DNA of 64,000 nucleotides from Virgisporangium aliadipatigenens (GTDB taxonomy: Bacteria; Actinomycetota; Actinomycetes; Mycobacteriales; Micromonosporaceae): the NCBI RefSeq assembly GCF_016863615.1, contig NZ_BOPF01000026.1, forward strand, positions 1 through 64,000. Direction: 5' to 3'. The notes beneath the pieces were generated by a model. That model was given only the letters and a program-made list of their open reading frames with translations. It was not told where the DNA came from and did not search any database. Below are positions 1 to 64,000 of this stretch, one piece after another. How positions within the stretch are numbered: the first letter of the stretch is position 1; each line of letters opens with the position of its first letter. The translations under genes and the position numbers were made by a program.

Positions 1-734
1 GACCCGCCCGCGCCGTGGAACGACGCGTAGTCGTTGTGCGGGGCGAAGAAGCCGATCGTGTTGTAGCCCCAGTAGTTCGACAGCCCCTTCTCCACGAGTC
101 CGCTGTCGTGCACGAACTGGTGCACCGGCATCAGCTCCACGGCCGTCACACCGAGCTGCTTCAGGTACTTGATCATCACCGGGTGGGAGAGTCCGGAGTA
201 GGTACCCCGCACGTCGGCCGGGATCCGGGGATGGTTGATCGTGAGGCCCTTCACGTGCGCCTCGTAGATCACCGTCTGGTGGAACGGGATGCGCAGCGGG
301 GTGTCGTTCGCCCAGTCGAAGAACGGGTTGATGACGACGGACTTCATCGCGTAGGGCGCCGAGTCGTCGTCGTTGTACGAGTCCGGGTCCCCGAACCGGT
401 AGGAGAAGAGCGCCTCGTTCCACCCGATGCGCCCGTCGATCGCCTTGGCGTACGGGTCGAGCAGCAGCTTGTGCGGGTTGCAGCGCAGGCCGGCGCCGGG
501 GTTGTAGGGGCCGTGCACGCGGTAGCCGTAGCGCTGGCCGGGCAGCACGCGGGGCAGGTAGCCGTGCCACACCAACGCCTCGCGCTCGGGCAGGTCGACC
601 CGCGTCTCCGTACCGTCGGCGTCGAACAGGCACAGCTCGACCCGTTCGGCCACCTCGGAGAAGAGCGCGAAGTTGGTGCCGCCCCCGTCGTACGTCGCGC
701 CCAACGGATACGGCACACCCGGCCAGATCTTCAT
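1..734 (-). CDS. glgX: glycogen debranching enzyme GlgX, 5' part (runs off window start)
   Basis: Reading leftwards from an ATG at 732-734, this frame stays open to base 1, giving the first ~244 residues. They open with MKIWPGVPYPLGATYDGGG and contain NFALFSEVAERVELCLFD, the carbohydrate-binding-module-48 start typical of isoamylase/GlgX proteins. The GH13 catalytic domain follows (IYEAHVKGLTINHP, GVTAVELMPVHQFV, NYWGYNTIGFFAPH). GlgX removes alpha-1,6 branches from phosphorylase-limit dextrins during glycogen breakdown in the cytoplasm. Family members are about 700 residues, so roughly two thirds lie outside the window. The start is about 50 bp from the stop of the LacI gene, which reads the same way, so the two may be cotranscribed. 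Confidence 0.9.
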   Translation of the reverse strand, partial: MKIWPGVPYPLGATYDGGGTNFALFSEVAERVELCLFDADGTETRVDLPEREALVWHGYLPRVLPGQRYGYRVHGPYNPGAGLRCNPHKLLLDPYAKAIDGRIGWNEALFSYRFGDPDSYNDDDSAPYAMKSVVINPFFDWANDTPLRIPFHQTVIYEAHVKGLTINHPRIPADVRGTYSGLSHPVMIKYLKQLGVTAVELMPVHQFVHDSGLVEKGLSNYWGYNTIGFFAPHNDYASFHGAGG

Positions 735-786
735 CCCACCCACCGCCAAGGTTTACCAGTGAACCGGCCCACCCGCGACTCGAGGA

Positions 787-1791
787 TCAGGCCGCTGTGC
801 TCTCGCGCACGTGCAGCGTGTGCGGAACGGTGCGCTCGCCGGGCGGTGCGCCGTCGGGCGCGGCGATACGGGCGGCGAGCAGGTCGACGGCGAGGGCGGC
901 GAGGTCCGCCTTGTCCGGGGCCACGGTGCTGAGCGTGGGCACCGAGTAGCGCCCGTCCTCGATGTCGTCGAACCCGGCGACCGCCACGTCGTCGGGCACC
1001 CGCAGCCCGGCGTCGTGCAGCGCCCGCAGGGCCCCGAGGGCGAGCGTGTCGTTGAAGCAGAACACCGCGTCCGGGCGGGCCCCGGACTCGAGCAGCGCCC
1101 GCATCGCGGCCGCGCCGTCCGCCCGGTGCCAGTGCGTCGCCGGCGCGATCAGGGTCGGGTCGACCGGCAGCCCGGCCGCCTCCAGCGCGGCGGTGTAGCC
1201 GGCCAGGCGCAGCCGCGCGGTGACCCCCTCGACGGTGTGCTGGGCGCCGATCGCGGCCACCCGTCGACGCCCAGTGCCGATCAGGTGCGCGGTCATGTCG
1301 TGCGCGGCGGCGACGTTGTCCACGGCGACGTGGTCCGCGCCGGCGTGGTCGACCCGTTCGCCGACGAGCACCATGGGCGTCGGATGAACGGCCGCCAGGT
1401 CGGCCCCGGTGAGCGCGAGCGGGCTGAAGACGAGCCCGTCGATCATGTGGTCCCGGATGCCGGAGGCGACCTCCCGTTCGCGCGTGGGATCGCCGCCGGT
1501 CTGGTCGATCAGCACCGTCCAGTCGTGCCGCGCGGCGGCGGCGACCACGTGTCGGGCCAGTTCGGCGAAGTAGGGCAGGTCCAGCTCGGGAACGGCGAGC
1601 GCGATCACGCCGGTGCGGCCGCGGCGCAGGTTGCGGGCGTTGAGGTTGGGCCGGTAGCCGAGCAGCTCGATCGCCTCCAGCACCCGGGCCCGGGTGTCGG
1701 GACGCACGTGCGCGTAGCCGTTGACGACGTTGGAGACGGTCTTGACGGACACCCCGGCGCGCTCGGCGACGTCCTTGAGCCGGTGCCGCAC
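787..1791 (-). CDS. LacI-family transcriptional regulator of the arabinan locus
   Basis: 334 residues. The N-terminal helix-turn-helix is canonical LacI (LKDVAERAGVSVKTVSNVVNG, then the hinge region with NARNLRRGRTG). A periplasmic-binding-protein-like ligand domain follows (GLVFSPL, DDIEDGRYSVPTLSTV near the C-terminus). It is divergent from the GH51 arabinofuranosidase gene, and the 111-bp gap holds two adjacent palindromes with the central CG expected for LacI operators. Inference: it represses the arabinose/arabinan transport and hydrolase operon until an arabinose-derived inducer binds, and probably its own gene too. Full family length, nothing missing. Confidence 0.92.
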   Translation of the reverse strand: MRHRLKDVAERAGVSVKTVSNVVNGYAHVRPDTRARVLEAIELLGYRPNLNARNLRRGRTGVIALAVPELDLPYFAELARHVVAAAARHDWTVLIDQTGGDPTREREVASGIRDHMIDGLVFSPLALTGADLAAVHPTPMVLVGERVDHAGADHVAVDNVAAAHDMTAHLIGTGRRRVAAIGAQHTVEGVTARLRLAGYTAALEAAGLPVDPTLIAPATHWHRADGAAAMRALLESGARPDAVFCFNDTLALGALRALHDAGLRVPDDVAVAGFDDIEDGRYSVPTLSTVAPDKADLAALAVDLLAARIAAPDGAPPGERTVPHTLHVRESTAA

Positions 1792-1843
1792 CGTTTCCCC
1801 CTAGAGATCGCGAACGAGGGGATGCTACCTCGCCACCGCTCTT

Positions 1844-1866
1844 TACAACGTTGTATTCAACGTTGT
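1844..1866. promoter_or_regulatory. tandem LacI-type operators between lacI-like gene and GH51 operon
   Basis: Two palindromes lie side by side: TACAACGTTGTA (1844-1855, perfect) and TTCAACGTTGTA (from 1857; core CAACGTTG at 1858-1865). Their centres are about 12 bp apart, near one helical turn. They sit between the LacI start (1791) and the TTG start of the arabinofuranosidase (1903), in a locally AT-richer stretch. This fits cooperative binding by two LacI dimers on one DNA face. Confidence 0.75.
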
Positions 1867-1902
1867 AAAACCTGTGCAAAGCAAGTCCGAGAGGAGCCCG
1901 GC

Positions 1903-3414
1903 TTGGACACGGCACGCGTGAGTATCGACCCGGCGTTCGCGATCGGGGACGTCGACCGGCGCCTGTTCGGCTCGTTCGTGGAGCACATGGGCCGCTGCGT
2001 GTACGGCGGCGTCTTCGAGCCCGGCCACCCCGAGGCCGACCCGTCCGGCCTGCGGGGCGACGTCCTGGCGCTGACCCGCGAGCTGGGCGTGTCCGTGGTG
2101 CGCTACCCCGGGGGCAACTTCGTCTCCGGCTACCGCTGGGAGGACGGCGTCGGCCCGGTGGGGGACCGGCCCCGGCGGCTGGACCTGGCGTGGAAGAGCA
2201 TCGAGACCAACGCGTTCGGGCTGGACGAGTTCATGCGGTGGGCGCGCGCGGCGCGGGTCGAGCCGATGCTCGCCGTCAACCTCGGCACGCGTGGCGTGCA
2301 GGAGGCCTGCGACCTGCTGGAGTACGCCAACCACCCGGGCGGCGGCCACTTCTCCGACCTGCGCCGCAAGCACGGCGTCGAGCAGCCCTACGGCGTGCGG
2401 CTCTGGTGCCTCGGCAACGAGCTGGACGGCCCGTGGCAGGTCGGGCACAAGACCGCCGAGGAGTACGGGCGGCTGGCCGCCGAGACCGCCAAGGCGATGA
2501 AGCTCGTCGACCCGTCGGTGAGCCTCGTCGCCTGCGGCAGCTCCAACCGGGGCATGCCGACGTTCGCCGCGTGGGAGGCGACCGTCCTCGAGCACACCTA
2601 CGACCACGTCGACTACATCTCCGCGCACACCTACTACGACCCGTCCGACGGCGACCGGGCCAGCATGCTCGCGTCGGCCGTCGACATGGACGCGTTCATC
2701 CGCGAGGTCGTCGCCACCGCCGACCACGTCGCCGCGAAGCAGCGGCAGCGCCGGCGGCTGAAGATCTCCTTCGACGAGTGGAACGTCTGGTACCAGGCGC
2801 GCCTGCAACACGACCTCGACCGGCGCGGCTGGGAGGAGGCGCCGGCCCTCATCGAGGACACCTACACGGCGCTCGACGCGGTCGTCGTCGGGGACCTGCT
2901 CGTCACGCTGCTGCGCCACGCCGACCGGGTCGGCATCGCCTGCCAGGCGCAGCTGGCAAACGTCATCGCGCCGATCCGCACGATCACCGGTGGGCCGGCG
3001 TGGCGGCAGAGCATCTTCCACCCGTTCGCGCTCACGGCCCGGCACGCCACCGGCACCGTGCTGCGCACCGAGCCGACCGGACCGACCCACGAGACCACCC
3101 GCCACGGGGAAGTGTCCACAGTGGACACCGTCGCCACGTACGACAGCGACAGCGGCGCGCTCGCGCTCTTCGCCGTCAACCGCGGCGACTCCGACCTGGT
3201 GCTCGACGTGGACCTGCGGGGCCTGCCCGGCCTCGCCGGCGTCGCGCACACCACCCTCGACGCGGGCGCCGCGCCCGACGCCGCCAACACCGCCGACGCA
3301 CCGGAACGCGTCGTCCCGCGGCACGTCGGCGTCCCGGCGCTGGACGCCGGCCGCGCCCGGATCCTGCTGCCCGCCGCCTCCTGGAACCTGATCCGCTTCG
3401 CCACCGAGAAGTAG
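1903..3414 (+). CDS. alpha-L-arabinofuranosidase, GH51
   Basis: 503 residues from a TTG start chosen because GAGAGGAG lies 6 bp upstream; the GTG at 1918 has no well-spaced site. Open frame further upstream is only lack of stops. The protein opens with DRRLFGSFVEHMGRCVYGGV and VVRYPGGNFVSGYRWEDGVG, classic GH51. The acid/base glutamate is E173 in WCLGNELDGPW and the nucleophile E292 in ISFDEWNVWY; a C-terminal beta domain follows. No signal peptide, so it acts in the cytoplasm on imported arabino-oligosaccharides, releasing terminal arabinofuranose. First gene of an operon with an importer and a secreted arabinanase, behind LacI operators. Confidence 0.95.
   Translation: MDTARVSIDPAFAIGDVDRRLFGSFVEHMGRCVYGGVFEPGHPEADPSGLRGDVLALTRELGVSVVRYPGGNFVSGYRWEDGVGPVGDRPRRLDLAWKSIETNAFGLDEFMRWARAARVEPMLAVNLGTRGVQEACDLLEYANHPGGGHFSDLRRKHGVEQPYGVRLWCLGNELDGPWQVGHKTAEEYGRLAAETAKAMKLVDPSVSLVACGSSNRGMPTFAAWEATVLEHTYDHVDYISAHTYYDPSDGDRASMLASAVDMDAFIREVVATADHVAAKQRQRRRLKISFDEWNVWYQARLQHDLDRRGWEEAPALIEDTYTALDAVVVGDLLVTLLRHADRVGIACQAQLANVIAPIRTITGGPAWRQSIFHPFALTARHATGTVLRTEPTGPTHETTRHGEVSTVDTVATYDSDSGALALFAVNRGDSDLVLDVDLRGLPGLAGVAHTTLDAGAAPDAANTADAPERVVPRHVGVPALDAGRARILLPAASWNLIRFATEK
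3115..3125. repeat. representative copy of the recurring TCCACnGTGGA palindrome
   Basis: Here GTGTCCACAGTGGACAC (3112-3128), inside the GH51 gene, read as STVD. Other copies start near 7540, 9863, 10123, 16243, 29465, 34682, 41168, 41318 and 60134; 19311 and 23624 are one base short. Most are in genes, in any frame or strand, so this is a DNA-level element, not one protein motif. Confidence 0.7.
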
Positions 3415-3456
3415 CCAGCCCGACCAGCTCGCCACCCCCCGCATAGGAGCACCCCC

Positions 3457-4773
3457 ATGAGCACCCGACGTCACTTCCTCGCCCTCGGCCTCGGGGCCGC
3501 CGGCGCCACCGCCTTAGGACTCGCCGGCTGCGGCGACGATGACGACTCCGCCGGCACCGCGGCCGGAAACGGCGGCAAGGACTACACCGGCCCGAAGGTC
3601 ACGCTCAACCTCTGGAACGGCTTCACCGGCGGCGACGGCGACATCTTCAAGAAGCTCGTCGACACGTTCAACGGCGAGCACGCCAACATCGCCGTCACCG
3701 TCGCCACCTACCGCTGGGAGGACTACTACGCCAAGCTGCCCGGCGCCGTCACCAGCGGCAACGGGCCGGACGTCGCCGTCATGCACATGGACATGCTGGC
3801 GACGTTCGCCGCGCGCAAGGTGATCGCACCCGTCGACGACGTCGCCACCGCACTCGGCCTCTCCGAGAACGACTTCGCGCCGACCGTCTGGAAGGGCGGC
3901 CTGTACAAGGACAAGCGCTACGGCATCCCGCTGGACATGCACCCGGTGGGCCTGTACTACAACAAGGCCCTGTTCCAGCGCGCCGGCCTCGACCCGGCGA
4001 AGCCGCCGCAGGACCGCGCCGAGATGGAGGCCGCCCTCGCGGCCCTGAAGGGCGCCGGCATCCAGGGGTTCTGGATCAGCCCGTTCCAGTTCACCGGCGG
4101 GATGACCGCCTACTCGCTCGTGTACCAGTTCGGCGGCGCGCTCTACAACGCCGACGCGACGAAGGCGACGTTCAACAGCGACGCCGCCGTCGAGGCGGTC
4201 AGCTGGCTGCGCAAGCTCGTCACCGACGGCCACTCGCCGGCCGACGTCGGGCAGGACGCCGACTACCTGGCCCTCAAGGCCGGCCAGAACGCCTTCAACG
4301 TCAACGGCATCTGGCAGGTGAACGACCTCAAGAAGAGCCCCGAGGTGCAGTGGGGCGTGGCGCCGGTGCCGCAGATCGGATCGAAGCGCGCGGTGTGGGC
4401 CAACTCCCACAACTTCGCCATCGTCCAGCAGAAGCGCACCGACGCCAACAAGGTGGCCGGCGCGAAGGTGTTCATCAACTGGCTGAGCCAGCACTCGCTG
4501 GACTGGGCGGCCGGGGGACAGGTGCCGGCGCGCCGCTCGGTGCTGGAGGACCCGAAGTTCATCGCGCTGACCGAGGCGAAGGCGCTCTCGGCCGAACTGC
4601 CCGACGCGGCCTTCCCGCCGGCGACCCCCGGCATCGGCGACGTGACGAACCTCTTCTACACCGCGTTCAACGAGGCGATCCTCGGCAAGAAGCCGCCGAA
4701 GCAGGCGCTCGACGACGGGGTGGCCAAGGCCGACAAGCTCCTCGAGGACAACCGCAAGAAGTACGGGGACTGA
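3457..4773 (+). CDS. sugar ABC transporter substrate-binding lipoprotein
   Basis: 438 residues. The N-terminus has twin arginines (R4-R5 in STRRHFLALG), a hydrophobic stretch and a lipobox ending at C25 (LGLAGC), so it is probably a Tat-exported lipoprotein. The rest is a family-1 extracellular solute-binding protein (VTLNLWNGFTGGDGD, GPDVAVMHMDMLATF, GLYYNKALFQRAGL). It lies between the GH51 gene and two permease genes (3 bp before the next start). Predicted ligand: arabino-oligosaccharides made outside the cell by the GH43 enzyme of this operon. The ligand is inferred from context, the family from sequence. Confidence 0.93.
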   Translation: MSTRRHFLALGLGAAGATALGLAGCGDDDDSAGTAAGNGGKDYTGPKVTLNLWNGFTGGDGDIFKKLVDTFNGEHANIAVTVATYRWEDYYAKLPGAVTSGNGPDVAVMHMDMLATFAARKVIAPVDDVATALGLSENDFAPTVWKGGLYKDKRYGIPLDMHPVGLYYNKALFQRAGLDPAKPPQDRAEMEAALAALKGAGIQGFWISPFQFTGGMTAYSLVYQFGGALYNADATKATFNSDAAVEAVSWLRKLVTDGHSPADVGQDADYLALKAGQNAFNVNGIWQVNDLKKSPEVQWGVAPVPQIGSKRAVWANSHNFAIVQQKRTDANKVAGAKVFINWLSQHSLDWAAGGQVPARRSVLEDPKFIALTEAKALSAELPDAAFPPATPGIGDVTNLFYTAFNEAILGKKPPKQALDDGVAKADKLLEDNRKKYGD

Positions 4774-4776
4774 ACG

Positions 4777-5640
4777 GTGCGCGCACGCGCGACGCCCTAC
4801 CTGTTCCTCCTGCCGTACCTGCTGCTGTTCGGCGTCTTCGGCCTGCTGCCGATTGTGCTGGGCGGCTGGCTGAGCCTGCACCAGTGGGACTTCCAGCTGC
4901 CCAACAAGCCGTTCGTGGGGCTCGACAACTACCAGGAGCTCTTCACGCCCGACTCGCTGGTCTACGGCGACTGGTGGGAGAGCGTGCGGGCCACGGCCGT
5001 GTTCACGGTGGCGAGCGTGCCGCTGCTCGTCGCGCTGCCGCTCGGGATGGCGCTGCTGCTCAACCGCTCGTTCCCGGGCAGAACGTTCTTCCGGGCCGTG
5101 TACTTCGCGCCGTACGTGCTCGGCGTGGCCGTCATCGGGCTGCTGTGGCGCTTCCTGCTCGACGCCAACCTGGGCCTCGTCAACCACCTGTTCGGCATCG
5201 GCACGCCGTGGCTGACCGGGACGCCGTGGGCGTGGGTGTCGCTGGTCGGCGTGACGGTGTGGTGGACGTGCGGGTTCAACGCCGTCATCTACCTCGCCGG
5301 GCTGCAGGACATCCCGCGCGAGCTGTACGAGGCGGCCACCGTGGACGGCGCGACGGCGTGGGAACGGTTCCGCCACGTGACGCTGCCGGGCCTGCGGCCG
5401 GTGCTGCTGTTCGTCATCACGACGACGATCCTCGCGTCGGCGAACATGTTCGGCCAGTCCTACCTCATCACGCAGGGCGCGCCGGGCAACGAGACCCGCA
5501 CGGTCGTCTCCTACATGGTCGAACTGGGACTGGCGCGCAACGACGCCGGCCGGGCCGCGGCGATGAGCGTCACTCTGGCGCTGCTGCTGGCCCTGGTGAG
5601 CGCCGCCAACTTCCGCATCTTCCGGTACCGGGAGGAATGA
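4777..5640 (+). CDS. sugar ABC transporter permease (MalF/UgpA type)
   Basis: 287 residues from a GTG 3 bp after the binding-protein stop. The protein starts directly with a membrane segment (YLFLLPYLLLFGVFGLLPIV) and has about six in total. The EAA loop that contacts the ATPase is RELYEAATVDGATAWERFRH. It forms the importer channel with the next gene product. No ATP-binding gene occurs in the operon; in actinomycetes such importers commonly share a genome-encoded MsiK-type ATPase, which I infer here. The stop overlaps the start of the second permease. Confidence 0.93.
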   Translation: MRARATPYLFLLPYLLLFGVFGLLPIVLGGWLSLHQWDFQLPNKPFVGLDNYQELFTPDSLVYGDWWESVRATAVFTVASVPLLVALPLGMALLLNRSFPGRTFFRAVYFAPYVLGVAVIGLLWRFLLDANLGLVNHLFGIGTPWLTGTPWAWVSLVGVTVWWTCGFNAVIYLAGLQDIPRELYEAATVDGATAWERFRHVTLPGLRPVLLFVITTTILASANMFGQSYLITQGAPGNETRTVVSYMVELGLARNDAGRAAAMSVTLALLLALVSAANFRIFRYREE

Positions 5641-6458
5641 TGAGGCGGATCCCGCTCTACGCGGCGCTGCTGGCGCTGACGGCCGTGTTCGTCGTGCCGC
5701 TGGTGTGGATGGTGCTGACGTCGCTGAAGACGTATCCGGTGGCGCAGCAGAGCCCGCCGGTGTGGCTGCCCGATCCGGTCTCCGACTACGGCTACGGGCG
5801 GCTGTTCCGGGCCGGCAGCCAGACGCCGGTGCACCGGTGGTTCGTCAACAGCATGCTGGCGGCCACGTTGCACGCGGCGCTCGTGGTCGCCACGGCGGCC
5901 CCGGCCGCCTACGCGCTGGCGCGGATGCGCTTCCGCGGCCGGCAGGCGGTCTTCGTGCTGGTCGTCGGGGCGCTGTTCGTGCCGCCGGCGACGCTCATCA
6001 TCCCCAACTTCCTCATCGTGGACACGCTCGGCTGGCTGGACACCCTGACCGCCGTGGTGGTGCCGGGCGCCGCGAGCGCGTTCGGGGTCTTCTTCCTGCG
6101 CCAGTTCTTCCTGTCGCTGCCGCGGGAGCTGGAGGAGGCCGCGATCCTCGACGGCGCCGGCCCGTGGCAGGTGTTCGCGCGGGTGGTGCTGCCGCTGTCG
6201 AAGCCGGCGCTGGCCACGCTCGTCGTGCTGTCGTTCCTCACCAACTGGAACGACTTCCTCTGGCCGATCTTCATTCTGTTCAGCGCCGACCGGCTGACCA
6301 TGCCGGCCGGGTTGGGGCTCCTCCAGGGCGCCTACATCACCGACTACCCGGTCGTCATGGCCGGTGCCGTGCTGGCCAGCGTTCCGGCGCTGCTGCTGTT
6401 CGTGCTCGCCCAGCGGTACGTCATCGAGGGCGTGTCGCGCAGCGGGATCAAGGGGTGA
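5640..6458 (+). CDS. sugar ABC transporter permease (MalG/UgpE type)
   Basis: About 272 residues. Two ATG codons occur at 5637 and 5640; GGAGG at 5631-5635 is better spaced for the second. The stop/start overlap with the upstream permease implies translational coupling. The first membrane segment is LYAALLALTAVFVVPLVWMV, the EAA loop is RELEEAAILDGAGPWQVFARV, and the tail QRYVIEGVSRSGIKG is typical of MalG-like proteins. It pairs with the upstream permease; no ATPase gene is nearby. Confidence 0.93.
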   Translation: MRRIPLYAALLALTAVFVVPLVWMVLTSLKTYPVAQQSPPVWLPDPVSDYGYGRLFRAGSQTPVHRWFVNSMLAATLHAALVVATAAPAAYALARMRFRGRQAVFVLVVGALFVPPATLIIPNFLIVDTLGWLDTLTAVVVPGAASAFGVFFLRQFFLSLPRELEEAAILDGAGPWQVFARVVLPLSKPALATLVVLSFLTNWNDFLWPIFILFSADRLTMPAGLGLLQGAYITDYPVVMAGAVLASVPALLLFVLAQRYVIEGVSRSGIKG

Positions 6459-6462
6459 ACCG

Positions 6463-8172
6463 ATGAAACTGCCCGCCTTACTCGTGGCCGCGGTGCTCGG
6501 CGCGACCGGGGTCGTCCCGGCGTCCGCGCCGGTGCAGGCCCGACCCGCCACTTACCGCAATCCGGTGTCGGCCCCCGCCGCCGACACGTTCGCCGATCCC
6601 GCCGTCATCCGGGGGAACGACGGAAGCTGGTACGCCTTCGGCACCAGCGACCCGCTGCGGGCCGGTGAGACGACGCCGCGCCTGCTGCCGATCCTGCGTT
6701 CGCCGGACCTCGTGCACTGGACCTACGCCGGTGACGCGTTCACGGCCCGGCCGGCGTGGGCCGCCCCCACGGCCGGCCTGTGGGCACCCGACATCCGCCG
6801 CATCGCCGGCCGCTACGTCCTCTACTACACCGTCACCGACACGACGCTGAACCCCGGTGAGGACTCGGCGATCGGTGTGGCCACCGCCCCGACCCCGCTC
6901 GGCCCGTGGACGGACAGCGGCGCACCCGTGATCGCCCCGCGCGCGGCGCCCGGCGGCGGTTTCCTGTGGACGTTCGACCCGGCGCAGCTGACCGACACCG
7001 AGGGGCGTTCCTGGCTCTACTACGGCTCCTACTTCGGCGGCATCTGGACGGTGCCGCTGGACCCGGACGGGCTGCGCGTCGCCGGCACGCCGACGCAGGT
7101 GACGATCGACAACCGGTACGAGGGCGCCTACGTGGTGCGCCGCGCCGGCTGGTACTACCTGTTCGCCTCGGCGGCCAACTGCTGCGCCGGCCCGACCACC
7201 GGATACAGCGTCTTCGCGGGCCGGTCGCGGCACCCGGCCGGGCCGTTCACCGACCGGGCGGGCGCGTCCCTGCTGACCTCCCGGGTCGGCGGCACACCGG
7301 TGATCCAGCAGAACGGCAACCGCTGGATCGGCACCGGACACAACTCGATCGCCACCGACGCGGCCGGCCGGGACTGGCTGGTGTACCACGCGATCGACCG
7401 CGCCGCGCCGTACCTCAACGGGACGGAGGGCATCAACCGCCGCCCGATGCTCATCGACCCGCTCTCCTGGGACGGCGGCTGGCCGAGCGCCCGCGCCTCG
7501 GAGACCCCGCAGCCCGCTCCCGGCACGAGCGGCCGCCCGTCCACAGTGGACACACCACGGGTGGGGAGGGTGGATCGGCGCCACTCGGAGGAGTTCGACC
7601 GCACTGCCCTGAACGGCTGGACCTGGACGCGCCGCGACACCCGCGCGACGGTGACCGGCGGCGCGCTCGTCTGGCCCACCCAGGCGACCGACCTCGTCGG
7701 CCCGGAGAACGCCGCCGCGGTCCTCACCCGCCCGGCACCCGCCGGCGACTACGTGGTCGAGACGAAGCTGACCATCGACCTGGGCGTCGACGCGGTGCGC
7801 AACTACCAGCAGGCCGGGCTGATCGTGTACGCCGGTGACGACGACTTCGCGCGGCTCACGCACGTGGCGATCTGGAACACCCGCCAGATCGAGTTCGGTC
7901 GCGAACTGCCCTACGCCGGCCGCCTCTCCTACGGTGGCGCGGTCGAGGGCCCGCCGGCGACCACCACCTGGCTGCGCCTGGCGCACACCACCGTCCGCGG
8001 CGAACATCGCTACCGCGCCGGCTGGAGCACCGACGGGCGGCACTGGCAGTGGGGCGCGGTGTGGACGTTCGCGGCCGGGACGGCACCCCGCATCGGGCTG
8101 GTCTCCCAGGGCGGCGCCGCCGCCGACCCGCCGGCCACCGCGATCTTCGACTACGTGCGGATGTACCGATAA
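6463..8172 (+). CDS. secreted GH43 arabinan endo-1,5-alpha-L-arabinosidase with C-terminal lectin-like domain
   Basis: 569 residues, starting 4 bp after the permease stop. Residues 1-27 are a Sec signal peptide ending near PVQA. The five-bladed GH43 domain covers about 30-360, with expected catalytic acids D45 (TFADPAVI), D172 (WTFDPAQLTD) and E220 (YEGAYVV). After a Pro/Ser/Thr linker (375-400), residues ~405-569 form a concanavalin-like (DUF1349-type) beta domain (YQQAGLIVYAGDDDFARL). It probably cuts arabinan outside the cell for the importer of the same operon. Substrate assignment rests on the GH43 family and on GH51 context. Confidence 0.88.
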   Translation: MKLPALLVAAVLGATGVVPASAPVQARPATYRNPVSAPAADTFADPAVIRGNDGSWYAFGTSDPLRAGETTPRLLPILRSPDLVHWTYAGDAFTARPAWAAPTAGLWAPDIRRIAGRYVLYYTVTDTTLNPGEDSAIGVATAPTPLGPWTDSGAPVIAPRAAPGGGFLWTFDPAQLTDTEGRSWLYYGSYFGGIWTVPLDPDGLRVAGTPTQVTIDNRYEGAYVVRRAGWYYLFASAANCCAGPTTGYSVFAGRSRHPAGPFTDRAGASLLTSRVGGTPVIQQNGNRWIGTGHNSIATDAAGRDWLVYHAIDRAAPYLNGTEGINRRPMLIDPLSWDGGWPSARASETPQPAPGTSGRPSTVDTPRVGRVDRRHSEEFDRTALNGWTWTRRDTRATVTGGALVWPTQATDLVGPENAAAVLTRPAPAGDYVVETKLTIDLGVDAVRNYQQAGLIVYAGDDDFARLTHVAIWNTRQIEFGRELPYAGRLSYGGAVEGPPATTTWLRLAHTTVRGEHRYRAGWSTDGRHWQWGAVWTFAAGTAPRIGLVSQGGAAADPPATAIFDYVRMYR

Positions 8173-8224
8173 GTTCATCCGCCCCCGGATGCGGCACCGG
8201 CCGGGCACTGGTAGACCGGAGTCC

Positions 8225-8365
8225 ATGCTGAAGAAGTTGGCTGCCCTGGCCGGTGCCGCGCTCGCCCTCGCACTCGTGCTCGCGTGCGGCGGCGGTGGGG
8301 ACGACGACGATGACGACGATGACGACGACGGCATGGCGCGGGTGGTCGTGGTGAGCATGCGCTAG
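8225..8365 (+). CDS. predicted mini-lipoprotein with a ten-aspartate run
   Basis: 46 residues if the ATG at 8225 is used; GGAG lies 3 bp before it. The N-terminus resembles a lipoprotein signal (MLKKLAALAGAALALALVLAC). Four glycines, ten consecutive Asp codons (GAC/GAT mixed) and a short tail GMARVVVVSMR follow. The mature lipid-anchored peptide would be strongly acidic. I do not recognise a family. It follows the GH43 gene by about 50 bp but may have its own promoter. It could be a chance frame; the signal-like N-terminus and lipobox argue for a gene. Confidence 0.45.
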   Translation: MLKKLAALAGAALALALVLACGGGGDDDDDDDDDDGMARVVVVSMR

Positions 8366-8806
8366 CCGCCTAACAGGCGCAGGTGCGGCGCAGGAGGGTC
8401 GGCGCGACCGGCTCCTGTGCCGCCGCGCGCACGTCCGCCAGCAGGCGATCACGCCGGCGTTCGTGCCGAGGTACGCCGCGGGCGTCGAGGTCGCCGTGAG
8501 CGCCGCCAGGGGCGGAACGCCCGCCCACCAGCAGTTCCAGCTCGTCGTGCAGGGCGAAGCCCGGCACCACGTAGGACGAGGAACGCGATCTGCCGGCGCG
8601 GTGAGATCATGATCACCGATGAGCGGGCTACGGGGCATCCTTCCCCGTCACCCTGACCCGGTTGGAGTGCAGATGGTCACGGGATACGACGCCAACCCCG
8701 CATGCCGATCACACCGGCAGCCCACACGATACGAACCGTCGTGGTGATGCGGCGGCCCCGCAGAATCTCCGCCGCCGCGTTCAGGCCGCGCAGGTTGGGC
8801 ATCGCA
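8366..8806. other. no confident gene; possibly degraded coding DNA
   Basis: About 440 bp. Short frames exist, for example a 66-codon minus-strand frame at 8370-8570 (LHDELELLVGG, ending in CAC), but none has a convincing start and continuation. Codon periodicity seems to switch frame within the stretch, as in a decayed gene. No RNA gene was seen. Confidence 0.35.
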
Positions 8807-9496
8807 TCAGGGCATTCTGACCGTGAGCCGCAGAACGGGGCCTTCCGGAGGGTTGAACGGCAGGGCTACCAACGGAACCTCGAAGCGGTTGACTTTATTG
8901 ATCAGCGCCTCGAGGAGATGCTGCTCTGCGACGTCGACCGTGTTCGGTTCACCGTTCTGCCCAGCCAGGCCCGACGTCGTGACCCCACCAAGGTCGTTGT
9001 GGCTGAGCTTGGCGGATGCCACGAAATAGCCGTCCGGGTGCTGGTGCACCCAGTACGGGACGAAGAGCGTGGCAATGCCCCGGAACCGGCCCCACATCCC
9101 GTCGATCCGGCCGACCAGCTGCTGAGCTTCGGCAACGATCGCGGCCTCCATGCGGGTCCGCTGCCTGTACCTCTCCTTGCTGGGCAGGTGGGGAGCGACA
9201 CGTTCAGGTGTCCTGATGAGTTCCTTCAGGCGGGCGAGGCTCGCCTTGAGGTCAGCGATCTGCAGCTGCACCTGCTCCGCCTCGCCGCGGTCAAGCGGTC
9301 GCGACTTCACCGTGTTGGAAAACCAGCGCCGGCTGACCGTTACGTGCGCCATGCCTACCGCGCTGAGGTGGCACAATATCGACACAAGAGCACGGTCGAC
9401 GTCCGCGACGCCCGGCAGATTCCCCGTCCCTGTGAGCAGCTGGCGAGCATCAACGACATCGTGCGCGACCTGCGCAGCGATGTCCAGGTTCTCCAT
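8807..9496 (-). CDS. hypothetical protein, 229 aa
   Basis: 229 residues from an ATG (MENLDIAAQVAHDVVDARQL). I do not recognise the family. The middle is charged and helical (EAEQVQLQIADLKASLARLKEL, then KERYRQRTRMEAAIVAEAQQ), probably a short coiled coil. The C-terminal part is more beta-like (GYFVASAKLSHNDLGG, VPLVALPFNPPEGPVLRL). No signal peptide or membrane segment. Codon use is less extreme in GC than in flanking genes, which may hint at acquisition. It stands alone between a gene-poor stretch and a divergent secreted hydrolase. Confidence 0.65.
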   Translation of the reverse strand: MENLDIAAQVAHDVVDARQLLTGTGNLPGVADVDRALVSILCHLSAVGMAHVTVSRRWFSNTVKSRPLDRGEAEQVQLQIADLKASLARLKELIRTPERVAPHLPSKERYRQRTRMEAAIVAEAQQLVGRIDGMWGRFRGIATLFVPYWVHQHPDGYFVASAKLSHNDLGGVTTSGLAGQNGEPNTVDVAEQHLLEALINKVNRFEVPLVALPFNPPEGPVLRLTVRMP

Positions 9497-9774
9497 CTGG
9501 GCAGGTTACTGCACGCAACGTCGTGACACGAGCATGGTCGATGTGAGGCTGTTCGAGGTGTTGTTCCCCGGTTGGCGTCGGTGCGGCAGACGACGCGGCG
9601 GTGCCCTGCGTGCGCAAGTCTGGCCGGTCGGGTCCATGACCGCTGCGAACGGCAGCTCGCCGACACCGCTGTGGCCGGTCAGGAGTACTGCGCCGCCGAA
9701 GGCCGTTGGTGCTACCCCCACTTAGGGGCCGGTCCCCGATGTGTTCTTCGCAAAGGTGCACCAGGGTCGGGAAC

Positions 9775-10887
9775 ATGCGAATACCGACGTTTGCGGCGGT
9801 GCTGCTCATCGCGGCCGTCATGGTGCTGGTCGCGCCCGGACCCGCGACCGCCGAGCCCACCGTCCACAGTGGATTGTCCCTGCCCCCGCCGACCGGCCCG
9901 TTGCACACCGCGCGTGCCGTGCGCCACCTCGTCGACGAGTCGCGCCCGGATCCCTGGGTGCCGACCGAACGCCGGCAGCTGATGCTCTCCGTCTGGTATC
10001 CGGCGCGGCACGACGACGGGCCGACCGCGCCCTACCTGAGCCCGGCGGAGTCCCGGCTGTTCATGTCGCGGCTGACGGCGCCGGGTGTGCCGCCGGAGAT
10101 CCTGAGCACCGTCGCCACCCACTCCACTGTGGACACTCCCGCGAAACCGCGCCCCGGCGGGTGGCCGGTCGTGGTGCTCTCACCCGGGTTCAGCTTTCCG
10201 CGGGCGACCCTCACCGGGCTCGCCGAGGACCTCGCCTCGCGCGGGTACGTGGTCGTCGGCGTCGACCACACCTACGAGGCGTTCGGCGTCACGCTCCCCG
10301 ACGGGCGGGTCACCGGGTGCGTGGCCTGCGAGGTGCCGGGGCTTTCGGGCGAGCGGGTGGCCGGCGGGCGGGCGCGGGACGTGTCGTTCGTGCTCGACCG
10401 GCTGCCGAGCCTCGGGGTGCCGGTGGATCCGCACCGGATCGCGATGGTGGGCCACTCGATGGGCGGCGCCGCCGCACTGGCCACGATGCTCGCCGATCCC
10501 CGCGTCGACGTGGGCGTCAACCTGGACGGCACCTTCCATCCCGCGTTGCCGCCGTCCGGCATGCCCAGGCCGTTCCTCATGATGGGCAACGAGGAGCACG
10601 GACAGCCCGGCGCGGAACCCACCCGGACCTGGGACACGACCTGGGCGAATCTGTCGGGCTGGAAGCGGTGGCTCAGCGTCACCGGGACCACCCACTCGTC
10701 CTTCACCGACCTCGCCGTCCTGGCCGACCAGCTCGGCCTCCCGATCCAGGAGCTTTCGGGGGAACGGGCCACCGAGATCACGCGGACCTACGTGGCCGCG
10801 GTGCTGGACCGCCACCTGCGCCGAATCCCGCAGCCGCTGCTCAACGGGGGGTCCCACCGGTATCCGGAGGTGATCTTCCAGCCCTGA
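9775..10887 (+). CDS. secreted alpha/beta hydrolase, PAF-acetylhydrolase-like
   Basis: 370 residues. The ATG at 9775 begins a signal peptide (RIPTFAAVLLIAAVMVLVA ending near ATA). The mature part is an alpha/beta hydrolase of the platelet-activating-factor acetylhydrolase/dienelactone hydrolase type: WPVVVLSPGFSF, a nucleophile elbow GHSMGGAAAL, and a late histidine in TGTTHSSFTDLAV. It probably hydrolyses esters outside the cell; the substrate cannot be told. Carries two copies of the TCCACnGTGGA palindrome (9863 and 10123). About 20 bp before the peptide deformylase gene, with no obvious functional link. Confidence 0.85.
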   Translation: MRIPTFAAVLLIAAVMVLVAPGPATAEPTVHSGLSLPPPTGPLHTARAVRHLVDESRPDPWVPTERRQLMLSVWYPARHDDGPTAPYLSPAESRLFMSRLTAPGVPPEILSTVATHSTVDTPAKPRPGGWPVVVLSPGFSFPRATLTGLAEDLASRGYVVVGVDHTYEAFGVTLPDGRVTGCVACEVPGLSGERVAGGRARDVSFVLDRLPSLGVPVDPHRIAMVGHSMGGAAALATMLADPRVDVGVNLDGTFHPALPPSGMPRPFLMMGNEEHGQPGAEPTRTWDTTWANLSGWKRWLSVTGTTHSSFTDLAVLADQLGLPIQELSGERATEITRTYVAAVLDRHLRRIPQPLLNGGSHRYPEVIFQP

Positions 10888-10908
10888 TCCGCGGGGTACG
10901 CTGCAGCG

Positions 10909-11421
10909 ATGTCGTCGCAGGAGGGCCGGGTGCACCCGATCTCGTACTACGGCGACCCCGTGCTGCACCGCCGCTGTGCCGAGGTGCTCGTCTTCGGGCG
11001 GGGCCTCGGCACGCTCGTCGAGGACATGTTCGCCTCCATGTACGCCGCCGACGGCGTGGGCCTCGCCGCCAACCAGATCGGTGTCGACCTGCGGGTGTTC
11101 GTGTACGACTGCACCGACGCCGGCAACGTGCGCCGCATCGGGCACGTCGTCAACCCGGTGCTGGAGGCGACCGCCGGCGCCAGTTCGGACGAGGAGGGCT
11201 GCCTGTCCGTGCCCGGACCGCGCGCGGCGCTCACCCGGCCGGCGTCGGCGACCGTCTCCGGGTTCGACCGCACGGGACGGCCGATCACCGTGACCGGCAC
11301 CGGCACGCTGGCCCGCTGCCTTCAGCACGAGACCGACCACCTCGACGGCACCCTCTACGTCGACCACCTCACACCCCGCCGACGGGCCGACGTGCTGCGT
11401 GAAGCGGGCTTTGCCGCTTAA
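10909..11421 (+). CDS. def: peptide deformylase
   Basis: 170 residues with all three deformylase motifs: [19 protein letters not shown] (metal-binding Cys) and [11 protein letters not shown] (metal-binding His pair and catalytic Glu). It removes the N-formyl group from new proteins in the cytoplasm. The third motif has Thr where Ile/Leu/Phe is usual, a tolerated position. The ATG is within reach of the preceding hydrolase gene (20 bp) and the stop is 11 bp before the APC permease. Actinomycetes often have several def copies; whether this is the essential one cannot be said. Confidence 0.93.
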
Positions 11422-11432
11422 CTGGACAGATC

Positions 11433-13400
11433 ATGAGCATCCAGTTGCCCGAACGGGTCGACAACCCGGAGCGGGCCCGCGCGAAGCCGCCCCGTGGCCG
11501 GCTGCCCCGCTGGCTCCTCGCGCACCGCGTCCAGCCCGCCGGCCCGGCCGCGGGCGAGGCGCACACCACCGAGCAGGCCTGGTGGAAGGTGATGTGCCTG
11601 ACCGGCGTCGACTACTTCTCGACGCTCGCCTACCTGCCGGCGATCGCGGCGCTCGCCGCCGGCCTGCTCTCGCCGCTCGCGACGCTGCTCATCGTGGCAC
11701 TGACCCTCTTCGGCATGCTGCCGATGTACCGGCGGGTCGCGAAGGAGAGCCCGCACGGCGCCGGTTCGGTGGCGATGCTGGAGGACCTGCTGCCGTTCTG
11801 GTGGGGCAAGCTGTTCGTGCTGGCGCTGCTCGGCTTCGTGGCGACGTCGTGGATCGTCACGATCACGCTCTCGGCCGCCGACGCCGGCGTGCACCTGCTG
11901 GAGAACCCGTACGCGCCGCACTTCGTCGAGGGCCACGCCGTGGCGCTCGTGGTGATCCTGCTGCTGGTGCTCGGCGGGGTGTTCCTCATGGGGTTCAACG
12001 AGGCGGTCGGGGTGGCCATCCCGCTCGTCGCCGTCTTCCTGGTGCTCAACGCCACGGTCGTCGTCGTGGGGCTGGTGGACATCGCCGGGTCGCCCTCCCG
12101 GATCGGCGACTGGTGGTCGGCGGCGGGCTCGGGCGGCGACGTGGTCGGGCCCGCGATCCTGGCCTTTCCGCTGCTGGTGCTGGGCCTGTCCGGGTTCGAG
12201 ACCGGGGTCAGCATGATGCCCCTGGTGAAGGCCGAGGGCGCGGACCCCGAGGCGAAGCTCGCCGACCGCGTCCGCAACACCCGCCGGCTGCTCACGGTCG
12301 CCGCGCTGGTCATGAGCGCCTACCTGATCGCGACCAGCATCGTGACGACGCTGCTGATCCCGCAGGAGAAGTTCGCCGAGGGCGGTGAGGCCAACGGGCG
12401 CGCCCTCGCCTACCTGGCGCACGAACGCCTCGGCGAGATCTTCGGCACCGTCTACGACGTCTCCACCATCCTGATCCTGTGGTTCGCCGGCGCCTCCGCC
12501 ATGGCCGGCCTGATCAACATCGTGCCGCGCTACCTGCCCGGCTACGGCATGGCGCCCGACTGGGCCCGGGCGGTGCGCCCGGTCGTGCTGGTCTACACGG
12601 CGATCAGCATCGTGATCACGATCGCGTTCGGCGCCGACGTCAACGCCCAGGCCGGCGCCTACGCCACCGGCATCCTCGCGATGATGGTCTCGGGCGCGTT
12701 CGCCGTCACGGTCAGCGCGGTGCGCCGCCGGCAGCGCCCCGCGATCGCCGGGTTCGGCACGCTCACGCTGGTGCTCATCTACGCCCTCGCCGAGAACATC
12801 CGCGAGAAGCCGGACGGGATCGCCATCTCGGCGATGTTCATCGCGGGGATCGTCGTCATCTCGCTGATCTCCCGGGTGGCCCGCACCACCGAGCTGCGCG
12901 CCGACCACATCGAGTTCGACGAGACGGCCCGCCGGTTCGTCGACCAGTCCATCGCCCACGACGGCGAACTGAACCTGGTCGCCAACCGTCGCAGCGCCGG
13001 CGACGCCGCCGTCGAGTACGACGCCAAGGAACGCGAACAGCGCGGCCTGAACCCGTTGCCGCGCAACGCCGACGTCATCTTCCTGGAGATCGACGTGGTC
13101 GACCCGTCCACGTTCCAGGGGGTGCTCGCGGTGCGCGGCGTCGAGGTCGAGGCACACCGGGTGCTGCGCGCGCAGGCCCCCGCCGCCCCGAACGCCATCG
13201 CCGCCGTCCTGCTCGCCCTGCGCGACGGGACCGGGGTCCGGCCGCACTGCCACTTCGAGTGGGCCGAGGGGAGCCCGCTGGTGCACATGCTGCGCTACGT
13301 CCTGCTCGGGCGCGGGGACACCGCTCCGGTGGTGCGGGAGATCATCCGCCAGGTGGAACACGACCCGGGTCGCCGTCCCGTCGTGCACGTCGGCGGATAG
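11433..13400 (+). CDS. APC-superfamily amino acid/polyamine permease with cytosolic C-terminal domain
   Basis: 655 residues from an ATG. After a basic N-terminal tail of ~45 residues come about 12 hydrophobic segments, the first containing [21 protein letters not shown], as in APC permeases. From roughly residue 480 the protein becomes hydrophilic ([20 protein letters not shown]) and ends in a ~150-residue soluble domain ([40 protein letters not shown]). That long tail is larger than in simple transporters and may be regulatory. Substrate unknown; an amino acid or related cation is the family expectation. Confidence 0.85.
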
Positions 13401-13417
13401 CGCCTAGGGTCATTCGT

Positions 13418-14623
13418 ATGGTTATGCCCGAGCGGACCTCCTGGCGCGCGGCGATCGTCGACCTGCTCGCCCGCAGCCGCCTGGCGCAGCCGGACCGGTA
13501 CCCGATCGAGGTCAACAACGCGCTCGCCGGACTGGGCGTGCGGACCGCCATCTACCTGGTGGATCACGAGCAGCGGACCCTGCACGCCGTGCCGGAGCCG
13601 GGCCGGGCGGCCGGGCCGTCGCTGGACGTGGCCACCACGGAGGCCGGGCGGGCGTTCATGCACACCGAGGTGGTGCGGGTGCGGCCGGGCCGGCTCTGGA
13701 TGCCGCTGCTCGACGGCGCCGAACGCCTCGGCGTGCTGCGGGTCGACGCCGACCGGCACGCCGTCGCCGATCCCCGCTTCGCCGAGCAGCTGGACCTGTT
13801 CGCCGCGCTGGTCGGGCACCTGCTGGTGGGCAAGCTGCCCTACGGCGACGGCCTGTCGAGCGTGCGGCGCACCCGCCCGATGTCCCCCGCGGCGGAACTG
13901 CTCTGGCACCTGCTGCCGCCGCTGACGTACGCCTGCGAACGGTTCGCCGTCGCGGCCGTGCTGGAGCCGTGCTACGAGGTCGGCGGCGACGGGTTCGACT
14001 ACGCGGTCGGCGGCGACGGCACGTTCCTGACGGTGCTGGACACCACGGGACACGGGCTGCCGGCCGGGCTCGGCACCGCGGTCGCGTTGGCGGCGATGCG
14101 TTCGGCCCGCCGCGACGGCCGGCGCCTGGAGGAGCTGCCGGCGACCGTCGACGCGGCACTGCTGGAACAGTTCACCGACATGCGCTTCACCACCGGGGTA
14201 CTGGCCGAACTCGACCTCGACACCGGGCTGCTGCGTTACATCAATGCCGGCCATCCGCCGCCGCTGGTGCTGCGCGGCGCGTCGGTCGTCGGCCGGCTGG
14301 ACGGCGGGCGACGGCTGCCGCTGGGCCTCGACAGCCCGCCGGCCGTCCCGGCGGAAATGATGCTCGAGCCGGGTGATCGGCTGCTGTGCTTCACCGACGG
14401 CGTCACCGAGGCGCGCGACCGCACCGGCGCGCACTTCGGTGAGGAGCGCCTCGCCGAGCTGGCCGAACGCCACGCGGCCGAGGGGCTGCCCGCGCCGGAG
14501 ACGCTGCGGCGGCTGTCCCACGCGGTGCTCGATCACCTCGACGGGCCGCCGACCGACGACGCCACGATGCTTCTGGTGGAGTGGTCGAAAGGCGCGGCGA
14601 GGCGCATCCTGCCGCAGGGCTAG
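13418..14623 (+). CDS. PP2C/SpoIIE-type serine phosphatase with N-terminal sensor region
   Basis: 401 residues from the ATG at 13418 (AGGG 8 bp upstream). Residues ~1-140 form a GAF-like region (LARSRLAQPDRYPIEVNNAL, VRTAIYLVDHEQRTLHAVPE). Residues ~170-390 are a SpoIIE-type PP2C domain with the metal-binding motifs EVGGDGFDYAV, LDTTGHGLPAGLG, YINAGHPPPLVLRG, LLCFTDGVTEARD and DDATMLLVEW. Such proteins dephosphorylate anti-sigma-factor antagonists and so switch stress or developmental sigma factors. The partner is not evident nearby. Confidence 0.9.
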   Translation: MVMPERTSWRAAIVDLLARSRLAQPDRYPIEVNNALAGLGVRTAIYLVDHEQRTLHAVPEPGRAAGPSLDVATTEAGRAFMHTEVVRVRPGRLWMPLLDGAERLGVLRVDADRHAVADPRFAEQLDLFAALVGHLLVGKLPYGDGLSSVRRTRPMSPAAELLWHLLPPLTYACERFAVAAVLEPCYEVGGDGFDYAVGGDGTFLTVLDTTGHGLPAGLGTAVALAAMRSARRDGRRLEELPATVDAALLEQFTDMRFTTGVLAELDLDTGLLRYINAGHPPPLVLRGASVVGRLDGGRRLPLGLDSPPAVPAEMMLEPGDRLLCFTDGVTEARDRTGAHFGEERLAELAERHAAEGLPAPETLRRLSHAVLDHLDGPPTDDATMLLVEWSKGAARRILPQG

Positions 14624-14689
14624 TGGGACGGATACAAGACAGGTCGGTCCTTTGTGGACGGATCGGTCCCGTGACTACGGTGGGGCACC

Positions 14690-15796
14690 ATGAGGATCCT
14701 CGTCGTGGGCGCCGGCATCGCCGGCCTGGCACTGGTGCGGGCGTTGACGAAGCACGGCATCGACGCCGTGGCGTTCGACAAGCGCCCGGGCACCACCACC
14801 GAGGGCCTCGGCATCAACCTGCCCGGCAACGCGATCCGCGCCCTCGACGAGGTCGGCGTCGGCGTCCCGCTGCGGCAGCTCGGCCCGCCGGTCGACCGCC
14901 GCGAGTACCGCACCCCGCGCGGCCGGCTGCTGTTCACGGTGGACGAGCGGGAGTTCTGGGGCGAGCCGCTCGTCCCGCGTTGCGTGCTCCGCCCCGACCT
15001 GGCCGCCGCCCTCGCCGACGGCCTTCCCGTCGACAGCATCCGGTGGAACGCCTCCGTCAGCGCGGTGCGCGCCACCCACGCCGGTGCCGAGGTGGAGCTG
15101 GCGGACGGCACGATCGAGCGCGGGGACCTGGTGGTCGGCGCCGACGGTGTGCGTTCGACGGTGCGCGAGAGCGTGTTCCCGGGAGCCGCTCGCACGGTGT
15201 CGCCGGTGTCGGCCACGAGCCTGCGGTTCGTGGGGCGCGATCCGGGTGGGATAGACGCGTGGACGCTCTGGTCCGACGCGAAGGGCGCGATGCTGCTTAT
15301 CCCGATGAGCGGAGGGCGGCTGTACGGCTATGCGTCGGCGACCCAGGGCGACACGATCGGCACGGACCGGACCTGGATCGAGGCGACGTTCGCGAAGTAT
15401 CCCGAGCCGGTCCGCACCGTGGTGGCGACTCTCGGCGACGTGTACCACTCGCCGGTCGAGGAGGTGCGCATCCCGCGCTGGCACGCGGGGCGGGCGGTGC
15501 TCATCGGGGACGCGGCACACGCCATCGCGCCGTTTTGGGCGCAGGGCGGGGCGCTGGCCGTCGAGGACGCGCTGGTGCTCGCCGACGTTCTCGCGGGCGG
15601 GCTCGACGCGTCGAAGGCCGGTGCGGCGTTCGAGGAGCGGCGGCGTGCGCGGGTCGAGCATGTGCGGGCCGCGACGGACCGGCTGGCGCGCACCGCCGCG
15701 ATGCCGACGTGGCTGCGCGATCTGGCGCTGCCGTTCGCGGGGCCGAAGGCGTACCGGGAGGCCTACGGGCCGCTGCGTGGGTCGGTCCTGGCGTAG
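14690..15796 (+). CDS. FAD-dependent monooxygenase (PHBH/UbiH-like)
   Basis: 368 residues. The N-terminal FAD-binding fold is MRILVVGAGIAGLALVRAL. The DG motif is GDLVVGADGVRSTVRE and the GD motif RAVLIGDAAHAIAPFWAQGG. These define class A flavoprotein hydroxylases, which use NAD(P)H and O2 on aromatic or related substrates. The gene is monocistronic. Upstream (14640-14690) are a GGTCGGTCC/GATCGGTCC repeat pair and a TACGGT -10-like element just before the ATG, suggesting a local regulator site. Substrate unknown; redox modification of small molecules, including antibiotic inactivation, is known for the class. Confidence 0.88.
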   Translation: MRILVVGAGIAGLALVRALTKHGIDAVAFDKRPGTTTEGLGINLPGNAIRALDEVGVGVPLRQLGPPVDRREYRTPRGRLLFTVDEREFWGEPLVPRCVLRPDLAAALADGLPVDSIRWNASVSAVRATHAGAEVELADGTIERGDLVVGADGVRSTVRESVFPGAARTVSPVSATSLRFVGRDPGGIDAWTLWSDAKGAMLLIPMSGGRLYGYASATQGDTIGTDRTWIEATFAKYPEPVRTVVATLGDVYHSPVEEVRIPRWHAGRAVLIGDAAHAIAPFWAQGGALAVEDALVLADVLAGGLDASKAGAAFEERRRARVEHVRAATDRLARTAAMPTWLRDLALPFAGPKAYREAYGPLRGSVLA

Positions 15797-15821
15797 GCGG
15801 CGGCCCCGCCGGAGAGGTCGC

Positions 15822-16733
15822 TCAGGCCGGCGGTTCGCGCTTCGCGAGCTGTTCGCAGGCCGCCGCGTCGAGCGCGCCGTCGGCGACCCACACGTCGTGC
15901 GCGAACTCCAGCGTGCCGCCCGCCGGCAGGGTGTGCACCGCGGAGAAGAACGGCGCCGGGCAGACCACGGCGAACACCTCGCTGCGCACGAACCACTCCA
16001 CGGGCCCGGGCCGGTTGACGAAGAGCAGCGTGCTGTGGGTCCCGTCGCCGTCGTGCCGCCCGGTGAACGCCATCCACGGCGCGACGGTGCCGTTGAGGTC
16101 GTCCGCGCCGGCCCGGTCGGGAGTGAGTACGCCGCCCCCGCTGAACGAGCGCGGCCCGCGCCAGAACAGCCCGCTGTAGCCCGCGTCGGGCCGCCCCTCC
16201 GTGGTCGGACTGCCGAACGGGATCGGCACCCCGCTGACGTTGTCCACCGTGGACGTGAACCCGAGCCGCCACGCGCCGGAGTCCGGGTCCGCGTCGAACG
16301 TGATGCGCCGCCGTTCGGTCAGCACACTCGCGCCCGCCTCGGTGACCCAGCGCAGGCGCTGCGCGATCGTCACCACCCCGTCGGCGACGCCCACCTCGTC
16401 GAACGCCTCGTGCGCCTGCGTGCCGTTGTTGGGCAGCTGCGCGTACCCGCCCTCGGCGCGCAGGTACGTGGGGCCGCCCCAGAAGTTCTCCGTGCCGACG
16501 TTGCTGAGCGCCAGCGAGATGCCCTTGTGCCACACGTGGTCGTGCGGCCGGTACAGGCTCACCGGCCGGCCGTCGAGCGTCCACAGCGGATGGACGTACG
16601 GCCGGGGCGACTCCAGCTGCGCTTCCCACGGCACGTACACGTAGCGTGCCAGGGGACGGCCGTGCCAGGTGACCCGCACGGAGCGTCCGTGCTCGTGGAC
16701 GACGCCCAACCCGGCCGGTATCGGTTCGGTCAT
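15822..16733 (-). CDS. DUF6807 (PmoA-like) family protein
   Basis: 303 residues from an ATG overlapping the stop of the upstream oxidoreductase (ATGA), so cotranslated. Features I associate with DUF6807/PmoA-like proteins are YVPWEAQLESPRPYVHPL near the N-terminus, RPHDHVWHKGISLALSNVG, and NFWGGPTYLR. The fold is expected to be all-beta like galactose mutarotases; biochemical role not established. Its place at the end of an operon with a Gfo/Idh/MocA oxidoreductase and a sugar importer suggests work on an imported sugar or its oxidised derivative. Confidence 0.8.
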   Translation of the reverse strand: MTEPIPAGLGVVHEHGRSVRVTWHGRPLARYVYVPWEAQLESPRPYVHPLWTLDGRPVSLYRPHDHVWHKGISLALSNVGTENFWGGPTYLRAEGGYAQLPNNGTQAHEAFDEVGVADGVVTIAQRLRWVTEAGASVLTERRRITFDADPDSGAWRLGFTSTVDNVSGVPIPFGSPTTEGRPDAGYSGLFWRGPRSFSGGGVLTPDRAGADDLNGTVAPWMAFTGRHDGDGTHSTLLFVNRPGPVEWFVRSEVFAVVCPAPFFSAVHTLPAGGTLEFAHDVWVADGALDAAACEQLAKREPPA

Positions 16734-17812
16734 GTCTCCTCCGTCCACGGTGGACCGTCGCCACGCATGTTTTCGTAGTGGGGTGATCCCGGGCCGACGT
16801 CGTCGGGTCCGACCGGCCGGCCGCCGAACGCCGACGCGTACACGCCGGCGACGAGCGTCATCGTGCGGCGCGCCTCGGCGGTGTCCACCGGCGGCACGGA
16901 ACCCTCCCGCACCGCGTCGGCGACGAGGGCGAACTGCGCCGCGTGGCCGCTGTTGCGCCCGTGCTCGCCCGCCTTCCAGGCCGCGGTGACGGACTCCTCG
17001 TGGCCGGGTGCCGGCGTGACGCGCCAGTCGTCGTCGCCGTAGCCGTACAGGTGGGTCAGCTCGACCGTGGCGTACTCGAAGTCGAAGCGCAGGTAGCTCT
17101 CCTCGCGGGGGGACAGCAGGCTGTTGACCACGCTGGCGACGGCGCCGTTCGCGAACGACACGTGCGCCACCGACAGGTCCTCCGTGGCCGTGCGGCGGGC
17201 CTGCCGCCGGGCCAGCGCCGACACCCGCGTCCACTCGCCGAGAACGGCCGACAGCAGGTCCATCTGGTGGATGCCGTGTCCCATCGTCGGCCCACCGCCC
17301 TCGGTCTCCCAGCGCCCGCGCCACGGCGGGTCGAAGTACGCGTCGGGCCGGTACCAGAGGGTGTCGCAGCGCGCGACGAGCGGCCGGCCGAGCACGCCCG
17401 CGTCGAGCAGCGCCCTGATCCGGCGTGCGCCGGAGCCGAACCGATGCTGAAAAACCGTTGCCACGTAGGGCCCCCCGGCCGGCTGCGCGTCGGCCAGCGC
17501 GTCGAAGTCCCGCAGCGACAGCGTGGGCGGCTTCTCCACCACCACGTGCGCCCCGGCGTTCAGCGCGGCGCGGGCCGGTGCCAGGTGCGCGCCGGGCGGC
17601 GTGCACACGTGCACCACGTCCGGCCGGGTGTGGGTGAGCGCCCGTTCGACGTCGGTGTCCGCGAACGGGATCCCGTGCGCCGCGCAGAACGAGGTGGCGA
17701 GGCCGGCGTCGAGGTCGACCCCGGCCACGATCCGCACCGGCGCGTCCAGCGAGCGCAACGCCTCGACGTGGAACCGGGCGATGTTCCCCGTGCCGACGAT
17801 GGCCACCCTCAC
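16730..17812 (-). CDS. Gfo/Idh/MocA-family NAD(P)-dependent oxidoreductase
   Basis: 360 residues from a GTG overlapping the binding-protein stop by 4 bp. The Rossmann fold begins at once (VRVAIVGTGNIARFHVEAL), followed by VVHVCTPPGAHLAPA and the EKP motif (AHVVVEKPPTLSLRDFD) with the conserved lysine. The C-terminal part includes GGGPTMGHGIHQMDLLSAVL with the conserved histidine. Such enzymes oxidise or reduce sugars, inositols or sugar acids with NAD(P). Operon order importer - oxidoreductase - DUF6807 suggests intracellular processing of one imported carbohydrate. Confidence 0.92.
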   Translation of the reverse strand: MRVAIVGTGNIARFHVEALRSLDAPVRIVAGVDLDAGLATSFCAAHGIPFADTDVERALTHTRPDVVHVCTPPGAHLAPARAALNAGAHVVVEKPPTLSLRDFDALADAQPAGGPYVATVFQHRFGSGARRIRALLDAGVLGRPLVARCDTLWYRPDAYFDPPWRGRWETEGGGPTMGHGIHQMDLLSAVLGEWTRVSALARRQARRTATEDLSVAHVSFANGAVASVVNSLLSPREESYLRFDFEYATVELTHLYGYGDDDWRVTPAPGHEESVTAAWKAGEHGRNSGHAAQFALVADAVREGSVPPVDTAEARRTMTLVAGVYASAFGGRPVGPDDVGPGSPHYENMRGDGPPWTEET

Positions 17813-19464
17813 TTGATCCCCAGCTTCTCGAACTGTGCGGTGAAGTCCTTGCGCACCTGCTCGCCTCCCTGCGCCTTCCACTGGGCGCGCATCTCGTCCA
17901 CATAGGACAGTGGCTGCCGTCCGGCGATGATGTCGTTCTGGCCGTTGCTGACGATGCCGCCGAGCACGGGCTGCTTGCGCGACCACTCGTCGGAGAAGAG
18001 CCCGCCCGCCACCACCGGATTGGGCACCGAGTCCGGGACGATGGCCTTCTGGTAGTCGTAGGAGAGCTTCGTGGCCTCCGGCCGGCCCGGGATGTAGATG
18101 ACGTCGGGCGCGTCCACGATGTAGCGGATGCCGAGCGCGGTCTGCGCGACGCCGGCCTGGTTGGGCACGGGGCCGCCGTTCTGCATCGTGTAGTGCGTGC
18201 CGGGCTGGCCGTAGCGGCGGAACAGGTACTCCTCGGTGCCGAACGGCGCGGCCAGGTAGTCGCAGAGCTTCAGCAGGTCCCGGATCCGGCCGTCGTCCGC
18301 CTTCTTGAACACCGTGAAGTTGTTTGTGGAACCGGCGTTGGACTGCCACACCTTCGCCAGCCCGCCGCCGTCGTAGGTCGGGATGCGCATCGGGCTGATG
18401 GCGAACGCCGCCCCGGCGATGTTCTCGTTGTAGAACTGCGGCCACGCGGTGTACCGGTCGGCGATGAGCAGCGCCTCGCCGGCCCCGAACCAGCGCTTCA
18501 CCGGCGCGTTGCTGGCGAAGCTGTCCGGGTGCACCAGCCCCTCCTTGAACATCGCCGCGGCATCGGAAACGGCCTTCTTGAACTCCTCCGTCTCCACCTG
18601 GTGCACGAGCTTGCCGTCGGCCCAGCGCCAGTCGTTGGCGCCGCCGAGCATCTGCTGGATGATGAAGACCAGCATGCCCGCGTTGACGCACGCCCAGCGG
18701 TTCGCCTTCGCGTCGGTCACCTTCCGGCACATCTCGCGGAACTCGGTGAAGCTCTTCGGATCGGGGTCGACGCCCAGCCCGCCGATGACGTCGTCGCGGC
18801 GGAACACCAGGGTGCCGGCGACGCCGCGGGGGACCGGCACGCCGTAGACGCCGCCGTTGTAGACGCACTGGCGCCACGCCGCCGTCGGGATGGCCGCCAG
18901 GTTGGGATACTCCTTGACGCTGTCGCCACCGACGAACTTCGTCAGGTCGGTGCACTTCGTCGCCATCCACTGCGGCAGGTTGCCGATGCCGGCCGGCACG
19001 CCGTTCGGCAGGAAAAGGGCGGGGACGATCAGATCGGGGAGGTCGTCGCCGGCGATCAGGGTGGAGAACTTGGTCGCCATCTCGCCGCTCGGCGTGATGG
19101 TGAGCTGGAGGTCGACGCCGAGCCGCCGGTCCAGCTCCTGCCAGAACGGGTTGTTGCCCTTCGGCGGCGGCACCGGCGACCCGGTGAGCACGAACGCCGA
19201 CACCGTGCCGCCCTTGCCCGGCGCGGCGGTGAACTGCTTCACCGGCGGTTCCGGATAGGTGAGGAACGCGTCAAGCACGCCCTCGGGCGTACCCGGCAGG
19301 TCGGGTTTGACCACAGTGGACGGTGTGTACTTCGGCAGGTTGACGCCCTGGTTCGCCTCGGCGGTGTTCTTGTTCGCATCGCCGCTTCCGCAGGCGGTCA
19401 ACAGTCCGGCGGCGGCGGCGCCGGCGAGCAGGGTGCGTCGGGTGACGGTGGGGGGTGGGTTCAT
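17809..19464 (-). CDS. extracellular solute-binding lipoprotein of second sugar importer
   Basis: 551 residues from an ATG with AGGAGA 6-7 bp upstream. Twin arginines at R9-R10 (VTRRTLLAGAAAAGLL) and a lipobox ending at C25 (LLTAC) indicate a Tat-type lipoprotein. The mature part resembles the large LplA/YtcQ-type binding proteins that pair with LplB/YtcP permeases (WQELDRRLGVDLQLTITPSG, DDLPDLIVPALFLPNG, TVFKKADDGRIRDLLKLCDYL). At ~550 residues it is longer than the arabinan-locus protein, as usual for this subfamily. Ligand unknown; oligosaccharides or uronate-containing sugars are typical. Confidence 0.92.
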   Translation of the reverse strand: MNPPPTVTRRTLLAGAAAAGLLTACGSGDANKNTAEANQGVNLPKYTPSTVVKPDLPGTPEGVLDAFLTYPEPPVKQFTAAPGKGGTVSAFVLTGSPVPPPKGNNPFWQELDRRLGVDLQLTITPSGEMATKFSTLIAGDDLPDLIVPALFLPNGVPAGIGNLPQWMATKCTDLTKFVGGDSVKEYPNLAAIPTAAWRQCVYNGGVYGVPVPRGVAGTLVFRRDDVIGGLGVDPDPKSFTEFREMCRKVTDAKANRWACVNAGMLVFIIQQMLGGANDWRWADGKLVHQVETEEFKKAVSDAAAMFKEGLVHPDSFASNAPVKRWFGAGEALLIADRYTAWPQFYNENIAGAAFAISPMRIPTYDGGGLAKVWQSNAGSTNNFTVFKKADDGRIRDLLKLCDYLAAPFGTEEYLFRRYGQPGTHYTMQNGGPVPNQAGVAQTALGIRYIVDAPDVIYIPGRPEATKLSYDYQKAIVPDSVPNPVVAGGLFSDEWSRKQPVLGGIVSNGQNDIIAGRQPLSYVDEMRAQWKAQGGEQVRKDFTAQFEKLGIK

Positions 19465-19481
19465 GCTTGTTCTCCTGGGGG

Positions 19482-20327
19482 TTAGCCCTTCACGGCGCCG
19501 ACCAGCACGCCCTTCGTGAAATGGCGTTGAACGAACGGGTAGATGAGCAGGATCGGCACGATCGACACGACGAGGATCGCCATCTGCAGCGCCTCCTGGG
19601 GCGGCAGGTTGGCGGTGCCGACCTGGTCGACACCGAGCTGCGTCTGGTTGACCACGTAGGTGCGCAGCACCAACTGGACCGGCCACTTCGCGGAGTCGTT
19701 GAGGTAGAGCAGGGCGCTGAAGAAGGCGTTCCAGTAGCCGACCGCGTAGAAGAGGCCGATGACCGACAGGACGGCCTTCGACAGCGGGAGCACGATCCGC
19801 ACGAACGTCTGGCCGTCGCTCGCCCCGTCGATCCGCGCGCTCTCCAGCAGTTCACTCGGAAGTTCCATGAAGAACGCTCTGAGAATGACGACGTTGAACG
19901 CGTTGACCACGGCCGGGAGGATCACGGCCCAGTACGTGTCGAGCAGGCCCAGCTCCGACACCGTGAGATAGCCCGGGATGATCCCGGGAGTGAAGAGCAG
20001 GGCGGCGACGACGAGCATCAGCACCGGCCGGTGCCCGAACGACCCGGGACGGCTCAACCCGTAGGCGAGCAGGGTCGTGGCGACGAGGCTGAGCGCGGTG
20101 CCGACGAGCGTGATGAAGACGCTGACGCCGACCGCCCGCGGGACGACCCCGCCGGTCAGCAGCGCCCGGTACGCCGCGAACGTGATCTCCCGTGGGATCA
20201 GCACGAAGCCGCCGTTTCGCACGATGTCCTCGCGCGTGGAGACGCTCGTGGCGACGATGCCGAGGAACGGCACGACGACCAGCGCGCAGCAGAGCGTCAG
20301 CAGTGCGCCCTTCAGGGCCTTCGTCAT
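19482..20327 (-). CDS. carbohydrate ABC transporter permease (YtcP/LplC type)
   Basis: 281 residues; ATG overlaps the upstream permease stop (ATGA). Six membrane segments, the first LLTLCCALVVVPFLGIVATS. The EAA loop is SELLESARIDGASDGQTFVRI and the C-terminus QRHFTKGVLVGAVKG, the usual ending of this subfamily. It pairs with the adjacent LplB-type permease. No ATPase gene in the operon, so a shared ATPase is presumed. Confidence 0.93.
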   Translation of the reverse strand: MTKALKGALLTLCCALVVVPFLGIVATSVSTREDIVRNGGFVLIPREITFAAYRALLTGGVVPRAVGVSVFITLVGTALSLVATTLLAYGLSRPGSFGHRPVLMLVVAALLFTPGIIPGYLTVSELGLLDTYWAVILPAVVNAFNVVILRAFFMELPSELLESARIDGASDGQTFVRIVLPLSKAVLSVIGLFYAVGYWNAFFSALLYLNDSAKWPVQLVLRTYVVNQTQLGVDQVGTANLPPQEALQMAILVVSIVPILLIYPFVQRHFTKGVLVGAVKG

Positions 20328-21328
20328 CGCGGATCCTTCTGGTAGAGCCCCGGCTCGCCGAAGAGGTGCGCCACCTTGTTGGCGCCCAACACGAGCACCA
20401 CGCCGATGAGTCCCTTCACGAGCCCGATCGCCGCGCCGACGCCCCAGTCGCCGGCGACCACGCCGTTGTTGTAGACGTACGTGTCGAGCACCTCGCTCGT
20501 CCCGAGGCCGACCGCCTGCTGCTGCAACAGGATCTGCTCGAACCCGACCGTGAGCGCGTCGCCGAGCCGCAGGATGAGCAGCAGCACGATGACGCTGCGC
20601 AGGCCGGGGAGGGTGATGTGCCAGAGCTGGCGGGCCTTTCCGGCACCGTCCACACTGGACGCCTCGTACAGGTGCGGGTCGATGCGCGACAGCGCGGCGA
20701 GGAACAGGATCATCGCCCAGCCGGCCTCTTTCCACAGCACCTGGCCGGTGACGAGTTCCTTGAAGACGGCGGCGTTGCCGACGATGTCGATGGTGCCGAG
20801 GTCGTGCCGGCGCAGGAAGCTGTTGAGCGGGCCGCTGCCGCCGAGGAGTTCGTTGAAGATCGCGATCACGATCACCCAGGAGAGGAAGTGCGGCAGGTAC
20901 AGCACGGTCTGCACGACGCGCTTGAGGCGTTCGGAAATGAGGCTGTCGAGCAGGAGCGCGAGCGCGATCGGGACGGTGAACACGACCAGGATCTGCAGCA
21001 GCATGATCACGACGGTGTTCTGCAACGCGTTCAGGAAATACGGGTCGCCCTCGACCAGGACCCGGAAATTGGTGAGCCCTGACCAGGGGCTGTCGACCAG
21101 TCCGAGATACGGCTGGAAGTCCTTGAACGCGATGACGTTGCCGAGCAGCGGCAGATAATGGAACGTCAGCAGGAGCAACAATCCGGGCAGTATTGCGAAG
21201 ATCAAAAAGCGATCACGTGCGATTTTGCGCGGACCCCGCCGTTTGTCGAAACTTTCGGGGTAAGCCCTTTCCCCGGGTGAAGGTGCCTCCCCCACCACAA
21301 CCGGAGGAGGGCTGTTTACCTGCGTCAA
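20324..21328 (-). CDS. carbohydrate ABC transporter permease (LplB type)
   Basis: 334 residues from a TTG at 21328, which I prefer because GGAGG sits 5 bp upstream on the coding strand; the same frame has an ATG at 21388 that would add 20 residues but has no ribosome site and would place an operator inside the gene. The N-terminal ~45 residues are soluble, ending in KRRGPRKIARDRFLIF, typical before the first membrane segment (ILPGLLLLLTFHYLPLLGN). EAA loop: PHLYEASSVDGAGKARQLWHI. First gene of the operon permease-permease-binding protein-oxidoreductase-DUF6807. Confidence 0.87.
   Translation of the reverse strand: MTQVNSPPPVVVGEAPSPGERAYPESFDKRRGPRKIARDRFLIFAILPGLLLLLTFHYLPLLGNVIAFKDFQPYLGLVDSPWSGLTNFRVLVEGDPYFLNALQNTVVIMLLQILVVFTVPIALALLLDSLISERLKRVVQTVLYLPHFLSWVIVIAIFNELLGGSGPLNSFLRRHDLGTIDIVGNAAVFKELVTGQVLWKEAGWAMILFLAALSRIDPHLYEASSVDGAGKARQLWHITLPGLRSVIVLLLILRLGDALTVGFEQILLQQQAVGLGTSEVLDTYVYNNGVVAGDWGVGAAIGLVKGLIGVVLVLGANKVAHLFGEPGLYQKDPR
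21247..21257. promoter_or_regulatory. CGAAACTTTCG operator, inside the permease coding region
   Basis: An 11-bp palindrome CGAAACTTTCG within codons for PESFDK of the first permease gene. The same site type, central base swapped, occurs 97 bp upstream at 21344. CGAAAnTTTCG elements are known upstream of xylan/xylo-oligosaccharide genes in streptomycetes, where LacI-family repressors bind. Here it would act as a downstream roadblock or looping partner. Confidence 0.6.
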
Positions 21329-21343
21329 TCCCGCCTCCACGTA

Positions 21344-21354
21344 CGAAAGTTTCG
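21344..21354. promoter_or_regulatory. CGAAAGTTTCG operator upstream of the second sugar-importer operon
   Basis: Perfect 11-bp palindrome with a free centre, 16 bp upstream of the proposed TTG start at 21328 and probably between promoter and start codon. Reverse complement of the site at 21247. No LacI gene lies next to this operon, so the cognate repressor is encoded elsewhere. Confidence 0.65.
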
Positions 21355-21472
21355 GAATCGAGTTCAGTGTGTTTCGAACCGTTTCCACAACGTACGAGCG
21401 ACAGCTATCGCCGTCAATGAGTGGATCGATGTTTTCTCCGCCGGGGCAGCCCGACGGGGCCCGCGCCGCGGC

Positions 21473-23146
21473 CTACGCGAACGCGGTCAGGAACCGGTCC
21501 CGGAAGTCCGCCATCGGCCACACCGGCGCGTCCGGCGCGGGCCTGAGCCCGTCCCGCCAACCCCAGCCGGCGACCCGCGAAAGGACCGCCGGGTCGCGGG
21601 CGAGCACCGTCACCGGCACGTCCCGGCTGGCGTCGGCGGCCACCACCGGCGACGCGGGCTGGTGGTCGCCGAGGAAGACGACGACCGTGTCCGCGTCGCC
21701 GTAACGCTCCACATAGGACAGTAGGCTCGTCAGCGAGTACTCGATCGAACGGCGGTACTCCGTGCGGATCCGGTCGGCGTCGCGCCACACCTCGTCCGGC
21801 GTCGCGCCGGCGGCCGCGATGGGCCCGAAGACCGAGCCGTCGCCCAACTCGTCCCAGCCCACCATCCGCGGCACCGGCGCCCACGGCGTGTGGCTGGACA
21901 CCAGGTCGACCTCGGCCATGAACGGTCGACCGCCGGCCGTCCGCCGCCGCAACGCCTCCAGCGTGAACTGGTCCGGCATCGCCGCGTAGCCGAACCGCGG
22001 GCCCCGATAGCCGAGATTGCGCGAGTCGTACACGTCGCCGAAGCCGAAGTAGGACGCCTCCGGCCAGGCGCGCACGCTCGCCGGGGTCACCGCCACGGTG
22101 CGCCACTCCGCGCTGCGGAACGCCTGTGCCAGCGTGAGGCGTTCGCTCGACACCAGGGTTCGGAAGCGCTGCTGGTTGTCGACCCGGAGGCCGGACTGGA
22201 GCGTCGCGTGCGCCATCCAGCTCCCGCCGCCGTACACCGGCGACGTCAGGAACGCGCTGCGCGAGGCGAATCCCTTCGCCCGTAACCGGCCGTCCGCGTC
22301 GGCCAGCACCGCGCCGACCTGCGTGGCGTACAGCGGGTTCTGCACCGCGTCCCGCCCGTAGCTCTCCACGAAGGCGACGATCACGTTCTTGCCGCGCAGC
22401 CCGGTGAGAAGTTTGTCGGACGGCACATTCCTGAACGGGTCCTGTCGCGCCTGCGCCGCGAACGCCCGTTCGTCGGCCAGGCTCTTGCGCATCGCGACCA
22501 TTCGGTAGTACGTGAGCCCCGCGACGGTCCGCGACGCGAACGGCGCACCCGGCACCAGCTGCACGCTCATGGCCGCGCACACCACCCAGACCACGGCGAG
22601 GACGATCGTGCCCCGCGTGGTGGCGTCCCGGTGACGCACCCCGAGCCGGCTCAGCCGCAGCACCGCCAGCATCGTCAGCAGCGGCACGCCGATCGCCGCC
22701 GAGACGGCCAGCGTCGCCAGCCCGTAGGCGCCCGCACGCCCGAACGTCTCCTTCAGCGTCTCCACCGCCACCGGGAGCAGGCTCCAGTCCAGCACCGGGT
22801 CGAACGAGCGCGCCACCAGCGCGATGAACGCCATGTCCACGATCTTCAACACGCCCACGATCCCCAGGGCGAGGCCGATCACCGCGGCCACGGGCCGGCG
22901 CGCCCGCGCGGGCACCCCGAGCAGCAGCGCCGCCGCGAGCACCCCCTCCACCGGGATCCGCACGAACTCGCCCGGCGTCAGCCGCTCGATCCGGTTGGGC
23001 GCCGTCAGAATCGCCATCACCAGCAGGAACGCCCCCGCGGTCAGCAGGTCCGAGGCGATCCGCCGCCATCTCGGCCGGCTCCGCCGAACGGGTGGCTCCG
23101 CGGCGGGCGGGGCGCTGTCGGGCCGCGGCCGCGTAATGAGCGCCAC
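21473..23146 (-). CDS. membrane-anchored sulfatase-like (LTA synthase/alkaline phosphatase superfamily) protein
   Basis: 557 residues. After a basic proline-rich tail come about five membrane segments (LLTAGAFLLVMAILTAP, VAAVIGLALGIVGVLKIVD, YGLATLAVSAAIGVPLLTML, TIVLAVVWVVCAAMSVQLV). The extracellular domain starts near residue 245 with KNVIVAFVESYGRDAV, the metal-binding start of sulfatase-like enzymes. SSHTPWAPVP and TVVVFLGDHQPAS near the end supply the expected His/Asp metal ligands. The usual nucleophilic Thr/Ser is probably in SAFLTSPVYGGGSWMAH. It may transfer phospho-groups to surface polymers or lipids; substrate unknown. Confidence 0.8.
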   Translation of the reverse strand: MALITRPRPDSAPPAAEPPVRRSRPRWRRIASDLLTAGAFLLVMAILTAPNRIERLTPGEFVRIPVEGVLAAALLLGVPARARRPVAAVIGLALGIVGVLKIVDMAFIALVARSFDPVLDWSLLPVAVETLKETFGRAGAYGLATLAVSAAIGVPLLTMLAVLRLSRLGVRHRDATTRGTIVLAVVWVVCAAMSVQLVPGAPFASRTVAGLTYYRMVAMRKSLADERAFAAQARQDPFRNVPSDKLLTGLRGKNVIVAFVESYGRDAVQNPLYATQVGAVLADADGRLRAKGFASRSAFLTSPVYGGGSWMAHATLQSGLRVDNQQRFRTLVSSERLTLAQAFRSAEWRTVAVTPASVRAWPEASYFGFGDVYDSRNLGYRGPRFGYAAMPDQFTLEALRRRTAGGRPFMAEVDLVSSHTPWAPVPRMVGWDELGDGSVFGPIAAAGATPDEVWRDADRIRTEYRRSIEYSLTSLLSYVERYGDADTVVVFLGDHQPASPVVAADASRDVPVTVLARDPAVLSRVAGWGWRDGLRPAPDAPVWPMADFRDRFLTAFA

Positions 23147-23276
23147 CCGCCGTCACCTCCCCGTCGCGACCCGTCCCCGGAACCTCCGTCGCCAGGAGGT
23201 ACGGCTGCGGGCCGCGACCGGTTCGCGCCGGTGGGCCGCGACACCGAGCGGGTCGGGAACGCTACTCAGCGGCTCC

Positions 23277-23813
23277 TCACCCGCGCGCGGGCGTTGCGCG
23301 GGGCAGCGTCGGCCCGCCCGAAAGCACCATCCCGTCGCCGTCCACCAGGGCGAACGCCGGATACGCGGTGACCGCGAACGCCCGCGCCAGCGGCCCGTCC
23401 TCGTCCGTCTCGCACACGACCGTGCCGGCCACCTCGGACAGCCGGCGGCACATGTCCTCCGCGGCCGCGCCGCTGCCGACGACGACGGCGAGCACCCGCC
23501 CGGCGCCGCGCACCTCGTCGACGAACTCCGGCAGCCGCTTCTCGCACGCCGGGCAGGTCGTGGAGAAGAAGCCGACGACCGTGGTGCCGCCGGCGAGGTC
23601 GGCGCGGCTCACGGCGCGACCGTCCACTGTGGTCGCCGCGTACTCGCCGACCGTCCCACCCGTGGTGACGATGCCCGGCCCGAGCGGATCGGCGGGCACC
23701 CGCGACAGCAGTTCGGTGTGCTCGCGCAGCCGCCTGATCACGCCGAGCGTCAGGAACAGATCGAACGCGACCAGTGCGGTGAGCAGGACGACAGCGGCAA
23801 CGAGGAACGGCAT
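23277..23813 (-). CDS. TlpA/MauD-like membrane-anchored thioredoxin
   Basis: 178 residues from the ATG at 23813. No ribosome site precedes it, but a TACGGT -10 element lies 6 bp upstream, so the message is probably leaderless; a GTG at 23834 in the same frame is unlikely. Residues 1-26 form one membrane anchor. The external thioredoxin domain holds the redox pair C87-C90 (FFSTTCPACEKRLPEF) and a cis-proline region (VTAYPAFALVDGDG). Such proteins make, break or transfer disulfides outside the membrane. Its promoter matches that of the Cys-rich peptide gene at 31546, so I infer a role in that peptide's disulfides. Confidence 0.85.
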   Translation of the reverse strand: MPFLVAAVVLLTALVAFDLFLTLGVIRRLREHTELLSRVPADPLGPGIVTTGGTVGEYAATTVDGRAVSRADLAGGTTVVGFFSTTCPACEKRLPEFVDEVRGAGRVLAVVVGSGAAAEDMCRRLSEVAGTVVCETDEDGPLARAFAVTAYPAFALVDGDGMVLSGGPTLPRATPARG

Positions 23814-23819
23814 CCGCCG

Positions 23820-23852
23820 ACCGTACGCGGGCACCTGTACAGCGGCGATACA
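23820..23852 (-). promoter_or_regulatory. SARP-type promoter of the thioredoxin gene (shared with SARP gene)
   Basis: On the minus strand: TGTATCG (23846-23852), 4 bp, TGTACAG (23835-23841), 9 bp, TACGGT (23820-23825), 6 bp, ATG at 23813. Repeats with 11-bp pitch ending close to the -10 are the known pattern for SARP activators. The peptide promoter at 31554-31586 has the same parts and spacing. On the plus strand a TATGCT -10 (23858-23863) could drive the SARP gene, so the site may also mediate autoregulation. Confidence 0.7.
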
Positions 23853-23898
23853 TCGAATATGCTTCGCACTCGTCGGACGTCGTTACGGGGGTGACGCG

Positions 23899-26883
23899 AT
23901 GACGTGGACCTATCGGGTGCTGGGCCCGATGCAGGTGTGCCGGGACGGCGCGCCGGTGCCCGTTCCGGCCGCCAAGCGGCGCATCCTGCTGTCCTACCTG
24001 CTGATGAAGGCCAACGAACCGGTCATCATCGACGACCTCGTCGAGGAGATCTGGGCCGGTTCGCCACCCGCGTCGGCGACCGCCAATGTGCGCACGTACG
24101 TCGCCGGGCTGCGGCGTTCGCTCAGTGACGGGGCCGGCGCCTCGCCGATCCTGGCCCGGCCGGGCGGCTACGAGCTGCGCGTGGCCTCGTCCCAGCTCGA
24201 CGTCAGCGAGGTGCGCGAACGGGTGCTGCGGGCCCGGGCGGTGGCCGGCAGCGTGCCGTTCGACGCGGCGCGGCTGTACGAGCTGGCGCTGGAGGCGTGG
24301 CGCGGGGAGAGCCTCGCCGACGTGGCCGTGGGGCCGGCGCTCGCGGAGTACGCGGCCCGCCTGGAGGAGGAGCGGCGGGTCATCGTCGAGGACCTGGTGG
24401 AGCTGAAGCTGGCGCTCGGCCGGGTCACCGAGATCGTGCCGTTGCTGCGCCGGTTCGTCACGGACAACCCGTTGCGGGAACGCGCGCAGGGTCAGCTCAT
24501 GCTCGCGCTCTACCGGTGCGGCGACGCGTCGGCGTCGCTGGAGGTGTTCGCGCGGGCCCGGGCGGCGCTGGTCGACCAGTTGGGCCTGGAGCCAGGGCCG
24601 GATCTGGTGCTGCTGCACCGCGCGATCCTGGAACGGGACCCGGCCCTGGATCCGGCCGCGCCGGCCGTCACACTGTCCACATCGGACAGACCGGTGCCGT
24701 TTCTCACGCCGCCGGACGTCGCCGACTTCACCGGCCGCGCGGAGACGGTGGCGCGCTGCGTGGCGCTGCTGGAGCAGGGCCACGCGACGCTTCGCGTGCT
24801 CGCCGTGTCCGGGCCGCCCGGCGTGGGAAAGTCCGCGCTGGCCGTGCATGTCGCGCACCGGCTGCGGGCGCGGTTCCCCGACGGGCAGCTCTACGCCGAC
24901 CTCGGCGGCGACCGCAGCGTCCCGGCGCGCCCCGGCGACGTGCTCGGCCTGTTTCTGCGCGCGCTCGGCGTGCCGCCGGCGCGGCTGCCGGAGGACCCCG
25001 ACGAGCGCCTCGGCCTCCTGCGCACCGAACTCGCCGAGCGCCGCGTGCTCGTGGTGCTCGACAACGCCGCCGACGCCGCGCAGGTGCGCGCGCTGCTGCC
25101 GAGCGCGGGCGGCTGCGCGGTTCTGGTGACCGGGCGGGCGCGCCTCGCGGGGTTGGCCGGCGCGGCGTTCGTGGACCTGGACACGTTCACGCCGGCGGAG
25201 GCGGGCGCGCTATTCGCCGCGGTCGTGTCGCCGGCACGCGCCGGGGACACCGCCGCCGTCGCCGAGATCGTGCGGCTGTGCGGCTTTCTCCCGCTCGCCG
25301 TGCGCATCGCCGCCGCCCGCGCGGCCGGCGAGTCCCGGTACCCGTTGGCGGCGCTCGCCGGGCGGCTGCGGGACGAGCGCCGCCGCCTCGCCGAGCTGAC
25401 CGTCGGCGACCTCGACGTGCGGGCCAGCCTCGCGACCGCCGACGCGTCGCTGCCGCCGGAGGCCCGCCGCCTGTTGCGGATCCTGGCCGCGCTCGACCTT
25501 CCCGACGTCACCGAGGAGGCCGTCCCCGACGGCGCCGTCCGTCAGCTGGTCGCCGCGCGCCTTCTGGAGGACCAGGGTCCGGACGCCACCGGCCGCGCCC
25601 GTTACCGCTTCCATGACCTGGTCCGGCTTTTCGCGGTCGAACGGGCTGAGTGCGAACTACCCGCCGCCGAGCGACGCGCCGCCTTGCGAGAGGTGTGCGC
25701 CCGCCTGCTCGCGCGGGCCACCGACGCCGACGCCCGCCTGGAACGCCGCACCGTCGCACCGATCCCTTACACCGCAACGGTTCCCACGGGGGACGACGAC
25801 CCGGTGCGCTGGTTCGAGGCCGAACGGCACGTGCTCGTCGCCGCCGTCCACCGGGCCGCGCGGGCCGGACTCGCCGATGCGGCGTGGCGGCTCGCGGCGG
25901 CGCTGCACGCGTTCTGCGAGCTGTACGGCTACTACGCGGACGCGGTCGACACGCATCGGGCCGCGCTGGCGGCGTGCCGGGCGGCGGGTGTGCGGTTGGG
26001 CGTCGCGGTGCTGCTGCGCAACCTCGCCGACCTGCACGTGTCGGGGCGCGGGTTCACCCTCGACGACAAGCTGGCGTGGGCGTCCGAGGCCCGCGACCTG
26101 CTGGTCGAACTGCGCGAGCCGGCCGGTGCCGCCGACGCCTGGCTCAGCTGCGCCGACGTGCACCGCGCCCGCGGCGAGTACGAGGAGGCGTTGCGCTGCC
26201 TCGCGGCGAGCCTCGACGCGGCCCGGCAGGTGGGGTACCGGCTGGGGGAGCTGCACGTGCACCAGATGACCGGGATGGTGCACCGGGCGCGCGGGCGAAC
26301 GGATCTGGCCGGCGAGTGCGCGGAGGCGGCGCTGGCCGTCGCCAGGGAGGTGGGCAGCCCCCGGGACGAGAGCGTCGCGCTGGGGATGCTCGGCCTGCTC
26401 GCGGCGTCCGGCGGCGACCACGCGACCGCGGCGGAACGCTTCGCCCGCGGGCACGCCGTGGCGACGGCCTCCGGCGACCCGTTGCAGGAGGCGTTCATGC
26501 TGGCGCATCTGGGATCCGCCTACGCGACGCTGGGCCGCCGGGACGCCGCCTCCGTCCTCGGTCGCGCGTTGGTGCGCAGCCGCGAACAGGGGTCCGCGTT
26601 CGGCGAGGCGTTGGCGCTGCTGGGACTCGGCGAACTGGCCGTCGCGCAGGACCGGCCCGACGAGGCGGTCGAGCACCTCGACGCGGCGGGTGTGCTGTGG
26701 CGCCGGTGCGGAACGCCGTTCCCGGAGGCGCGCACGTTGCGGGTGTTGGGTTCGGCGCACGCGGCGCGGGGTGACGTCGCGGGCGCGCGCGACGCGTGGA
26801 CCGCCGCGCGGGACCTGTTCCACCGCCTGGGGAACGACGACGCGGCCCACGACCTCGACCAACTCCTGAAAGCGGAGGCCTGA
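23899..26883 (+). CDS. SARP-family regulator with NB-ARC and TPR domains (AfsR-like)
   Basis: 994 residues from the ATG at 23899 (GGGGGTGA 4-6 bp upstream). Residues ~1-90 form an OmpR-type winged helix (YRVLGPMQVCRDGAPVPVP, KRRILLSYLLMKANEPV). Residues ~95-250 are the bacterial transcriptional activation domain (ERAQGQLMLALYRCGDASAS). An NB-ARC ATPase follows with Walker A SGPPGVGKSAL (K311) and RVLVVLDNAADAAQVRALLP. From ~620 are tetratricopeptide-like repeats. Such activators bind direct repeats upstream of specialised-metabolite and peptide genes. Repeats of that type occur before the adjacent thioredoxin gene and the peptide gene at 31546. Confidence 0.92.
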   Translation: MTWTYRVLGPMQVCRDGAPVPVPAAKRRILLSYLLMKANEPVIIDDLVEEIWAGSPPASATANVRTYVAGLRRSLSDGAGASPILARPGGYELRVASSQLDVSEVRERVLRARAVAGSVPFDAARLYELALEAWRGESLADVAVGPALAEYAARLEEERRVIVEDLVELKLALGRVTEIVPLLRRFVTDNPLRERAQGQLMLALYRCGDASASLEVFARARAALVDQLGLEPGPDLVLLHRAILERDPALDPAAPAVTLSTSDRPVPFLTPPDVADFTGRAETVARCVALLEQGHATLRVLAVSGPPGVGKSALAVHVAHRLRARFPDGQLYADLGGDRSVPARPGDVLGLFLRALGVPPARLPEDPDERLGLLRTELAERRVLVVLDNAADAAQVRALLPSAGGCAVLVTGRARLAGLAGAAFVDLDTFTPAEAGALFAAVVSPARAGDTAAVAEIVRLCGFLPLAVRIAAARAAGESRYPLAALAGRLRDERRRLAELTVGDLDVRASLATADASLPPEARRLLRILAALDLPDVTEEAVPDGAVRQLVAARLLEDQGPDATGRARYRFHDLVRLFAVERAECELPAAERRAALREVCARLLARATDADARLERRTVAPIPYTATVPTGDDDPVRWFEAERHVLVAAVHRAARAGLADAAWRLAAALHAFCELYGYYADAVDTHRAALAACRAAGVRLGVAVLLRNLADLHVSGRGFTLDDKLAWASEARDLLVELREPAGAADAWLSCADVHRARGEYEEALRCLAASLDAARQVGYRLGELHVHQMTGMVHRARGRTDLAGECAEAALAVAREVGSPRDESVALGMLGLLAASGGDHATAAERFARGHAVATASGDPLQEAFMLAHLGSAYATLGRRDAASVLGRALVRSREQGSAFGEALALLGLGELAVAQDRPDEAVEHLDAAGVLWRRCGTPFPEARTLRVLGSAHAARGDVAGARDAWTAARDLFHRLGNDDAAHDLDQLLKAEA

Positions 26884-26976
26884 CCCCACCTTCATTCGTT
26901 CCGCGAGGCATGGAACCACCTCCGTCGGTCACTGCCTTAGTAGGGCAGCAGATTCGGTGGGCGATGGGAGCGTGTG

Positions 26977-28086
26977 ATGACGCAGCGCATCAGAGAGTTG
27001 CTCGACAGCGCGGTGGAGCATGTGGAGCCGCAGGTGAAGGACCCGGTACCGGCAGTAGTACAACGCGCCCGCAGCCAGCGGCTGCGGGCCGTGGCGGCCG
27101 GGGCGGTGGCGTGCGCCACCCTGCTCGCAGGGGGCGTTGCCGTGGCTTCCATGTCGGCGCGGGACGCTGCGCCGGAGACGGCGAGCCCGGTCGGCGGCCG
27201 GCCCCCGACACCTCGGCTGGTCGACGGCAAGATCGTGGCCGGTGGGGTGGTCATACCCGTGCCGGCGGGCTGGCGGGTGGTCACGCCCGACTCACCGGAG
27301 TGGCGGCGGATCGAGCCCGACACGCCCAACTGCGAGACCTTGGAAAACACCGTGGTCATCGCCGGTCCCGACGACCACGGCTGCCCGCTCGCCCGGATCG
27401 AGATCCGGGGTCGACGCACCCCCTTCCCGATGGGACAAGGTGAGCTCGGAACCGGTGGGAAAGCCCTGTACCTCATGGCGCCGCGGATGCTGACGCTGGC
27501 GGGTGGGGAACCGGCCTGGCTGGCCACGGGCACGACCGACGATGTCCACAACGGCGAGAGGCCACCCGGCTACGGCTACCACAACACCCTCGTGATCCCC
27601 TGGGCGCAGGTCTCCATCGACCTGCGGTTCGACGGCGCGGCGCAGCGGCGGTTCATCGACACCGTGCGGACCACGCCCGAACACGACGGCCGGCTCGTGC
27701 TGCCGAAGAGCGTCGCGGTCGCAACCCTGGACCCACCGGCCCCCGACCCGCGAACGGTCCCGGATACGCACCGAAAGACCACGGACCCGAACACCATTGC
27801 CGCCGTGCTGCGGCTGCTGGGCAGCCAGGACGCCGTTGCGGACAACCGGCGCGCCTGCGCCACCGAGGAGCAGCCGACCGCCCGTCTCACCCTGGACACC
27901 GTTGACGCACCGCCGCCGGCGACACCCGGCGTGCTGCCGCCCTCCGATCCGGCGGGTGGCCTTACATCGGTCATCATCTCCTTTGACGACGACTGCCGGG
28001 AGGCCGTTTCGTCGGACGGCGGCCGGGTGCGGCTCAGCGCTGAGGCGCTGGTCGAGCTGCAGCGGCTGTTCGGGATCCGCCCGTGA
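26977..28086 (+). CDS. single-pass membrane protein, candidate anti-sigma partner of the adjacent SigE-type factor
   Basis: 369 residues from the ATG at 26977 (GGGAG 7 bp upstream). Residues 1-36 are charged (QRIRELLDSAVEHVEPQVKD), 37-58 one membrane segment (AVAAGAVACATLLAGGVAVA), and the rest an extracellular domain of no family I recognise (AVVQRARSQR before the membrane; LRFDGAAQRRFIDTVRTTPE outside). Its stop overlaps the GTG of the sigma factor (coupled translation). A short cytoplasmic tail plus outer sensor domain next to a sigma gene suggests an anti-sigma or sensor role, but no zinc-binding anti-sigma motif is visible. The order (membrane gene first) is opposite to the common one. 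Confidence 0.75.
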   Translation: MTQRIRELLDSAVEHVEPQVKDPVPAVVQRARSQRLRAVAAGAVACATLLAGGVAVASMSARDAAPETASPVGGRPPTPRLVDGKIVAGGVVIPVPAGWRVVTPDSPEWRRIEPDTPNCETLENTVVIAGPDDHGCPLARIEIRGRRTPFPMGQGELGTGGKALYLMAPRMLTLAGGEPAWLATGTTDDVHNGERPPGYGYHNTLVIPWAQVSIDLRFDGAAQRRFIDTVRTTPEHDGRLVLPKSVAVATLDPPAPDPRTVPDTHRKTTDPNTIAAVLRLLGSQDAVADNRRACATEEQPTARLTLDTVDAPPPATPGVLPPSDPAGGLTSVIISFDDDCREAVSSDGGRVRLSAEALVELQRLFGIRP

Positions 28087-28688
28087 CGAGCGAGGACCGC
28101 AAGGGCGCCTTCGCCGAATTCGTCGGCGCGCGGTACCCCGCGCTGGTGCGGTACGGCGCGCTGCTCACCGCCGACCGTGGGTACGGCGAGGACCTGGCCC
28201 AGGACGCGCTGGTCAAGACGTACCGGGCGTGGGGGCGGTTGCATCCGCACGGTGACCCGGAGGCGTACACCCGGCGGGTGATGGCCCGTGCGGCCTGGCG
28301 GGCCGGCCGGCGCTTCTGGTGGCGGGAACTGCCCGCCGCGGTGCTGCCCGAGCCCCGGCCGGCCGACCCGTACGACGGCCTGGACACCGCGCACCTGGTC
28401 CTCGCCGCGCTGCGCCGGCTACCGCCACGACAGCGGATCGTACTGCTGCTGCGGTATTGGGCCGGCCTGTCCGAACGCGAGATCGCCGAGGAACTCGGCT
28501 GCTCGGCCGGCACCGTCAAGAGCCGCGCCAGCCGCGCCATCGCCGCACTCGGCACCGACGGGCCGCTCGCCCAGACCTTCGGCGCAGGTGCGACCGGCAC
28601 CGACCGCCCGGCCGGGACCGCGGAGAGAGGCCCGGCTCATGGCCGGCCGCTGACCGCCGCACGCTCCACCGAGCAGCTTCGGCAGTAG
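28083..28688 (+). CDS. SigE-family ECF RNA polymerase sigma factor
   Basis: 201 residues from a GTG overlapping the upstream stop. Region 2: FAEFVGARYPALVRYGALLT and GYGEDLAQDALVKTYRAW. Region 4: LRRLPPRQRIVLLLRYWAGLSE and IAEELGCSAGTVKSRASRA, the DNA-binding helix-turn-helix. This matches the small SigE-type sigma factors abundant in actinomycetes. The last ~40 residues are Gly/Thr/Arg-rich with no known role. It would direct polymerase to a small regulon, possibly gated by the upstream membrane protein. Confidence 0.92.
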   Translation: MTSEDRKGAFAEFVGARYPALVRYGALLTADRGYGEDLAQDALVKTYRAWGRLHPHGDPEAYTRRVMARAAWRAGRRFWWRELPAAVLPEPRPADPYDGLDTAHLVLAALRRLPPRQRIVLLLRYWAGLSEREIAEELGCSAGTVKSRASRAIAALGTDGPLAQTFGAGATGTDRPAGTAERGPAHGRPLTAARSTEQLRQ

Positions 28689-28699
28689 CCACAGGGGAC

Positions 28700-28748
28700 G
28701 GTGGGAGGTGCGGGTGGCCGGCTACGGGCTACCCGCATTCCTCCCACC
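28700..28748. terminator. hairpin between convergent sigma-factor and S26-peptidase genes
   Basis: GGTGGGAGGTGCGGGT (28700-28715) can pair with ACCCGCA (28731-28737) plus CCTCCCACC (28740-28748), with a 2-nt bulge and a ~15-nt loop. It lies between two convergent stops (28688 and 28791), so it can end transcription from both sides. Confidence 0.6.
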
Positions 28749-28790
28749 CCCTCGTCCGGACCCGCGGAGACGGCCGCGCCGCAACATCTG

Positions 28791-29264
28791 TCACCGGCGG
28801 CCGTGAGCGCGGGTCAGCGTGCGCACCGCGACGCCGAGCACACTCTCCAACGGCAGATAGCCGAGCTGCTTGGAGTCGTAGCTGCGCGCCCCGCCGTCGC
28901 CGAGCACGACCACGCTGCCCGTGGGCACCCGCTCCCCGGCGGCCGTCGCGAGCGCGGGCACGTGACGCGGCACCGGATCCCCGGGCAGGGCGGCGACGCG
29001 TTTGATGAGCCACCGCTCCCCGGCGCCGGACCCCGGCTCGGGCTTCCGAGGGGAGGGCTCGGCGAGGACGACCACGTCGCCGGTGCGCAGCCGGCGGGGC
29101 GGCACGCGGCGCACGAGCACGCGGTCGCCGTCGTCATAGGTGGGCCGCATCGAGCCGCCGGTTATGTCGACGCTGACGTACCGGCGGCGCACCAACGCCA
29201 CTGCACCGAGCGCCACCGCTCCCAGGGGCGTCAGGAGCGCGGCGAGGACGAGGGCGGGCGTCAC
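28791..29264 (-). CDS. S26-family signal peptidase, probable leader peptidase of the peptide operon
   Basis: 157 residues from a GTG overlapping the ABC exporter stop by 4 bp. One N-terminal membrane segment (LAALLTPLGAVALGAVALV), then the catalytic serine S38 in the SGGSM-like box (DITGGSMRPTYDDGDRVLV), the general-base lysine K88 (WLIKRVAALPGD) and the closing box VVVLGDGGARSYDSKQLGY. All parts of a type I signal peptidase are present. At 157 residues it is shorter than housekeeping LepB. Its place after an ABC exporter and Cys-rich peptides with an Ala-X-Ala-like site before the first Cys suggests a dedicated processing role. Confidence 0.9.
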   Translation of the reverse strand: MTPALVLAALLTPLGAVALGAVALVRRRYVSVDITGGSMRPTYDDGDRVLVRRVPPRRLRTGDVVVLAEPSPRKPEPGSGAGERWLIKRVAALPGDPVPRHVPALATAAGERVPTGSVVVLGDGGARSYDSKQLGYLPLESVLGVAVRTLTRAHGRR

Positions 29265-31120
29265 GGCATGACGGGATCGCGGTAGCCGGCCGACTGCAGC
29301 TCGAACAGTTCCGCGTACAGGCCGCCGGCGGCGACGAGCGCGTCGTGCGTGCCGGACTCCGCGACGACACCCTCGGAGAGGACGGCGATGGTGTCGGCGT
29401 CGCGGATGGCGTTCAGGCGGTGCGAGATGAGCACGCTGGTGCGCCCGGCCCGGTGGCGGCGCAGTCCACTGTGGACCTCGTGCTCGGCGGCGGCGTCGAG
29501 GCCGGCGCTCGGTTCGTCGAGGATCAGCAGCGAACGCTCGTCGCGCATGTACGCCCGGGCCAACGCGACCCGCTGCCACTGGCCGCCGGAGAGCACCACC
29601 CCGGTCTCCGGGTCGTCGCGGTCGGCCGTGCTGAGGAAGATGCGGCTCAGCATCGTGTCGTAGCCGTCGGGGAGGCGTTCGAGCACACCGTCGACGCCGG
29701 CCCGGGCGGCGGCCGCCTCGACCGGGCCCCGCGCGGCGGCCGGATCGTCGAGGAGCCGCGCGTCGCCGACGGCGATGTTCTCGGCGGCGGTCAGCTCGTA
29801 GGACATGAAGTCCTGGAACACCACGCCGATCCGCTCCCGCAGCTGCCCGAGGTCGAACTCCCGCACGTCGACGCCGTCCCACAGCACCGCCCCGCGCTCG
29901 GGGTCGTAGAACCGGCACAGCAGCTTCACCAGGGTGCTCTTGCCGGCGCCGTTGAGACCCACCAGCGCCGTGGCCCGGCCGGCCTCGACGCTCAGCGTGA
30001 CGCCGCGCAGCACCCAGGGCAGTTCGGGCGCGTAGCGGAACCACACGTCGCGCAGCTCCACCCGGTCGCGCAGCGGCGGCACGGGCCGGTTGCCCTGCGG
30101 CAGGTCCGCTCCGGCGCGCACCACGTGCTCGTAGTGGTCGAAGACCAGCAGGGTCTGCTGCCCGGTGCCGATCGCGTGGACCGCCGTGCTGAGCGCCCCC
30201 TGCACCCCGGCGACGGCCGCCACGAGAACGGCCACGTCGCCGATGCTGAGCCGCCCCGCGCGCGCCGCGAACACCGCCCAGACGAGCCCGCCGCCGGCCG
30301 TCAGCGCGCCGAGCACGGCCAGTGCCGCCTGCACCCGCAGTTCACGCACGTCGGTGCGCCTGTTCTCGCGGTCGATGGCGTGCATCTCGGCGCGCATCCG
30401 CAGCCCGAGGAACCCGCTCAACCCGAACATGCGCACCTCCTTCGCGGCCGTCACGCTGGTCAGCAGCTGCGCGTAGAACAGCTCGCGGCGGGTGGAGTGG
30501 CTCAGTTCCCAGAACATGCGCGCGCGGACGCGGCCGATCGCCAGTTCCGCGTGCAGGGTCGGCACGGCCGCGACGGCCACCACGGCGAGCAACCACGGAT
30601 TGAGCACGGCGAGCGTGCCGAGGAACCCGGTGACGGTCAGCGCGGCCTGGCTTAGGGAGAGCCCGCTGGTGACGACGTCGGCGGGCGCGTGCGTGGCGTT
30701 TCCGGCCACCTGGAGCCGGTCGTGGAACGCCGGATCCTCGAACCGCGCTAGCCCGCCGAGCCGGCCCACGGCGGCGAACATCCGCTGCTTCGCGGCGAGC
30801 GTCACGCGCCGGCTCAACTGCCGGTCGACGAACCCGCCCAGCTGCGGCGTGACGGCGGTCAGCACACCGGCCGCGGCGAGCGCGCAGACCGGTGCGACCA
30901 GCGCCGCGGACGGCCGGTCCGGGTCGGCGACGATGTCGAGCACGGTCTTGGTGAGCCACGCGGTCGCGACCGGCAGCGCGCCGCCCGTGACGGTGGTCGC
31001 GAGACGCGCGGCGAGCAGCGGCGCGGCCGCCCGACGGGCGTAGCCGAGCGCGATGGCCGCGTGGCGCGCCGCGTCCCGCGCGCCGAGCCGGTCCCGTGGC
31101 GTGTCATCCATGCGCGTCAT
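29261..31120 (-). CDS. ABC exporter (fused permease-ATPase), probable Cys-rich peptide exporter
   Basis: 619 residues; ATG at 31120 has GGAG 4-5 bp upstream. The N-terminal half is an ABC type-1 exporter membrane domain with about six segments. The C-terminal half has Walker A LVGLNGAGKSTLVKLLCRFY, Q-loop VFQDFMSYEL, signature VLSGGQWQRVALARAY, Walker B SLLILDEPSAGLD and H-loop VLISHRLNAIRDAD. No N-terminal C39 peptidase domain is present, so leader removal must be done by another protein; the S26 peptidase encoded next is the obvious candidate. Located just after two tandem Cys-rich peptide frames. Confidence 0.9.
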   Translation of the reverse strand: MTRMDDTPRDRLGARDAARHAAIALGYARRAAAPLLAARLATTVTGGALPVATAWLTKTVLDIVADPDRPSAALVAPVCALAAAGVLTAVTPQLGGFVDRQLSRRVTLAAKQRMFAAVGRLGGLARFEDPAFHDRLQVAGNATHAPADVVTSGLSLSQAALTVTGFLGTLAVLNPWLLAVVAVAAVPTLHAELAIGRVRARMFWELSHSTRRELFYAQLLTSVTAAKEVRMFGLSGFLGLRMRAEMHAIDRENRRTDVRELRVQAALAVLGALTAGGGLVWAVFAARAGRLSIGDVAVLVAAVAGVQGALSTAVHAIGTGQQTLLVFDHYEHVVRAGADLPQGNRPVPPLRDRVELRDVWFRYAPELPWVLRGVTLSVEAGRATALVGLNGAGKSTLVKLLCRFYDPERGAVLWDGVDVREFDLGQLRERIGVVFQDFMSYELTAAENIAVGDARLLDDPAAARGPVEAAAARAGVDGVLERLPDGYDTMLSRIFLSTADRDDPETGVVLSGGQWQRVALARAYMRDERSLLILDEPSAGLDAAAEHEVHSGLRRHRAGRTSVLISHRLNAIRDADTIAVLSEGVVAESGTHDALVAAGGLYAELFELQSAGYRDPVMP

Positions 31121-31135
31121 TGAACTCCATCGGTG

Positions 31136-31165
31136 CCGTGGGGCGGCCCGACGACCGCCCCACGG
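31136..31165 (-). terminator. intra-operon hairpin between peptide genes and exporter
   Basis: Perfect 11-bp inverted repeat: CCGTGGGGCGG (31136-31146) and CCGCCCCACGG (31155-31165) around an 8-nt loop. It lies between the end of the second peptide frame (31191) and the exporter start (31120). No T-run follows. In many peptide operons such a structure lets most transcripts end after the precursor gene, giving excess precursor over exporter. Confidence 0.6.
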
Positions 31166-31190
31166 TTGCGCGGAAGAACGGAAGAACGGG

Positions 31191-31331
31191 TCAGCAGCCG
31201 CCGACGATGTGCGACGAGCAACGGTCGTCGCAGCTCGCGAGAACGTGGCGGCGGTAATGGAAGAGCAGCCCGCCGACGCACTTGCCGAACTCGTTCGTGT
31301 GCGACAGGCAGGCGCCCCGGACCGCGGTCAC
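31191..31331 (-). CDS. second Cys-rich peptide core, 46 aa if started at GTG
   Basis: From a GTG at 31331 the frame encodes 46 residues beginning MTAVRGACLSHT. From the first Cys region on it aligns without gaps over 41 residues to the peptide encoded just upstream (shared Cys spacing, FGKC versus FVRC, HVLASCDDRC versus HILASCDERC, final GC versus RC). It has five Cys; the third of the six positions is Arg. It lacks a leader of its own. Its frame is exactly -1 relative to the first peptide and stays open through the first gene's stop, so it may be the second core of a tandem precursor read by frameshift, or a degenerate copy. Confidence 0.55.
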   Translation of the reverse strand: MTAVRGACLSHTNEFGKCVGGLLFHYRRHVLASCDDRCSSHIVGGC

Positions 31332-31357
31332 CCCCCGGCCCGGGACGCCCGGGTGGG

Positions 31358-31546
31358 TCAGGGGCAGCGGCCGATGCTGACCCGCGTGCAGCGCTCGTCG
31401 CAGCTGGCCAGGATGTGACAGGTGTACCGGTAGAGGACGATGTTGATACAGCGGACGAACGTGTAGGTCGACGGCTGGCAGGCCGCCCGCGCGGTCTTCT
31501 TCGGCACGACCATGCCCAGAAGGCGGTCGGCGATCGTGTTCATCAT
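31358..31546 (-). CDS. Cys-rich secreted peptide precursor (RiPP/bacteriocin-like)
   Basis: 62 residues from the ATG at 31546; TACGGT 7 bp upstream and no ribosome site suggest a leaderless message. Leader: MMNTIADRLLGMVVPKKT, with a small hydrophobic patch, then ARA-AC (residues 19-23), an Ala-X-Ala-like cleavage site directly before the first Cys. The core from C23 has six Cys with spacing 9, 9, 5, 3 and 7 intervening residues (CQPSTYTFVRC, then TCHILASCDERC) and ends RCP. Six Cys suit three disulfides or thioether rings, but no modifying enzyme (cyclase, dehydratase) is nearby. Followed by a paralogous core, ABC exporter and S26 peptidase. I do not recognise a named family. Confidence 0.7.
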   Translation of the reverse strand: MMNTIADRLLGMVVPKKTARAACQPSTYTFVRCINIVLYRYTCHILASCDERCTRVSIGRCP

Positions 31547-31553
31547 GCCGGGG

Positions 31554-31586
31554 ACCGTAGAAGAGCGCACATACAGCGCCGATACA
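31554..31586 (-). promoter_or_regulatory. SARP-type promoter of the Cys-rich peptide operon
   Basis: On the minus strand: TGTATCG (31580-31586), 4 bp, TGTATGT (31569-31575), 9 bp, TACGGT (31554-31559), 7 bp, ATG at 31546. Repeat pitch 11 bp. The thioredoxin promoter at 23820-23852 has the same first repeat, the same -10 and the same spacings. The pairing to the SARP gene at 23899 is inference. Confidence 0.7.
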
Positions 31587-31621
31587 CCGCGCTCGTCGGC
31601 GCTCCGAATTACCTATTAAAC

Positions 31622-31634
31622 ATAGCGCTATAGT
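31622..31634 (+). promoter_or_regulatory. palindrome and -10 element before the LLM monooxygenase gene
   Basis: ATAGCGCTAT (31622-31631) is a perfect palindrome overlapping a TATAGT -10 hexamer (31629-31634). The ATG follows 7 bp later without a Shine-Dalgarno, so a leaderless message is likely. The palindrome would let a repressor block the -10. The flanking stretch (31605-31635) is unusually AT-rich for this DNA. Confidence 0.5.
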
Positions 31635-31641
31635 GGGTGTT

Positions 31642-32712
31642 ATGGCCCTCGAACTTCTCTGGTACATCCCCAACCAGGTGCAGCCCGGCCATCGCGGCGA
31701 CGACGTCGTCGACGGGCACAACAGCCTGGAGACGCTGACCTCGCAGGCGTTGGCGTTGGAGGAGCACGGCTGGGACGGTGCGCTGATCGGCACCGGTTGG
31801 GGGCGGCCCGACACGTTCACGGTCGCCACCGCGCTGACCGCCCGGACGACGACGTTCCGGCCGCTGATCGCGATCCGGCCGGGCTACTGGCGCCCTCCCA
31901 ACTTCGCCTCGGCGTCGGCAACGCTCGACCACCTGAGCGGCGGTCGCGTGCTCGTGAACATCGTCTCCGGCAAGGACGACCTCGCCGCCTACGGGGACAG
32001 CGAGGGCGATCAGGCGCACCGGTACGGGCGGACGAAGGAGTTCCTGCGGCTCGTCCGTCGACTGTGGACGGAGGAGGACGTCACCTTCGAGGGCGAGCAC
32101 TTCCGGGTGAGCGGGTCGACGGTGCTGCCGAGGCCCGTCGTGCGGGGCGCGCGCCGGCATCCCCGGCTCTACTTCGGTGGCGCTTCGGACGCGGCGGAAC
32201 GGGTTGCCGCCACCGAGGCCGACGTCCAACTCTTCTGGGGCGAACCGCTGGACGGCGTCGCCGAACGCATCGACCGCCTGCGGACCCTGAGCGCGAAGCT
32301 GGGCCGCGAGCACGCACCCCTGGAGTTCGGGCTGCGCATCACGACCCTGGTGCGCGACACGACCGAGCAGGCCTGGGCCGACGCGGAGGCGAAGGTCGCG
32401 CGGATGGCGGCCGGCGCCGGCCCGGTGCCGTTCGACCCCAACCGTTTCACCGCGGTGGGCCAGCGGCGCCTGCTCGACCTCGCGGCTCGCGGGGAGGTGC
32501 TCGACGAGAACCTGTACACCACGCCCGGCAGGTTCGGCGGCGGTGGTGCGGCCACCACCTGGCTGGTGGGCAGTGCCGAGGACGTCGCGCGCTCGCTGCG
32601 CAGGTACCGGGCCCTGGGCATCACGCACTTCGTCCTCTCCGACACCCCGTACCTGCCGGAGATCGAGCGGCAGGGCTCGCACCTGCTGCCCCTGCTGCGC
32701 GGGAACTCCTGA
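31642..32712 (+). CDS. LLM-class flavin-dependent monooxygenase (SsuD-like)
   Basis: 356 residues. The N-terminus LELLWYIPNQVQPGHRGDD is close to alkanesulfonate monooxygenases, and LIAIRPGYWRPPNFASASAT and RVLVNIVSGKDDLAAYGD are the core of that branch of the luciferase-like TIM-barrel family. SsuD-type enzymes use FMNH2 and O2 to release sulfite from alkanesulfonates. No sulfonate transporter or flavin reductase gene is adjacent, so the true substrate is open. Divergent from the Cys-rich peptide operon with overlapping control DNA; stands alone. Confidence 0.88.
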   Translation: MALELLWYIPNQVQPGHRGDDVVDGHNSLETLTSQALALEEHGWDGALIGTGWGRPDTFTVATALTARTTTFRPLIAIRPGYWRPPNFASASATLDHLSGGRVLVNIVSGKDDLAAYGDSEGDQAHRYGRTKEFLRLVRRLWTEEDVTFEGEHFRVSGSTVLPRPVVRGARRHPRLYFGGASDAAERVAATEADVQLFWGEPLDGVAERIDRLRTLSAKLGREHAPLEFGLRITTLVRDTTEQAWADAEAKVARMAAGAGPVPFDPNRFTAVGQRRLLDLAARGEVLDENLYTTPGRFGGGGAATTWLVGSAEDVARSLRRYRALGITHFVLSDTPYLPEIERQGSHLLPLLRGNS

Positions 32713-32732
32713 CGATCGGATGCGCTTGCGCG

Positions 32733-32762
32733 TGGCGCCATACGTGCGCCATGATGGCGCCA
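32733..32762 (+). promoter_or_regulatory. TGGCGCCA repeat array, probable auto-operator of the RHH protein
   Basis: TGGCGCCA at 32733-32740 and again at 32755-32762, with a shorter TGCGCCA at 32745-32751 between, so elements recur about every 11 bp right up to the ATG. Ribbon-helix-helix dimers bind arrays with one-turn pitch, and the next gene encodes such a protein. Confidence 0.55.
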
Positions 32763-33265
32763 TGGAGTTGACGCCGTTCGTGGAGCGGGTGCGGCAGGAG
32801 CTGCTCGCCGCGGCCGACGCCGCCGGGCCCGAGGGCCGCGCACTGGCCGAGCGCCTCGTCGCCCCGCTGGACTCGGCGCTGCGACTGGTTCTGCTGGCCG
32901 CGCTCTCCACTGCCTCCGACGAGATCACCGGCGACCTCGCGCCGGGTTCGGTCGAGGTGCGCCTGCGCGGGACGGATCCGGCGTTCGTGGTGACCCGACC
33001 GCCGGCCGACGATTTCGGCGCCATGGTGGCACCATCCATGGCGCCGTCCATGGCGGCCGTGCCGGCCGTCGAGGAGGAGGGCACGACGGCGCGGATCAAC
33101 TTCCGGCCGCCGGAGCACCTCAAGGCCCGCATCGAGGAAGCGGCCGCGCGCGACGGGCTCTCCGTCAACGCCTGGCTCGTGCGGGCCACCTCCGGCGTGC
33201 TCGGAACCCCGGACAACCGGAAGCGTCCGTCGAGCGGCCAGTCGTTCAGCGGCTGGGTCAGCTGA
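32762..33265 (+). CDS. ribbon-helix-helix (HicB/Arc-like) protein
   Basis: 167 residues from the ATG at 32762. The N-terminal ~75 residues are helical (VERVRQELLAAADAAGPEGRAL, RLVLLAALSTASDEITGDLA). The C-terminal part is a ribbon-helix-helix unit: RINFRPPEHLKARIEEAAAR then GLSVNAWLVRATSGVLG, as in HicB-type antitoxins and Arc-like repressors. No toxin gene is adjacent; the gene is 13 bp before a DUF4097 gene, a pairing I have the impression is common in actinomycetes. Coding DNA at 33017-33055 carries more copies of the GGCGCCATGG element found upstream, perhaps an internal binding site. Confidence 0.8.
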   Translation: MELTPFVERVRQELLAAADAAGPEGRALAERLVAPLDSALRLVLLAALSTASDEITGDLAPGSVEVRLRGTDPAFVVTRPPADDFGAMVAPSMAPSMAAVPAVEEEGTTARINFRPPEHLKARIEEAAARDGLSVNAWLVRATSGVLGTPDNRKRPSSGQSFSGWVS

Positions 33266-33278
33266 GGAGGGAACGACA

Positions 33279-34124
33279 ATGCCGACCTTCGACACCCCCG
33301 CACCGATCCACGCCACCGTCGACGTGATCACCGGCGACATCCGCATCGTGGCGGGCGAACGCCACGACACCGTGGTCGAGGTGCGCCCGCACGACCCGTC
33401 CAGTGAGTTCGACGTGCGCACCGCGGCGCAGACCCGGGTCGAGTTCGCCGACGGGAAGCTGCTGGTGAAGTCGCCCAAGCCGCTGTCGGTCTACCTCACC
33501 ACCCGTTCCACCGGAGTGGACGTGACGGTGGCGCTTCCCGCCGGTTCCCAGGTGAAGGCCCTGACCGGACAGGGAGACGTGCGGCTGGAGGGCACGTACG
33601 GAGACTGCACCGTGCGGACCCACCACGGCGACGTGCTCGCCCACCGCACGGCCGACCTGCGCGCCACCACGCTGCACGGCCGGATCTCCGTCGACCGGAT
33701 CGCCGGCGACGCGCAGATCACCGGCTCCGGCGACGTCGAACTGACCGAGGTGACCGGCGCCGCCCGGGTGAAGAACCTCGACGGCCCCAGCTGGATCGGC
33801 CACGCCGGCGGCGACGTCAGCGTCAACTCGGCCCACGGCGACATCACCATCGACCGCGCCGGCCCACGCGTCGTCGCCCGAACGGCCCACGGCAGCGTGC
33901 GCCTCGGCGAGGTGGCGCGCGGCGCGGCGGTGCTGCAGACGGCCTCCGGCGCGATCGAGATCGGTGTGCGCAAGGGCACCTCGGCGTGGCTCGACGTGAA
34001 GTCCAGTTCCGGCACCGTCCACAGTGAACTGACCGCCGGCGACGGCCCCGCCGGTGGCGACGAGACCGCCGAGATCCGGGCCCGCACGCTCGACGGCGAC
34101 ATCCTCATCCGTCGAGCGGCCTGA
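33279..34124 (+). CDS. DUF4097-family beta-strand repeat protein
   Basis: 281 residues; GGAGG 8 bp before the ATG. Repeating strands with alternating Gly-Asp turns (GDIRIVAGERHDTVVEVRPH, GQGDVRLEGTYGDCTVRTHHGDV, SGDVELTEVTGAARV) mark the right-handed beta-helix-like DUF4097/adhesin-like family. No signal peptide or membrane segment is visible, so it is probably cytoplasmic. Coupled to the RHH gene upstream; function unknown. The last 20 bp overlap the convergent SDR gene. Confidence 0.85.
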   Translation: MPTFDTPAPIHATVDVITGDIRIVAGERHDTVVEVRPHDPSSEFDVRTAAQTRVEFADGKLLVKSPKPLSVYLTTRSTGVDVTVALPAGSQVKALTGQGDVRLEGTYGDCTVRTHHGDVLAHRTADLRATTLHGRISVDRIAGDAQITGSGDVELTEVTGAARVKNLDGPSWIGHAGGDVSVNSAHGDITIDRAGPRVVARTAHGSVRLGEVARGAAVLQTASGAIEIGVRKGTSAWLDVKSSSGTVHSELTAGDGPAGGDETAEIRARTLDGDILIRRAA

Positions 34125-34818
34125 TCCCCGCGCCGTCGAGCAGGTAACTGTCCGCCACGCTGTCCATCGTGGACAGTGCGACCACCGCCGCGCCGGCGAT
34201 CGCAGGGGTCAGCGGCGCCGCGAGCCGTGCGACGAACGCCTCAGCCGCGATGCCCTGCCGCGCCGAGTATCCCCGCACCGCGACGTCGCCGACCGTGGTG
34301 CCCGGCGCGAGGGCCGGCAGCACGGCCGTGAACGTCGGCCCCCGCGACTCCAGGCGCGCGTACTGCGTGAGCCGGTGCACCATCGCCTTGGCGCCCGCGT
34401 AGCCGCCGCTGATCGGTGAGCCGTTCAGGGACGCCTGGCTGCCGAAGACGATCACCCGTGTGCCCGGGACCGGCCTGGTGCGCAGCACCGCACCGAGCCA
34501 CTCGAACGCGATGCGCGTGTCGGCGTGCCAGTTCGCCGAGAAATCGTCCCAGGTGAGGTCGAGCAGGGCGACACCCGGCGGCACCGCGCCCGCGACGAGC
34601 ACCAGAACGTCCGGCCGGTACGCGTCGAGCAGGCGCCGCGCGCTCTCCGGGTCGGTCGCGTCGGCGGCCACCGCCTCGACGTCCACAGTGGACAGCGGCG
34701 CCACGTCGCGGGCCACGGCGACCACGCGCGCACCCGCCTCGCGGCACGCCTCGACGACCCCTCGGCCGAGCCCCCGACTGCCGCCGACGACCACCACGGT
34801 GCGGTCTTTCAGTGTCAT
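34105..34818 (-). CDS. short-chain dehydrogenase/reductase
   Basis: 237 residues. Cofactor motif VVVVGGSRGLGRGVVEACRE and the Ser-Tyr-Lys site in VIVFGSQASLNGSPISGGYAGAKAMVHRL. VLVLVAGAVPPGV replaces the usual NNAG. A classical SDR, probably NADP-dependent. It lies 30 bp downstream of the ECF sigma gene on the same strand and may be cotranscribed with it, which would fit a self-contained stress-response pair. Substrate unknown. Confidence 0.88.
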   Translation of the reverse strand: MTLKDRTVVVVGGSRGLGRGVVEACREAGARVVAVARDVAPLSTVDVEAVAADATDPESARRLLDAYRPDVLVLVAGAVPPGVALLDLTWDDFSANWHADTRIAFEWLGAVLRTRPVPGTRVIVFGSQASLNGSPISGGYAGAKAMVHRLTQYARLESRGPTFTAVLPALAPGTTVGDVAVRGYSARQGIAAEAFVARLAAPLTPAIAGAAVVALSTMDSVADSYLLDGAGIRPLDG

Positions 34819-34848
34819 GCGAATTCCCCCTGTCCTGTGAACCCCTTG

Positions 34849-35802
34849 TCACCTGTACAGATCCGCACCGCCCTCGGTAGTCACCGGCTTCAGCCCGAAC
34901 GTCCCGAACAGCTCGGGGGAGAGGAACACGTGCACGTGCCGGATGCCGCTCGGCGTCACCTCGAGCACCTGGATCGCGTGCGCGTGCAGCGTCGCGTCGG
35001 GACGGCGCAGGTAGGTGACGACCGTCGGGCAGCCGTTGGCCTCCGGCGTGCCGCCCCACGACCGGAACCGGCTCGGCGGGTCCAGCACCCACGCCCCGAG
35101 GAACCCGGTGACGGCCGCCCGCCCGGCGAACCAGGCCGGGAACGGCGGCATCTCCAGGGTCACGTCCTCGCGCAGCACCTCCCGCAGGGCACCGACGTCG
35201 GCGTCCTCGAACGCCCGCACGTACCGGTCGACGAGCGGCCGCACGGCGGACGGCTCGGCGAGGTCGTCCGCCACGGGAGCGGCGCGGGCGAGCCGGTCCC
35301 GGGCCCGCAGCAGCGCGCTGTTGACCGCGACGGTGCTCATCTCCAGCGCCTCGGCCACCTCGCCGGCCGGCAGGCCCACCACGTCGCGCAGCAGCAGGAC
35401 GGCCCGCTGCCGCGCCGGAAGATGTTGCAGCGCGGCAACGAAAGCGAGCCGGATCGACGCCTTCGCGAAGGCGGTGTCGGCCGGCGTCGGCAGCGGCTCG
35501 AGCCAGAGCGTGCGGGTGTCCGCGCGCAGTGGGTGCCGCCAGTCCCGCTCCGGTGCGCCGAGCCCGGACGGGAGCGCGCGGCGGCCGCGCTGCTCGATCG
35601 CCCGCAGGCAGGCGTTCGTGGCGATGCGGTGCAGCCACACGCGCAGCGACGACCGCCCGGCGAACCGCCCGAACCCCCGCCACGCCCGCAGGTACGTCTC
35701 CTGCGTCGCGTCCTCCGCGTCGCCGGCCGAGCCGAGCATGCGGTAGCAGTGCGCGAGAATCTCCGGCCGCAGCGGCGCGGCGAGTGCGGTGAAGTCGTCC
35801 AC
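34849..35802 (-). CDS. ECF sigma factor with C-terminal SnoaL-like domain
   Basis: 317 residues. Region 2 is ILAHCYRMLGSAGDAEDATQ followed by TYLRAWRGFGRF; region 4 is ALQHLPARQRAVLLLRDVVG and PAGEVAEALEMSTVAVNSAL. After ~185 residues comes an NTF2/SnoaL-like domain (LVDRYVRAFEDADVGALREV, EMPPFPAWFAGRAAVTGFLG), which in related sigma factors controls activity in place of an anti-sigma factor. Matches the ~320-residue sigma-70 subfamily with fused regulatory domain. Followed by an SDR gene that may be its target. Confidence 0.9.
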   Translation of the reverse strand: MDDFTALAAPLRPEILAHCYRMLGSAGDAEDATQETYLRAWRGFGRFAGRSSLRVWLHRIATNACLRAIEQRGRRALPSGLGAPERDWRHPLRADTRTLWLEPLPTPADTAFAKASIRLAFVAALQHLPARQRAVLLLRDVVGLPAGEVAEALEMSTVAVNSALLRARDRLARAAPVADDLAEPSAVRPLVDRYVRAFEDADVGALREVLREDVTLEMPPFPAWFAGRAAVTGFLGAWVLDPPSRFRSWGGTPEANGCPTVVTYLRRPDATLHAHAIQVLEVTPSGIRHVHVFLSPELFGTFGLKPVTTEGGADLYR

Positions 35803-35831
35803 GCCCTAACGATCCGTGGGAACCCCCGAAC

Positions 35832-36494
35832 TCACCGGTCCGAGACGGTGAATGTCAGCCTCGACGGCTCACCGGCTTCCAGGCGGGCGACGTGCTCGGC
35901 GAGGTTGACGCACTCGTCGAGCCCGGCGCCCTCGGCCAACCGGGCGGCGACCCGCGCCTCGGTCTCCTTCAGCGCGGCGGCCGCGCTCAGGCACGCCGCC
36001 GCCCCGTCCGGGTCCAGCACGACGATGCCGTCCCCGTCGGCGATGACCAGGTCGCCCGGGCGCACCGGCACGCCGCCGCAGGTCACCGGCTCGTTCAGGA
36101 CGGCGGGGCGCTGGGTGGTGCCGGCCATCGGGGTCACCAGCCGGCTGTAGACCGGCAGCGCGCACCCCGCGACGTAGCCGAGGTCGCGGTAGCCGCCGTC
36201 GACGACCAGCCCGGCCAGCCCCTTGGCGAGGGCCGCCCGGGCGAAGAGTTCGCCGGCGAGGGCGGTGGACCTGCCGCCGCCGTCGACCACCACGACGTCG
36301 CCGGGCGCCGCCGCCACGACGGCCTGCAGGACCCCGAGGAAGTCGTCGCGGACGCGGACCGTCACCGCCGGGCCGCACATCACCTTTCCGGTCGAACGGC
36401 ATCGCAGCTCCGGCGACATCACCCGCACACTCCGGTCGACGTCGCAGATGGCACTGGTGTCCGCGCGGGCGGCGAGGGTTCGGATATCGCTCAC
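35832..36494 (-). CDS. RraA/HMG-aldolase-like family protein
   Basis: 220 residues from a GTG at 36494; no clear ribosome site, and the longer open frame upstream is not supported. Motifs GDVVVVDGGGRSTALAGELFA, GLVVDGGYRDLGYVA and PGDLVIADGDGIVVLDP are the core of the RraA/4-hydroxy-4-methyl-2-oxoglutarate aldolase fold, with an Arg-Asp metal/pyruvate site in GYRD. Members are either aldolases of aromatic-acid breakdown or RNase E inhibitors; without neighbours from a catabolic pathway the choice stays open. Confidence 0.85.
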   Translation of the reverse strand: MSDIRTLAARADTSAICDVDRSVRVMSPELRCRSTGKVMCGPAVTVRVRDDFLGVLQAVVAAAPGDVVVVDGGGRSTALAGELFARAALAKGLAGLVVDGGYRDLGYVAGCALPVYSRLVTPMAGTTQRPAVLNEPVTCGGVPVRPGDLVIADGDGIVVLDPDGAAACLSAAAALKETEARVAARLAEGAGLDECVNLAEHVARLEAGEPSRLTFTVSDR

Positions 36495-36499
36495 CCGGT

Positions 36500-36775
36500 G
36501 ACGGTAGCGGGCGCGGCGCCACAGGACGGTGACGGTACGGGAGAACGTGTCGTAGGCGCGCGCCGTCGGGGTCACCTCCCGCACCCGGGCCGGTTCGGCG
36601 TCGACGGGCAGGGGCAGCGTCGGCAGCCCCTGCCGAGCGAACGGCACGTCAACACCGTCAGGTGCGGACGGTTCGTCGGGTGCGTGGCAAGGCTCGGCAG
36701 GCCGGCGTCGCGCAGCAGCCCCCACAACGCGCGACGCTCGGCGATGCCTTTCGTCCCATGAGATCGCCGATCGGG
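36500..36775 (-). pseudogene. remnant of a 2'-5' RNA ligase-like (2H phosphoesterase) gene
   Basis: Reading leftwards from about 36770, one frame gives GIAERRALWGLLRDAGLPSL, ATHPTNRPHLTVLT; around 36640 homology-like sequence continues in another frame (FARQGLPTLPLPVDAEPARV). The first part resembles the start of 2'-5' RNA ligase family proteins, including one H-x-T motif (HLT). The second H-x-T motif is absent and the frame breaks, so this looks like a decayed gene. It fills the gap between RraA and LysR. Confidence 0.35.
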
Positions 36776-36789
36776 AGCCCTGGATCGGA

Positions 36790-37653
36790 TCAGCGAACCG
36801 CGTCGCGCACGAACTCCAGGAAACGCGCCGCCGGCGCCGCCGCCACCCGGTCCGTGCGCCACGTGAGCCCGACGACCCGCTGCGCGGCGGCCCCCAGCGG
36901 AACGACCACCGTGGAGACACCCGCCTGCGGCTCCGGCAGCAGCGCCACCCCGAGCCCTGCACCGGCCAGCCCCTCGACGGTGGCGAGGTCCTCGCTCTCG
37001 AACGACACCCGCGGCAACAGCCCCTCGGCCGCGTACAGCTCGTCGACGAGTGCGCGGAACCCGAACCCGGTCGGCACCGTCACGAGTTCCTCGTCGGCGT
37101 ACTCCGGCAGCCGCACCCGCTTGCGCCCGGCCAGCCGGTGCCCGGGCGCCACGGCGAGCACGAGCCGCTGGCGCTGCAACGCGATCCAGCCGTGCGGGCC
37201 GGTCGGGCGCGGCCCCATGATGGCCAGTTCGGCGGTACCGGTGGCCAGGTCCTGCAGCAGCTCGTGACTGGGCGCCTGGCGCAGCGTCACGCGTACCCGC
37301 GGGGCCGCCCGGCGGAAGTCGCGCAGCAGCGGCGGCACCACCGACGTCGACATCGAGTTGAGGAAACCCAGCCGCACCGTGCCGGAGTCGGGGTCGAGCA
37401 GGTCGCCGAGGTCGCGACGCAGCCGGTCGTAGCGTTCGACGATCTCGCGTGCGGCCGCGAGCATGAGTTCTCCGTGCGGGTTGGGATGAACGCCGCGCGC
37501 GTCCCGCTCGAACAGGCGGGTGCCGAGCGTGTGCTCCGCGCGGGCGAGCAACCGGGACACGGTCGGCTGGCTGAGCCGCAGCGCGGCGGCGGCGTCGGTG
37601 ACCCGTTCGTGGCCGGCGAGGGCGATCAGGCGGCGGAGGTCGTCGATCTGCAC
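36790..37653 (-). CDS. LysR-family transcriptional regulator
   Basis: 287 residues. N-terminal winged helix: IDDLRRLIALAGHERVTDAA and LRLSQPTVSRLLARAEHTLG. The C-terminal effector domain is normal (VRLGFLNSMSTSVVPPLLRD, GLGVALLPEPQAG). Divergent from the MFS transporter gene, with an ATACGT dyad between them, the usual layout in which a LysR protein controls the neighbouring exporter and its own gene. The inducer would be a transporter substrate. Confidence 0.92.
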   Translation of the reverse strand: MQIDDLRRLIALAGHERVTDAAAALRLSQPTVSRLLARAEHTLGTRLFERDARGVHPNPHGELMLAAAREIVERYDRLRRDLGDLLDPDSGTVRLGFLNSMSTSVVPPLLRDFRRAAPRVRVTLRQAPSHELLQDLATGTAELAIMGPRPTGPHGWIALQRQRLVLAVAPGHRLAGRKRVRLPEYADEELVTVPTGFGFRALVDELYAAEGLLPRVSFESEDLATVEGLAGAGLGVALLPEPQAGVSTVVVPLGAAAQRVVGLTWRTDRVAAAPAARFLEFVRDAVR

Positions 37654-37662
37654 GGTGCGAGC

Positions 37663-37690
37663 ATACGTGTGTCCTATACGTGAGACGTAT
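37663..37690. promoter_or_regulatory. LysR-type operator between regulator and MFS genes
   Basis: ATACGT-GAG-ACGTAT (37676-37690) is a perfect dyad with a 3-bp centre, and another ATACGT half lies at 37663-37668. The T-N11-A-like dyad plus a weaker upstream half fits a LysR recognition and activation site. Confidence 0.6.
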
Positions 37691-37749
37691 GGCCACCATG
37701 AAACGAATGCATTGGACGCATGCGCCTGCGTGGGCGCAGAGTCGAGGGA

Positions 37750-39120
37750 GTGAGTTCCTACCGCCGCATCCTCGTCGCGCTGTTCGCGGCGGGCGTCGCC
37801 ACGTTCGCGTTGCTGTACAGCACCCAGGCCGTGTTACCCGAGTTATCCGCGGAGTTCGGCGTATCGGCCGGGGCGAGCACGCTGACGCTCTCCCTGTCCA
37901 CCGTCGGGCTCGGCGTCACCCTGCTCGTCGCGGGGCCGCTGTCGGAGGCGTTCGGGCGCACCCGGCTCATCCACGCCTCGCTGACCCTCTCCGGCCTGGT
38001 GGCGCTCGCCTGCGCGGTGGCGCCCGGCTGGCACACCCTGCTCGCGCTGCGGCTGCTGGAGGGCATCACCCTCGCCGGCCTGCCGGCGGTCGCCACGGCC
38101 TACCTGCGCGAGGAACTCGACGCCGCCGTGCAGGCCCGCGCCGTCGGCCTCTACGTGGGCGGCACCGCCATGGGCGGGATGGCCGGCCGGCTCGTCTCGG
38201 CGATCGTCACCGACGCCACGAACTGGCGCTGGGGCCTCGCCGCCACGGCCGCCCTCGGCCTGCTGTGCGCCCTCGTCGTGCGGCTGGCGCTGCCGCCGTC
38301 GCGGCGGTTCGTGCCGGTGCCGGCCCGGCCCCGACAATTGGCCGGCCTGATCCGGCGCGCCGCGTCGGACCCGCGCCTGCTCGCCCTGTACGCCATCGGG
38401 TGCTGCGCCATGGGTGCCTTCATCGCCACGTTCAACACGCTCGCGTTCCGCCTGACCGCGCCGCCGTACGGGCTGAGCCTCACCGCGGTCGGGCTGACGT
38501 TCCTGGTGTATCCGGTCGGCGCGCTCGGATCGGCGGTGTCCGGGCGGCTGGCCGACCGGTTCGGGCGGCAGGTCGTGCTCCTGGTCGGCTGCGTGGTGAC
38601 CGGTGCCGGCATCGCGTTGACGCTCGCGGGCCCGTTGGTGATCCTCGTGGCCGGGCTGGCCGTGCTGACGGCCGGGTTCTTCACGGTGCACGGCGTCGCG
38701 AGCGGCTGGGTGCCGGCCCGGGCGCACGCCGCCGGGGTCGCCTCCGGGCCGGCCGCGTCGCTCTACCTGGTCGGCTACTACGCCGGGTCGTCCCTCTTCG
38801 GCAACGCCGCGGCGGGGGCGTGGAGCGCCGGCGGCTGGGCGGCCGTCGTCGGGCTGGCGCTCGCCCTGGTGCTGATGTGCGCGGCGGCCGCCCTCCGCCT
38901 CCGCCCACTACCCACCCCGCCGCAGCTCACCAAGCCGCTCGCCGCCGTGCCGTCCGCCGCGAAGGTCCCCGCCGCGTCGGGCGGTCCCGTGCCGGTCGCC
39001 GCCGAGCGGGATCGCGCCGCGTCCGAGGCCGCCGGAGCGGCCGGGGACGTGGCGGTTCAGCTCGGTGAGCGGAGGAATCCCAGGTCCGGGCGGTATGTGG
39101 CGGCGGCCGCGCGTCAGTAG
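37750..39120 (+). CDS. MFS transporter (YnfM/CynX-like)
   Basis: 456 residues from a GTG at 37750 (MSSYRRILVALFAAGVATFAL); an in-frame ATG at 37720 would add 10 basic residues, and neither start has a well-spaced ribosome site. About 12 membrane segments with the MFS motif A (GPLSEAFGRTRLIHASL, repeated as GRLADRFGRQVVLLVG). The last ~65 residues are a soluble Ala/Pro/Arg-rich tail. Divergent from a LysR gene, so probably an inducible exporter of a small organic compound. Confidence 0.88.
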   Translation: MSSYRRILVALFAAGVATFALLYSTQAVLPELSAEFGVSAGASTLTLSLSTVGLGVTLLVAGPLSEAFGRTRLIHASLTLSGLVALACAVAPGWHTLLALRLLEGITLAGLPAVATAYLREELDAAVQARAVGLYVGGTAMGGMAGRLVSAIVTDATNWRWGLAATAALGLLCALVVRLALPPSRRFVPVPARPRQLAGLIRRAASDPRLLALYAIGCCAMGAFIATFNTLAFRLTAPPYGLSLTAVGLTFLVYPVGALGSAVSGRLADRFGRQVVLLVGCVVTGAGIALTLAGPLVILVAGLAVLTAGFFTVHGVASGWVPARAHAAGVASGPAASLYLVGYYAGSSLFGNAAAGAWSAGGWAAVVGLALALVLMCAAAALRLRPLPTPPQLTKPLAAVPSAAKVPAASGGPVPVAAERDRAASEAAGAAGDVAVQLGERRNPRSGRYVAAAARQ

Positions 39121-39322
39121 GGATGACCGCCGTACGTGACCCGATCCGCCCCGGTCCCGAGCGGCGCCCGCACCAGAGGCCGGCGACCCGTGCGTCACCG
39201 CGGAGTGCAGCAGCGTCTGGTGGTGCCGGTCCCGCGCCGCCGCCGGTGCCGGGCCCGGCGTCTCCTCGACCGGTTCGCACCGGCGTCCCTCCGCTCGGCA
39301 AACGGGTGCGTCGACCTCCGCG

Positions 39323-40723
39323 CTACGGCGTGCCGCGGGCAGTGTAAGCGTCGAGCAGGCGTGCCATGACATCCCGGGGGAGGGACGGGTTGGCGGCCGC
39401 GGCGTGCGCCGTCTGCTCGTCGGAATGGCGGACGCACGCGTCGAGCGTGTCCGCGTCGGCGCGCGGATGGGCGGCGATCACCCGCAGCGCCCGGCGCAAC
39501 GGCAGGAACTCCCGCAGCAGGTCGGGCGGGCACCCGGGGTTGCGGGCCACTCGGGTGGCGACCTGGTGGCCGTGGCGGGCGAGCATCGCGCGGAGGCGTT
39601 CCTCCGGGATGCCGGGATGTGGGGCGATCGCCTTGACCACCTTGGCGTCCGGGTCGCGCGTGAACCGGTCGACGACGTCCGGCGGGAGATCGCGGCGTTC
39701 GGCCACGAGCGCCCGCAGCACCACAGCGCAGCACCGGACCTCGCCGGCGGTCGCGGCCGCGATGCGCGGCAGGAGTGTCGCCCCGATTTTCGTCGTTGAA
39801 ACGACCTGCGCCAGCACCTCGAGCGCCACGTGCGGATGGTGCGCTACCTGCCGGCGCACCTCGGGATCCGGATCGATGGCGAGGGCCGCGAGGAGGTCCG
39901 CGGCGATCGCCGGATTGGCGGCGAGCGTGGACCGCACGCCGGGCACCGGGTCGACGGACAGCCGGCGGTAGGCCTCCTCGGTGAGGTCCACCCGTGCGGC
40001 GAGGGCCCAGCGGGTGAACGTGTGCTCCCGGTCGACGTCTACCCCGAACGCCTGCGGCGGCATGGCGGGATTGGCGGCGAGTGCCTGCCGCACGCCGGTC
40101 GTGCCGTCCTCGTGCGCACCGGCGCAGTGCCAGCCGGGCGGCGGGTACGCGTTGCCGTCGCAGCCGGGGCAGGAGCCGGCGGGCGGCAGGCTGCCCGTGG
40201 CGAGCGCGTCGAGGACCGGCGCCGGGGTGGCGGGGTTGCCCGCGACGGCGTGGCGGACCCGGAGATGCGGGTGGGTGGCGAGGCGTTCGGCCAGGTCGGG
40301 TGGGAGGTGTGCGGCGTGGCCGACCGCCGCCACCACGTCGATGTCGGCGTCCCCGGCGAGCGCCCGCAGGATCTCGACGGGTGTCCCGGCGGCCTCGGCC
40401 AGCCGCTCCCGCACCCGCGCGGTGCCGTCCTGCGCCGGGCTCCGCAGCCAGGCGTGTGCGGCGGCGCCGGCGTCCGCCAGTGCGAGCACCACCTCCGGGT
40501 CGCCCGGGTCGACGTCGGCCGTCGTGACGAGTCCGCGGCGGGCCAATGCGGCCAGCGTCCACGGCTCGTTGCCGGCGGCCAGCACCCGCACGTGCGCCGC
40601 CGACAGGTCGTCCCGCTCGGCGAGCCGCTGCCCGATCCCCGGCCCGGCCACCATCACGAACCGGTCCAACAGGTCCGTCGGCAACGCGGGATTGATGGCC
40701 AAACCGTGCAGTGCCCCCGTCAC
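39323..40723 (-). CDS. leucine-rich-repeat-variant (LRV/HEAT-like) protein
   Basis: 466 residues from a GTG at 40723. Almost entirely built of ~24-residue helical repeats of the pattern NPxxPxxLLxxLAxDxDxxVRxxVAxHP (for example LAANPAIAADLLAALAIDPD and HPGIPEERLRAMLARHG). This is the LRV type. In the middle is a Cys insert, GSCPGCDGNAYPPPGWHC, that could bind metal. Such solenoids act as protein-binding scaffolds; partner unknown. Divergent from a glycosyltransferase gene with a very short shared upstream region. Confidence 0.8.
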   Translation of the reverse strand: MTGALHGLAINPALPTDLLDRFVMVAGPGIGQRLAERDDLSAAHVRVLAAGNEPWTLAALARRGLVTTADVDPGDPEVVLALADAGAAAHAWLRSPAQDGTARVRERLAEAAGTPVEILRALAGDADIDVVAAVGHAAHLPPDLAERLATHPHLRVRHAVAGNPATPAPVLDALATGSLPPAGSCPGCDGNAYPPPGWHCAGAHEDGTTGVRQALAANPAMPPQAFGVDVDREHTFTRWALAARVDLTEEAYRRLSVDPVPGVRSTLAANPAIAADLLAALAIDPDPEVRRQVAHHPHVALEVLAQVVSTTKIGATLLPRIAAATAGEVRCCAVVLRALVAERRDLPPDVVDRFTRDPDAKVVKAIAPHPGIPEERLRAMLARHGHQVATRVARNPGCPPDLLREFLPLRRALRVIAAHPRADADTLDACVRHSDEQTAHAAAANPSLPRDVMARLLDAYTARGTP

Positions 40724-40753
40724 GCAGCCAGCATGCCCGATAGGTTCTTGCGG

Positions 40754-41743
40754 GTGCGCGTTCTTTTCGTCGGCCTCGGTTCGGTCGGGCACACGTATCC
40801 GATGGTGCCGCTGGCGAGGGCCGCCCGGGCCGCCGGCCACGAGGTGCACTTCGCCGTGGGTGAAGCGGTGCACCCGGAGCTGGCCGCCGAGGGGCTGCGG
40901 CCGTTCCGGCCGGCTGACGCGTTCTACGGGATCTACGCCGAGGATCTGGCGCCCGAGCTGGAACGGCTCCGCCCCGACCTGGTCGTACACGGCTGGGGTG
41001 TGCCGGACGCGGCCGTCGCGGCGCGGCGCGCGGGAATTCCGAGCCTGTGGCACGGGTTCGGGCGGATGTTCGCGGAAGGGATCGGGCTGGAGTCCCCGGT
41101 GCGGGTCGCCCCGGGGTTGCCGCACGTCGACATCTGCCCGCCGTCGCTGCAGGACCCCGCGTTCCTGTCCACTGTGGAACGCCTGCCGCTGCGGCCGGTC
41201 CCGTTCTCCCCGCCGGATCCGGGCTTCCCGGTGGAGAGCGCCGGCCCGCTGGTGTTCGTGACGCTCGGGACGGCGTTCGGGACGGCGGAACTGCTCGACA
41301 CCGTCTTGCGTGGACTGTCCACAGTGGATGCACGCGTGGTGGTGGCCGCCGGCCGGGTGGACCCCGCCGAGGTGAGCGCCGCCGCGCCGAACGCCACCGT
41401 GCACCGCTGGGTGCCGCAGGCGGCCCTGATGCCGCACGCCGACGTCGTCGTGCACCACGGCGGCAGCGGCACCACGCTCGGGGCGCTCGCCGCCGGGGTG
41501 CCGCAGGTGCTGCTGCCGCAGGGCGCCGACCAGTTCGGCAACGCCGACGCGGTGCGGCGGGTCGGCGCCGGCGGGTGCCCGGATCCGGCGGGCGGCCCGG
41601 AGGCCGTGCGGGAGGCCGTCGTGCGGCTGCTCGCGCGCACCGCCCCCGAACGCGACGCCGCCCGCGCCGTCCGGGACGAGATCGCCCGCATGCCCTCGCC
41701 GGCCGAGGTGGCCGGCGACCTCGCGTCGTACGCGACCGGTTGA
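40754..41743 (+). CDS. GT1-type glycosyltransferase (macrolide/UGT-like)
   Basis: 329 residues from GTG 40754, giving the usual start MRVLFVGLGSVGHTYPMVPL; an ATG at 40733 would add seven residues and leave only 9 bp to the divergent start. N-terminal acceptor domain (ARAARAAGHEVHFAVGEAVH). C-terminal sugar-nucleotide domain with the GT1 signature HRWVPQAALMPHADVVVHHG, GSGTTLGALAAGVPQVLLPQ and GADQFGNA. It is shorter than most 400-residue GT1 enzymes, the N-terminal domain being compact. It would transfer a sugar to a small-molecule acceptor; no biosynthetic cluster adjoins it. Confidence 0.9.
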   Translation: MRVLFVGLGSVGHTYPMVPLARAARAAGHEVHFAVGEAVHPELAAEGLRPFRPADAFYGIYAEDLAPELERLRPDLVVHGWGVPDAAVAARRAGIPSLWHGFGRMFAEGIGLESPVRVAPGLPHVDICPPSLQDPAFLSTVERLPLRPVPFSPPDPGFPVESAGPLVFVTLGTAFGTAELLDTVLRGLSTVDARVVVAAGRVDPAEVSAAAPNATVHRWVPQAALMPHADVVVHHGGSGTTLGALAAGVPQVLLPQGADQFGNADAVRRVGAGGCPDPAGGPEAVREAVVRLLARTAPERDAARAVRDEIARMPSPAEVAGDLASYATG

Positions 41744-41809
41744 CAGAGCGGGAGCACGCGGCCGGTTGACGAACGGGCGGGCCGATCGCGGGGTATTCTA
41801 CGGGCGCCG

Positions 41810-42532
41810 ATGCCCCACGACGACCGAGGACGCATGTCGCCCGAGCACGAAGCCGACAGACGCCGCACGACGCGGCCGGGCAGCGGGACCACTGCGGCGG
41901 ACACCCGTGACGCGCTGCGCCAGGCGATCCTGAGCGGTGAGTACCTGCCCGGCGAACGCCTCGTCGAGGCCCAGCTGTGTGAGCGTTTCGGCGCGAGCCG
42001 GTTCACGGTGCGGGCGGCGATCCAGGAGCTGGCCGGCGAGGGGCTGGTCGAGGTTCAGCGCAATCGTGGTGCCCAGGTGCGCAAGGTCTCCCTGGAGGAG
42101 GCCGTCGAGATCACCGAGGTCCGGATGGTGCTGGAAGGGCTGGTGGCCGCCCGCGCCGCGGAGAAGGTGACCGACGCGCACTCGGCCGAGTTGGCGGAGA
42201 TCGGTGCGCTGATGCGCGAGGCGGTGGCCGCGGGGGAGTTCCGCCGGTACAGCGATCTCAACCAGCGGCTGCACGCCCTGATCCGCACGGTGGCCGGGCA
42301 TCGCACCGCCGACGGGATCATCGAGACGTTGCGCGGTCAGTTGGTGCGCCACCAGTTCATGCTGTCGCTGTTGCCGGGGCGGCCGCACGTGTCGTTGCCG
42401 CAGCACGAACGCGTCATCGCCGCCGTCCGCGACCGCGATCCGAAGGCGGCGGAGGCGGCCATGCGCGAGCACATCGCCAGCGTCATCGAGGCGCTGCGTT
42501 CGATGGAGGCGCTGGGGGTCAACAGCCGTTGA
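41810..42532 (+). CDS. GntR-family regulator with FCD ligand domain
   Basis: 240 residues. After a charged tail of ~25 residues, the winged helix ALRQAILSGEYLPGERLVEA, FGASRFTVRAAIQELAGEGL is typical FadR-subfamily GntR. The helical FCD domain follows (EITEVRMVLEGLVAARAAEK) with metal-ligand-like residues (D..H in HALIRTVAGH and LPQHERVIAAVRDRD). Stop is 7 bp before a dehydrogenase gene, so one operon is likely. A TATTCT -10-like element (41794-41799) precedes the ATG closely. Probably senses a carboxylate metabolised by the downstream enzyme. Confidence 0.92.
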   Translation: MPHDDRGRMSPEHEADRRRTTRPGSGTTAADTRDALRQAILSGEYLPGERLVEAQLCERFGASRFTVRAAIQELAGEGLVEVQRNRGAQVRKVSLEEAVEITEVRMVLEGLVAARAAEKVTDAHSAELAEIGALMREAVAAGEFRRYSDLNQRLHALIRTVAGHRTADGIIETLRGQLVRHQFMLSLLPGRPHVSLPQHERVIAAVRDRDPKAAEAAMREHIASVIEALRSMEALGVNSR

Positions 42533-42539
42533 GGCAAGC

Positions 42540-43310
42540 ATGACGACCGTGTTCGCCGTGCTCGGGCTCGGTGAGGCGGGCAGCCGGTTCGCGGGCGACC
42601 TGGTGCGCGCGGGCGCGACGGTGCACGGCTACGACCCGCGCGTCGCGGCGCCGGAGGGCGTGCGCCCGTCCCGCGACGAGGCCGACGCGTGTCGCGACGC
42701 CGACGTGGTGCTGAGCGTCAACAGTTCCGCCGACGCGCTAACGGCGCTGGCGGGCGGCCTGCCGGGGTGCCGTTCCGGGGCGATCTGGGCGGAGCTGAAC
42801 ACCGCCTCGCCGGCGCTGAAGGAGAAGGTGGCGGCCGTCGCGGGCGACCGGGTCGAGGTCGTCGACGTGGCGATCATGGCGCCGGTGCCGGGGACCGGGC
42901 TGCGGACGCCGCTGTCGGTCAGCGGGCCGGCCGCGGAGCGGTTCGCCGCGTCGGTGCGGGCGTTCGGCGCGCGGGTCGAGGTCGTCGCCGGCCCGGTCGG
43001 TGCCGCCGCGACGCGCAAGCTGCTGCGCAGCGTCTTCTACAAGGGCATGGCCGCCGCCGTGGTCGAGGCGCTGACCGCCGCGCGGGCCGCCGGTCTCGAG
43101 GAGTGGCTCCGGGGGAACATCGCGGGCGAACTGATCCGCGCCGACGCCTCGACGCTCGACCGGCTGGTCGACGGCTCCCGCACGCACGCCCGCCGGCGCA
43201 CCCATGAGATGGCGGCGGCGGCCGAACTGCTCGACGCGCTCGGCGTCCCGCCCCGCATCGCCCGCGCCAGCCGCGACTGGCTGACTGACCTGGACACCCC
43301 GGGGGAATAG
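42540..43310 (+). CDS. NAD(P)-dependent oxidoreductase, 6-phosphogluconate-dehydrogenase-like with DUF1932
   Basis: 256 residues. N-terminal Rossmann fold TVFAVLGLGEAGSRFAGDLV, then DADVVLSVNSSADALTALAG and a beta-hydroxyacid-dehydrogenase-like loop (DVAIMAPVPGTGLRTPLSVS). The catalytic-lysine region is AATRKLLRSVFYKGMAAAVV, and the C-terminal helical part is of DUF1932 type. These enzymes oxidise or reduce hydroxyacids; the substrate is unknown. It follows a GntR/FCD regulator by 7 bp. The frame stays open for 62 more codons after its TAG stop. Confidence 0.88.
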   Translation: MTTVFAVLGLGEAGSRFAGDLVRAGATVHGYDPRVAAPEGVRPSRDEADACRDADVVLSVNSSADALTALAGGLPGCRSGAIWAELNTASPALKEKVAAVAGDRVEVVDVAIMAPVPGTGLRTPLSVSGPAAERFAASVRAFGARVEVVAGPVGAAATRKLLRSVFYKGMAAAVVEALTAARAAGLEEWLRGNIAGELIRADASTLDRLVDGSRTHARRRTHEMAAAAELLDALGVPPRIARASRDWLTDLDTPGE

Positions 43311-43498
43311 TCCCCTCGTGGGGAGGACGTTGATCGGCTGCGCCGCGCGTTCGACCGGGAAAGGCTCCGAAGCGTGGGGATCGACCCGGCGGGTGCCGAC
43401 GACCTGGACGGGGCGATCGCCCATCACCGCACGCTGCGCGACTTCTACCTGAGCGCGGGATCGGCCGGCCGGGCGGTGCCGCTGCTGATCATCTGACC
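43311..43498 (+). other. open frame continuing in phase after the dehydrogenase stop
   Basis: After the TAG at 43308-43310 the same frame continues for 62 codons to a TGA, reading protein-like: GEDVDRLRRAFDRERLRSVG, DLDGAIAHHRTLRDFYLSAG. No start codon with a ribosome site is visible in it, and its 3' end overlaps the end of the opposite XRE gene by 54 bp. It may be a fragment of another gene or a former C-terminal extension. I recognise no family. Confidence 0.3.
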
Positions 43499-44335
43499 GT
43501 CGGGGAAGCGCTCCGTGCCGAGCACCGAGAGCAGCCGCAGCTTCTCGAAGCTCTCGCTGCGCGGCGCGGCGGTCAGCACCAGCAGCACCTGCGACCGGTC
43601 CTCGGTGAACAGCGCCTGACAGTCCACCTCGATCGGCCCGAGCCGCGGATGGATCAGCGTCTTGTGGTCCTCGAACCGGCGCGCCACCTCGTGCCGCTCC
43701 CACACCTCGGTGAACTCCTCGCTCTCCCGGTGCAGCAACCGCACCAGTTCGTCGGCGCGCGATCCGGCGCCGGCCGGGCCGTGCGCGGCACGCAGGCCCG
43801 CGACGAGCGCACGGCCCTGCCGGGCCCGGTCCTCCGCCGGGTAGATCAGCCGCTCCTCGGGCCGGGTGAACCAGCGGTAGACCGCACTGCGCGCCGGCCC
43901 GGTCAGCTCCGTGGCGTCGCCGAAGAGCGCGGCGGCCATGCCGTTCTGCACGAGGGTCTCGCCGAGGTCGGTGAGGATCAGGGCCGGCGAGTCGTCGAGC
44001 CGGTCCAGCACCCGCAGGAGCGTGGGGGCGATGTGCGTCGCCGCGACGGCCGGCGTCGGCGCGCCGTGCCCGGCGAGGCGGAACAGGTAGTCGCGCTCGT
44101 CGGTCGTCAGCCGCAGCGCCCGGGCCAGGGACGCCAGCATCTGCTCGCTCGGCTGCGGGCCGCGGCGCTGTTCGAGCCGGGTGTAGTAGTCGGTGGACAT
44201 GACGGCGAGGGCGGCGACCTCCTCGCGCCGCAGCCCCACCGTGCGCCGGCGCACCCCCGCGGAGAGCCCGACGTCCTCCGGTCGTAACGCCGCACGGCGT
44301 CGGCGCAGAAAGTCGGCCAGCGTCGCCCGTTCCAT
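43445..44335 (-). CDS. XRE-family regulator with MmyB-like ligand-binding domain
   Basis: 296 residues. N-terminal helix-turn-helix: TLADFLRRRRAALRPEDVGL and LRREEVAALAVMSTDYYTRLE. The C-terminal half has the MmyB-type domain (APTLLRVLDRLDDSPALILT, LVQNGMAAALFGDA, VYRWFTRPEERLIYPAED), thought to bind fatty-acid-like ligands. Divergent from an SDR gene with a 100-bp gap, a frequent pairing where the regulator represses the dehydrogenase. Confidence 0.92.
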   Translation of the reverse strand: MERATLADFLRRRRAALRPEDVGLSAGVRRRTVGLRREEVAALAVMSTDYYTRLEQRRGPQPSEQMLASLARALRLTTDERDYLFRLAGHGAPTPAVAATHIAPTLLRVLDRLDDSPALILTDLGETLVQNGMAAALFGDATELTGPARSAVYRWFTRPEERLIYPAEDRARQGRALVAGLRAAHGPAGAGSRADELVRLLHRESEEFTEVWERHEVARRFEDHKTLIHPRLGPIEVDCQALFTEDRSQVLLVLTAAPRSESFEKLRLLSVLGTERFPDGQMISSGTARPADPALR

Positions 44336-44435
44336 CGGATCAGTATCGGCGGAAGGAGGGCGGCCAGCCAGGGACCGGCGATCCCCCGATGACCGGACTC
44401 TGCCGCGGCACCCGCGCGTTGTCGACGCTCGACGC

Positions 44436-45191
44436 ATGGACATCAGCGGAAACACCGTCTTCATCCCCGGCGCCACCGGCGGCCTCGGCCGCGCGCTCGC
44501 GCTCGCCCTGCACGAGCGCGGCAACACCGTCATCGTCGGCGGCCGCCGCACCGAACTCCTCGCGGAGATCGCCGAAGAGCACCCCGGCATCGACACCGTG
44601 CGGATCGACACCGCCGACCCGGCTTCGATCGAGGCCGCCGCCAAGGAGGTGCTCACCCGCCACCCCGAGCTGAACGTGCTCGTCACGATGGCCGGCATCA
44701 TGCGCGCCGAGGACTGGACGCACCCGTCGACGTTCCTCGCCGATGCGGAGGCCGTCGTGACGACCAATGTGCTCGGGCCGATCCGGCTCATCGGCGCGTT
44801 CGTCGAGCACCTGCTCGGCCGGCCGGACGCCACCGTCATGACCGTGTCGTCGGGGCTGGCGTTCGTGCCGTACGGGCCGACGCCGAGCTACAACGCGTCC
44901 AAGGCGGCGATCCACCTGCTCAGCGAATCGCTGCGGGTCCAGTACGCGGGAACGTCGCTGAAGGTGCTCGAACTGGTGCCGCCGTCGGTGCGCACCAACC
45001 TGCTGCCCGGCCAGGAGGAGAACCCGCTGGCGATGCCGCTTTCGGAGTTCACGGCGGAGGCCGTGGAGCTGATCGAGCGGCGGCCGGACGCCACGGAGAT
45101 CCAGGTCGAACGGGTCAAGTACCTGCGGTACGCGGAGGTGCGCGGCGATTACGACGAGGTCGTGTCCGTGCTGAACGGGCACCAGAACTAG
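44436..45191 (+). CDS. short-chain dehydrogenase (DltE-like)
   Basis: 251 residues. Cofactor motif TVFIPGATGGLGRALALALH, NVLVTMAGIMRAEDW in the NNAG position, and the catalytic Ser and Tyr-x-x-x-Lys in VMTVSSGLAFVPYGPTPSYNASKAA. Length and SYNASKAAIHLLSESLRVQY fit the DltE-like SDR group that often partners XRE/MmyB regulators. Its stop overlaps the convergent small gene by 4 bp. Substrate unknown. Confidence 0.9.
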   Translation: MDISGNTVFIPGATGGLGRALALALHERGNTVIVGGRRTELLAEIAEEHPGIDTVRIDTADPASIEAAAKEVLTRHPELNVLVTMAGIMRAEDWTHPSTFLADAEAVVTTNVLGPIRLIGAFVEHLLGRPDATVMTVSSGLAFVPYGPTPSYNASKAAIHLLSESLRVQYAGTSLKVLELVPPSVRTNLLPGQEENPLAMPLSEFTAEAVELIERRPDATEIQVERVKYLRYAEVRGDYDEVVSVLNGHQN

Positions 45192-45337
45192 GGCTGATCG
45201 ATGCGGTAGCCGGTGTCGGCGGCGGTGATGCGTTCGAGTTCCTCCGTGGTGAACTCGTGTCCGGTGAACCGCCGCACGGCCAGCAGCCCCATCGCCCGCT
45301 TGTTGCGGCGCAGGTCGCCGAAGTCCAGGTCGTTCAT
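45188..45337 (-). CDS. small hypothetical protein, 49 aa
   Basis: 49 residues, starting MNDLDFGDLRRNKRAMGLLA and containing RRFTGHEFTTEELERITAAD. No family recognised. Its ATG overlaps the stop of the preceding frame (ATGA), as expected for coupled genes. Acidic/amphipathic, without signal peptide. Could instead be the tail of the broken gene next to it. Confidence 0.4.
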   Translation of the reverse strand: MNDLDFGDLRRNKRAMGLLAVRRFTGHEFTTEELERITAADTGYRIDQP

Positions 45338-45899
45338 CGGCACCGGTCGAGCACGGCCACCGTGGGGACGACGTGGTTGATCCGCCGCAGCGACACCGGC
45401 TCGCGCGGGTCGCCCCCGAACGCCCGCACCACCTCGTCCGTCGGCAGGCCGGTGACGACCGTGACCGTGGCCCCCTGCGCGATGACGCTGCGGCGCAGCC
45501 ACCCGAACGCCTCCTCCGGCAGCGCCGGCCGCACCGGCACCGGTTCGCCGCGCAGGCGGTGGCCGAGCGCGTCGGTGTAGGCAGGGCAGCGTTTGTTTCC
45601 AGGGCAGCGACGGTCAGTTCGAGCGTGCCGAGGAGGCGTTCGACCAGAAGGGGCGGGAGCGAACCGAGCGGCGAGTCGTCGCGCCCGCGCGCACGGACGG
45701 CGGGGTCGGCGGCCTGCGGTCCACGGGCGGCGAGTACCGCACGCGCCCGGTCGCGCACCGACGGCCCGCTCCCGCCGGCGACGCGCAGCCGCCCCAGCTC
45801 TGCGGCCGGGGCCGGCGGGATCCGCGCCAGCACCACGCCGAACGCCTCGACGACCGGCCCGGCCAGCTCTTCGACGATCTCGTCCGTCAGCTCAGACAT
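45334..45899 (-). pseudogene. hypothetical gene, apparently frameshifted near 45570-45590
   Basis: From the ATG at 45899 one frame reads protein-like to about 45590 (SELTDEIVEELAGPVVEAFG, LPPLLVERLLGTLELTVAAL) and then turns into Arg/Cys-rich shadow sequence. From about 45580 a second frame is protein-like to its stop at 45334 (AYTDALGHRLRGEPVPVRPA, GATVTVVTGLPTDEVVRAFG). The second half vaguely resembles DUF6461 proteins. A single indel would join them; alternatively the second frame starts on its own at the GTG 45540. The switch lies in GGCAGGGCAG-type repeats. Confidence 0.4.
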
Positions 45900-45944
45900 C
45901 GATCGCCCACTCTATTCGTCGCGAGCCGCCGATGAGGTCCCTCT

Positions 45945-46011
45945 CATGATCGTTGTGCAATCCGTCAGCCGTGCGGGCCGAAATCGGCTGACACAGTGCA
46001 CAACGATCATG
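45945..46011. repeat. 67-bp nested perfect palindrome (REP- or MITE-like)
   Basis: Outer arms CATGATCGTTGTGCA (45945-45959) and its exact complement (45997-46011), 15 bp each. Inside, GTCAGCCG (45964-45971) pairs with CGGCTGAC (45985-45992) around a 13-nt loop, and 4-nt bulges separate the two stems. It lies between the start of the broken gene at 45899 and the GH19-like gene. The symmetry exceeds a simple terminator and there is no T-run. Confidence 0.75.
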
Positions 46012-46096
46012 GCTGTCCCAGCTGATGGGAGCCGCCGGCCGGCACGGTTCGGTGCAAGTGCGGGGCGGTGGGCGCGGGCCGGGACACACTTGCGCC

Positions 46097-47182
46097 ATGC
46101 CCGAACGGATCACCGCCGAGCGCGTGCCCGCACAGCCCGGGAAGCAGCCGGCCGCCGACGAGGTGCCGGCCGGGGCGCGGCTGCTGAGCGTGTCGGAGAT
46201 GCTGCGGGCCGGCAACGGGGCGTTCCGCCGCTGGCTCGACGAACAGTCGACCGCGCGCGGCGACTCATCGACCGCCGCCCCGATTGCCGACGGCTCGGCC
46301 GCGCCGCGGGCCGCGGACAAGGCCGCCGACGGCTCGGCCGCGCTGCGGGCGGCGGAGGAGGCCGTCGTGGCGCAGGCAATGGAGATGCTCGACGAGCCGC
46401 GCAAGGCGAAGCGCGCCGAGGCGGAGGGGCACATCCGTGCCGAGGCGCCGCTGATCGTGCGCGACTGCGTGGCGCAGGGCATGGACAACGTCCGGCAGGT
46501 GGCGTACGTGCTGGCGACGGCGTTCCACGAGTCGCGCTTCGGCACGCGGGAGTACGAGCGTAGCGAGTCGCGGGTGGAGGACCACAACCCGTACCGCAGG
46601 CAGGACGACGGCACGTACGGGGCGAACCTGCACAACAGTTCGCGGACGAAGGTCGGCGCCGACACCGAGGCGGAGCTGGACGCCGAGTACTGGGACGGGA
46701 TGTACGGCGGCCGCAACGGCAACCGCGCGGGCACCACCGACGCGAGCGACTTCCGGGGGCGCGGGTATGTGCAGCTGACGTTCCGGAACAACTACGAGAA
46801 GATGTCGAGGAGGCTCAACGAACTCGGCTTCTCCTACACGCACGACGGGAAGACGTTCGGTGGGCGGGGGAATCCGCCGATCGACCTGGTCGCCAACTTC
46901 ACGCACGTCAACGAGGTGCCCGAGGTGGCCTCGAAGATTCTCGTCGTCGGTTCGGCCGAGGGCGCCTTCACCGGCCGGGACCTCGGCGACTTCATCCCCG
47001 ACGAGCTGCCGCGGAGCGCGGACACGCCCGAGGAACGGGACGCCGCGATGCTCGCGCAGTGGAAGGGCGCGCGCCGGGTCATCAACGGCCAGGACCGCGC
47101 CGCCGACATCGCCGTGGTGGCGAAAGGGTTCCACGACGCGCTCGCGCCGCTATGGCCGCGGGTCGTCCCGCCGGCGCAGTAG
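46097..47182 (+). CDS. GH19-like (chitinase/lysozyme-type) protein without signal peptide
   Basis: 361 residues from the ATG at 46097. Residues 1-90 are low-complexity with two copies of a segment like IADGSAAPRAADKA. The enzyme domain begins near 115 and carries VAYVLATAFHESRFGTREYE (catalytic Glu candidate in the HES motif) and DFRGRGYVQLTFRNNYEKMS, the GH19 signature region. No Sec or Tat signal, so it is either cytoplasmic, exported another way (as phage endolysins are) or injected. Acts presumably on chitin or peptidoglycan. Ends 33 bp inside the convergent serine hydrolase gene. Confidence 0.75.
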   Translation: MPERITAERVPAQPGKQPAADEVPAGARLLSVSEMLRAGNGAFRRWLDEQSTARGDSSTAAPIADGSAAPRAADKAADGSAALRAAEEAVVAQAMEMLDEPRKAKRAEAEGHIRAEAPLIVRDCVAQGMDNVRQVAYVLATAFHESRFGTREYERSESRVEDHNPYRRQDDGTYGANLHNSSRTKVGADTEAELDAEYWDGMYGGRNGNRAGTTDASDFRGRGYVQLTFRNNYEKMSRRLNELGFSYTHDGKTFGGRGNPPIDLVANFTHVNEVPEVASKILVVGSAEGAFTGRDLGDFIPDELPRSADTPEERDAAMLAQWKGARRVINGQDRAADIAVVAKGFHDALAPLWPRVVPPAQ

Positions 47183-48187
47183 CGCCAGCGCCAGGTCCAG
47201 GCTCGCGCGCAGCATCCGGGTCCGTCCGTCGTTGCAGACGACAAGAGCCGCGGTCGAACGGCCGGGGTCGACCACCGCCGTCGCGACCCAGCGGGCGTTG
47301 GATCCCTGCTGCGCGAAGGCGAACGGGCCCTTCGGGATCGCCCAGCCCATCGCCTGGCGGGTGTGCGTCCCGGGCGGGGTGGTGAGGCGGCGCAGGGAGT
47401 CGGCGGTGAGCAGCCGCTCGGGGCCGTTCAGGAACAGCCGCACGAACTCCGCCCAGCCGGCCAGGTCGACGTGCAGCCGCCCGGCGGGGGAGAGCAGCGG
47501 CGGGTTGTCCGGTGGATGTTCCGGCGACGGGTCGGCCGGGTCGATCGCGGGTCCGCGCCCCATGCCGATCCCCAGGAACGTGCGCCGGGCGCGGTGTCCC
47601 CAGGGCTGCGCACCGGTCGGCGGCCCGAAGCCCGCGTTGCCGATGCGAAGCGGCCGCAACAGCTCGCGGGTGAGCACCTCCTCGAACGGCGCACCGGTGA
47701 GCCGTTCCAACGCGGCGCCCACGACGACGTATCCCAGGTTGGAGTAGACGAACCGGCCGGGGTGGCGGGGCGGCCGGCACAGATACCGTTCGACCAGAAG
47801 GGAACGCTGCCGGGGCAACGGCGCCGGATCGGTCAGCGCGGACCGCAGCTCGTCCGGACCCGGGTGGGCCGGCAGGCCCGACGTGCCGGTGAGGAGCGCC
47901 GCGACCGGCACCGAACCCCAGCCGGGATGGACGCCGTCGAAGACCTCGGCGAGCGGCGTCTCCCACCGCAACCGTCCACTTTGGACGAACAGGGCCACGG
48001 TCGCCGCCGTCATCGCCTTCATGCAGGAGCCGATGTGCCACCGGTCGGCGGTGGTGACCGGTGCGCCGCCGCGGATCCGCTCGCCGCACGCGACGATCTC
48101 CGGAGGGCCGACGGCGGGCAGCAACGCCGCCGCGATCGCGGGGACATCCGTACGGCGCCGGTGCCGCGCGACGGTCTCGGCGATCAC
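47150..48187 (-). CDS. serine hydrolase, class C beta-lactamase/DD-peptidase fold
   Basis: 345 residues from a GTG overlapping the regulator stop by 4 bp. The SxxK motif is HIGSCMKAMTAATVALF, the YxN motif FVYSNLGYVVVGAALERL, with later AMGWAIPKGP as the third-motif region. No signal peptide, so it probably acts inside the cell on an ester or amide rather than as a secreted beta-lactamase. Cotranscribed with the ArsR-like regulator that precedes it; the two starts and stops overlap. Confidence 0.87.
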   Translation of the reverse strand: MIAETVARHRRRTDVPAIAAALLPAVGPPEIVACGERIRGGAPVTTADRWHIGSCMKAMTAATVALFVQSGRLRWETPLAEVFDGVHPGWGSVPVAALLTGTSGLPAHPGPDELRSALTDPAPLPRQRSLLVERYLCRPPRHPGRFVYSNLGYVVVGAALERLTGAPFEEVLTRELLRPLRIGNAGFGPPTGAQPWGHRARRTFLGIGMGRGPAIDPADPSPEHPPDNPPLLSPAGRLHVDLAGWAEFVRLFLNGPERLLTADSLRRLTTPPGTHTRQAMGWAIPKGPFAFAQQGSNARWVATAVVDPGRSTAALVVCNDGRTRMLRASLDLALALLRRRDDPRP

Positions 48188-48675
48188 GACTCCTCCGCGA
48201 CGGAGGGACGCAGATCCATGACCGCGCACAGCACGGCCAGTAGCGGCACCACATGGTGCTCCCGAACGGCGTACGTCCCGCGCACCGGCTGGTGGATGAC
48301 GCCCGCGGCGAGCAGCTCCTTGAGATGGTGGAACAGCTGCCCCGACGACGGTTGGTCCAGCAGCCGCGCCAGCTCCGCGGTCGTCAGGCGCCGCCGGAGC
48401 AGCTCGGCCACGATCCGCACGCGCGTGGGGTTGCCCAGGGCGGCCAGCACCCCGGCGCTCGGCTCCGCCGGCGCGGCACGGATCTCGTCCCACCCGCGCG
48501 CGATCTGCCACGCGATGGTGCGCTCGTCCCAGCCGCCGAGGCCGCCGTAGACGAACGTCTCCGGGGTGAGGTCCTGCCAGCCGGTGGCGTTCGCCGTCGG
48601 CGCCGGCGGTGCCGCCTTCTCGAGCGCGCTGACCCTCTTCGCGAGCTCGTCGAGCCGCTTCTGGACATCCTTCAT
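48184..48675 (-). CDS. ArsR-like winged-helix regulator
   Basis: 163 residues. N-terminal coiled coil (MKDVQKRLDELAKRVSALEK), a central linker, then an ArsR-type winged helix: VLAALGNPTRVRIVAELLRR, LTTAELARLLDQPSSGQLFH. No metal-binding Cys motif, so it responds to something else. First gene of a two-gene operon with the serine hydrolase, whose promoter it may control. Direct ACTCCG repeats at 48690-48705 just upstream of the ATG could be its site. Confidence 0.87.
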   Translation of the reverse strand: MKDVQKRLDELAKRVSALEKAAPPAPTANATGWQDLTPETFVYGGLGGWDERTIAWQIARGWDEIRAAPAEPSAGVLAALGNPTRVRIVAELLRRRLTTAELARLLDQPSSGQLFHHLKELLAAGVIHQPVRGTYAVREHHVVPLLAVLCAVMDLRPSVAEES

Positions 48676-48771
48676 GCCCGACTACGGTACTCCGAAACTC
48701 CGCAGTTCGATAGTTCCGGGACCGTCGATGTTCACCCCATCGGGACGGCCGTCGCCGACCCGCCGCGCGGA

Positions 48772-49638
48772 TCAGCCGATGTACGCCAGCGCGAAGCCCA
48801 CCGTCGGAACGCCGAACAGCACCGACAGCACAGCCAGCGACAGCAGCGTCGGCCGGCGGGTCAGCAGCGCGTACCCCACGACCAGTACCGGCACCGTCAC
48901 CACCTGCGGCCAGAACGTCGACCGGGGCACCACCGCGTCGAGATACGCGCACACCAGCGACACCCCCAGCCCGGCGGCCCACATGCCGACCCCGGCCCGG
49001 TAGGCCCGCCGCCGCCCGAAGCGCACCGCGAACGTCGTGTCACCCGCACCGGAGTCCGGCCCGAGGTCGGCCACGGTCGTCGGCGTGTACATGGCGGCGG
49101 CGAACAGCAGCCCGATCAGCCCGAACTGCCACGGGAACTCCCACGGCGGCCGGGTGATCGACCAACCCGCGGCCGGCGAGACGACCCCGACGACGAGCGC
49201 GTTGACGGCGACGTCCCAGCCCGGCCGCGTCTTGAGCCGCAGCGGCGGCGCGCTGTACGCCCAGCCGAGCACCAGCACCGCCGCGACGCCGAGCACGAAC
49301 AGCGGCCCGACGAACAGGGCCGTGCCGAGAGAGGCCGCGGCGATCCAGCGGTACCAGACGCGCAGCCGTCGCGGGGTGACGGCGCCGGTCACCAGCGGGG
49401 CGTCCCGCTTGCGCGGGTTGGCCAGATCGCTGCGCAGGTCGTGGAGGTCGTTCTGGGCGAGGACGGCGCCCCAGATGAGCGGGCCGAGGACGAGCAGCGC
49501 CACGGCGGCCCGGGGCAGGTCGGCGCGGGCCGGGAACCACTCCCGGCCGGCCAGCACGGTGCCCAGGTACGCCGGCACCCAGGAGACCGGCCAGAACCAC
49601 GGCCGCGAGACGGCGAGCAGCGGAACGACCCTGGTCAT
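48772..49638 (-). CDS. UbiA-family prenyltransferase
   Basis: 288 residues with about eight membrane segments. First Asp-rich motif: LAQNDLHDLRSDLANPRKRD (NDxxDxxxD). Second: VADLGPDSGAGDTTFAVRFG. These bind the Mg-diphosphate of a polyprenyl donor. Members prenylate quinone, heme or aromatic precursors or build other prenylated lipids. No quinone-pathway gene is adjacent, so the acceptor is unknown. Confidence 0.9.
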   Translation of the reverse strand: MTRVVPLLAVSRPWFWPVSWVPAYLGTVLAGREWFPARADLPRAAVALLVLGPLIWGAVLAQNDLHDLRSDLANPRKRDAPLVTGAVTPRRLRVWYRWIAAASLGTALFVGPLFVLGVAAVLVLGWAYSAPPLRLKTRPGWDVAVNALVVGVVSPAAGWSITRPPWEFPWQFGLIGLLFAAAMYTPTTVADLGPDSGAGDTTFAVRFGRRRAYRAGVGMWAAGLGVSLVCAYLDAVVPRSTFWPQVVTVPVLVVGYALLTRRPTLLSLAVLSVLFGVPTVGFALAYIG

Positions 49639-49686
49639 GAGCGCATGATCGCTCCGCCGCGCTGTGCGCGCACTGAGAGCCTCATC

Positions 49687-49944
49687 ATGGAACCCGTGAC
49701 GTACGACGCATGGCGGGCCGCACTGGCGGCGGAGGAACCCGTGGCGGCACTGCGCGCCGAGGCGCAGAGCCGGCTGGCCGCGGGGGAGACCCGGGAACGG
49801 GTGAAGACGGAACTGCAGGCCCTCGTCCACGCCGTCCGCTTCGAGGCGCAGGCGAGCCGTCGAAGCAGCGACGAGGACGAGGAGCCCATTCTCGATGTGC
49901 TGGACATGTTGGCCGGCTGGTCGCGGCCGGGGACGGCGCTCTAG
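49687..49944 (+). CDS. small hypothetical protein, 85 aa
   Basis: 85 residues from the ATG at 49687, mostly helical and charged: ALRAEAQSRLAAGETRERVK, ELQALVHAVRFEAQ, then an acidic stretch SSDEDEEPILDVLDMLAGW. No family recognised, no signal peptide. Acidic C-terminal helix may bind a partner. Sits between divergent UbiA and convergent ABC permease genes; 3 bp separate its stop from the permease stop. Confidence 0.65.
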   Translation: MEPVTYDAWRAALAAEEPVAALRAEAQSRLAAGETRERVKTELQALVHAVRFEAQASRRSSDEDEEPILDVLDMLAGWSRPGTAL

Positions 49945-49947
49945 GGG

Positions 49948-52314
49948 CTACTCGTTGTGCAGCACCTCGGCGATCCGCAGCCGCGCCGCCCCACGCGCCG
50001 GCAGCAACGCCCCGAGCATCGCGATCACGACCCCGGCGAACGCCAACGCCAGCAGCATCGGCGCCTGCCACACGTCCATCACCGACTGCGGGATGCTGAC
50101 CTGCGCCGCGTCGGCCGCCGCCGGCATGATGTACCCGTGGGCCAGCACGCCCACCGGGATCCCGAGCAGCCCGCCGACCACGCCGACGGCCGCCATCGAG
50201 GTCAGCACCATCGCGACGACCTGACGCGGGGTCATCCCGATCGACTTGAGCATGCCGAGGTCGCGGCGGCGTTCGCGGACGTTCAGGACGACGGTGTTGA
50301 ACACGCCGAGCGCGGCGACGGCCGCCAGGAGCAGCGACAGCGTGGAGGAGAAGCCGACGACGATGTACTGGAAGTCGCTGCGGCGCTCCGACATGTCGAG
50401 CGCGTCGAGCCCCGGGTCGGCCGCGCGCACCGCGTCAGCGTAGGCCGCCACGTTGCCGGTCGGCTTCAGCTGCACCTGGTACTCCATCTCGTGCGGCGCG
50501 ACGACGCGGTCCGGTTCGAGCGAGGTGAACACCGACCAGTCCGCGAAGATGCCGGGCTGGCCGCTCGGCCCGTCCATCACCTCGCCGACGATCGTGAGCG
50601 CGGCCCGCCGCCCGCCGAGTTCCAGCGTGATCGTGTCACCGACGGCGAGGCGGCGCTCCTTCATCAGTTCCGACGGCACCACCGTCTCGTCGGGTCCGGA
50701 CATCCAGCGGCCCGCGGTCAGCTCGTCGCGATAACCCATCGAGGCGAAGTCGCCGCGGAAGTAGAGCACCCGCACGGGCTCGGTCTGCCCGACGGCCGGC
50801 ACCGTCGTGCCGCGCACGGCGGAGACCCGGGCCGCGTCCGGCAGACCGCGCAGGAGCTGCTCGACCTCCGCGTCCGTGCGCGTGGTTTTCGCCGGTTCAC
50901 CGGTCGGGGGAACGTCTCTGGGGCCCGCGATCCGCGACTTTCCGTCGGAGGGGATGACGAGGACCTGCCCGGAGGCCTTCTCCTGGACCGTGGCGATGCG
51001 TTCGAGGGAGTCGGCGAGCCCGCTCGCGAACGTCACCGTGGTGACACCGAGTAGTACGGCCACGACGGTGAACGCCGTGCGCCCCGGCCGGGACAGCGGC
51101 ACGCCCAGCCCGAGCGAGACCGACCGGGGCAGCCGCAGCCCGGCGAGCCACCGCTGCGCGCGGGTACCCCGCCCGCGCCGCGGCGCACTGCCGGCGCTGA
51201 TCGCCTCCGCGGCCGACAGGCGGTGCGCCCGCACGGCCGGGACGAACGCCGCCAGCGCGACCAGCGCCGGCACCCCGAGCAGCCCGACGCCCCAGGTCCA
51301 GAGGCTGACCCGGATCCCGGCCTCCAGCCCGAGCCCCTCGAAGCCCTCCTCGAGCAGCGGCTGCGCGCCGAGGCTGCCGGCGACGGTGCCCAGAACGGCG
51401 CCCACGACCGCGGGTACCGACACCATGACGAGATACACGGTGACGACCTGCCGTGGCGTGAAGCCCAACGACTTCAGGATCCCGATCTGGCGCAGACCGG
51501 AGACGACGGCGCCGCTGACGACGTTCCCGACGATGACGACCGCGACGATCAGGGCCAGCACGCCGAACGTCGCCAGAAACGGCAGGAACACCCCGATGTC
51601 GGCGGCGATCTGCTCCTTCGCGACGAGGTACGGCTCCGCCGCGCTGAGCGCGTTCGCCGGCAGCCCGGCGGTGACGGCGTCCAGCCGCGCCTGCACGGCG
51701 GCCCGCGTCGACACGTCCCCGGCGAACCGGTAGAGCATCTGCACCGAGGTCGGCCGCAGCGTCTCCATCTGGGCCGGCGTGACCCAGCCGTCGGCGGTGC
51801 CGCTCAGGCTGTACGCCCAGCCGACGACCCGGTACGCGACGCCGCTCAGCGTGATCGAGTCGACGACCGGGAAGCCGTCGCCGCTGTGGTCCTGCGAGGC
51901 GAGCACGATCTCGCCGGGTGCGGAGGCCCAGCGTCCCCGCCACAGGTTGAGGCGGTCGACGGGGCCGTTCGGGTCGGCCCGCCCGACGATGGTCATCGGC
52001 CCGTCGGCCCGCCGGGGTTCGCCACCGGCGGTCCACTCCAGCGTCGCCGTCCCGAACGGCCCCGCGCTGGCCGCCACCCCCGTCTTCGCGGCGGCCAGCT
52101 GGGCACCCGTGACGGCCGACGCGTCGTACACGGCGATCGCGTGCGGCCCGCGCTGCTGCGCGAACGCCCTATCGAACGGCGCCGACGACGCCTCCAGCAG
52201 GGTCAGCCCGATGACCACCGTCATGGTGGACATGAGCACGACCAGCCCGATGACGAACGTCTGCACCCGGCGCCTCCGCACCGCCGCGCGCGACGCCCGC
52301 CACACCGCGCTCAT
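49948..52314 (-). CDS. FtsX/MacB-like ABC transporter permease
   Basis: 788 residues from an ATG overlapping the ATPase stop. Two FtsX modules: a first membrane helix (VQTFVIGLVVLMSTMTVVIG), a large extracellular domain, three helices (FGVLALIVAVVIVGNVVSGA...), then the same plan repeated (FTVVAVLLGVTTVTFASGLA; VVGFSSTLSLLLAAVAALGV; IPVGVLAHGYIMP). The motif LKSLGFTPRQVVTVYL / LKSIGMTPRQVVAMVL before a helix is typical. Works with the adjacent ATPase, probably in peptide or lipoprotein handling or drug resistance. The divergent two-component system is likely its regulator. Confidence 0.92.
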   Translation of the reverse strand: MSAVWRASRAAVRRRRVQTFVIGLVVLMSTMTVVIGLTLLEASSAPFDRAFAQQRGPHAIAVYDASAVTGAQLAAAKTGVAASAGPFGTATLEWTAGGEPRRADGPMTIVGRADPNGPVDRLNLWRGRWASAPGEIVLASQDHSGDGFPVVDSITLSGVAYRVVGWAYSLSGTADGWVTPAQMETLRPTSVQMLYRFAGDVSTRAAVQARLDAVTAGLPANALSAAEPYLVAKEQIAADIGVFLPFLATFGVLALIVAVVIVGNVVSGAVVSGLRQIGILKSLGFTPRQVVTVYLVMVSVPAVVGAVLGTVAGSLGAQPLLEEGFEGLGLEAGIRVSLWTWGVGLLGVPALVALAAFVPAVRAHRLSAAEAISAGSAPRRGRGTRAQRWLAGLRLPRSVSLGLGVPLSRPGRTAFTVVAVLLGVTTVTFASGLADSLERIATVQEKASGQVLVIPSDGKSRIAGPRDVPPTGEPAKTTRTDAEVEQLLRGLPDAARVSAVRGTTVPAVGQTEPVRVLYFRGDFASMGYRDELTAGRWMSGPDETVVPSELMKERRLAVGDTITLELGGRRAALTIVGEVMDGPSGQPGIFADWSVFTSLEPDRVVAPHEMEYQVQLKPTGNVAAYADAVRAADPGLDALDMSERRSDFQYIVVGFSSTLSLLLAAVAALGVFNTVVLNVRERRRDLGMLKSIGMTPRQVVAMVLTSMAAVGVVGGLLGIPVGVLAHGYIMPAAADAAQVSIPQSVMDVWQAPMLLALAFAGVVIAMLGALLPARGAARLRIAEVLHNE

Positions 52315-53024
52315 GCCCCGGCCCCGGAGACGGACGTGCGCTCCAGCGTGCGCTCCCGGGTGATCCGGCCGTCGGCCAGTTCGATGACGCGGCTGGCGCA
52401 CCTCGTCGCGAGGCGCTCGTCGTGCGTGACGATCAGCAGCGTCTGGCCGATCTGGTGCAGGTCCAGCAGCAGGTCCATCACCTGCTCGCCGGCCGAACTG
52501 TCGAGCGCGCCGGTGGGTTCGTCGGCGAGCAGCAGCGCGGGCCGGTTCATGAGGGCGCGGGCGACCGCGACCCGCTGGCGTTCGCCGCCGCTGAGCGTGG
52601 CCGGGAACGCGTTGCGCCGGTCGGCGATGCCCAACTCGTCGAGCAGTTCGGTGGCGCGCCGCCGGGCCGGGCCGGCCTTGGTGCCGGTGAGCTGGGCGGC
52701 GAGCGCGACGTTGTCGAGGGCCGGCAGGTCGTCCAGCAGGTTGAAGAACTGGAAGATCATGCCGATGCGGTGGCGGCGGAACAGGGCCAGCTTCGTCTCG
52801 TTGAGCCGGCCGAGATCCTCCCCGCCGACGCGCACCGTGCCGGAGGTGGGCCGGTCGAGGCCGGCGATCATGTTCAGCATCGTGGACTTGCCGCAGCCGG
52901 AGGGGCCCATCACCGCCACCGCCTCGCCGGCGCGCACGCTCAGCGTGACGCCGTTCAGGGCGGTGGTGTCGCCGTACTCCTTGCGCACGTCGGTGAGGTG
53001 CACGACGTCCGTGTCAGTGGTCAT
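52311..53024 (-). CDS. ABC transporter ATP-binding protein (LolD/MacB type)
   Basis: 237 residues. Walker A GPSGCGKSTMLNMIAGL, Q-loop IGMIFQFFNLLDDLPALDNV, signature ATLSGGERQRVAVARAL, Walker B ALLLADEPTGALDSSAGEQV, H-loop LIVTHDERLA. The sequence is of the LolD/MacB group that serves FtsX-type permeases. Its stop overlaps the permease start. Divergent from a histidine kinase gene, the usual context of antimicrobial-peptide-sensing transporters. Confidence 0.94.
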   Translation of the reverse strand: MTTDTDVVHLTDVRKEYGDTTALNGVTLSVRAGEAVAVMGPSGCGKSTMLNMIAGLDRPTSGTVRVGGEDLGRLNETKLALFRRHRIGMIFQFFNLLDDLPALDNVALAAQLTGTKAGPARRRATELLDELGIADRRNAFPATLSGGERQRVAVARALMNRPALLLADEPTGALDSSAGEQVMDLLLDLHQIGQTLLIVTHDERLATRCASRVIELADGRITRERTLERTSVSGAGA

Positions 53025-53160
53025 GACGGCACCGTACGGGCGGACGCGGTTCCGGGACGTCGGGCGCGGGATGTAACCCTGCGTCGCCGTCATCCCGGAG
53101 ATGTACGCGGTGGGCGCCGGGGATGATGTGTGGCCGGTCCGGGTTTGCGAAGGTGTGGGC

Positions 53161-54015
53161 ATGCTCTGGTTGTCCGTCGCGCTCGTTCTCGCGTGCGCGG
53201 CCGCCGTGTGGTTCGCGGTGGCGTCCGTCCGCGCCGGGCGCCGGCACCGCCGCGCGCTGGAGGAGCGCGGGTGGCTTCTCGAGAGGGAACGTTCTTCAGC
53301 GGCGCAGACCGCCGTCGACGCCGAACGCGCCCGGATCGCCCGGGAACTGCACGACATCGTCAGCCACAACGTCAGCCTGATGATCGTGCAGGCGGCCGCC
53401 GCCCGCGAGGTGCTCACCAGCCTGCCGGAGGAGGCGTCGGCCGCCCTGACCGCGGTCGAGAACGCCGGCCGCACCACCATGACCGAGCTGCGCCACCTGC
53501 TGGGCCTGCTCGCACCGGCCGCCGACGGAAGCGACGAGGGCGGTCTCGACCCGCAGCCGAGCCTGAGCCGGCTGAGCACACTGATCGACAAGATCGCCTT
53601 CGCCGGGCTGCCGGTCGAGGTGCGGATCTCGGGCGAACCCCGCCCGCTGCCCAGCGGTGTGGACGTGACGGCCTACCGCATCGTGCAGGAGTCCCTGACG
53701 AACGCCCTGAAGCACGGCTCCGGCGGCAAGGCCGAGGTGACGATCCGCTACGCCGAACACTCGCTCCGCGTGGAGATCCTGACCACCGGCCCGAGCGTGC
53801 TCACCCCCGCCCCACCCGGCCACGGTGGTCAGGGCGGTCAGCACGATCACGCCGGCCAGGGCGACGGGCCGGGGCCGCGGGGTGGGGACGGCGCCGGTCG
53901 TGGCCTCATCGGGCTGCGCCAGCGCGTGGCCGTCTACGGCGGCAGCCTGGACGCACGGCGGCGGCTCGGCGGCGGGTACCGCGTGCGCGCCCGTATCCCG
54001 GTGGAGGCCCCGTGA
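53161..54015 (+). CDS. NarL-family sensor histidine kinase
   Basis: 284 residues from ATG 53161; an in-frame ATG at 53101 is possible but the region between resembles noncoding DNA. One membrane segment (LWLSVALVLACAAAVWFAVA), then the HisKA_3 box ERARIARELHDIVSHNVSLM with the phospho-acceptor His, and a short ATPase domain (YRIVQESLTNALKHGSGGKA; GRGLIGLRQRVAVYGGSLDA). A Gly/His-rich insertion around residue 225 (GHGGQGGQHDHAGQGDGPGP) is unusual. With so little outer region it senses inside the membrane, typical of BceS/LiaS-like kinases next to ABC transporters. Confidence 0.9.
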   Translation: MLWLSVALVLACAAAVWFAVASVRAGRRHRRALEERGWLLERERSSAAQTAVDAERARIARELHDIVSHNVSLMIVQAAAAREVLTSLPEEASAALTAVENAGRTTMTELRHLLGLLAPAADGSDEGGLDPQPSLSRLSTLIDKIAFAGLPVEVRISGEPRPLPSGVDVTAYRIVQESLTNALKHGSGGKAEVTIRYAEHSLRVEILTTGPSVLTPAPPGHGGQGGQHDHAGQGDGPGPRGGDGAGRGLIGLRQRVAVYGGSLDARRRLGGGYRVRARIPVEAP

Positions 54016-54734
54016 GCGCCGGCCCGCGCGTGCCCACCCCCGGCCCGGAGACGCCCACCGACGGCCCGAGGGTGTTGATCGTCGACGACCAGGAGCTGAT
54101 CCGCACCGGCTTCCGACTGATCCTCACGGCCCGCGGCATCGACGTGGTCGGCGAGGCGGCCGACGGTGTCGAGGCGGTCGCTGCCGAACGCCGCCTCAAC
54201 CCCGACGTCGTGCTGATGGACATCCGCATGCCGACGATGGACGGCCTGCAGGCGACCCGCCGCATCCTCGAACGTTCACCGCGCTGCCGGGTGCTGATGC
54301 TGACGACGTTCGACCTGGACCGCTACGTGTACGCCGCGCTGGCCATCGGCGCGAGCGGCTTCCTGCTCAAGGACGTGACGGCGGATCACCTGGCGGCGGC
54401 GGTGCGCCTCGTCGACACCGGTGACGCGCTGCTCGCCCCCTCGATCACGAGACGCCTGGTCGAACGCTTCGCCACCGAGAATCGCCGTGACGCTCTGCCC
54501 GCCGAGCCGCGCGTGCACCGGGACCTGGCCGCCCTCACGCCGCGCGAGCGCGAGGTGCTCACCCTCCTCGGCAGAGGCCTGTCCAACACGGAACTGGCCC
54601 AGGCGCTCACACTCAGTGAGGCCACGGTCAAGACGCACGTGGCCCGCATCTTCGCGAAGCTCTCGCTGCGGGACCGCGCCCAGGCGGTGGTGCTGGCGTA
54701 CGAAACGGGCCTCGTGAGCCCCGGCGAAAACTGA
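54012..54734 (+). CDS. NarL/LuxR-family response regulator
   Basis: 240 residues from a GTG overlapping the kinase stop. Receiver domain from residue 19 (PRVLIVDDQELIRTGFRLIL) with acid pocket D25-D26 and phospho-acceptor D70 (PDVVLMDIRMPTMDGLQATR), then a LuxR-type helix-turn-helix (LTPREREVLTLLGRGLSNTE; TLSEATVKTHVARIFAKLSL). Partner of the upstream kinase; probably activates the divergent ABC genes. Confidence 0.93.
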   Translation: MSAGPRVPTPGPETPTDGPRVLIVDDQELIRTGFRLILTARGIDVVGEAADGVEAVAAERRLNPDVVLMDIRMPTMDGLQATRRILERSPRCRVLMLTTFDLDRYVYAALAIGASGFLLKDVTADHLAAAVRLVDTGDALLAPSITRRLVERFATENRRDALPAEPRVHRDLAALTPREREVLTLLGRGLSNTELAQALTLSEATVKTHVARIFAKLSLRDRAQAVVLAYETGLVSPGEN

Positions 54735-54844
54735 TCCGGAAAATTTTGCCGGCCGTGTCGATCGGTGGCGGGGCCCGTTCGACCTGTGGGTGAGAAGGTC
54801 GACCGGCGATCACCAGGACGCCGGCGAGGACAAGGGAGACGACG

Positions 54845-55264
54845 ATGGCGCGCTACATGCTGATCATGCGGGGTACGGACGAGACGAACGCCGCGATGAT
54901 GGAGACGCCGTTCGAGGAGATGCTCTCGACGATGGGTCGCATCAACGAGGAAATGATCAAGGCGGGGGTGCTCGTGGCGGCCGAAGGGCTGGAGGACCCG
55001 GCCGAGACCGTGGTCGTCGACCTGAGCGGGGAGACGCCGGTCGTGACCGACGGCCCCTACGGCGAGACGAAGGAACTCTTCGGCGGCTACTGGATCATCG
55101 ACGTGGCCTCGAAGGCGGAGGCGGTCGAGTGGGCGAAGCGGCTGCCGTCGCTGCCCGGCTTCAAGGCGGAGGTCCGGCGGGTGCCGGGCATCGACGAGTT
55201 CCCGCAGGACAACGAGTGGATCATCAAGGAGCGCGCCTGGCGTGAGCGGACCGGCCAGCTGTGA
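54845..55264 (+). CDS. YCII-related (DGPF domain) protein
   Basis: 139 residues. Opening MARYMLIMRGTDETNAAMME and the signature TDGPYGETKELFGGYWIIDV identify the DGPF/YCII family. Its stop overlaps the GTG of a sigma factor, a widespread arrangement in which the YCII protein is thought to assist that sigma factor. No catalytic role established. The upstream 110 bp contain GACAAGGGAGACGACG just before the ATG as ribosome site. Confidence 0.92.
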   Translation: MARYMLIMRGTDETNAAMMETPFEEMLSTMGRINEEMIKAGVLVAAEGLEDPAETVVVDLSGETPVVTDGPYGETKELFGGYWIIDVASKAEAVEWAKRLPSLPGFKAEVRRVPGIDEFPQDNEWIIKERAWRERTGQL

Positions 55265-56547
55265 GTGACGCTGCCGGCAACCCGGCCGTGGAAGCGGTCT
55301 GGCGCATCGAGTCCGCGAGGATCGTCGGTGCGCTGGCCCGCTACACGGGGGACTTCGCGCTCGCCGAGGACGTGGCGCAGGAGGCCCTCGCCGAGGCGCT
55401 CGTCGCGTGGCCGCGCGACGGCGCACCGGCCAACCCGGTGGGCTGGCTGCTGGCCACCGCGCGGCGGCGGGCGATCGACAGCTTCCGGCGGCGTTCGGCG
55501 CGGGACGAGCGGTACGCGGCGCTGGCCGGGCAGCTCGGCGAGGGGGAGGCCGCCACGGGCGCGGCCCCGCGCGAGCGCATCGACGACGAACTGCCCTGGG
55601 ATCCGGACCGGGTGGACGACGACATCCTGGCGCTGATGTTCGTGGCGTGTCATCCGGTGCTGTCGCCGGAGTCGCGGGTCGCGCTGACCCTGCGCACCGT
55701 GGGCGGCCTCGGGACCGAGGAGATCGCGCGGGCGTTCCTGGTGCCGGTGCCGACGATCCAGGCGCGGATCACCCGGGCCAAGAAGACCATCGGGGCGGCC
55801 GGGGTGGCGTTCGCCCTGCCGCCGCCGGAGGAGCGCCGCGAACGGCTGGGCGGCGTGTTGAGCGTTCTATATGTGATCTTCACGGAGGGCTCGACCGCGA
55901 CGGCCGGGGACCGCCTGCTCCGCACCGACCTGGCCTATGAGGCGATCCGCCTCGCCCGGATGCTGGCCGCGCTGCTGCCCGACGAACCCGAGGTGCACGG
56001 CCTGCTCGCGCTCTGCGAACTGACCGCGGCGCGCTTCCCCGCGCGGACCGGCCCGGACGGCGCGGCGGTGCTGCTGGAGGATCAGGACCGGCGGCGGTGG
56101 GACCGCTCGGCGATCCGGCGCGGTACGGCGGCCCTGCGGCGCGCGCAACGGGTCGGGCGCGGCCTCGGCCCCTACGGGCTGCAGGCCGCGATCGCCGCGT
56201 GCCATGCGGACGCGCCGTCGGTGCCGGAGACCGACTGGGAACGCATCGTGCTGCTCTACGAGGCGCTCGGCCGCGTGGCGCCGTCGCCCGTCGTGGAGCT
56301 GAACCGGGCGGTGGCCGTCGCGATGGCCCACGGGCCGCTGCCCGCACTGTCCATAGTGGACGAACTGGTGGCGTCCGACCGGCTGGCCGGCTCGCACCTC
56401 CTGCCGAGCGTCCGCGGCGAACTGCTCACCCGCCTCGGCCGCACCAACGAGGCCCGCCGGGAGCTGACGCAGGCCGCCGAACTGTGCCGCAACGAGCGCG
56501 AACGCGAGGTGCTGCTCCGCAAGGCCGCGGCCCTCACCAACGGATAA
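55261..56547 (+). CDS. ECF sigma factor of the DUF6596 (ECF42-like) type
   Basis: 428 residues from a GTG overlapping the YCII gene. Region 2: IVGALARYTGDFALAEDVAQ, EALAEALVAWPRDGAPANPV, GWLLATARRRAIDSFRRRSA. Region 4: ALTLRTVGGLGTEEIARAFL, VPVPTIQARITRAKKTI. The ~230-residue C-terminal DUF6596 helical domain (HGLLALCELTAARFPARTGP; GPYGLQAAIAACHADAPSVP) is typical of this class and replaces an anti-sigma factor. Acts with the upstream YCII protein. Confidence 0.93.
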   Translation: MSDAAGNPAVEAVWRIESARIVGALARYTGDFALAEDVAQEALAEALVAWPRDGAPANPVGWLLATARRRAIDSFRRRSARDERYAALAGQLGEGEAATGAAPRERIDDELPWDPDRVDDDILALMFVACHPVLSPESRVALTLRTVGGLGTEEIARAFLVPVPTIQARITRAKKTIGAAGVAFALPPPEERRERLGGVLSVLYVIFTEGSTATAGDRLLRTDLAYEAIRLARMLAALLPDEPEVHGLLALCELTAARFPARTGPDGAAVLLEDQDRRRWDRSAIRRGTAALRRAQRVGRGLGPYGLQAAIAACHADAPSVPETDWERIVLLYEALGRVAPSPVVELNRAVAVAMAHGPLPALSIVDELVASDRLAGSHLLPSVRGELLTRLGRTNEARRELTQAAELCRNEREREVLLRKAAALTNG

Positions 56548-56580
56548 GCCCGCTGCTCCACCTGTGGAGTGGGACGACGA

Positions 56581-56595
56581 TCACGTACTACGTGA
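56581..56595. promoter_or_regulatory. TCACGTACTACGTGA operator upstream of the SET-type MFS gene
   Basis: A perfect 15-bp palindrome with a free centre, 56 bp before the proposed GTG at 56651 and 34 bp after the sigma-factor stop. Looks like a binding site for a dimeric repressor (TetR- or GntR-like). No such regulator is adjacent. Confidence 0.6.
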
Positions 56596-56650
56596 CGAGA
56601 ACGGGAAGCGCGGTAACGGGAACAATCGCCTGGTGGGATTCAGGGGATCG

Positions 56651-57850
56651 GTGGTCTTGAGAGAATCGCTGCGTTTCAAGGGATCGCTGCGCTTCAAGGA
56701 GCTGTTGCCCATCGGCTCCGTCATCACGATCGTCGGTTTCGTCGGCGCCTTCACGCTGCCGTTCCTGCCGCTGTACCTGAACACCGCCGTGCACGCCTCA
56801 CCGGTGCGCACGGCGGTGTTCCTGTTCCTGGCGGCGGGCGCGTCGGTGGCGCTCGGCAGCGTGCTCGCCCGCTTTTCCGACCGGGGCGGCCGGCGCCGGC
56901 AGATCCTGCTGCTCGCGCTCTGCGCCGGGGTGCTGGGCTACGCGGCCTACGGGCTGACCCGTTCGTACGCGCTGCTGCTGATCGTCGCGGTGACGTTCGT
57001 GGCGGCGTCCGGCGCGGGCTTCCCGCAGGGCTTCGCACTCGCCCGCGATCTGCTCGACAAGCAGGGTTCGACCCATGCCCCCGCCGTGACGAACGCCCTG
57101 CGCATGCTCGTCTCGCTCGCCTGGGTGGTGGGGCCGCCGGTGGCCGCGTTCGTGCTGTCGGGGGTGGGCTTCACCGGCTTCTATCTCACGGTCGCCGCGG
57201 GGTACGCGCTGGCGGCGCTGATCGTGCTGCGCATGCCGCGGGTGGTGTCCACCGTGGCGCCGATCGAAGGCGGCGGCGGGGGCATGCTGCTGCCGGCGAT
57301 CGCGTTCACGCTCATCCAGTGCGCCGCCGCGCTCGGCACGCTCGCCATGTCGTTGTACGTCACGCACGACCTGGGCGGCAGCGTGAACGACGCCGGCTGG
57401 ATCCTCGCCGTCTGCGCGATCCTGGAGATTCCGCTGATGCTCGGCATGGGTGCGCTGACGGCCCGGTTCCCGTTGCGGCGCCTGGTGATCGTCGGAACGG
57501 CGGTCGGCGTCGCCTACTACGCCACGGTCGCCGTCGCGCACGCCGGATGGCAGGTCGGCGTGGCACAGCTGCTGAACGCCTGCTTCGTCGCCGCCGCCGC
57601 CGGCCTCGGCATCTCCTACTTCCAGGAACTGCGCCCGGGCGAGGCGGGCAAGGCGACGACGACGTTCGCGAACACCCAGCGGGTGAGCAACATGCTCGCC
57701 GGCCCGATCCTCGGTCTGGCGCAGGGCTGGGGATACCGGACCGCGTACATCGCCGGCGCGGTGCTGTGCGCGGCCGGCCTGCTGATCCTGGTGGCGACAC
57801 CCGCCAGGGCCGGTGCCGTCGCGAGACCGGTGGGAGATCCGGCAGGGTGA
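56651..57850 (+). CDS. MFS transporter of the sugar efflux (SetA/B-like) type
   Basis: 399 residues from GTG 56651 (AGGGG 4 bp upstream); an in-frame GTG at 56564 would put the operator at 56581 inside the gene. Twelve membrane segments, starting IGSVITIVGFVGAFTLPFLP, with the MFS loop SVLARFSDRGGRRRQILLLA. The N-terminus carries an 18-bp tandem repeat (56663-56680 and 56681-56698), giving ESLRFK-GSLRFK. SET-type transporters export sugars or related solutes. Coupled by a GTGA overlap to a small gene. Confidence 0.87.
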   Translation: MVLRESLRFKGSLRFKELLPIGSVITIVGFVGAFTLPFLPLYLNTAVHASPVRTAVFLFLAAGASVALGSVLARFSDRGGRRRQILLLALCAGVLGYAAYGLTRSYALLLIVAVTFVAASGAGFPQGFALARDLLDKQGSTHAPAVTNALRMLVSLAWVVGPPVAAFVLSGVGFTGFYLTVAAGYALAALIVLRMPRVVSTVAPIEGGGGGMLLPAIAFTLIQCAAALGTLAMSLYVTHDLGGSVNDAGWILAVCAILEIPLMLGMGALTARFPLRRLVIVGTAVGVAYYATVAVAHAGWQVGVAQLLNACFVAAAAGLGISYFQELRPGEAGKATTTFANTQRVSNMLAGPILGLAQGWGYRTAYIAGAVLCAAGLLILVATPARAGAVARPVGDPAG

Positions 57851-58017
57851 TCGTGCGCGACCGCGCGGAGGCCGAACAGCTGTGGAGCGCACCGCCGAAG
57901 TCGCGCTTCCCGGACGGCCTGGACACGCCGGGTCTCCCGCTCACCCGGTGCGTGGCGTCGGCGGCCCTGCACCGCACCCCACCCGTCGGCGAGCCCGAGG
58001 TCGTCGACCTGCACTGA
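57847..58017 (+). CDS. small hypothetical protein coupled to the MFS gene, 56 aa
   Basis: 56 residues from a GTG overlapping the MFS stop by 4 bp: VIVRDRAEAEQLWSAPPKSR, then FPDGLDTPGLPLTRCVASAA. No family recognised. Soluble, slightly basic, no signal peptide. The overlap supports a real coupled gene. It ends 3 bp before the stop of the convergent HNH fragment. Confidence 0.5.
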   Translation: MIVRDRAEAEQLWSAPPKSRFPDGLDTPGLPLTRCVASAALHRTPPVGEPEVVDLH

Positions 58018-58019
58018 CC

Positions 58020-58187
58020 TCACGGCCGCCGGTGGTAGACGTGCCGGCGTGGCTTTCGCTGTGGGTCGAGGTAGGCGGGTGGGAGGAACTCGGGCCGTCC
58101 GTCGTCGGCCATGCGGACTTCCCACGCTTGTTTGTGGATGAGGCGGTGGTGGGTGCCGCACAGCAGGACCGAGTTGCCAATGCCTTA
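58020..58187 (-). pseudogene. C-terminal fragment of an HNH endonuclease gene, cut at the element junction
   Basis: Read leftwards, 58185-58020 encodes NSVLLCGTHHRLIHKQAWEV, ADDGRPEFLPPAYLDPQRKP and a stop. This is the end of the DUF222-type HNH endonucleases common in actinobacteria: the LCxxHHR-LIH segment is the metal-binding HNH tail. The homology stops abruptly at about 58185, some 20 bp before the serine recombinase start, so the rest of the gene was probably displaced by integration and may lie beyond the window at the other end of the element. Confidence 0.65.
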
Positions 58188-58201
58188 CTAGTTGGTATGA
58201 T
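58174..58201 (+). promoter_or_regulatory. promoter of the serine recombinase gene, spanning the junction
   Basis: TTGCCA (58174-58179), 16 bp, TATGAT (58196-58201), then the ATG at 58208 only 6 bp on: a near-consensus vegetative promoter giving a leaderless message. The -35 lies within the HNH fragment and the -10 beyond the break, so integration may build this promoter. AGTTG/CAACT arms (58190-58194, 58202-58206) flank the -10. Confidence 0.6.
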
Positions 58202-58207
58202 CAACTC

Positions 58208-59695
58208 ATGCCACCCGCCTTAGAACACCAGGTCAGCACCCGTGGACGCGAATACCTGCGAGTCAGCAGGGACCGGTCGGGACGAGAGCGATCGCCAGAA
58301 GAGCAGCACCGCGATCATGTCGGTGCGACCGCCGAGCGGGGCTGGACGCTGGGTAACGCCTACCGCGACATCGGTAGCGCATCGCGGTACGCGACGCGGG
58401 CGCGTGAGGGCTTCGATCGGCTGATCGCCGACCTGCAGAAGGACCGGTTCGGCGCCGAGGTACTGGTTCTCTGGGAGGGGTCGCGCGGTTCCCGTAAGAC
58501 GAACGAGTGGGTCCTGCTGATCGACCTGTGCGAGGAACGCGACGTCAAGATCTTCATCTTTACGTACGACCGAGTTTTCGACCCGCGCAACCCCTACGAT
58601 CGCGCGGACTTGTTGGAGTTGGCCATCAAGAGCGAGCTGGCGTCGGCGGAAACGTCGAAGCGGACTCGCCGTGCGGCTGCGGCGAGCGCGGCAGAAGGCA
58701 CGCCGTTTGGTCGCTGCCCGTACGGCTACCGGCGTCGCTACGACCCGGTCACTCGCAAGCTGGTAGCGCAGGAGGAGGAGCCGGCCGAGGCTGCGGTGAT
58801 TCGGGAACTGTACGAGCGCATCCAGAAGGGTCACTCATTGCGGTCGATCGAGAAGGACTTGGAGGCGCGTGGGGTACGGACTCGGACGGGTTTGGTGTTC
58901 AGCGCTCAGCATCTGCGGTCGATGGCGCTGAACCCGGCCTACAGCGGACAGCGGGTCCACGATCCCGGCCGAACCAACGGGCACACCTTGTCGGCGAAGG
59001 CGACCTACACCCAGGCGCAGTGGCCGGCACTGGTTGACCGCGCGGTGTTTCTGGCGGTGAAGCGCAAGTTGACGGCGCCAGAGCGGGTGACGACCCGCCC
59101 TGGGCGGGGTGTGCACATGTTGTCGATGATCGCGGTATGTGATGTGTGCGACGGGCCGCTCGCGGCGCGTAACTCCGAGCGGGGCCGGGAGTACACGTGT
59201 CACCGTAAGAGCTGTGTCCGCATCGACTACGACGGGCTGAATACGTTCGCCGAGGCGGCGGTGATGGACCTGTTTGCTCGGCCGGAAAACCTCGCGTGGC
59301 TGACCGCTGCGCATGACGACACGGAGTTGCTCGCTGTTCAGGAGCAGGTGGCGGAGCTTCAGCACGAGTTGGACACGTTGGCCGACCAGGTCGGGGCGGG
59401 AACGTTGTCAGTGATGCTCGCGGCGCGGGCCGAGCCGGGAATTCTGTCCAGGCTGAAGGCGGCCAAGGCGCGGGAGGCGGAGTTGTCGACCCCAGCGGAG
59501 TTGCACGACTTCTTCGGGCCGGGGATGGATCCGGTGCAGCGGTGGAAGGATGCGCCGATGCCGGCCCGTCGGCAAGCGTTGCGGTTGCTGCTCTCGCCGA
59601 AGGCATGTGGCGAGCTACGAGTCCGTCGGTCGCCGACGCCTGGGCATCGGTGTCCGGTCGTCGACCGGGTCCGCTGGAGGCGTTCGGACGCGTAA
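58208..59695 (+). CDS. large serine recombinase (integrase)
   Basis: 495 residues. Resolvase domain with catalytic S20 in REYLRVSRDRSGRERSPEEQ and later VLVLWEGSRGSRKTNEWVLL; recombinase domain with GRCPYGYRRRYDPVTRKLVA and NPAYSGQRVHDPGR; zinc ribbon VCDVCDGPLAARNSERGREY followed by TCHRKSCVR; C-terminal coiled-coil region (LLAVQEQVAELQHELDTLAD). All parts of a phage/ICE-type large serine integrase are present. It starts at the broken HNH gene, as expected of an integrase at its own attachment site. Leu TTG and other less GC-rich codons are commoner than in genes to the left. Confidence 0.93.
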   Translation: MPPALEHQVSTRGREYLRVSRDRSGRERSPEEQHRDHVGATAERGWTLGNAYRDIGSASRYATRAREGFDRLIADLQKDRFGAEVLVLWEGSRGSRKTNEWVLLIDLCEERDVKIFIFTYDRVFDPRNPYDRADLLELAIKSELASAETSKRTRRAAAASAAEGTPFGRCPYGYRRRYDPVTRKLVAQEEEPAEAAVIRELYERIQKGHSLRSIEKDLEARGVRTRTGLVFSAQHLRSMALNPAYSGQRVHDPGRTNGHTLSAKATYTQAQWPALVDRAVFLAVKRKLTAPERVTTRPGRGVHMLSMIAVCDVCDGPLAARNSERGREYTCHRKSCVRIDYDGLNTFAEAAVMDLFARPENLAWLTAAHDDTELLAVQEQVAELQHELDTLADQVGAGTLSVMLAARAEPGILSRLKAAKAREAELSTPAELHDFFGPGMDPVQRWKDAPMPARRQALRLLLSPKACGELRVRRSPTPGHRCPVVDRVRWRRSDA

Positions 59696-59746
59696 AGAGC
59701 CGCCGGGCGGCGGATCTCACGATCCCGGAGCGCGAATCCGTTGTGC

Positions 59747-59783
59747 ACGCAGGGCCGTCCCCGGCAGGGGGACGGCCCTGCGT
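59747..59783. terminator. strong hairpin after the recombinase gene
   Basis: A perfect 16-bp stem, ACGCAGGGCCGTCCCC (59747-59762) with its complement (59768-59783), and a 5-nt loop. It lies between the convergent recombinase stop (59695) and the stop of the small gene at 59793, so it can serve both. It resembles a class I actinomycete terminator without a T-run. Confidence 0.8.
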
Positions 59784-59792
59784 AGTGTGGCG

Positions 59793-60128
59793 TTAATGTT
59801 TCGCAGGTCGCGGGTTGAACAACGCGGACAGCGTTTCGCGTTGGTCGGCCGTCAGCGCGGGCCATTGATCGACCATGGACGCGATGTGGGCCATCAGGTA
59901 CTGGTCGCGGAGCGCTTGCCGTAACGCCGACATCTCCGGGGTGTCGGCCGGTTGAGGTTGTGCCATTGCGTGCAGCGCGGCGACTTTCGCCGCGCGTTGC
60001 GCGTCAATGTCCCCGTTCGGCGGCCCGGCTAATGACTCGGTAGCTTCGATCTGGCGGCCGGCGGGTCGGGGCACGCCGGTCGTGGGCCGTGCTCGGTTAC
60101 CGGGGGTGTCGGTGTGGCGCGGGGGCAT
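59793..60128 (-). CDS. hypothetical element protein, 111 aa
   Basis: 111 residues from an ATG at 60128 with GGAGGAAC directly before it. The N-terminal half is Pro/Thr/Arg-rich and probably disordered (PRHTDTPGNRARPTTGVPRP). The C-terminal half is helical (SALRQALRDQYLMAHIASMV; DQWPALTADQRETLSALF). No family recognised. Small proteins beside serine integrases can be recombination-directionality factors, but nothing in this sequence shows it. Overlaps a second possible small frame upstream. Confidence 0.6.
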   Translation of the reverse strand: MPPRHTDTPGNRARPTTGVPRPAGRQIEATESLAGPPNGDIDAQRAAKVAALHAMAQPQPADTPEMSALRQALRDQYLMAHIASMVDQWPALTADQRETLSALFNPRPAKH

Positions 60129-60175
60129 GTTCCTCCACTGTGGACACTCGACTGGGTGGCGAGGTGTTCGTCCAT
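60029..60175 (-). CDS. possible small protein upstream of and overlapping the 111-aa gene
   Basis: 48 residues from an ATG at 60175 (MDEHLATQSSVHSGGTCPRA), preceded by AAAGGAG with a 10-bp gap. It overlaps the 111-residue gene by 100 bp in another frame. It could be a translated leader that couples to the next start, or only a chance frame. It contains the TCCACTGTGGA palindrome (60134-60144). No family recognised. Confidence 0.3.
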   Translation of the reverse strand: MDEHLATQSSVHSGGTCPRATPTPPVTEHGPRPACPDPPAARSKLPSH

Positions 60176-60547
60176 CGCGGATCGTCTCCTTTCTGGAATT
60201 GCAGAGTCGTTCGCCGGTCCGCCATGTCGGCGGAACGGTGGCTCCTCAGATGCGGTGTGCGGCGTGTCCGCCGCGCAGCGTGGCTGGTCTTCGTGCGGCT
60301 TAGCGTTCGAGTTCACCTGCCGAAGCGATGCTCACGTTGCTGCTGAGACCGGTGATCCGCGCTGTGGCCAGGTCATGCCCGCGATCGGGGCACCCGCCAA
60401 GCCGGACAGATAGCCGACGAGGGACCGGCGTCTTGGCCGGGTAGGTCGGCCCGCTAGATGACAGCGGCAGGCGAGCACTCTCGGTAACACTCTTCGAGTC
60501 ACTCGGGGGTGCAAATCGGGTGCACTCGGGTTTACGGGGTGAGTTAC
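60176..60547. other. divergent control region of the element
   Basis: About 370 bp between the minus-strand small genes and the lipoprotein gene. No protein-like frame. The right part (60480-60547) has direct GGGTGCA repeats in CGGGGGTGCAAATCGGGTGCACTCGGG, including a GTGCAC palindrome, shortly before the lipoprotein start. It probably carries promoters for both directions. No tRNA or CRISPR repeat was seen. Confidence 0.4.
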
Positions 60548-61117
60548 ATGAATGTCCGGATAGTTCGCGGCTATGCTCTCGCCGCCGTCCTGTACACGTC
60601 TGTGCTGCTCACGGCGTGCGGCAGGCCCAGCACCGACGAGTCGGCGGCACCGCCGGTGGTTCCTGTTCTCGCTTCGCCGTCGGCTAGCGCCCCCACCGCA
60701 GCATCACCACGTGCGATTGCGGAGCGTGATGCAGTCGTGGCGTATTCCAAGTTTGTTCAGGCGTGGGTGGAGGCGGCGAAGACGTCGGATCCGAATGCGC
60801 CAGGGCTCGCCGAGTTCGGGCAAGGGCAGGCGCTCCGGTTGATTGTCGGAACGCTGATCGACGCGCAGCTCGATCAGAGGGTCGTTCTGGGGACGCTCGG
60901 GTCGTCACCGACGGCGTTCGACGCGCGGCCGGTCGATGTCCCACGGGATGTGGTCGTCAGCGACTGTCTCGACGGGACGAATTGGTTGAGCTACAGGACC
61001 ACCGGCGAGTTGTGGGACGACGAGCCGGGCAGTCGGAAGTTGATGAAGTCCATCGTCCGGCTGACTGATCGTGGTTGGAAGGTCGACGCGATGACGGGTG
61101 GGGTCGAGGCGTGTTGA
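60548..61117 (+). CDS. predicted lipoprotein of the secretion module
   Basis: 189 residues from ATG 60548 (GGGGTGAG 5 bp upstream); an in-frame ATG at 60509 would spoil the signal peptide. Signal and lipobox VLYTSVLLTAC (C24), a Ser/Ala/Pro-rich linker, then a globular domain (AYSKFVQAWVEAAKTSDPNA; WLSYRTTGELWDDEPGSRKL, GWKVDAMTGGVEAC) reminiscent of small NTF2-like lipoproteins in actinobacterial conjugation or secretion loci. Ends in Cys. Coupled by overlap to the next secreted protein. Confidence 0.78.
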   Translation: MNVRIVRGYALAAVLYTSVLLTACGRPSTDESAAPPVVPVLASPSASAPTAASPRAIAERDAVVAYSKFVQAWVEAAKTSDPNAPGLAEFGQGQALRLIVGTLIDAQLDQRVVLGTLGSSPTAFDARPVDVPRDVVVSDCLDGTNWLSYRTTGELWDDEPGSRKLMKSIVRLTDRGWKVDAMTGGVEAC

Positions 61118-61968
61118 CCTGCCGTAGGTCGGCGGCGATCGCCAGCCTGGCGGCTGCACTCGCGATCGGGTCGCCGGCCCACGCGGACAACAACGTGCCC
61201 GGTCCGGGTGACGGTGTGACGTGCGGCCCGTCGCATTGTGACATCGATGTCGGTACGCCCGGCTCCGGTGGCGGCGGTAGCGGCGGGAGTCCCGGCGGTG
61301 GTGGTAACGGCGGTGGGGATTCCGGGCCGGTGAACAACTGTCTGTTCACCGCGGCAAACGTGTCGGCGGAGCAGGCTGCGGAGCTGGGGCATCCGTTGGA
61401 CGGTCCGGGGCGCTGGTATTGGCGGACGTGTTACGACACGGCGACCGGTGCGCAGAATTCGTTGGCGGAGTTGAGGTGGCTGGCGTCCGCGCCGCCGATG
61501 ATCTCGCCGGTGGTGTTGGCGCGGCGGGCGCGGTCGGCGCTTCGTCCGCCGCCGCTGGCCGGTGTGCTCAGCCCGCACGGACGGACGTTGGTCGGGGTAC
61601 CGGTGTGGTTGGCGCTGTCCCGGGGCTTCAGTCCGGTGTCGGCCTCGGCCAGTGTGCCGGGGATGACGGTCATCGCGACGGCGACGCCGGTGCGGGTGAC
61701 GTGGCGGATGGGTGAGGGAAGCACGGTCACGTGCGCGGGGCCGGGGACGGTGTTCACGTTCGGGGTCCACGACCCGAACGCCGGTTCGCCGACGTGTGGG
61801 TTCACCTACCGCCGCTCGTCGCAGGGCAGGCAGTTCACGGTGTCGGCGACGGTGACGTACCGGGTGACGTGGGCCGGTGGTGGCCAGTCCGGGACCGTCG
61901 GCGATCTGACCGCGACCTGGTCGACCCTTCAACAGGTCGACGAGGCGCAGTCCGTCGTCACCGGCTGA
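61111..61968 (+). CDS. secreted glycine-rich protein of the element
   Basis: 285 residues from GTG 61111, overlapping the lipoprotein stop; TTG 61114 is an alternative. Signal peptide RRSAAIASLAAALAIGSPAHA, then a Gly/Ser-rich linker (~45-75, GSGGGGSGGSPGGGGNGGG). The C-terminal part is beta-rich with paired Cys (RWYWRTCYD; GSTVTCAGPGTVF; AGSPTCGFTYRRSS). No family recognised. Looks like a surface or pilus-associated protein rather than an enzyme. Placed between the lipoprotein and SAF-domain genes, so probably part of one assembly. Confidence 0.75.
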   Translation: MLTCRRSAAIASLAAALAIGSPAHADNNVPGPGDGVTCGPSHCDIDVGTPGSGGGGSGGSPGGGGNGGGDSGPVNNCLFTAANVSAEQAAELGHPLDGPGRWYWRTCYDTATGAQNSLAELRWLASAPPMISPVVLARRARSALRPPPLAGVLSPHGRTLVGVPVWLALSRGFSPVSASASVPGMTVIATATPVRVTWRMGEGSTVTCAGPGTVFTFGVHDPNAGSPTCGFTYRRSSQGRQFTVSATVTYRVTWAGGGQSGTVGDLTATWSTLQQVDEAQSVVTG

Positions 61969-62058
61969 CCGAGCATCACGATCACCAAGACGCGGTCCGG
62001 CGAGCATCGTCGGTCGATAAGGGACAGCGGCGCTCGGCCGCCGACGAAACGGGGAATC

Positions 62059-62742
62059 ATGAGTGTGACGACGGAACGGCCGCGTCCTGCGTCGACATCG
62101 ACGGCCGCAAGCGCTCCGGCGGGAGACAAGGCTGGTCGGCGAAACGGCAGGCGTGCCGCTGTCGGCGCTCTGCTCGTGGTCGCCACCGTTGCCGCGTTCT
62201 GGCAGATCGATCTGCGCCGGCACGCCGAAGAGGCGTACGTGGCCACGACCCGTGCGGTGCCGGCCGGGCAGGTGGTGACCGATGCGGACCTGACGACGGT
62301 GCAGGTGGCGAGCGCGTCCGGTCTGGCGTTGCTGCCGGCGTCGCGGCGCAGCGATTTCGTGGGGCGGACCGCGGCGGTGCCGTTGGCGGCCAACAGCTTG
62401 TTGGTGGAAGGCCAGCTCGGTCCGGCGGCGTGGCCGCCGGCGGGGCAAGCGGTGATCGCCGTTCTGGTGAAGGCCGGGAAGGCTCCGGCGACGTTGGCCG
62501 CCGGCACGAACGTCGTGGTCCTGGTGGCCCCGGCAGCAGGCCAGCCGGCTACCGCCGCGTCGAGTCCGGCAGACGCGGCGGTGCAGGTGCGTCGGGCGAC
62601 AGCGATGGTGGTCTCGGCCGTGCCAGGTGAGCAGGAGCCGGGCAGTCAGGTCGTGACGCTGCTGCTCGGCGCTGCGGCGGCCGAGACGGTCGCGGGTGCT
62701 GCCGGTGACGTGTCGCTGGTCCAGTCTGGCGCGAAGGAGTAG
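62059..62742 (+). CDS. SAF-domain membrane protein (CpaB/FlgA-like)
   Basis: 227 residues. A basic Pro/Ala-rich tail, one membrane segment (AAVGALLVVATVAAFWQIDL, ~34-53), then a SAF domain (VATTRAVPAGQVVTDADLTT; AAVPLAANSLLVEGQL) like that of CpaB/RcpC in Tad (Flp) pilus systems and FlgA. In Tad systems CpaB helps assemble the outer part; Gram-positive versions are known. Followed 5 bp later by a MinD/CpaE-like gene and then the ATPase, which matches Tad order. Confidence 0.83.
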   Translation: MSVTTERPRPASTSTAASAPAGDKAGRRNGRRAAVGALLVVATVAAFWQIDLRRHAEEAYVATTRAVPAGQVVTDADLTTVQVASASGLALLPASRRSDFVGRTAAVPLAANSLLVEGQLGPAAWPPAGQAVIAVLVKAGKAPATLAAGTNVVVLVAPAAGQPATAASSPADAAVQVRRATAMVVSAVPGEQEPGSQVVTLLLGAAAAETVAGAAGDVSLVQSGAKE

Positions 62743-62747
62743 CCGCG

Positions 62748-63476
62748 ATGTTGGTGGTGTGTGGATCCGTGTCCGGCGCCCCCGGGGTGTCAACGGCCGC
62801 GGTCGGCTTGGCCGCGTTGTGGAGCGACCTATCGCGGGTGCTGCTCCTGGAGGCGGACCCGTCCGGCGGCGTGGTGGCCGCCCGGTTCGGTGTGGCGCAG
62901 CAGCCAGGGCTGGCGTCGCTCGCGGCGGCCATGCGCCACGGCGGCGAGGTAACCACCGCGGATCATGTTCAGCACCTCGGCCTCGGCGTTACTGCGGTGG
63001 TGGGGCCGGGTTCAGCTGAGACCGCGACCGGCGCGGTCGCCGTGTTGTCCGCACACGCGGACACGACGGTGGCCGCCTTGGCCCCGGCGGTCATCGTCGA
63101 TGTCGGACGGCTTTTCCCGGGAACTCCGGCGGGGGGCCTGCTCGCGGCAGCCGATGTCGTGCTGCTGGCGGTAAGCCCCACGATGGAGGCACTCGACCAC
63201 GCGGACTCCCGAATCAGTGCGCTGCGTGATGCCGCCCCTGGTGCGCGATTCGGATTGTTGGTGGCCGGCAAAGGCCCGTTCCCCGTCGACGAGGTCGGAG
63301 ACCGGCTCGATGTTGCGGTCCAGGCCGAACTGCCGCGGGACCGGTGGGGCGCGGGGGTCCTCGCGGGCCGGTTGACCGGCCGTGGCTGGCGCCGGACCCG
63401 CCTGGCACGTGCTCTCCACGACACCGTGACCGCGTTGGAAGCCGAAACGCACGCACCTATGGACGTGGCATCGTGA
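62748..63476 (+). CDS. MinD/CpaE-like P-loop protein with altered Walker motif
   Basis: 242 residues. The fold is MinD/ParA-like: start LVVCGSVSGAPGVSTAAVGL, then RVLLLEADPSGGVVAARFGV and the switch region ADVVLLAVSPTMEALDHADS. The Walker A that should read KGGxGKST/S is here SGAPGVST, so both lysines are missing and ATP hydrolysis may be lost or unusual. CpaE-type proteins position the Tad apparatus. Its stop overlaps the GTG of the CpaF-like gene. Confidence 0.78.
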   Translation: MLVVCGSVSGAPGVSTAAVGLAALWSDLSRVLLLEADPSGGVVAARFGVAQQPGLASLAAAMRHGGEVTTADHVQHLGLGVTAVVGPGSAETATGAVAVLSAHADTTVAALAPAVIVDVGRLFPGTPAGGLLAAADVVLLAVSPTMEALDHADSRISALRDAAPGARFGLLVAGKGPFPVDEVGDRLDVAVQAELPRDRWGAGVLAGRLTGRGWRRTRLARALHDTVTALEAETHAPMDVAS

Positions 63477-64000
63477 CGGCCCTCGACCACACGCCGACCC
63501 GAACAAGCACGGCAACCGTCGTATCACCCGAGCTGATCGCCCGCATCCGGACTCGCGTCGCGGAACGGCTCGCCGCGCGTGGCGCGGACCTTCCCGACGA
63601 GCAACGGCAAGCACTGATCGCGGCTTACATCGCCGAGGAATTGGTGTCCAACGCCCACACGGACATCTCCGCCGGTCGCACGCCGTTGACACCGCAGGCC
63701 GAGGCGGCTGCGGCCCGCGCTGTGCGGGACAGTTTCACCGGCCTCGGCGGTCTCCAACGCCACATCGACGACCCGTTGGTGGAGGACGTGTTCGTCAACG
63801 GGTTCGACAACGTGTGGATCCGCCGCACCGACGGCACCGTGCACCAGGCGCCACCGGTCGCGGCATCGGACGCCGAGTTGGTCGAGCTGATCCGTGTCGC
63901 CGCCGCCCGCTCCGGGCAGGAGGAACGCCGTTTCGACCGTGGCTCGCCGGCGCTGTCGTTGCAGCTGCCGGGCGGTCAGCGATTGTTCGCGGTGATGGCG
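63473..64000 (+). CDS. CpaF/TadA-family secretion ATPase, N-terminal part (runs off window end)
   Basis: 176 residues before the edge, from a GTG overlapping the upstream stop. The N-terminal helical part (LIARIRTRVAERLAARGADL; EQRQALIAAYIAEELVSNAH) leads into the CpaF signature GLGGLQRHIDDPLVEDVFVN, GFDNVWIRRTDGTVHQAPPV and RFDRGSPALSLQLPGGQRLF. Family members are about 420-500 residues; Walker motifs lie outside the window. It powers a Tad/Flp-pilus-like or related type IV secretion machine. TadB/TadC-like genes would be expected next. Confidence 0.85.
   Translation, partial: MTALDHTPTRTSTATVVSPELIARIRTRVAERLAARGADLPDEQRQALIAAYIAEELVSNAHTDISAGRTPLTPQAEAAAARAVRDSFTGLGGLQRHIDDPLVEDVFVNGFDNVWIRRTDGTVHQAPPVAASDAELVELIRVAAARSGQEERRFDRGSPALSLQLPGGQRLFAVMA

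What the first reader, a model, noticed from the sequence alone, without database searches (positions are those of the whole stretch)
23277..31546. Candidate undescribed Cys-rich peptide system: SARP, thioredoxin, S26 peptidase, ABC exporter, twin peptides
Seen: a 62-residue Cys-rich precursor with an ARA-AC site before its first Cys, a paralogous second core, an ABC exporter lacking a C39 peptidase domain, an S26 peptidase overlapping it by 4 bp, and 7.7 kb away a thioredoxin gene (CPAC) whose promoter matches the peptide's. A SARP gene lies next to the thioredoxin. Known: exporters without C39 domains need another leader peptidase, and SARPs activate such clusters. Inferred: the S26 enzyme cuts the leader, the exporter secretes the peptide and the thioredoxin handles disulfides. 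No lanthionine or other modification enzyme is present.
Basis: partly seen in the sequence, partly recalled or inferred. Interest (0 to 1): 0.85.

Follow-up and report, generated by a model that had tools for sequence, protein, structure and literature searches.

The report
Secreted cysteine-rich peptide family, dispersed precursors
The finding is one copy of a barely described bacterial system in which a shared leader sends very variable cysteine-rich mini-peptides to an exporter paired with a signal-peptidase-like protease, and some genomes carry dozens of such peptides.

Summary
The 62-residue precursor (31358-31546, minus) belongs to a family with a conserved leader ending in A-x-A and hypervariable cores, 92 of 96 with an even cysteine count. 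Of 25 loci with a closely matching exporter, 22 carry a recognisable precursor, 25 TlpA, 23 S26 and 20 MauE; 55 loci with more distant exporters carry no precursor, TlpA or MauE. In 354 Micromonosporaceae genomes precursor and exporter go together: 119 both, 1 precursor only, 19 exporter only, 215 neither. One genome has 59 precursor matches and one exporter. A SARP-type direct repeat occurs exactly twice in the 10.3 Mb genome: before the peptide and before TlpA. The 'twin' second core has no leader and five cysteines and is probably a remnant. Prior art: decRiPPter listed three Streptomyces mauE candidate families with Cys-rich precursors (PMC7794033). Most likely mechanism: leader-guided ABC export, S26 cleavage after A-x-A, disulfide formation outside by TlpA and MauE. 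Transport, cleavage, disulfides and biological role are inferred, not shown.

The parts
31358..31546 (-). precursor peptide gene, 62 aa: leader MMNTIADRLLGMVVPKKTARA, core ACQPSTYTFVRCINIVLYRYTCHILASCDERCTRVSIGRCP (6 Cys)
   Evidence: homologues share the leader
31572..31586 (-). SARP-type direct repeat TGTATC-N5-TGTA before the precursor
   Evidence: one of only two in the genome
31191..31328 (-). second core, possible GTG start, no leader, 5 Cys, other frame; probable remnant of a duplicated core
29261..31120 (-). ABC exporter (permease-ATPase fusion, no C39 domain), 619 aa
28791..29264 (-). S26 signal-peptidase-like protease; Ser box GGSMRP and Lys box IKRV present; 4 bp overlap with the exporter
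23277..23834 (-). TlpA/MauD-like membrane-anchored thioredoxin, CPAC; likely start ATG at 23813
23838..23852 (-). second copy of the direct repeat, before the TlpA gene
23899..26883 (+). SARP regulator (BTAD, NB-ARC, TPR; AfsR type), divergent from TlpA

Best explanation
A leader-guided secretion system for disulfide-rich mini-proteins. The conserved amphipathic leader (ADRLL..PK..AxA, no Sec-like hydrophobic core) brings the precursor to a dedicated ABC exporter that lacks a C39 domain; the co-encoded S26 protease cuts after A-x-A on the outer face of the membrane; the membrane-anchored TlpA and, in most loci, MauE form or reshuffle disulfides in the even-Cys core; in the window an AfsR-type SARP switches on precursor and TlpA through a TGTATC-N5-TGTA direct repeat. 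In some Micromonosporaceae one ABC-S26 pair appears to serve tens of dispersed precursors with different cores. Shown by comparison: gene linkage, co-occurrence, leader conservation, core variability, even Cys, conserved repeat. Inferred: docking, cleavage, transport, disulfides, SARP binding. The role is most likely antagonism or another interaction with variable partners, by analogy with other hypervariable Cys-rich secreted peptides.
For: A-x-A stands before the core at 16 of the 18 places of the unfiltered first search (the exceptions are window core 2 and L022); the 21-row alignment and the 96-precursor set were picked with A.A as a criterion, so their invariance adds little. No leader has a 10-residue stretch of mean hydropathy above 2 (0 of 96). 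Even Cys in 92 of 96 cores, 33 of 34 in the one many-copy genome (counted from the list). Among those 34, leader identity 49% against core 29%; core identity without Cys 21% against 18% shuffled. 25 loci with close exporters: precursor 22, TlpA 25, S26 23, MauE 20, SARP 11; 55 loci with distant exporters (18 actinobacterial by record title): precursor 0, TlpA 0, MauE 0, SARP 0, S26 one weak match. Exporter scores split: 610-919 bits against at most 454. Co-occurrence 119/1/19/215 of 354 genomes. Precursor matches (E at most 0.01) 59, 34, 30, 24, 19, 14 in six genomes chosen for high counts and 2 in the own genome. In the genomes with 59 and 34 matches the best exporter has an S26 gene beside it and no precursor or TlpA nearby. 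S26 serine box in 31 of 31 and SMxP...KR in 29 of 31. Direct repeat only twice in the own genome; of 17 relaxed matches in 0.98 Mb of loci, 12 lie 43-97 bp upstream of a precursor start on the same strand.
Against: No biochemistry. TlpA relatives are often reductants (recalled), so the direction of its reaction is open. The window locus and 5 of 25 named loci have no recognised MauE; beside the best exporters of the two genomes with most precursors there is neither TlpA nor a clear MauE. 19 of 354 genomes have the exporter without a recognised precursor (only 17 candidates per genome were scored). The TGTATC-N5-TGTA repeat was not found near a precursor in any of the 25 named loci, nor in the SARP-linked loci L027, L029 and L039, so this repeat belongs to one SARP lineage; the motif-free repeat test was below P 0.05 in only 1 of 15 upstream regions. 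Loci for one search were chosen because they hold precursors. Many of the 55 contrast loci are from other phyla. Some of the many-copy matches contain a stop. No immunity gene was recognised, which weakens a bacteriocin reading.
Confidence: 0.72

Rival explanations
1. The peptides leave by the general secretion route and a housekeeping signal peptidase; the ABC exporter and S26 gene are linked for another reason, such as self-protection by efflux.
For: A-x-A is also the general type I signal peptidase motif (recalled); this S26 scores above the cut-off of the signal peptidase I model TIGR02227.
Against: No leader has a Sec-like hydrophobic core: best 10-residue hydropathy median 1.17, 0 of 96 above 2 (no set of true signal peptides was run beside it). 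Exporter and S26 stay together where precursors are dispersed, and a precursor without the exporter was seen in 1 of 354 genomes.
Confidence: 0.1
2. The cysteines bind metal (metallothionein- or bufferin-like secreted chelators) rather than forming disulfides.
For: Cores are about 17% Cys. A paper on copper-binding bufferin RiPPs holds the word DoxX ten times (PMC12452194, seen only as a search listing with the start of its abstract), so related membrane proteins may occur there.
Against: Even Cys numbers in 92 of 96 cores and no common spacing; TlpA in 25 of 25 named loci; no metallophore-type enzyme among 17 window proteins scanned with Pfam.
Confidence: 0.1
3. The cores carry other modifications such as thioethers, made by enzymes encoded elsewhere.
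For: Ser and Thr make up about 15% of core residues; an ATP-grasp gene is annotated a few kb from the S. clavuligerus locus.
Against: Beyond exporter, TlpA/MauE, S26 and SARP no gene family recurs in more than 4 of 17 or 3 of 25 neighbourhoods (those rarer families were not identified); no lanthionine, YcaO or radical SAM domain among 17 window proteins scanned; even Cys favours Cys-Cys pairing.
Confidence: 0.08
4. The peptides are developmental or signalling molecules of actinomycetes rather than weapons.
For: SARP genes beside the system, no recognised immunity gene, presence in many sporulating actinomycete genera (life style recalled).
Against: Cores are barely more alike than shuffled ones within one genome, which fits diverse partners better than a conserved signal; one core type, however, is nearly constant across genera.
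Confidence: 0.25

Closest known systems
decRiPPter candidate families with mauE/mauD in Streptomyces (Kloosterman et al. 2020, PMC7794033)
   Same: MauE (one also MauD), a predicted precursor of at least 8 Cys, clusters filtered for transporter, peptidase and regulator; one named strain is S. viridosporus T7A, and S. viridosporus NRRL 2414 has two loci here (L054 with a 6-Cys core, L201 with a 10-Cys core).
   Different: The parts read (section 7 whole, passages elsewhere) describe no leader, exporter-S26 pair, A-x-A site, SARP repeat, dispersed copies or spread beyond Streptomyces; the authors suggest a role in modifying precursors. Their table S2 was not available, so identity is likely, not shown.
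Double-glycine-leader bacteriocins with C39 exporters and thiol-disulfide oxidoreductases (recalled)
   Same: Small Cys-rich exported peptide, leader removal linked to an ABC exporter, redox helper.
   Different: No C39 domain, A-x-A instead of GG before the core, separate S26 protease.
Prochlorosins and other systems with many precursors for one machine (recalled)
   Same: One conserved leader, hypervariable cores, many dispersed precursors.
   Different: No lanthionine synthetase found; different leader; redox helpers instead.
MauE/MauD of methylamine dehydrogenase maturation (van der Palen 1997, as cited in PMC7794033)
   Same: MauE and a MauD/TlpA-like protein; MauE has been speculated to help form disulfides of the beta-subunit.
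   Different: The substrate here is a small peptide next to an ABC exporter and an S26 protease.
Laterosporulins, Cys-rich bacteriocins of Brevibacillus
   Same: Small and beta-rich; among the weak Foldseek matches of the predicted core (TM by target length 0.50-0.51).
   Different: E 1.2, not significant, ranked below unrelated large proteins; laterosporulin is leaderless by its PDB title.

Membership tests
RiPP-type precursor system | conserved leader with variable core in a short gene | tested here: met
   leader 49% vs core 29% identity among 34 precursors of one genome
RiPP-type precursor system | post-translational modification of the core | not testable with these tools
   even Cys in 92 of 96 cores suggests disulfides
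decRiPPter mauE candidate families | MauE with a Cys-rich precursor, transporter and peptidase | tested here: inconclusive
   MauE in 20 of 25 named loci and in S. viridosporus L054 and L201, but none beside the window copy; table S2 of the paper not available
double-glycine / C39 bacteriocins | C39 peptidase domain on the exporter | tested here: not met
   no C39 in the window exporter
double-glycine / C39 bacteriocins | GG directly before the core | tested here: not met
   A-x-A at 16 of 18 places of the first search; a GG occurs in a few leaders but upstream of A-x-A
Sec-secreted peptides | hydrophobic signal-peptide core | tested here: not met
   0 of 96 leaders with a 10-residue mean hydropathy above 2; simple hydropathy only
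lanthipeptides | lanthionine synthetase in the cluster | tested here: not met
   none among 17 window proteins scanned; the rest of the genome was not scanned for it
described Pfam or NCBIfam peptide family | significant model match of the precursor | tested here: not met
   11 precursors against NCBIfam and 21 against Pfam: none significant
S26 signal peptidase family | Peptidase_S26 match with Ser and Lys boxes | tested here: met
SARP regulators | BTAD domain | tested here: met
   BTAD E 1.3e-32
SARP regulators | heptameric direct repeats bound at target promoters | tested here: inconclusive
   11-bp spaced repeat at two promoters of the window, absent near precursors in the 25 named loci; binding not tested

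The most novel reading that the evidence does not exclude
Several Micromonosporaceae carry a genome-wide library of tens (up to about 59) of dispersed, strongly diverged, disulfide-paired mini-proteins, all addressed by one leader to a single ABC-S26 exporter-protease pair: a bacterial counterpart of conotoxin- or defensin-type repertoires, with a kind of leader protease that, as far as I recall, is not described for such exporters.
Probability: 0.6. Interest if true: 0.88.

Novelty: new variant of a known kind. Interest (0 to 1): 0.78.

Why it matters
It outlines a large family of apparently secreted Cys-rich bacterial peptides that public annotation of an industrial strain calls 'hypothetical protein', with a leader by which many more can be found. 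If confirmed, it supplies a natural leader-exporter-protease-redox kit for disulfide-rich mini-proteins, a source of new bioactive peptides, and a case in which core diversification under a fixed leader can be studied within one genome.

Tried and rejected
Two active twin peptides: not my default reading, because core 2 has no leader, five Cys and another frame. Reading by ribosomal slippage or by initiation at the GTG is not excluded; a search with four core sequences over the loci in hand showed no two-core precursor elsewhere. A true tandem pair exists on S. clavuligerus pSCL4.

A common motif before the orphan precursors of the 59-match genome: not found; in 33 upstream regions the commonest words were near the level of shuffled controls.

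Motif-free 11-bp repeat test in SARP-linked loci: only 1 of 15 upstream regions below P 0.05 (L052). The specific pattern carries the evidence, and it is missing near the precursors of the 25 named loci.

Structures: no significant relative in solved structures (E 0.5 and 0.82; none at or below 0.001). The AlphaFold model has a confident three-stranded core (blocks of 83-94) and a poorly predicted leader (52-54) from only 12 divergent sequences.

Spread: 2 of 396 genomes sampled over the phylum have the exporter, the own genome being one; 1 of 244 genomes of the phylum of the cyanobacterial locus, that genome itself. Common in Micromonosporaceae (138 of 354), sporadic elsewhere. Phage and viral collections were not searched.

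Literature: searches (listings only) showed nothing direct except PMC7794033 (section 7 read; passages). Subscription papers and supplements were out of reach.

Rows dropped: hits below 18 bits (L044 among them) and one precursor without A-x-A (L173) were left out of the 96; starts and the cut were set by script, so leader lengths are partly by construction and some cuts lie two residues early.

Full report
What is in the window. On the minus strand lie a 62-codon Cys-rich precursor gene (31358-31546), an ABC exporter gene (29261-31120) and an S26 protease gene (28791-29264) that overlaps the exporter by 4 bp. About 7.7 kb away, also minus, is a TlpA-like thioredoxin gene (23277-23834, CPAC), divergent from an AfsR-type SARP gene (23899-26883). 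Pfam gives ABC_tran without a C39 domain, Peptidase_S26, Redoxin/AhpC-TSA, and BTAD with NB-ARC and TPR; the precursor matches no Pfam or NCBIfam family. A hypothetical gene and a SigE-family sigma factor gene lie between SARP and S26 on the other strand.

The precursor family is real. A search of 61 genomes (60 relatives and the own one) matched in 8 including the own one. Read in frame, 16 of the 18 matched places show one type of leader ending in A-x-A, followed by very different Cys-rich cores; the exceptions are the window's second core and L022. The consensus of 21 precursors is xRxLxxLADRxLxxxVPKxxAxA (most rows had been picked with a pattern that asks for A-x-A). dN/dS is about 0.5 or less in 8 of 8 close pairs. 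From the loci in hand a profile collected 98 precursors, 96 unique; hits below 18 bits and one candidate without A-x-A were left out. Of the 96, 92 have an even number of cysteines, mostly 6 or 8; the set contains orthologues, but within the one many-copy genome 33 of 34 are even although their cores differ (counted from the list). No leader has a Sec-like hydrophobic stretch (0 of 96).

The neighbourhood is conserved. Of 16 regions around the first homologues, five carry TlpA, the close exporter and an S26 match with the precursor (L030, L033, L036, L037, L041). Exporter scores fall in two groups: 25 loci at 610-919 bits and 55 at 454 or below. Of the 25, 22 have a recognisable precursor; of the other three, L059 has the leader with its Cys-rich part in another frame, L050 is cut by the contig edge, and L043 has none beside it although its genome has a complete locus elsewhere (L202). 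TlpA is in 25 of 25, S26 in 23 and MauE in 20, SARP in 11. Of the 55, 18 of them actinobacterial by title, none has a precursor (E below 0.2), TlpA, MauE or SARP, and one has a weak S26 match. Pfam named MauE in 8 of 8 neighbours that my labels had left open. The 25 include Streptomyces, Nonomuraea, Actinomadura, Nocardiopsis, Micromonospora, Embleya, Lentzea, Amycolatopsis and one cyanobacterial MAG (Komarekiella).

Co-occurrence and copy number. The window's family is Micromonosporaceae, because G372 of that family and the genome of Rhizocola hellebori (G784) give the same match place and score. Of 354 of its genomes, 138 have the exporter (E at most 1e-150) and 120 the precursor (E at most 1e-3): both 119, precursor only 1, exporter only 19, neither 215. 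Shared ancestry inflates the Fisher value, and only 17 precursor candidates per genome were scored. In six genomes chosen for high counts and the own one, precursor matches (E at most 0.01, at most 150 candidates scored) number 59, 34, 30, 24, 19, 14 and 2; a few matches contain a stop. From the genome with 59, I fetched 20 stretches at listed places, and each held at least one leader-plus-Cys precursor. That genome has one exporter, overlapping an S26 gene by 4 bp, with no precursor, TlpA or MauE nearby. In three other many-copy genomes (G006, G373, G374) the exporter stands with S26, TlpA and MauE, and in one of them with a recognised precursor. Among 34 precursors of the 59-match genome the leaders are 49% identical and the cores 29%; without Cys the cores are 21% against 18% for shuffled cores.

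Regulation. Before the precursor and before TlpA lie TGTATCGGCGCTGTA and TGTATCGCCGCTGTA. TGTATC-N5-TGTA occurs only at these two places in 10.3 Mb, and its reversed control not at all. A relaxed form occurs 17 times in 0.98 Mb of loci: 12 times 43-97 bp upstream of a precursor start on the same strand, once at the window TlpA gene, twice in divergent orientation beside a precursor (L130, L161), once within about 150 bp of the aligned exporter start in L030, and once in L066 at an unrelated place. It was not found near a precursor in any of the 25 named loci or in SARP-linked L027, L029 and L039, so it marks one SARP lineage. Its form is that of the direct repeats bound by SARPs (recalled), and it ties the distant TlpA gene to the peptide.

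The second core. It aligns with core 1 (41%, E 1.2e-7) but begins after a possible GTG without leader, has five Cys and lies in another frame. I read it as a remnant of a duplicated core. S. clavuligerus pSCL4 shows a true tandem pair: two complete precursors before MauE, a TlpA-like gene with CAPC, ABC and S26; both peptides and the TlpA-like gene are annotated as hypothetical.

Mechanism. Shown by comparison: an exporter-protease pair that goes with the precursor, an A-x-A site, redox partners, even-Cys variable cores and a conserved repeat. Inferred: leader docking on the exporter, S26 cleavage after A-x-A on the outer side, disulfide formation or reshuffling by TlpA and MauE, release. MauE has been speculated to help form disulfides of a methylamine dehydrogenase subunit (stated in PMC7794033), a precedent for the redox pair. 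The AlphaFold core of the window peptide is a confident three-stranded sheet; weak PDB matches include laterosporulins, not significantly.

What is known. decRiPPter (PMC7794033; section 7 read, passages) listed three Streptomyces candidate families with mauE, one also with mauD, with precursors of at least 8 Cys; S. viridosporus T7A is one strain named. S. viridosporus NRRL 2414 holds two loci of the present family, with a 10-Cys core (L201) and a 6-Cys core (L054). So the system was probably glimpsed there. The parts read do not describe the leader, the exporter-S26 pair, the cleavage site, the regulation, the spread or the dispersed copies. The other searches of the open library gave nothing direct (listings only).

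Verdict.

Noticed in passing
window 26974-28688 (+): Hypothetical gene and a SigE-family ECF sigma factor gene (TIGR02983) between SARP and S26, convergent with S26; relation to the peptide system unknown.
   Followed up: no
L161 and L160 (own genome, contigs C34 and C9): Two further exporter loci of the same family in the window's genome: L161 with precursor, S26, MauE, TlpA, ABC and SARP; L160 with MauE, TlpA, ABC and SARP and only an unrecognised Cys-rich frame at 11671-12780 (-).
   Followed up: partly
L043 7400-8850: Beside MauE-TlpA-ABC in Actinomadura barringtoniae a frame that looks by eye like an ATP-grasp RiPP enzyme with a small peptide frame upstream; no family search was run.
   Followed up: no
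L059 8950-10043: Fodinicola feengrottensis: leader and Cys-rich part of the precursor in different frames and the TlpA match split; decay or assembly error.
   Followed up: no
L131, L133, L134, L135, L136, L140, L030, L037 (and a variant in L150): One core type (CQPxC...PMCCRFTxTRFKWRTCNSxC.CWW..DC) is nearly constant across four genera of the family, unlike the other cores.
   Followed up: no
L205 (S. clavuligerus pSCL4) and L206 (S. atratus plasmid): The system also sits on Streptomyces plasmid records, so it may move between strains.
   Followed up: partly
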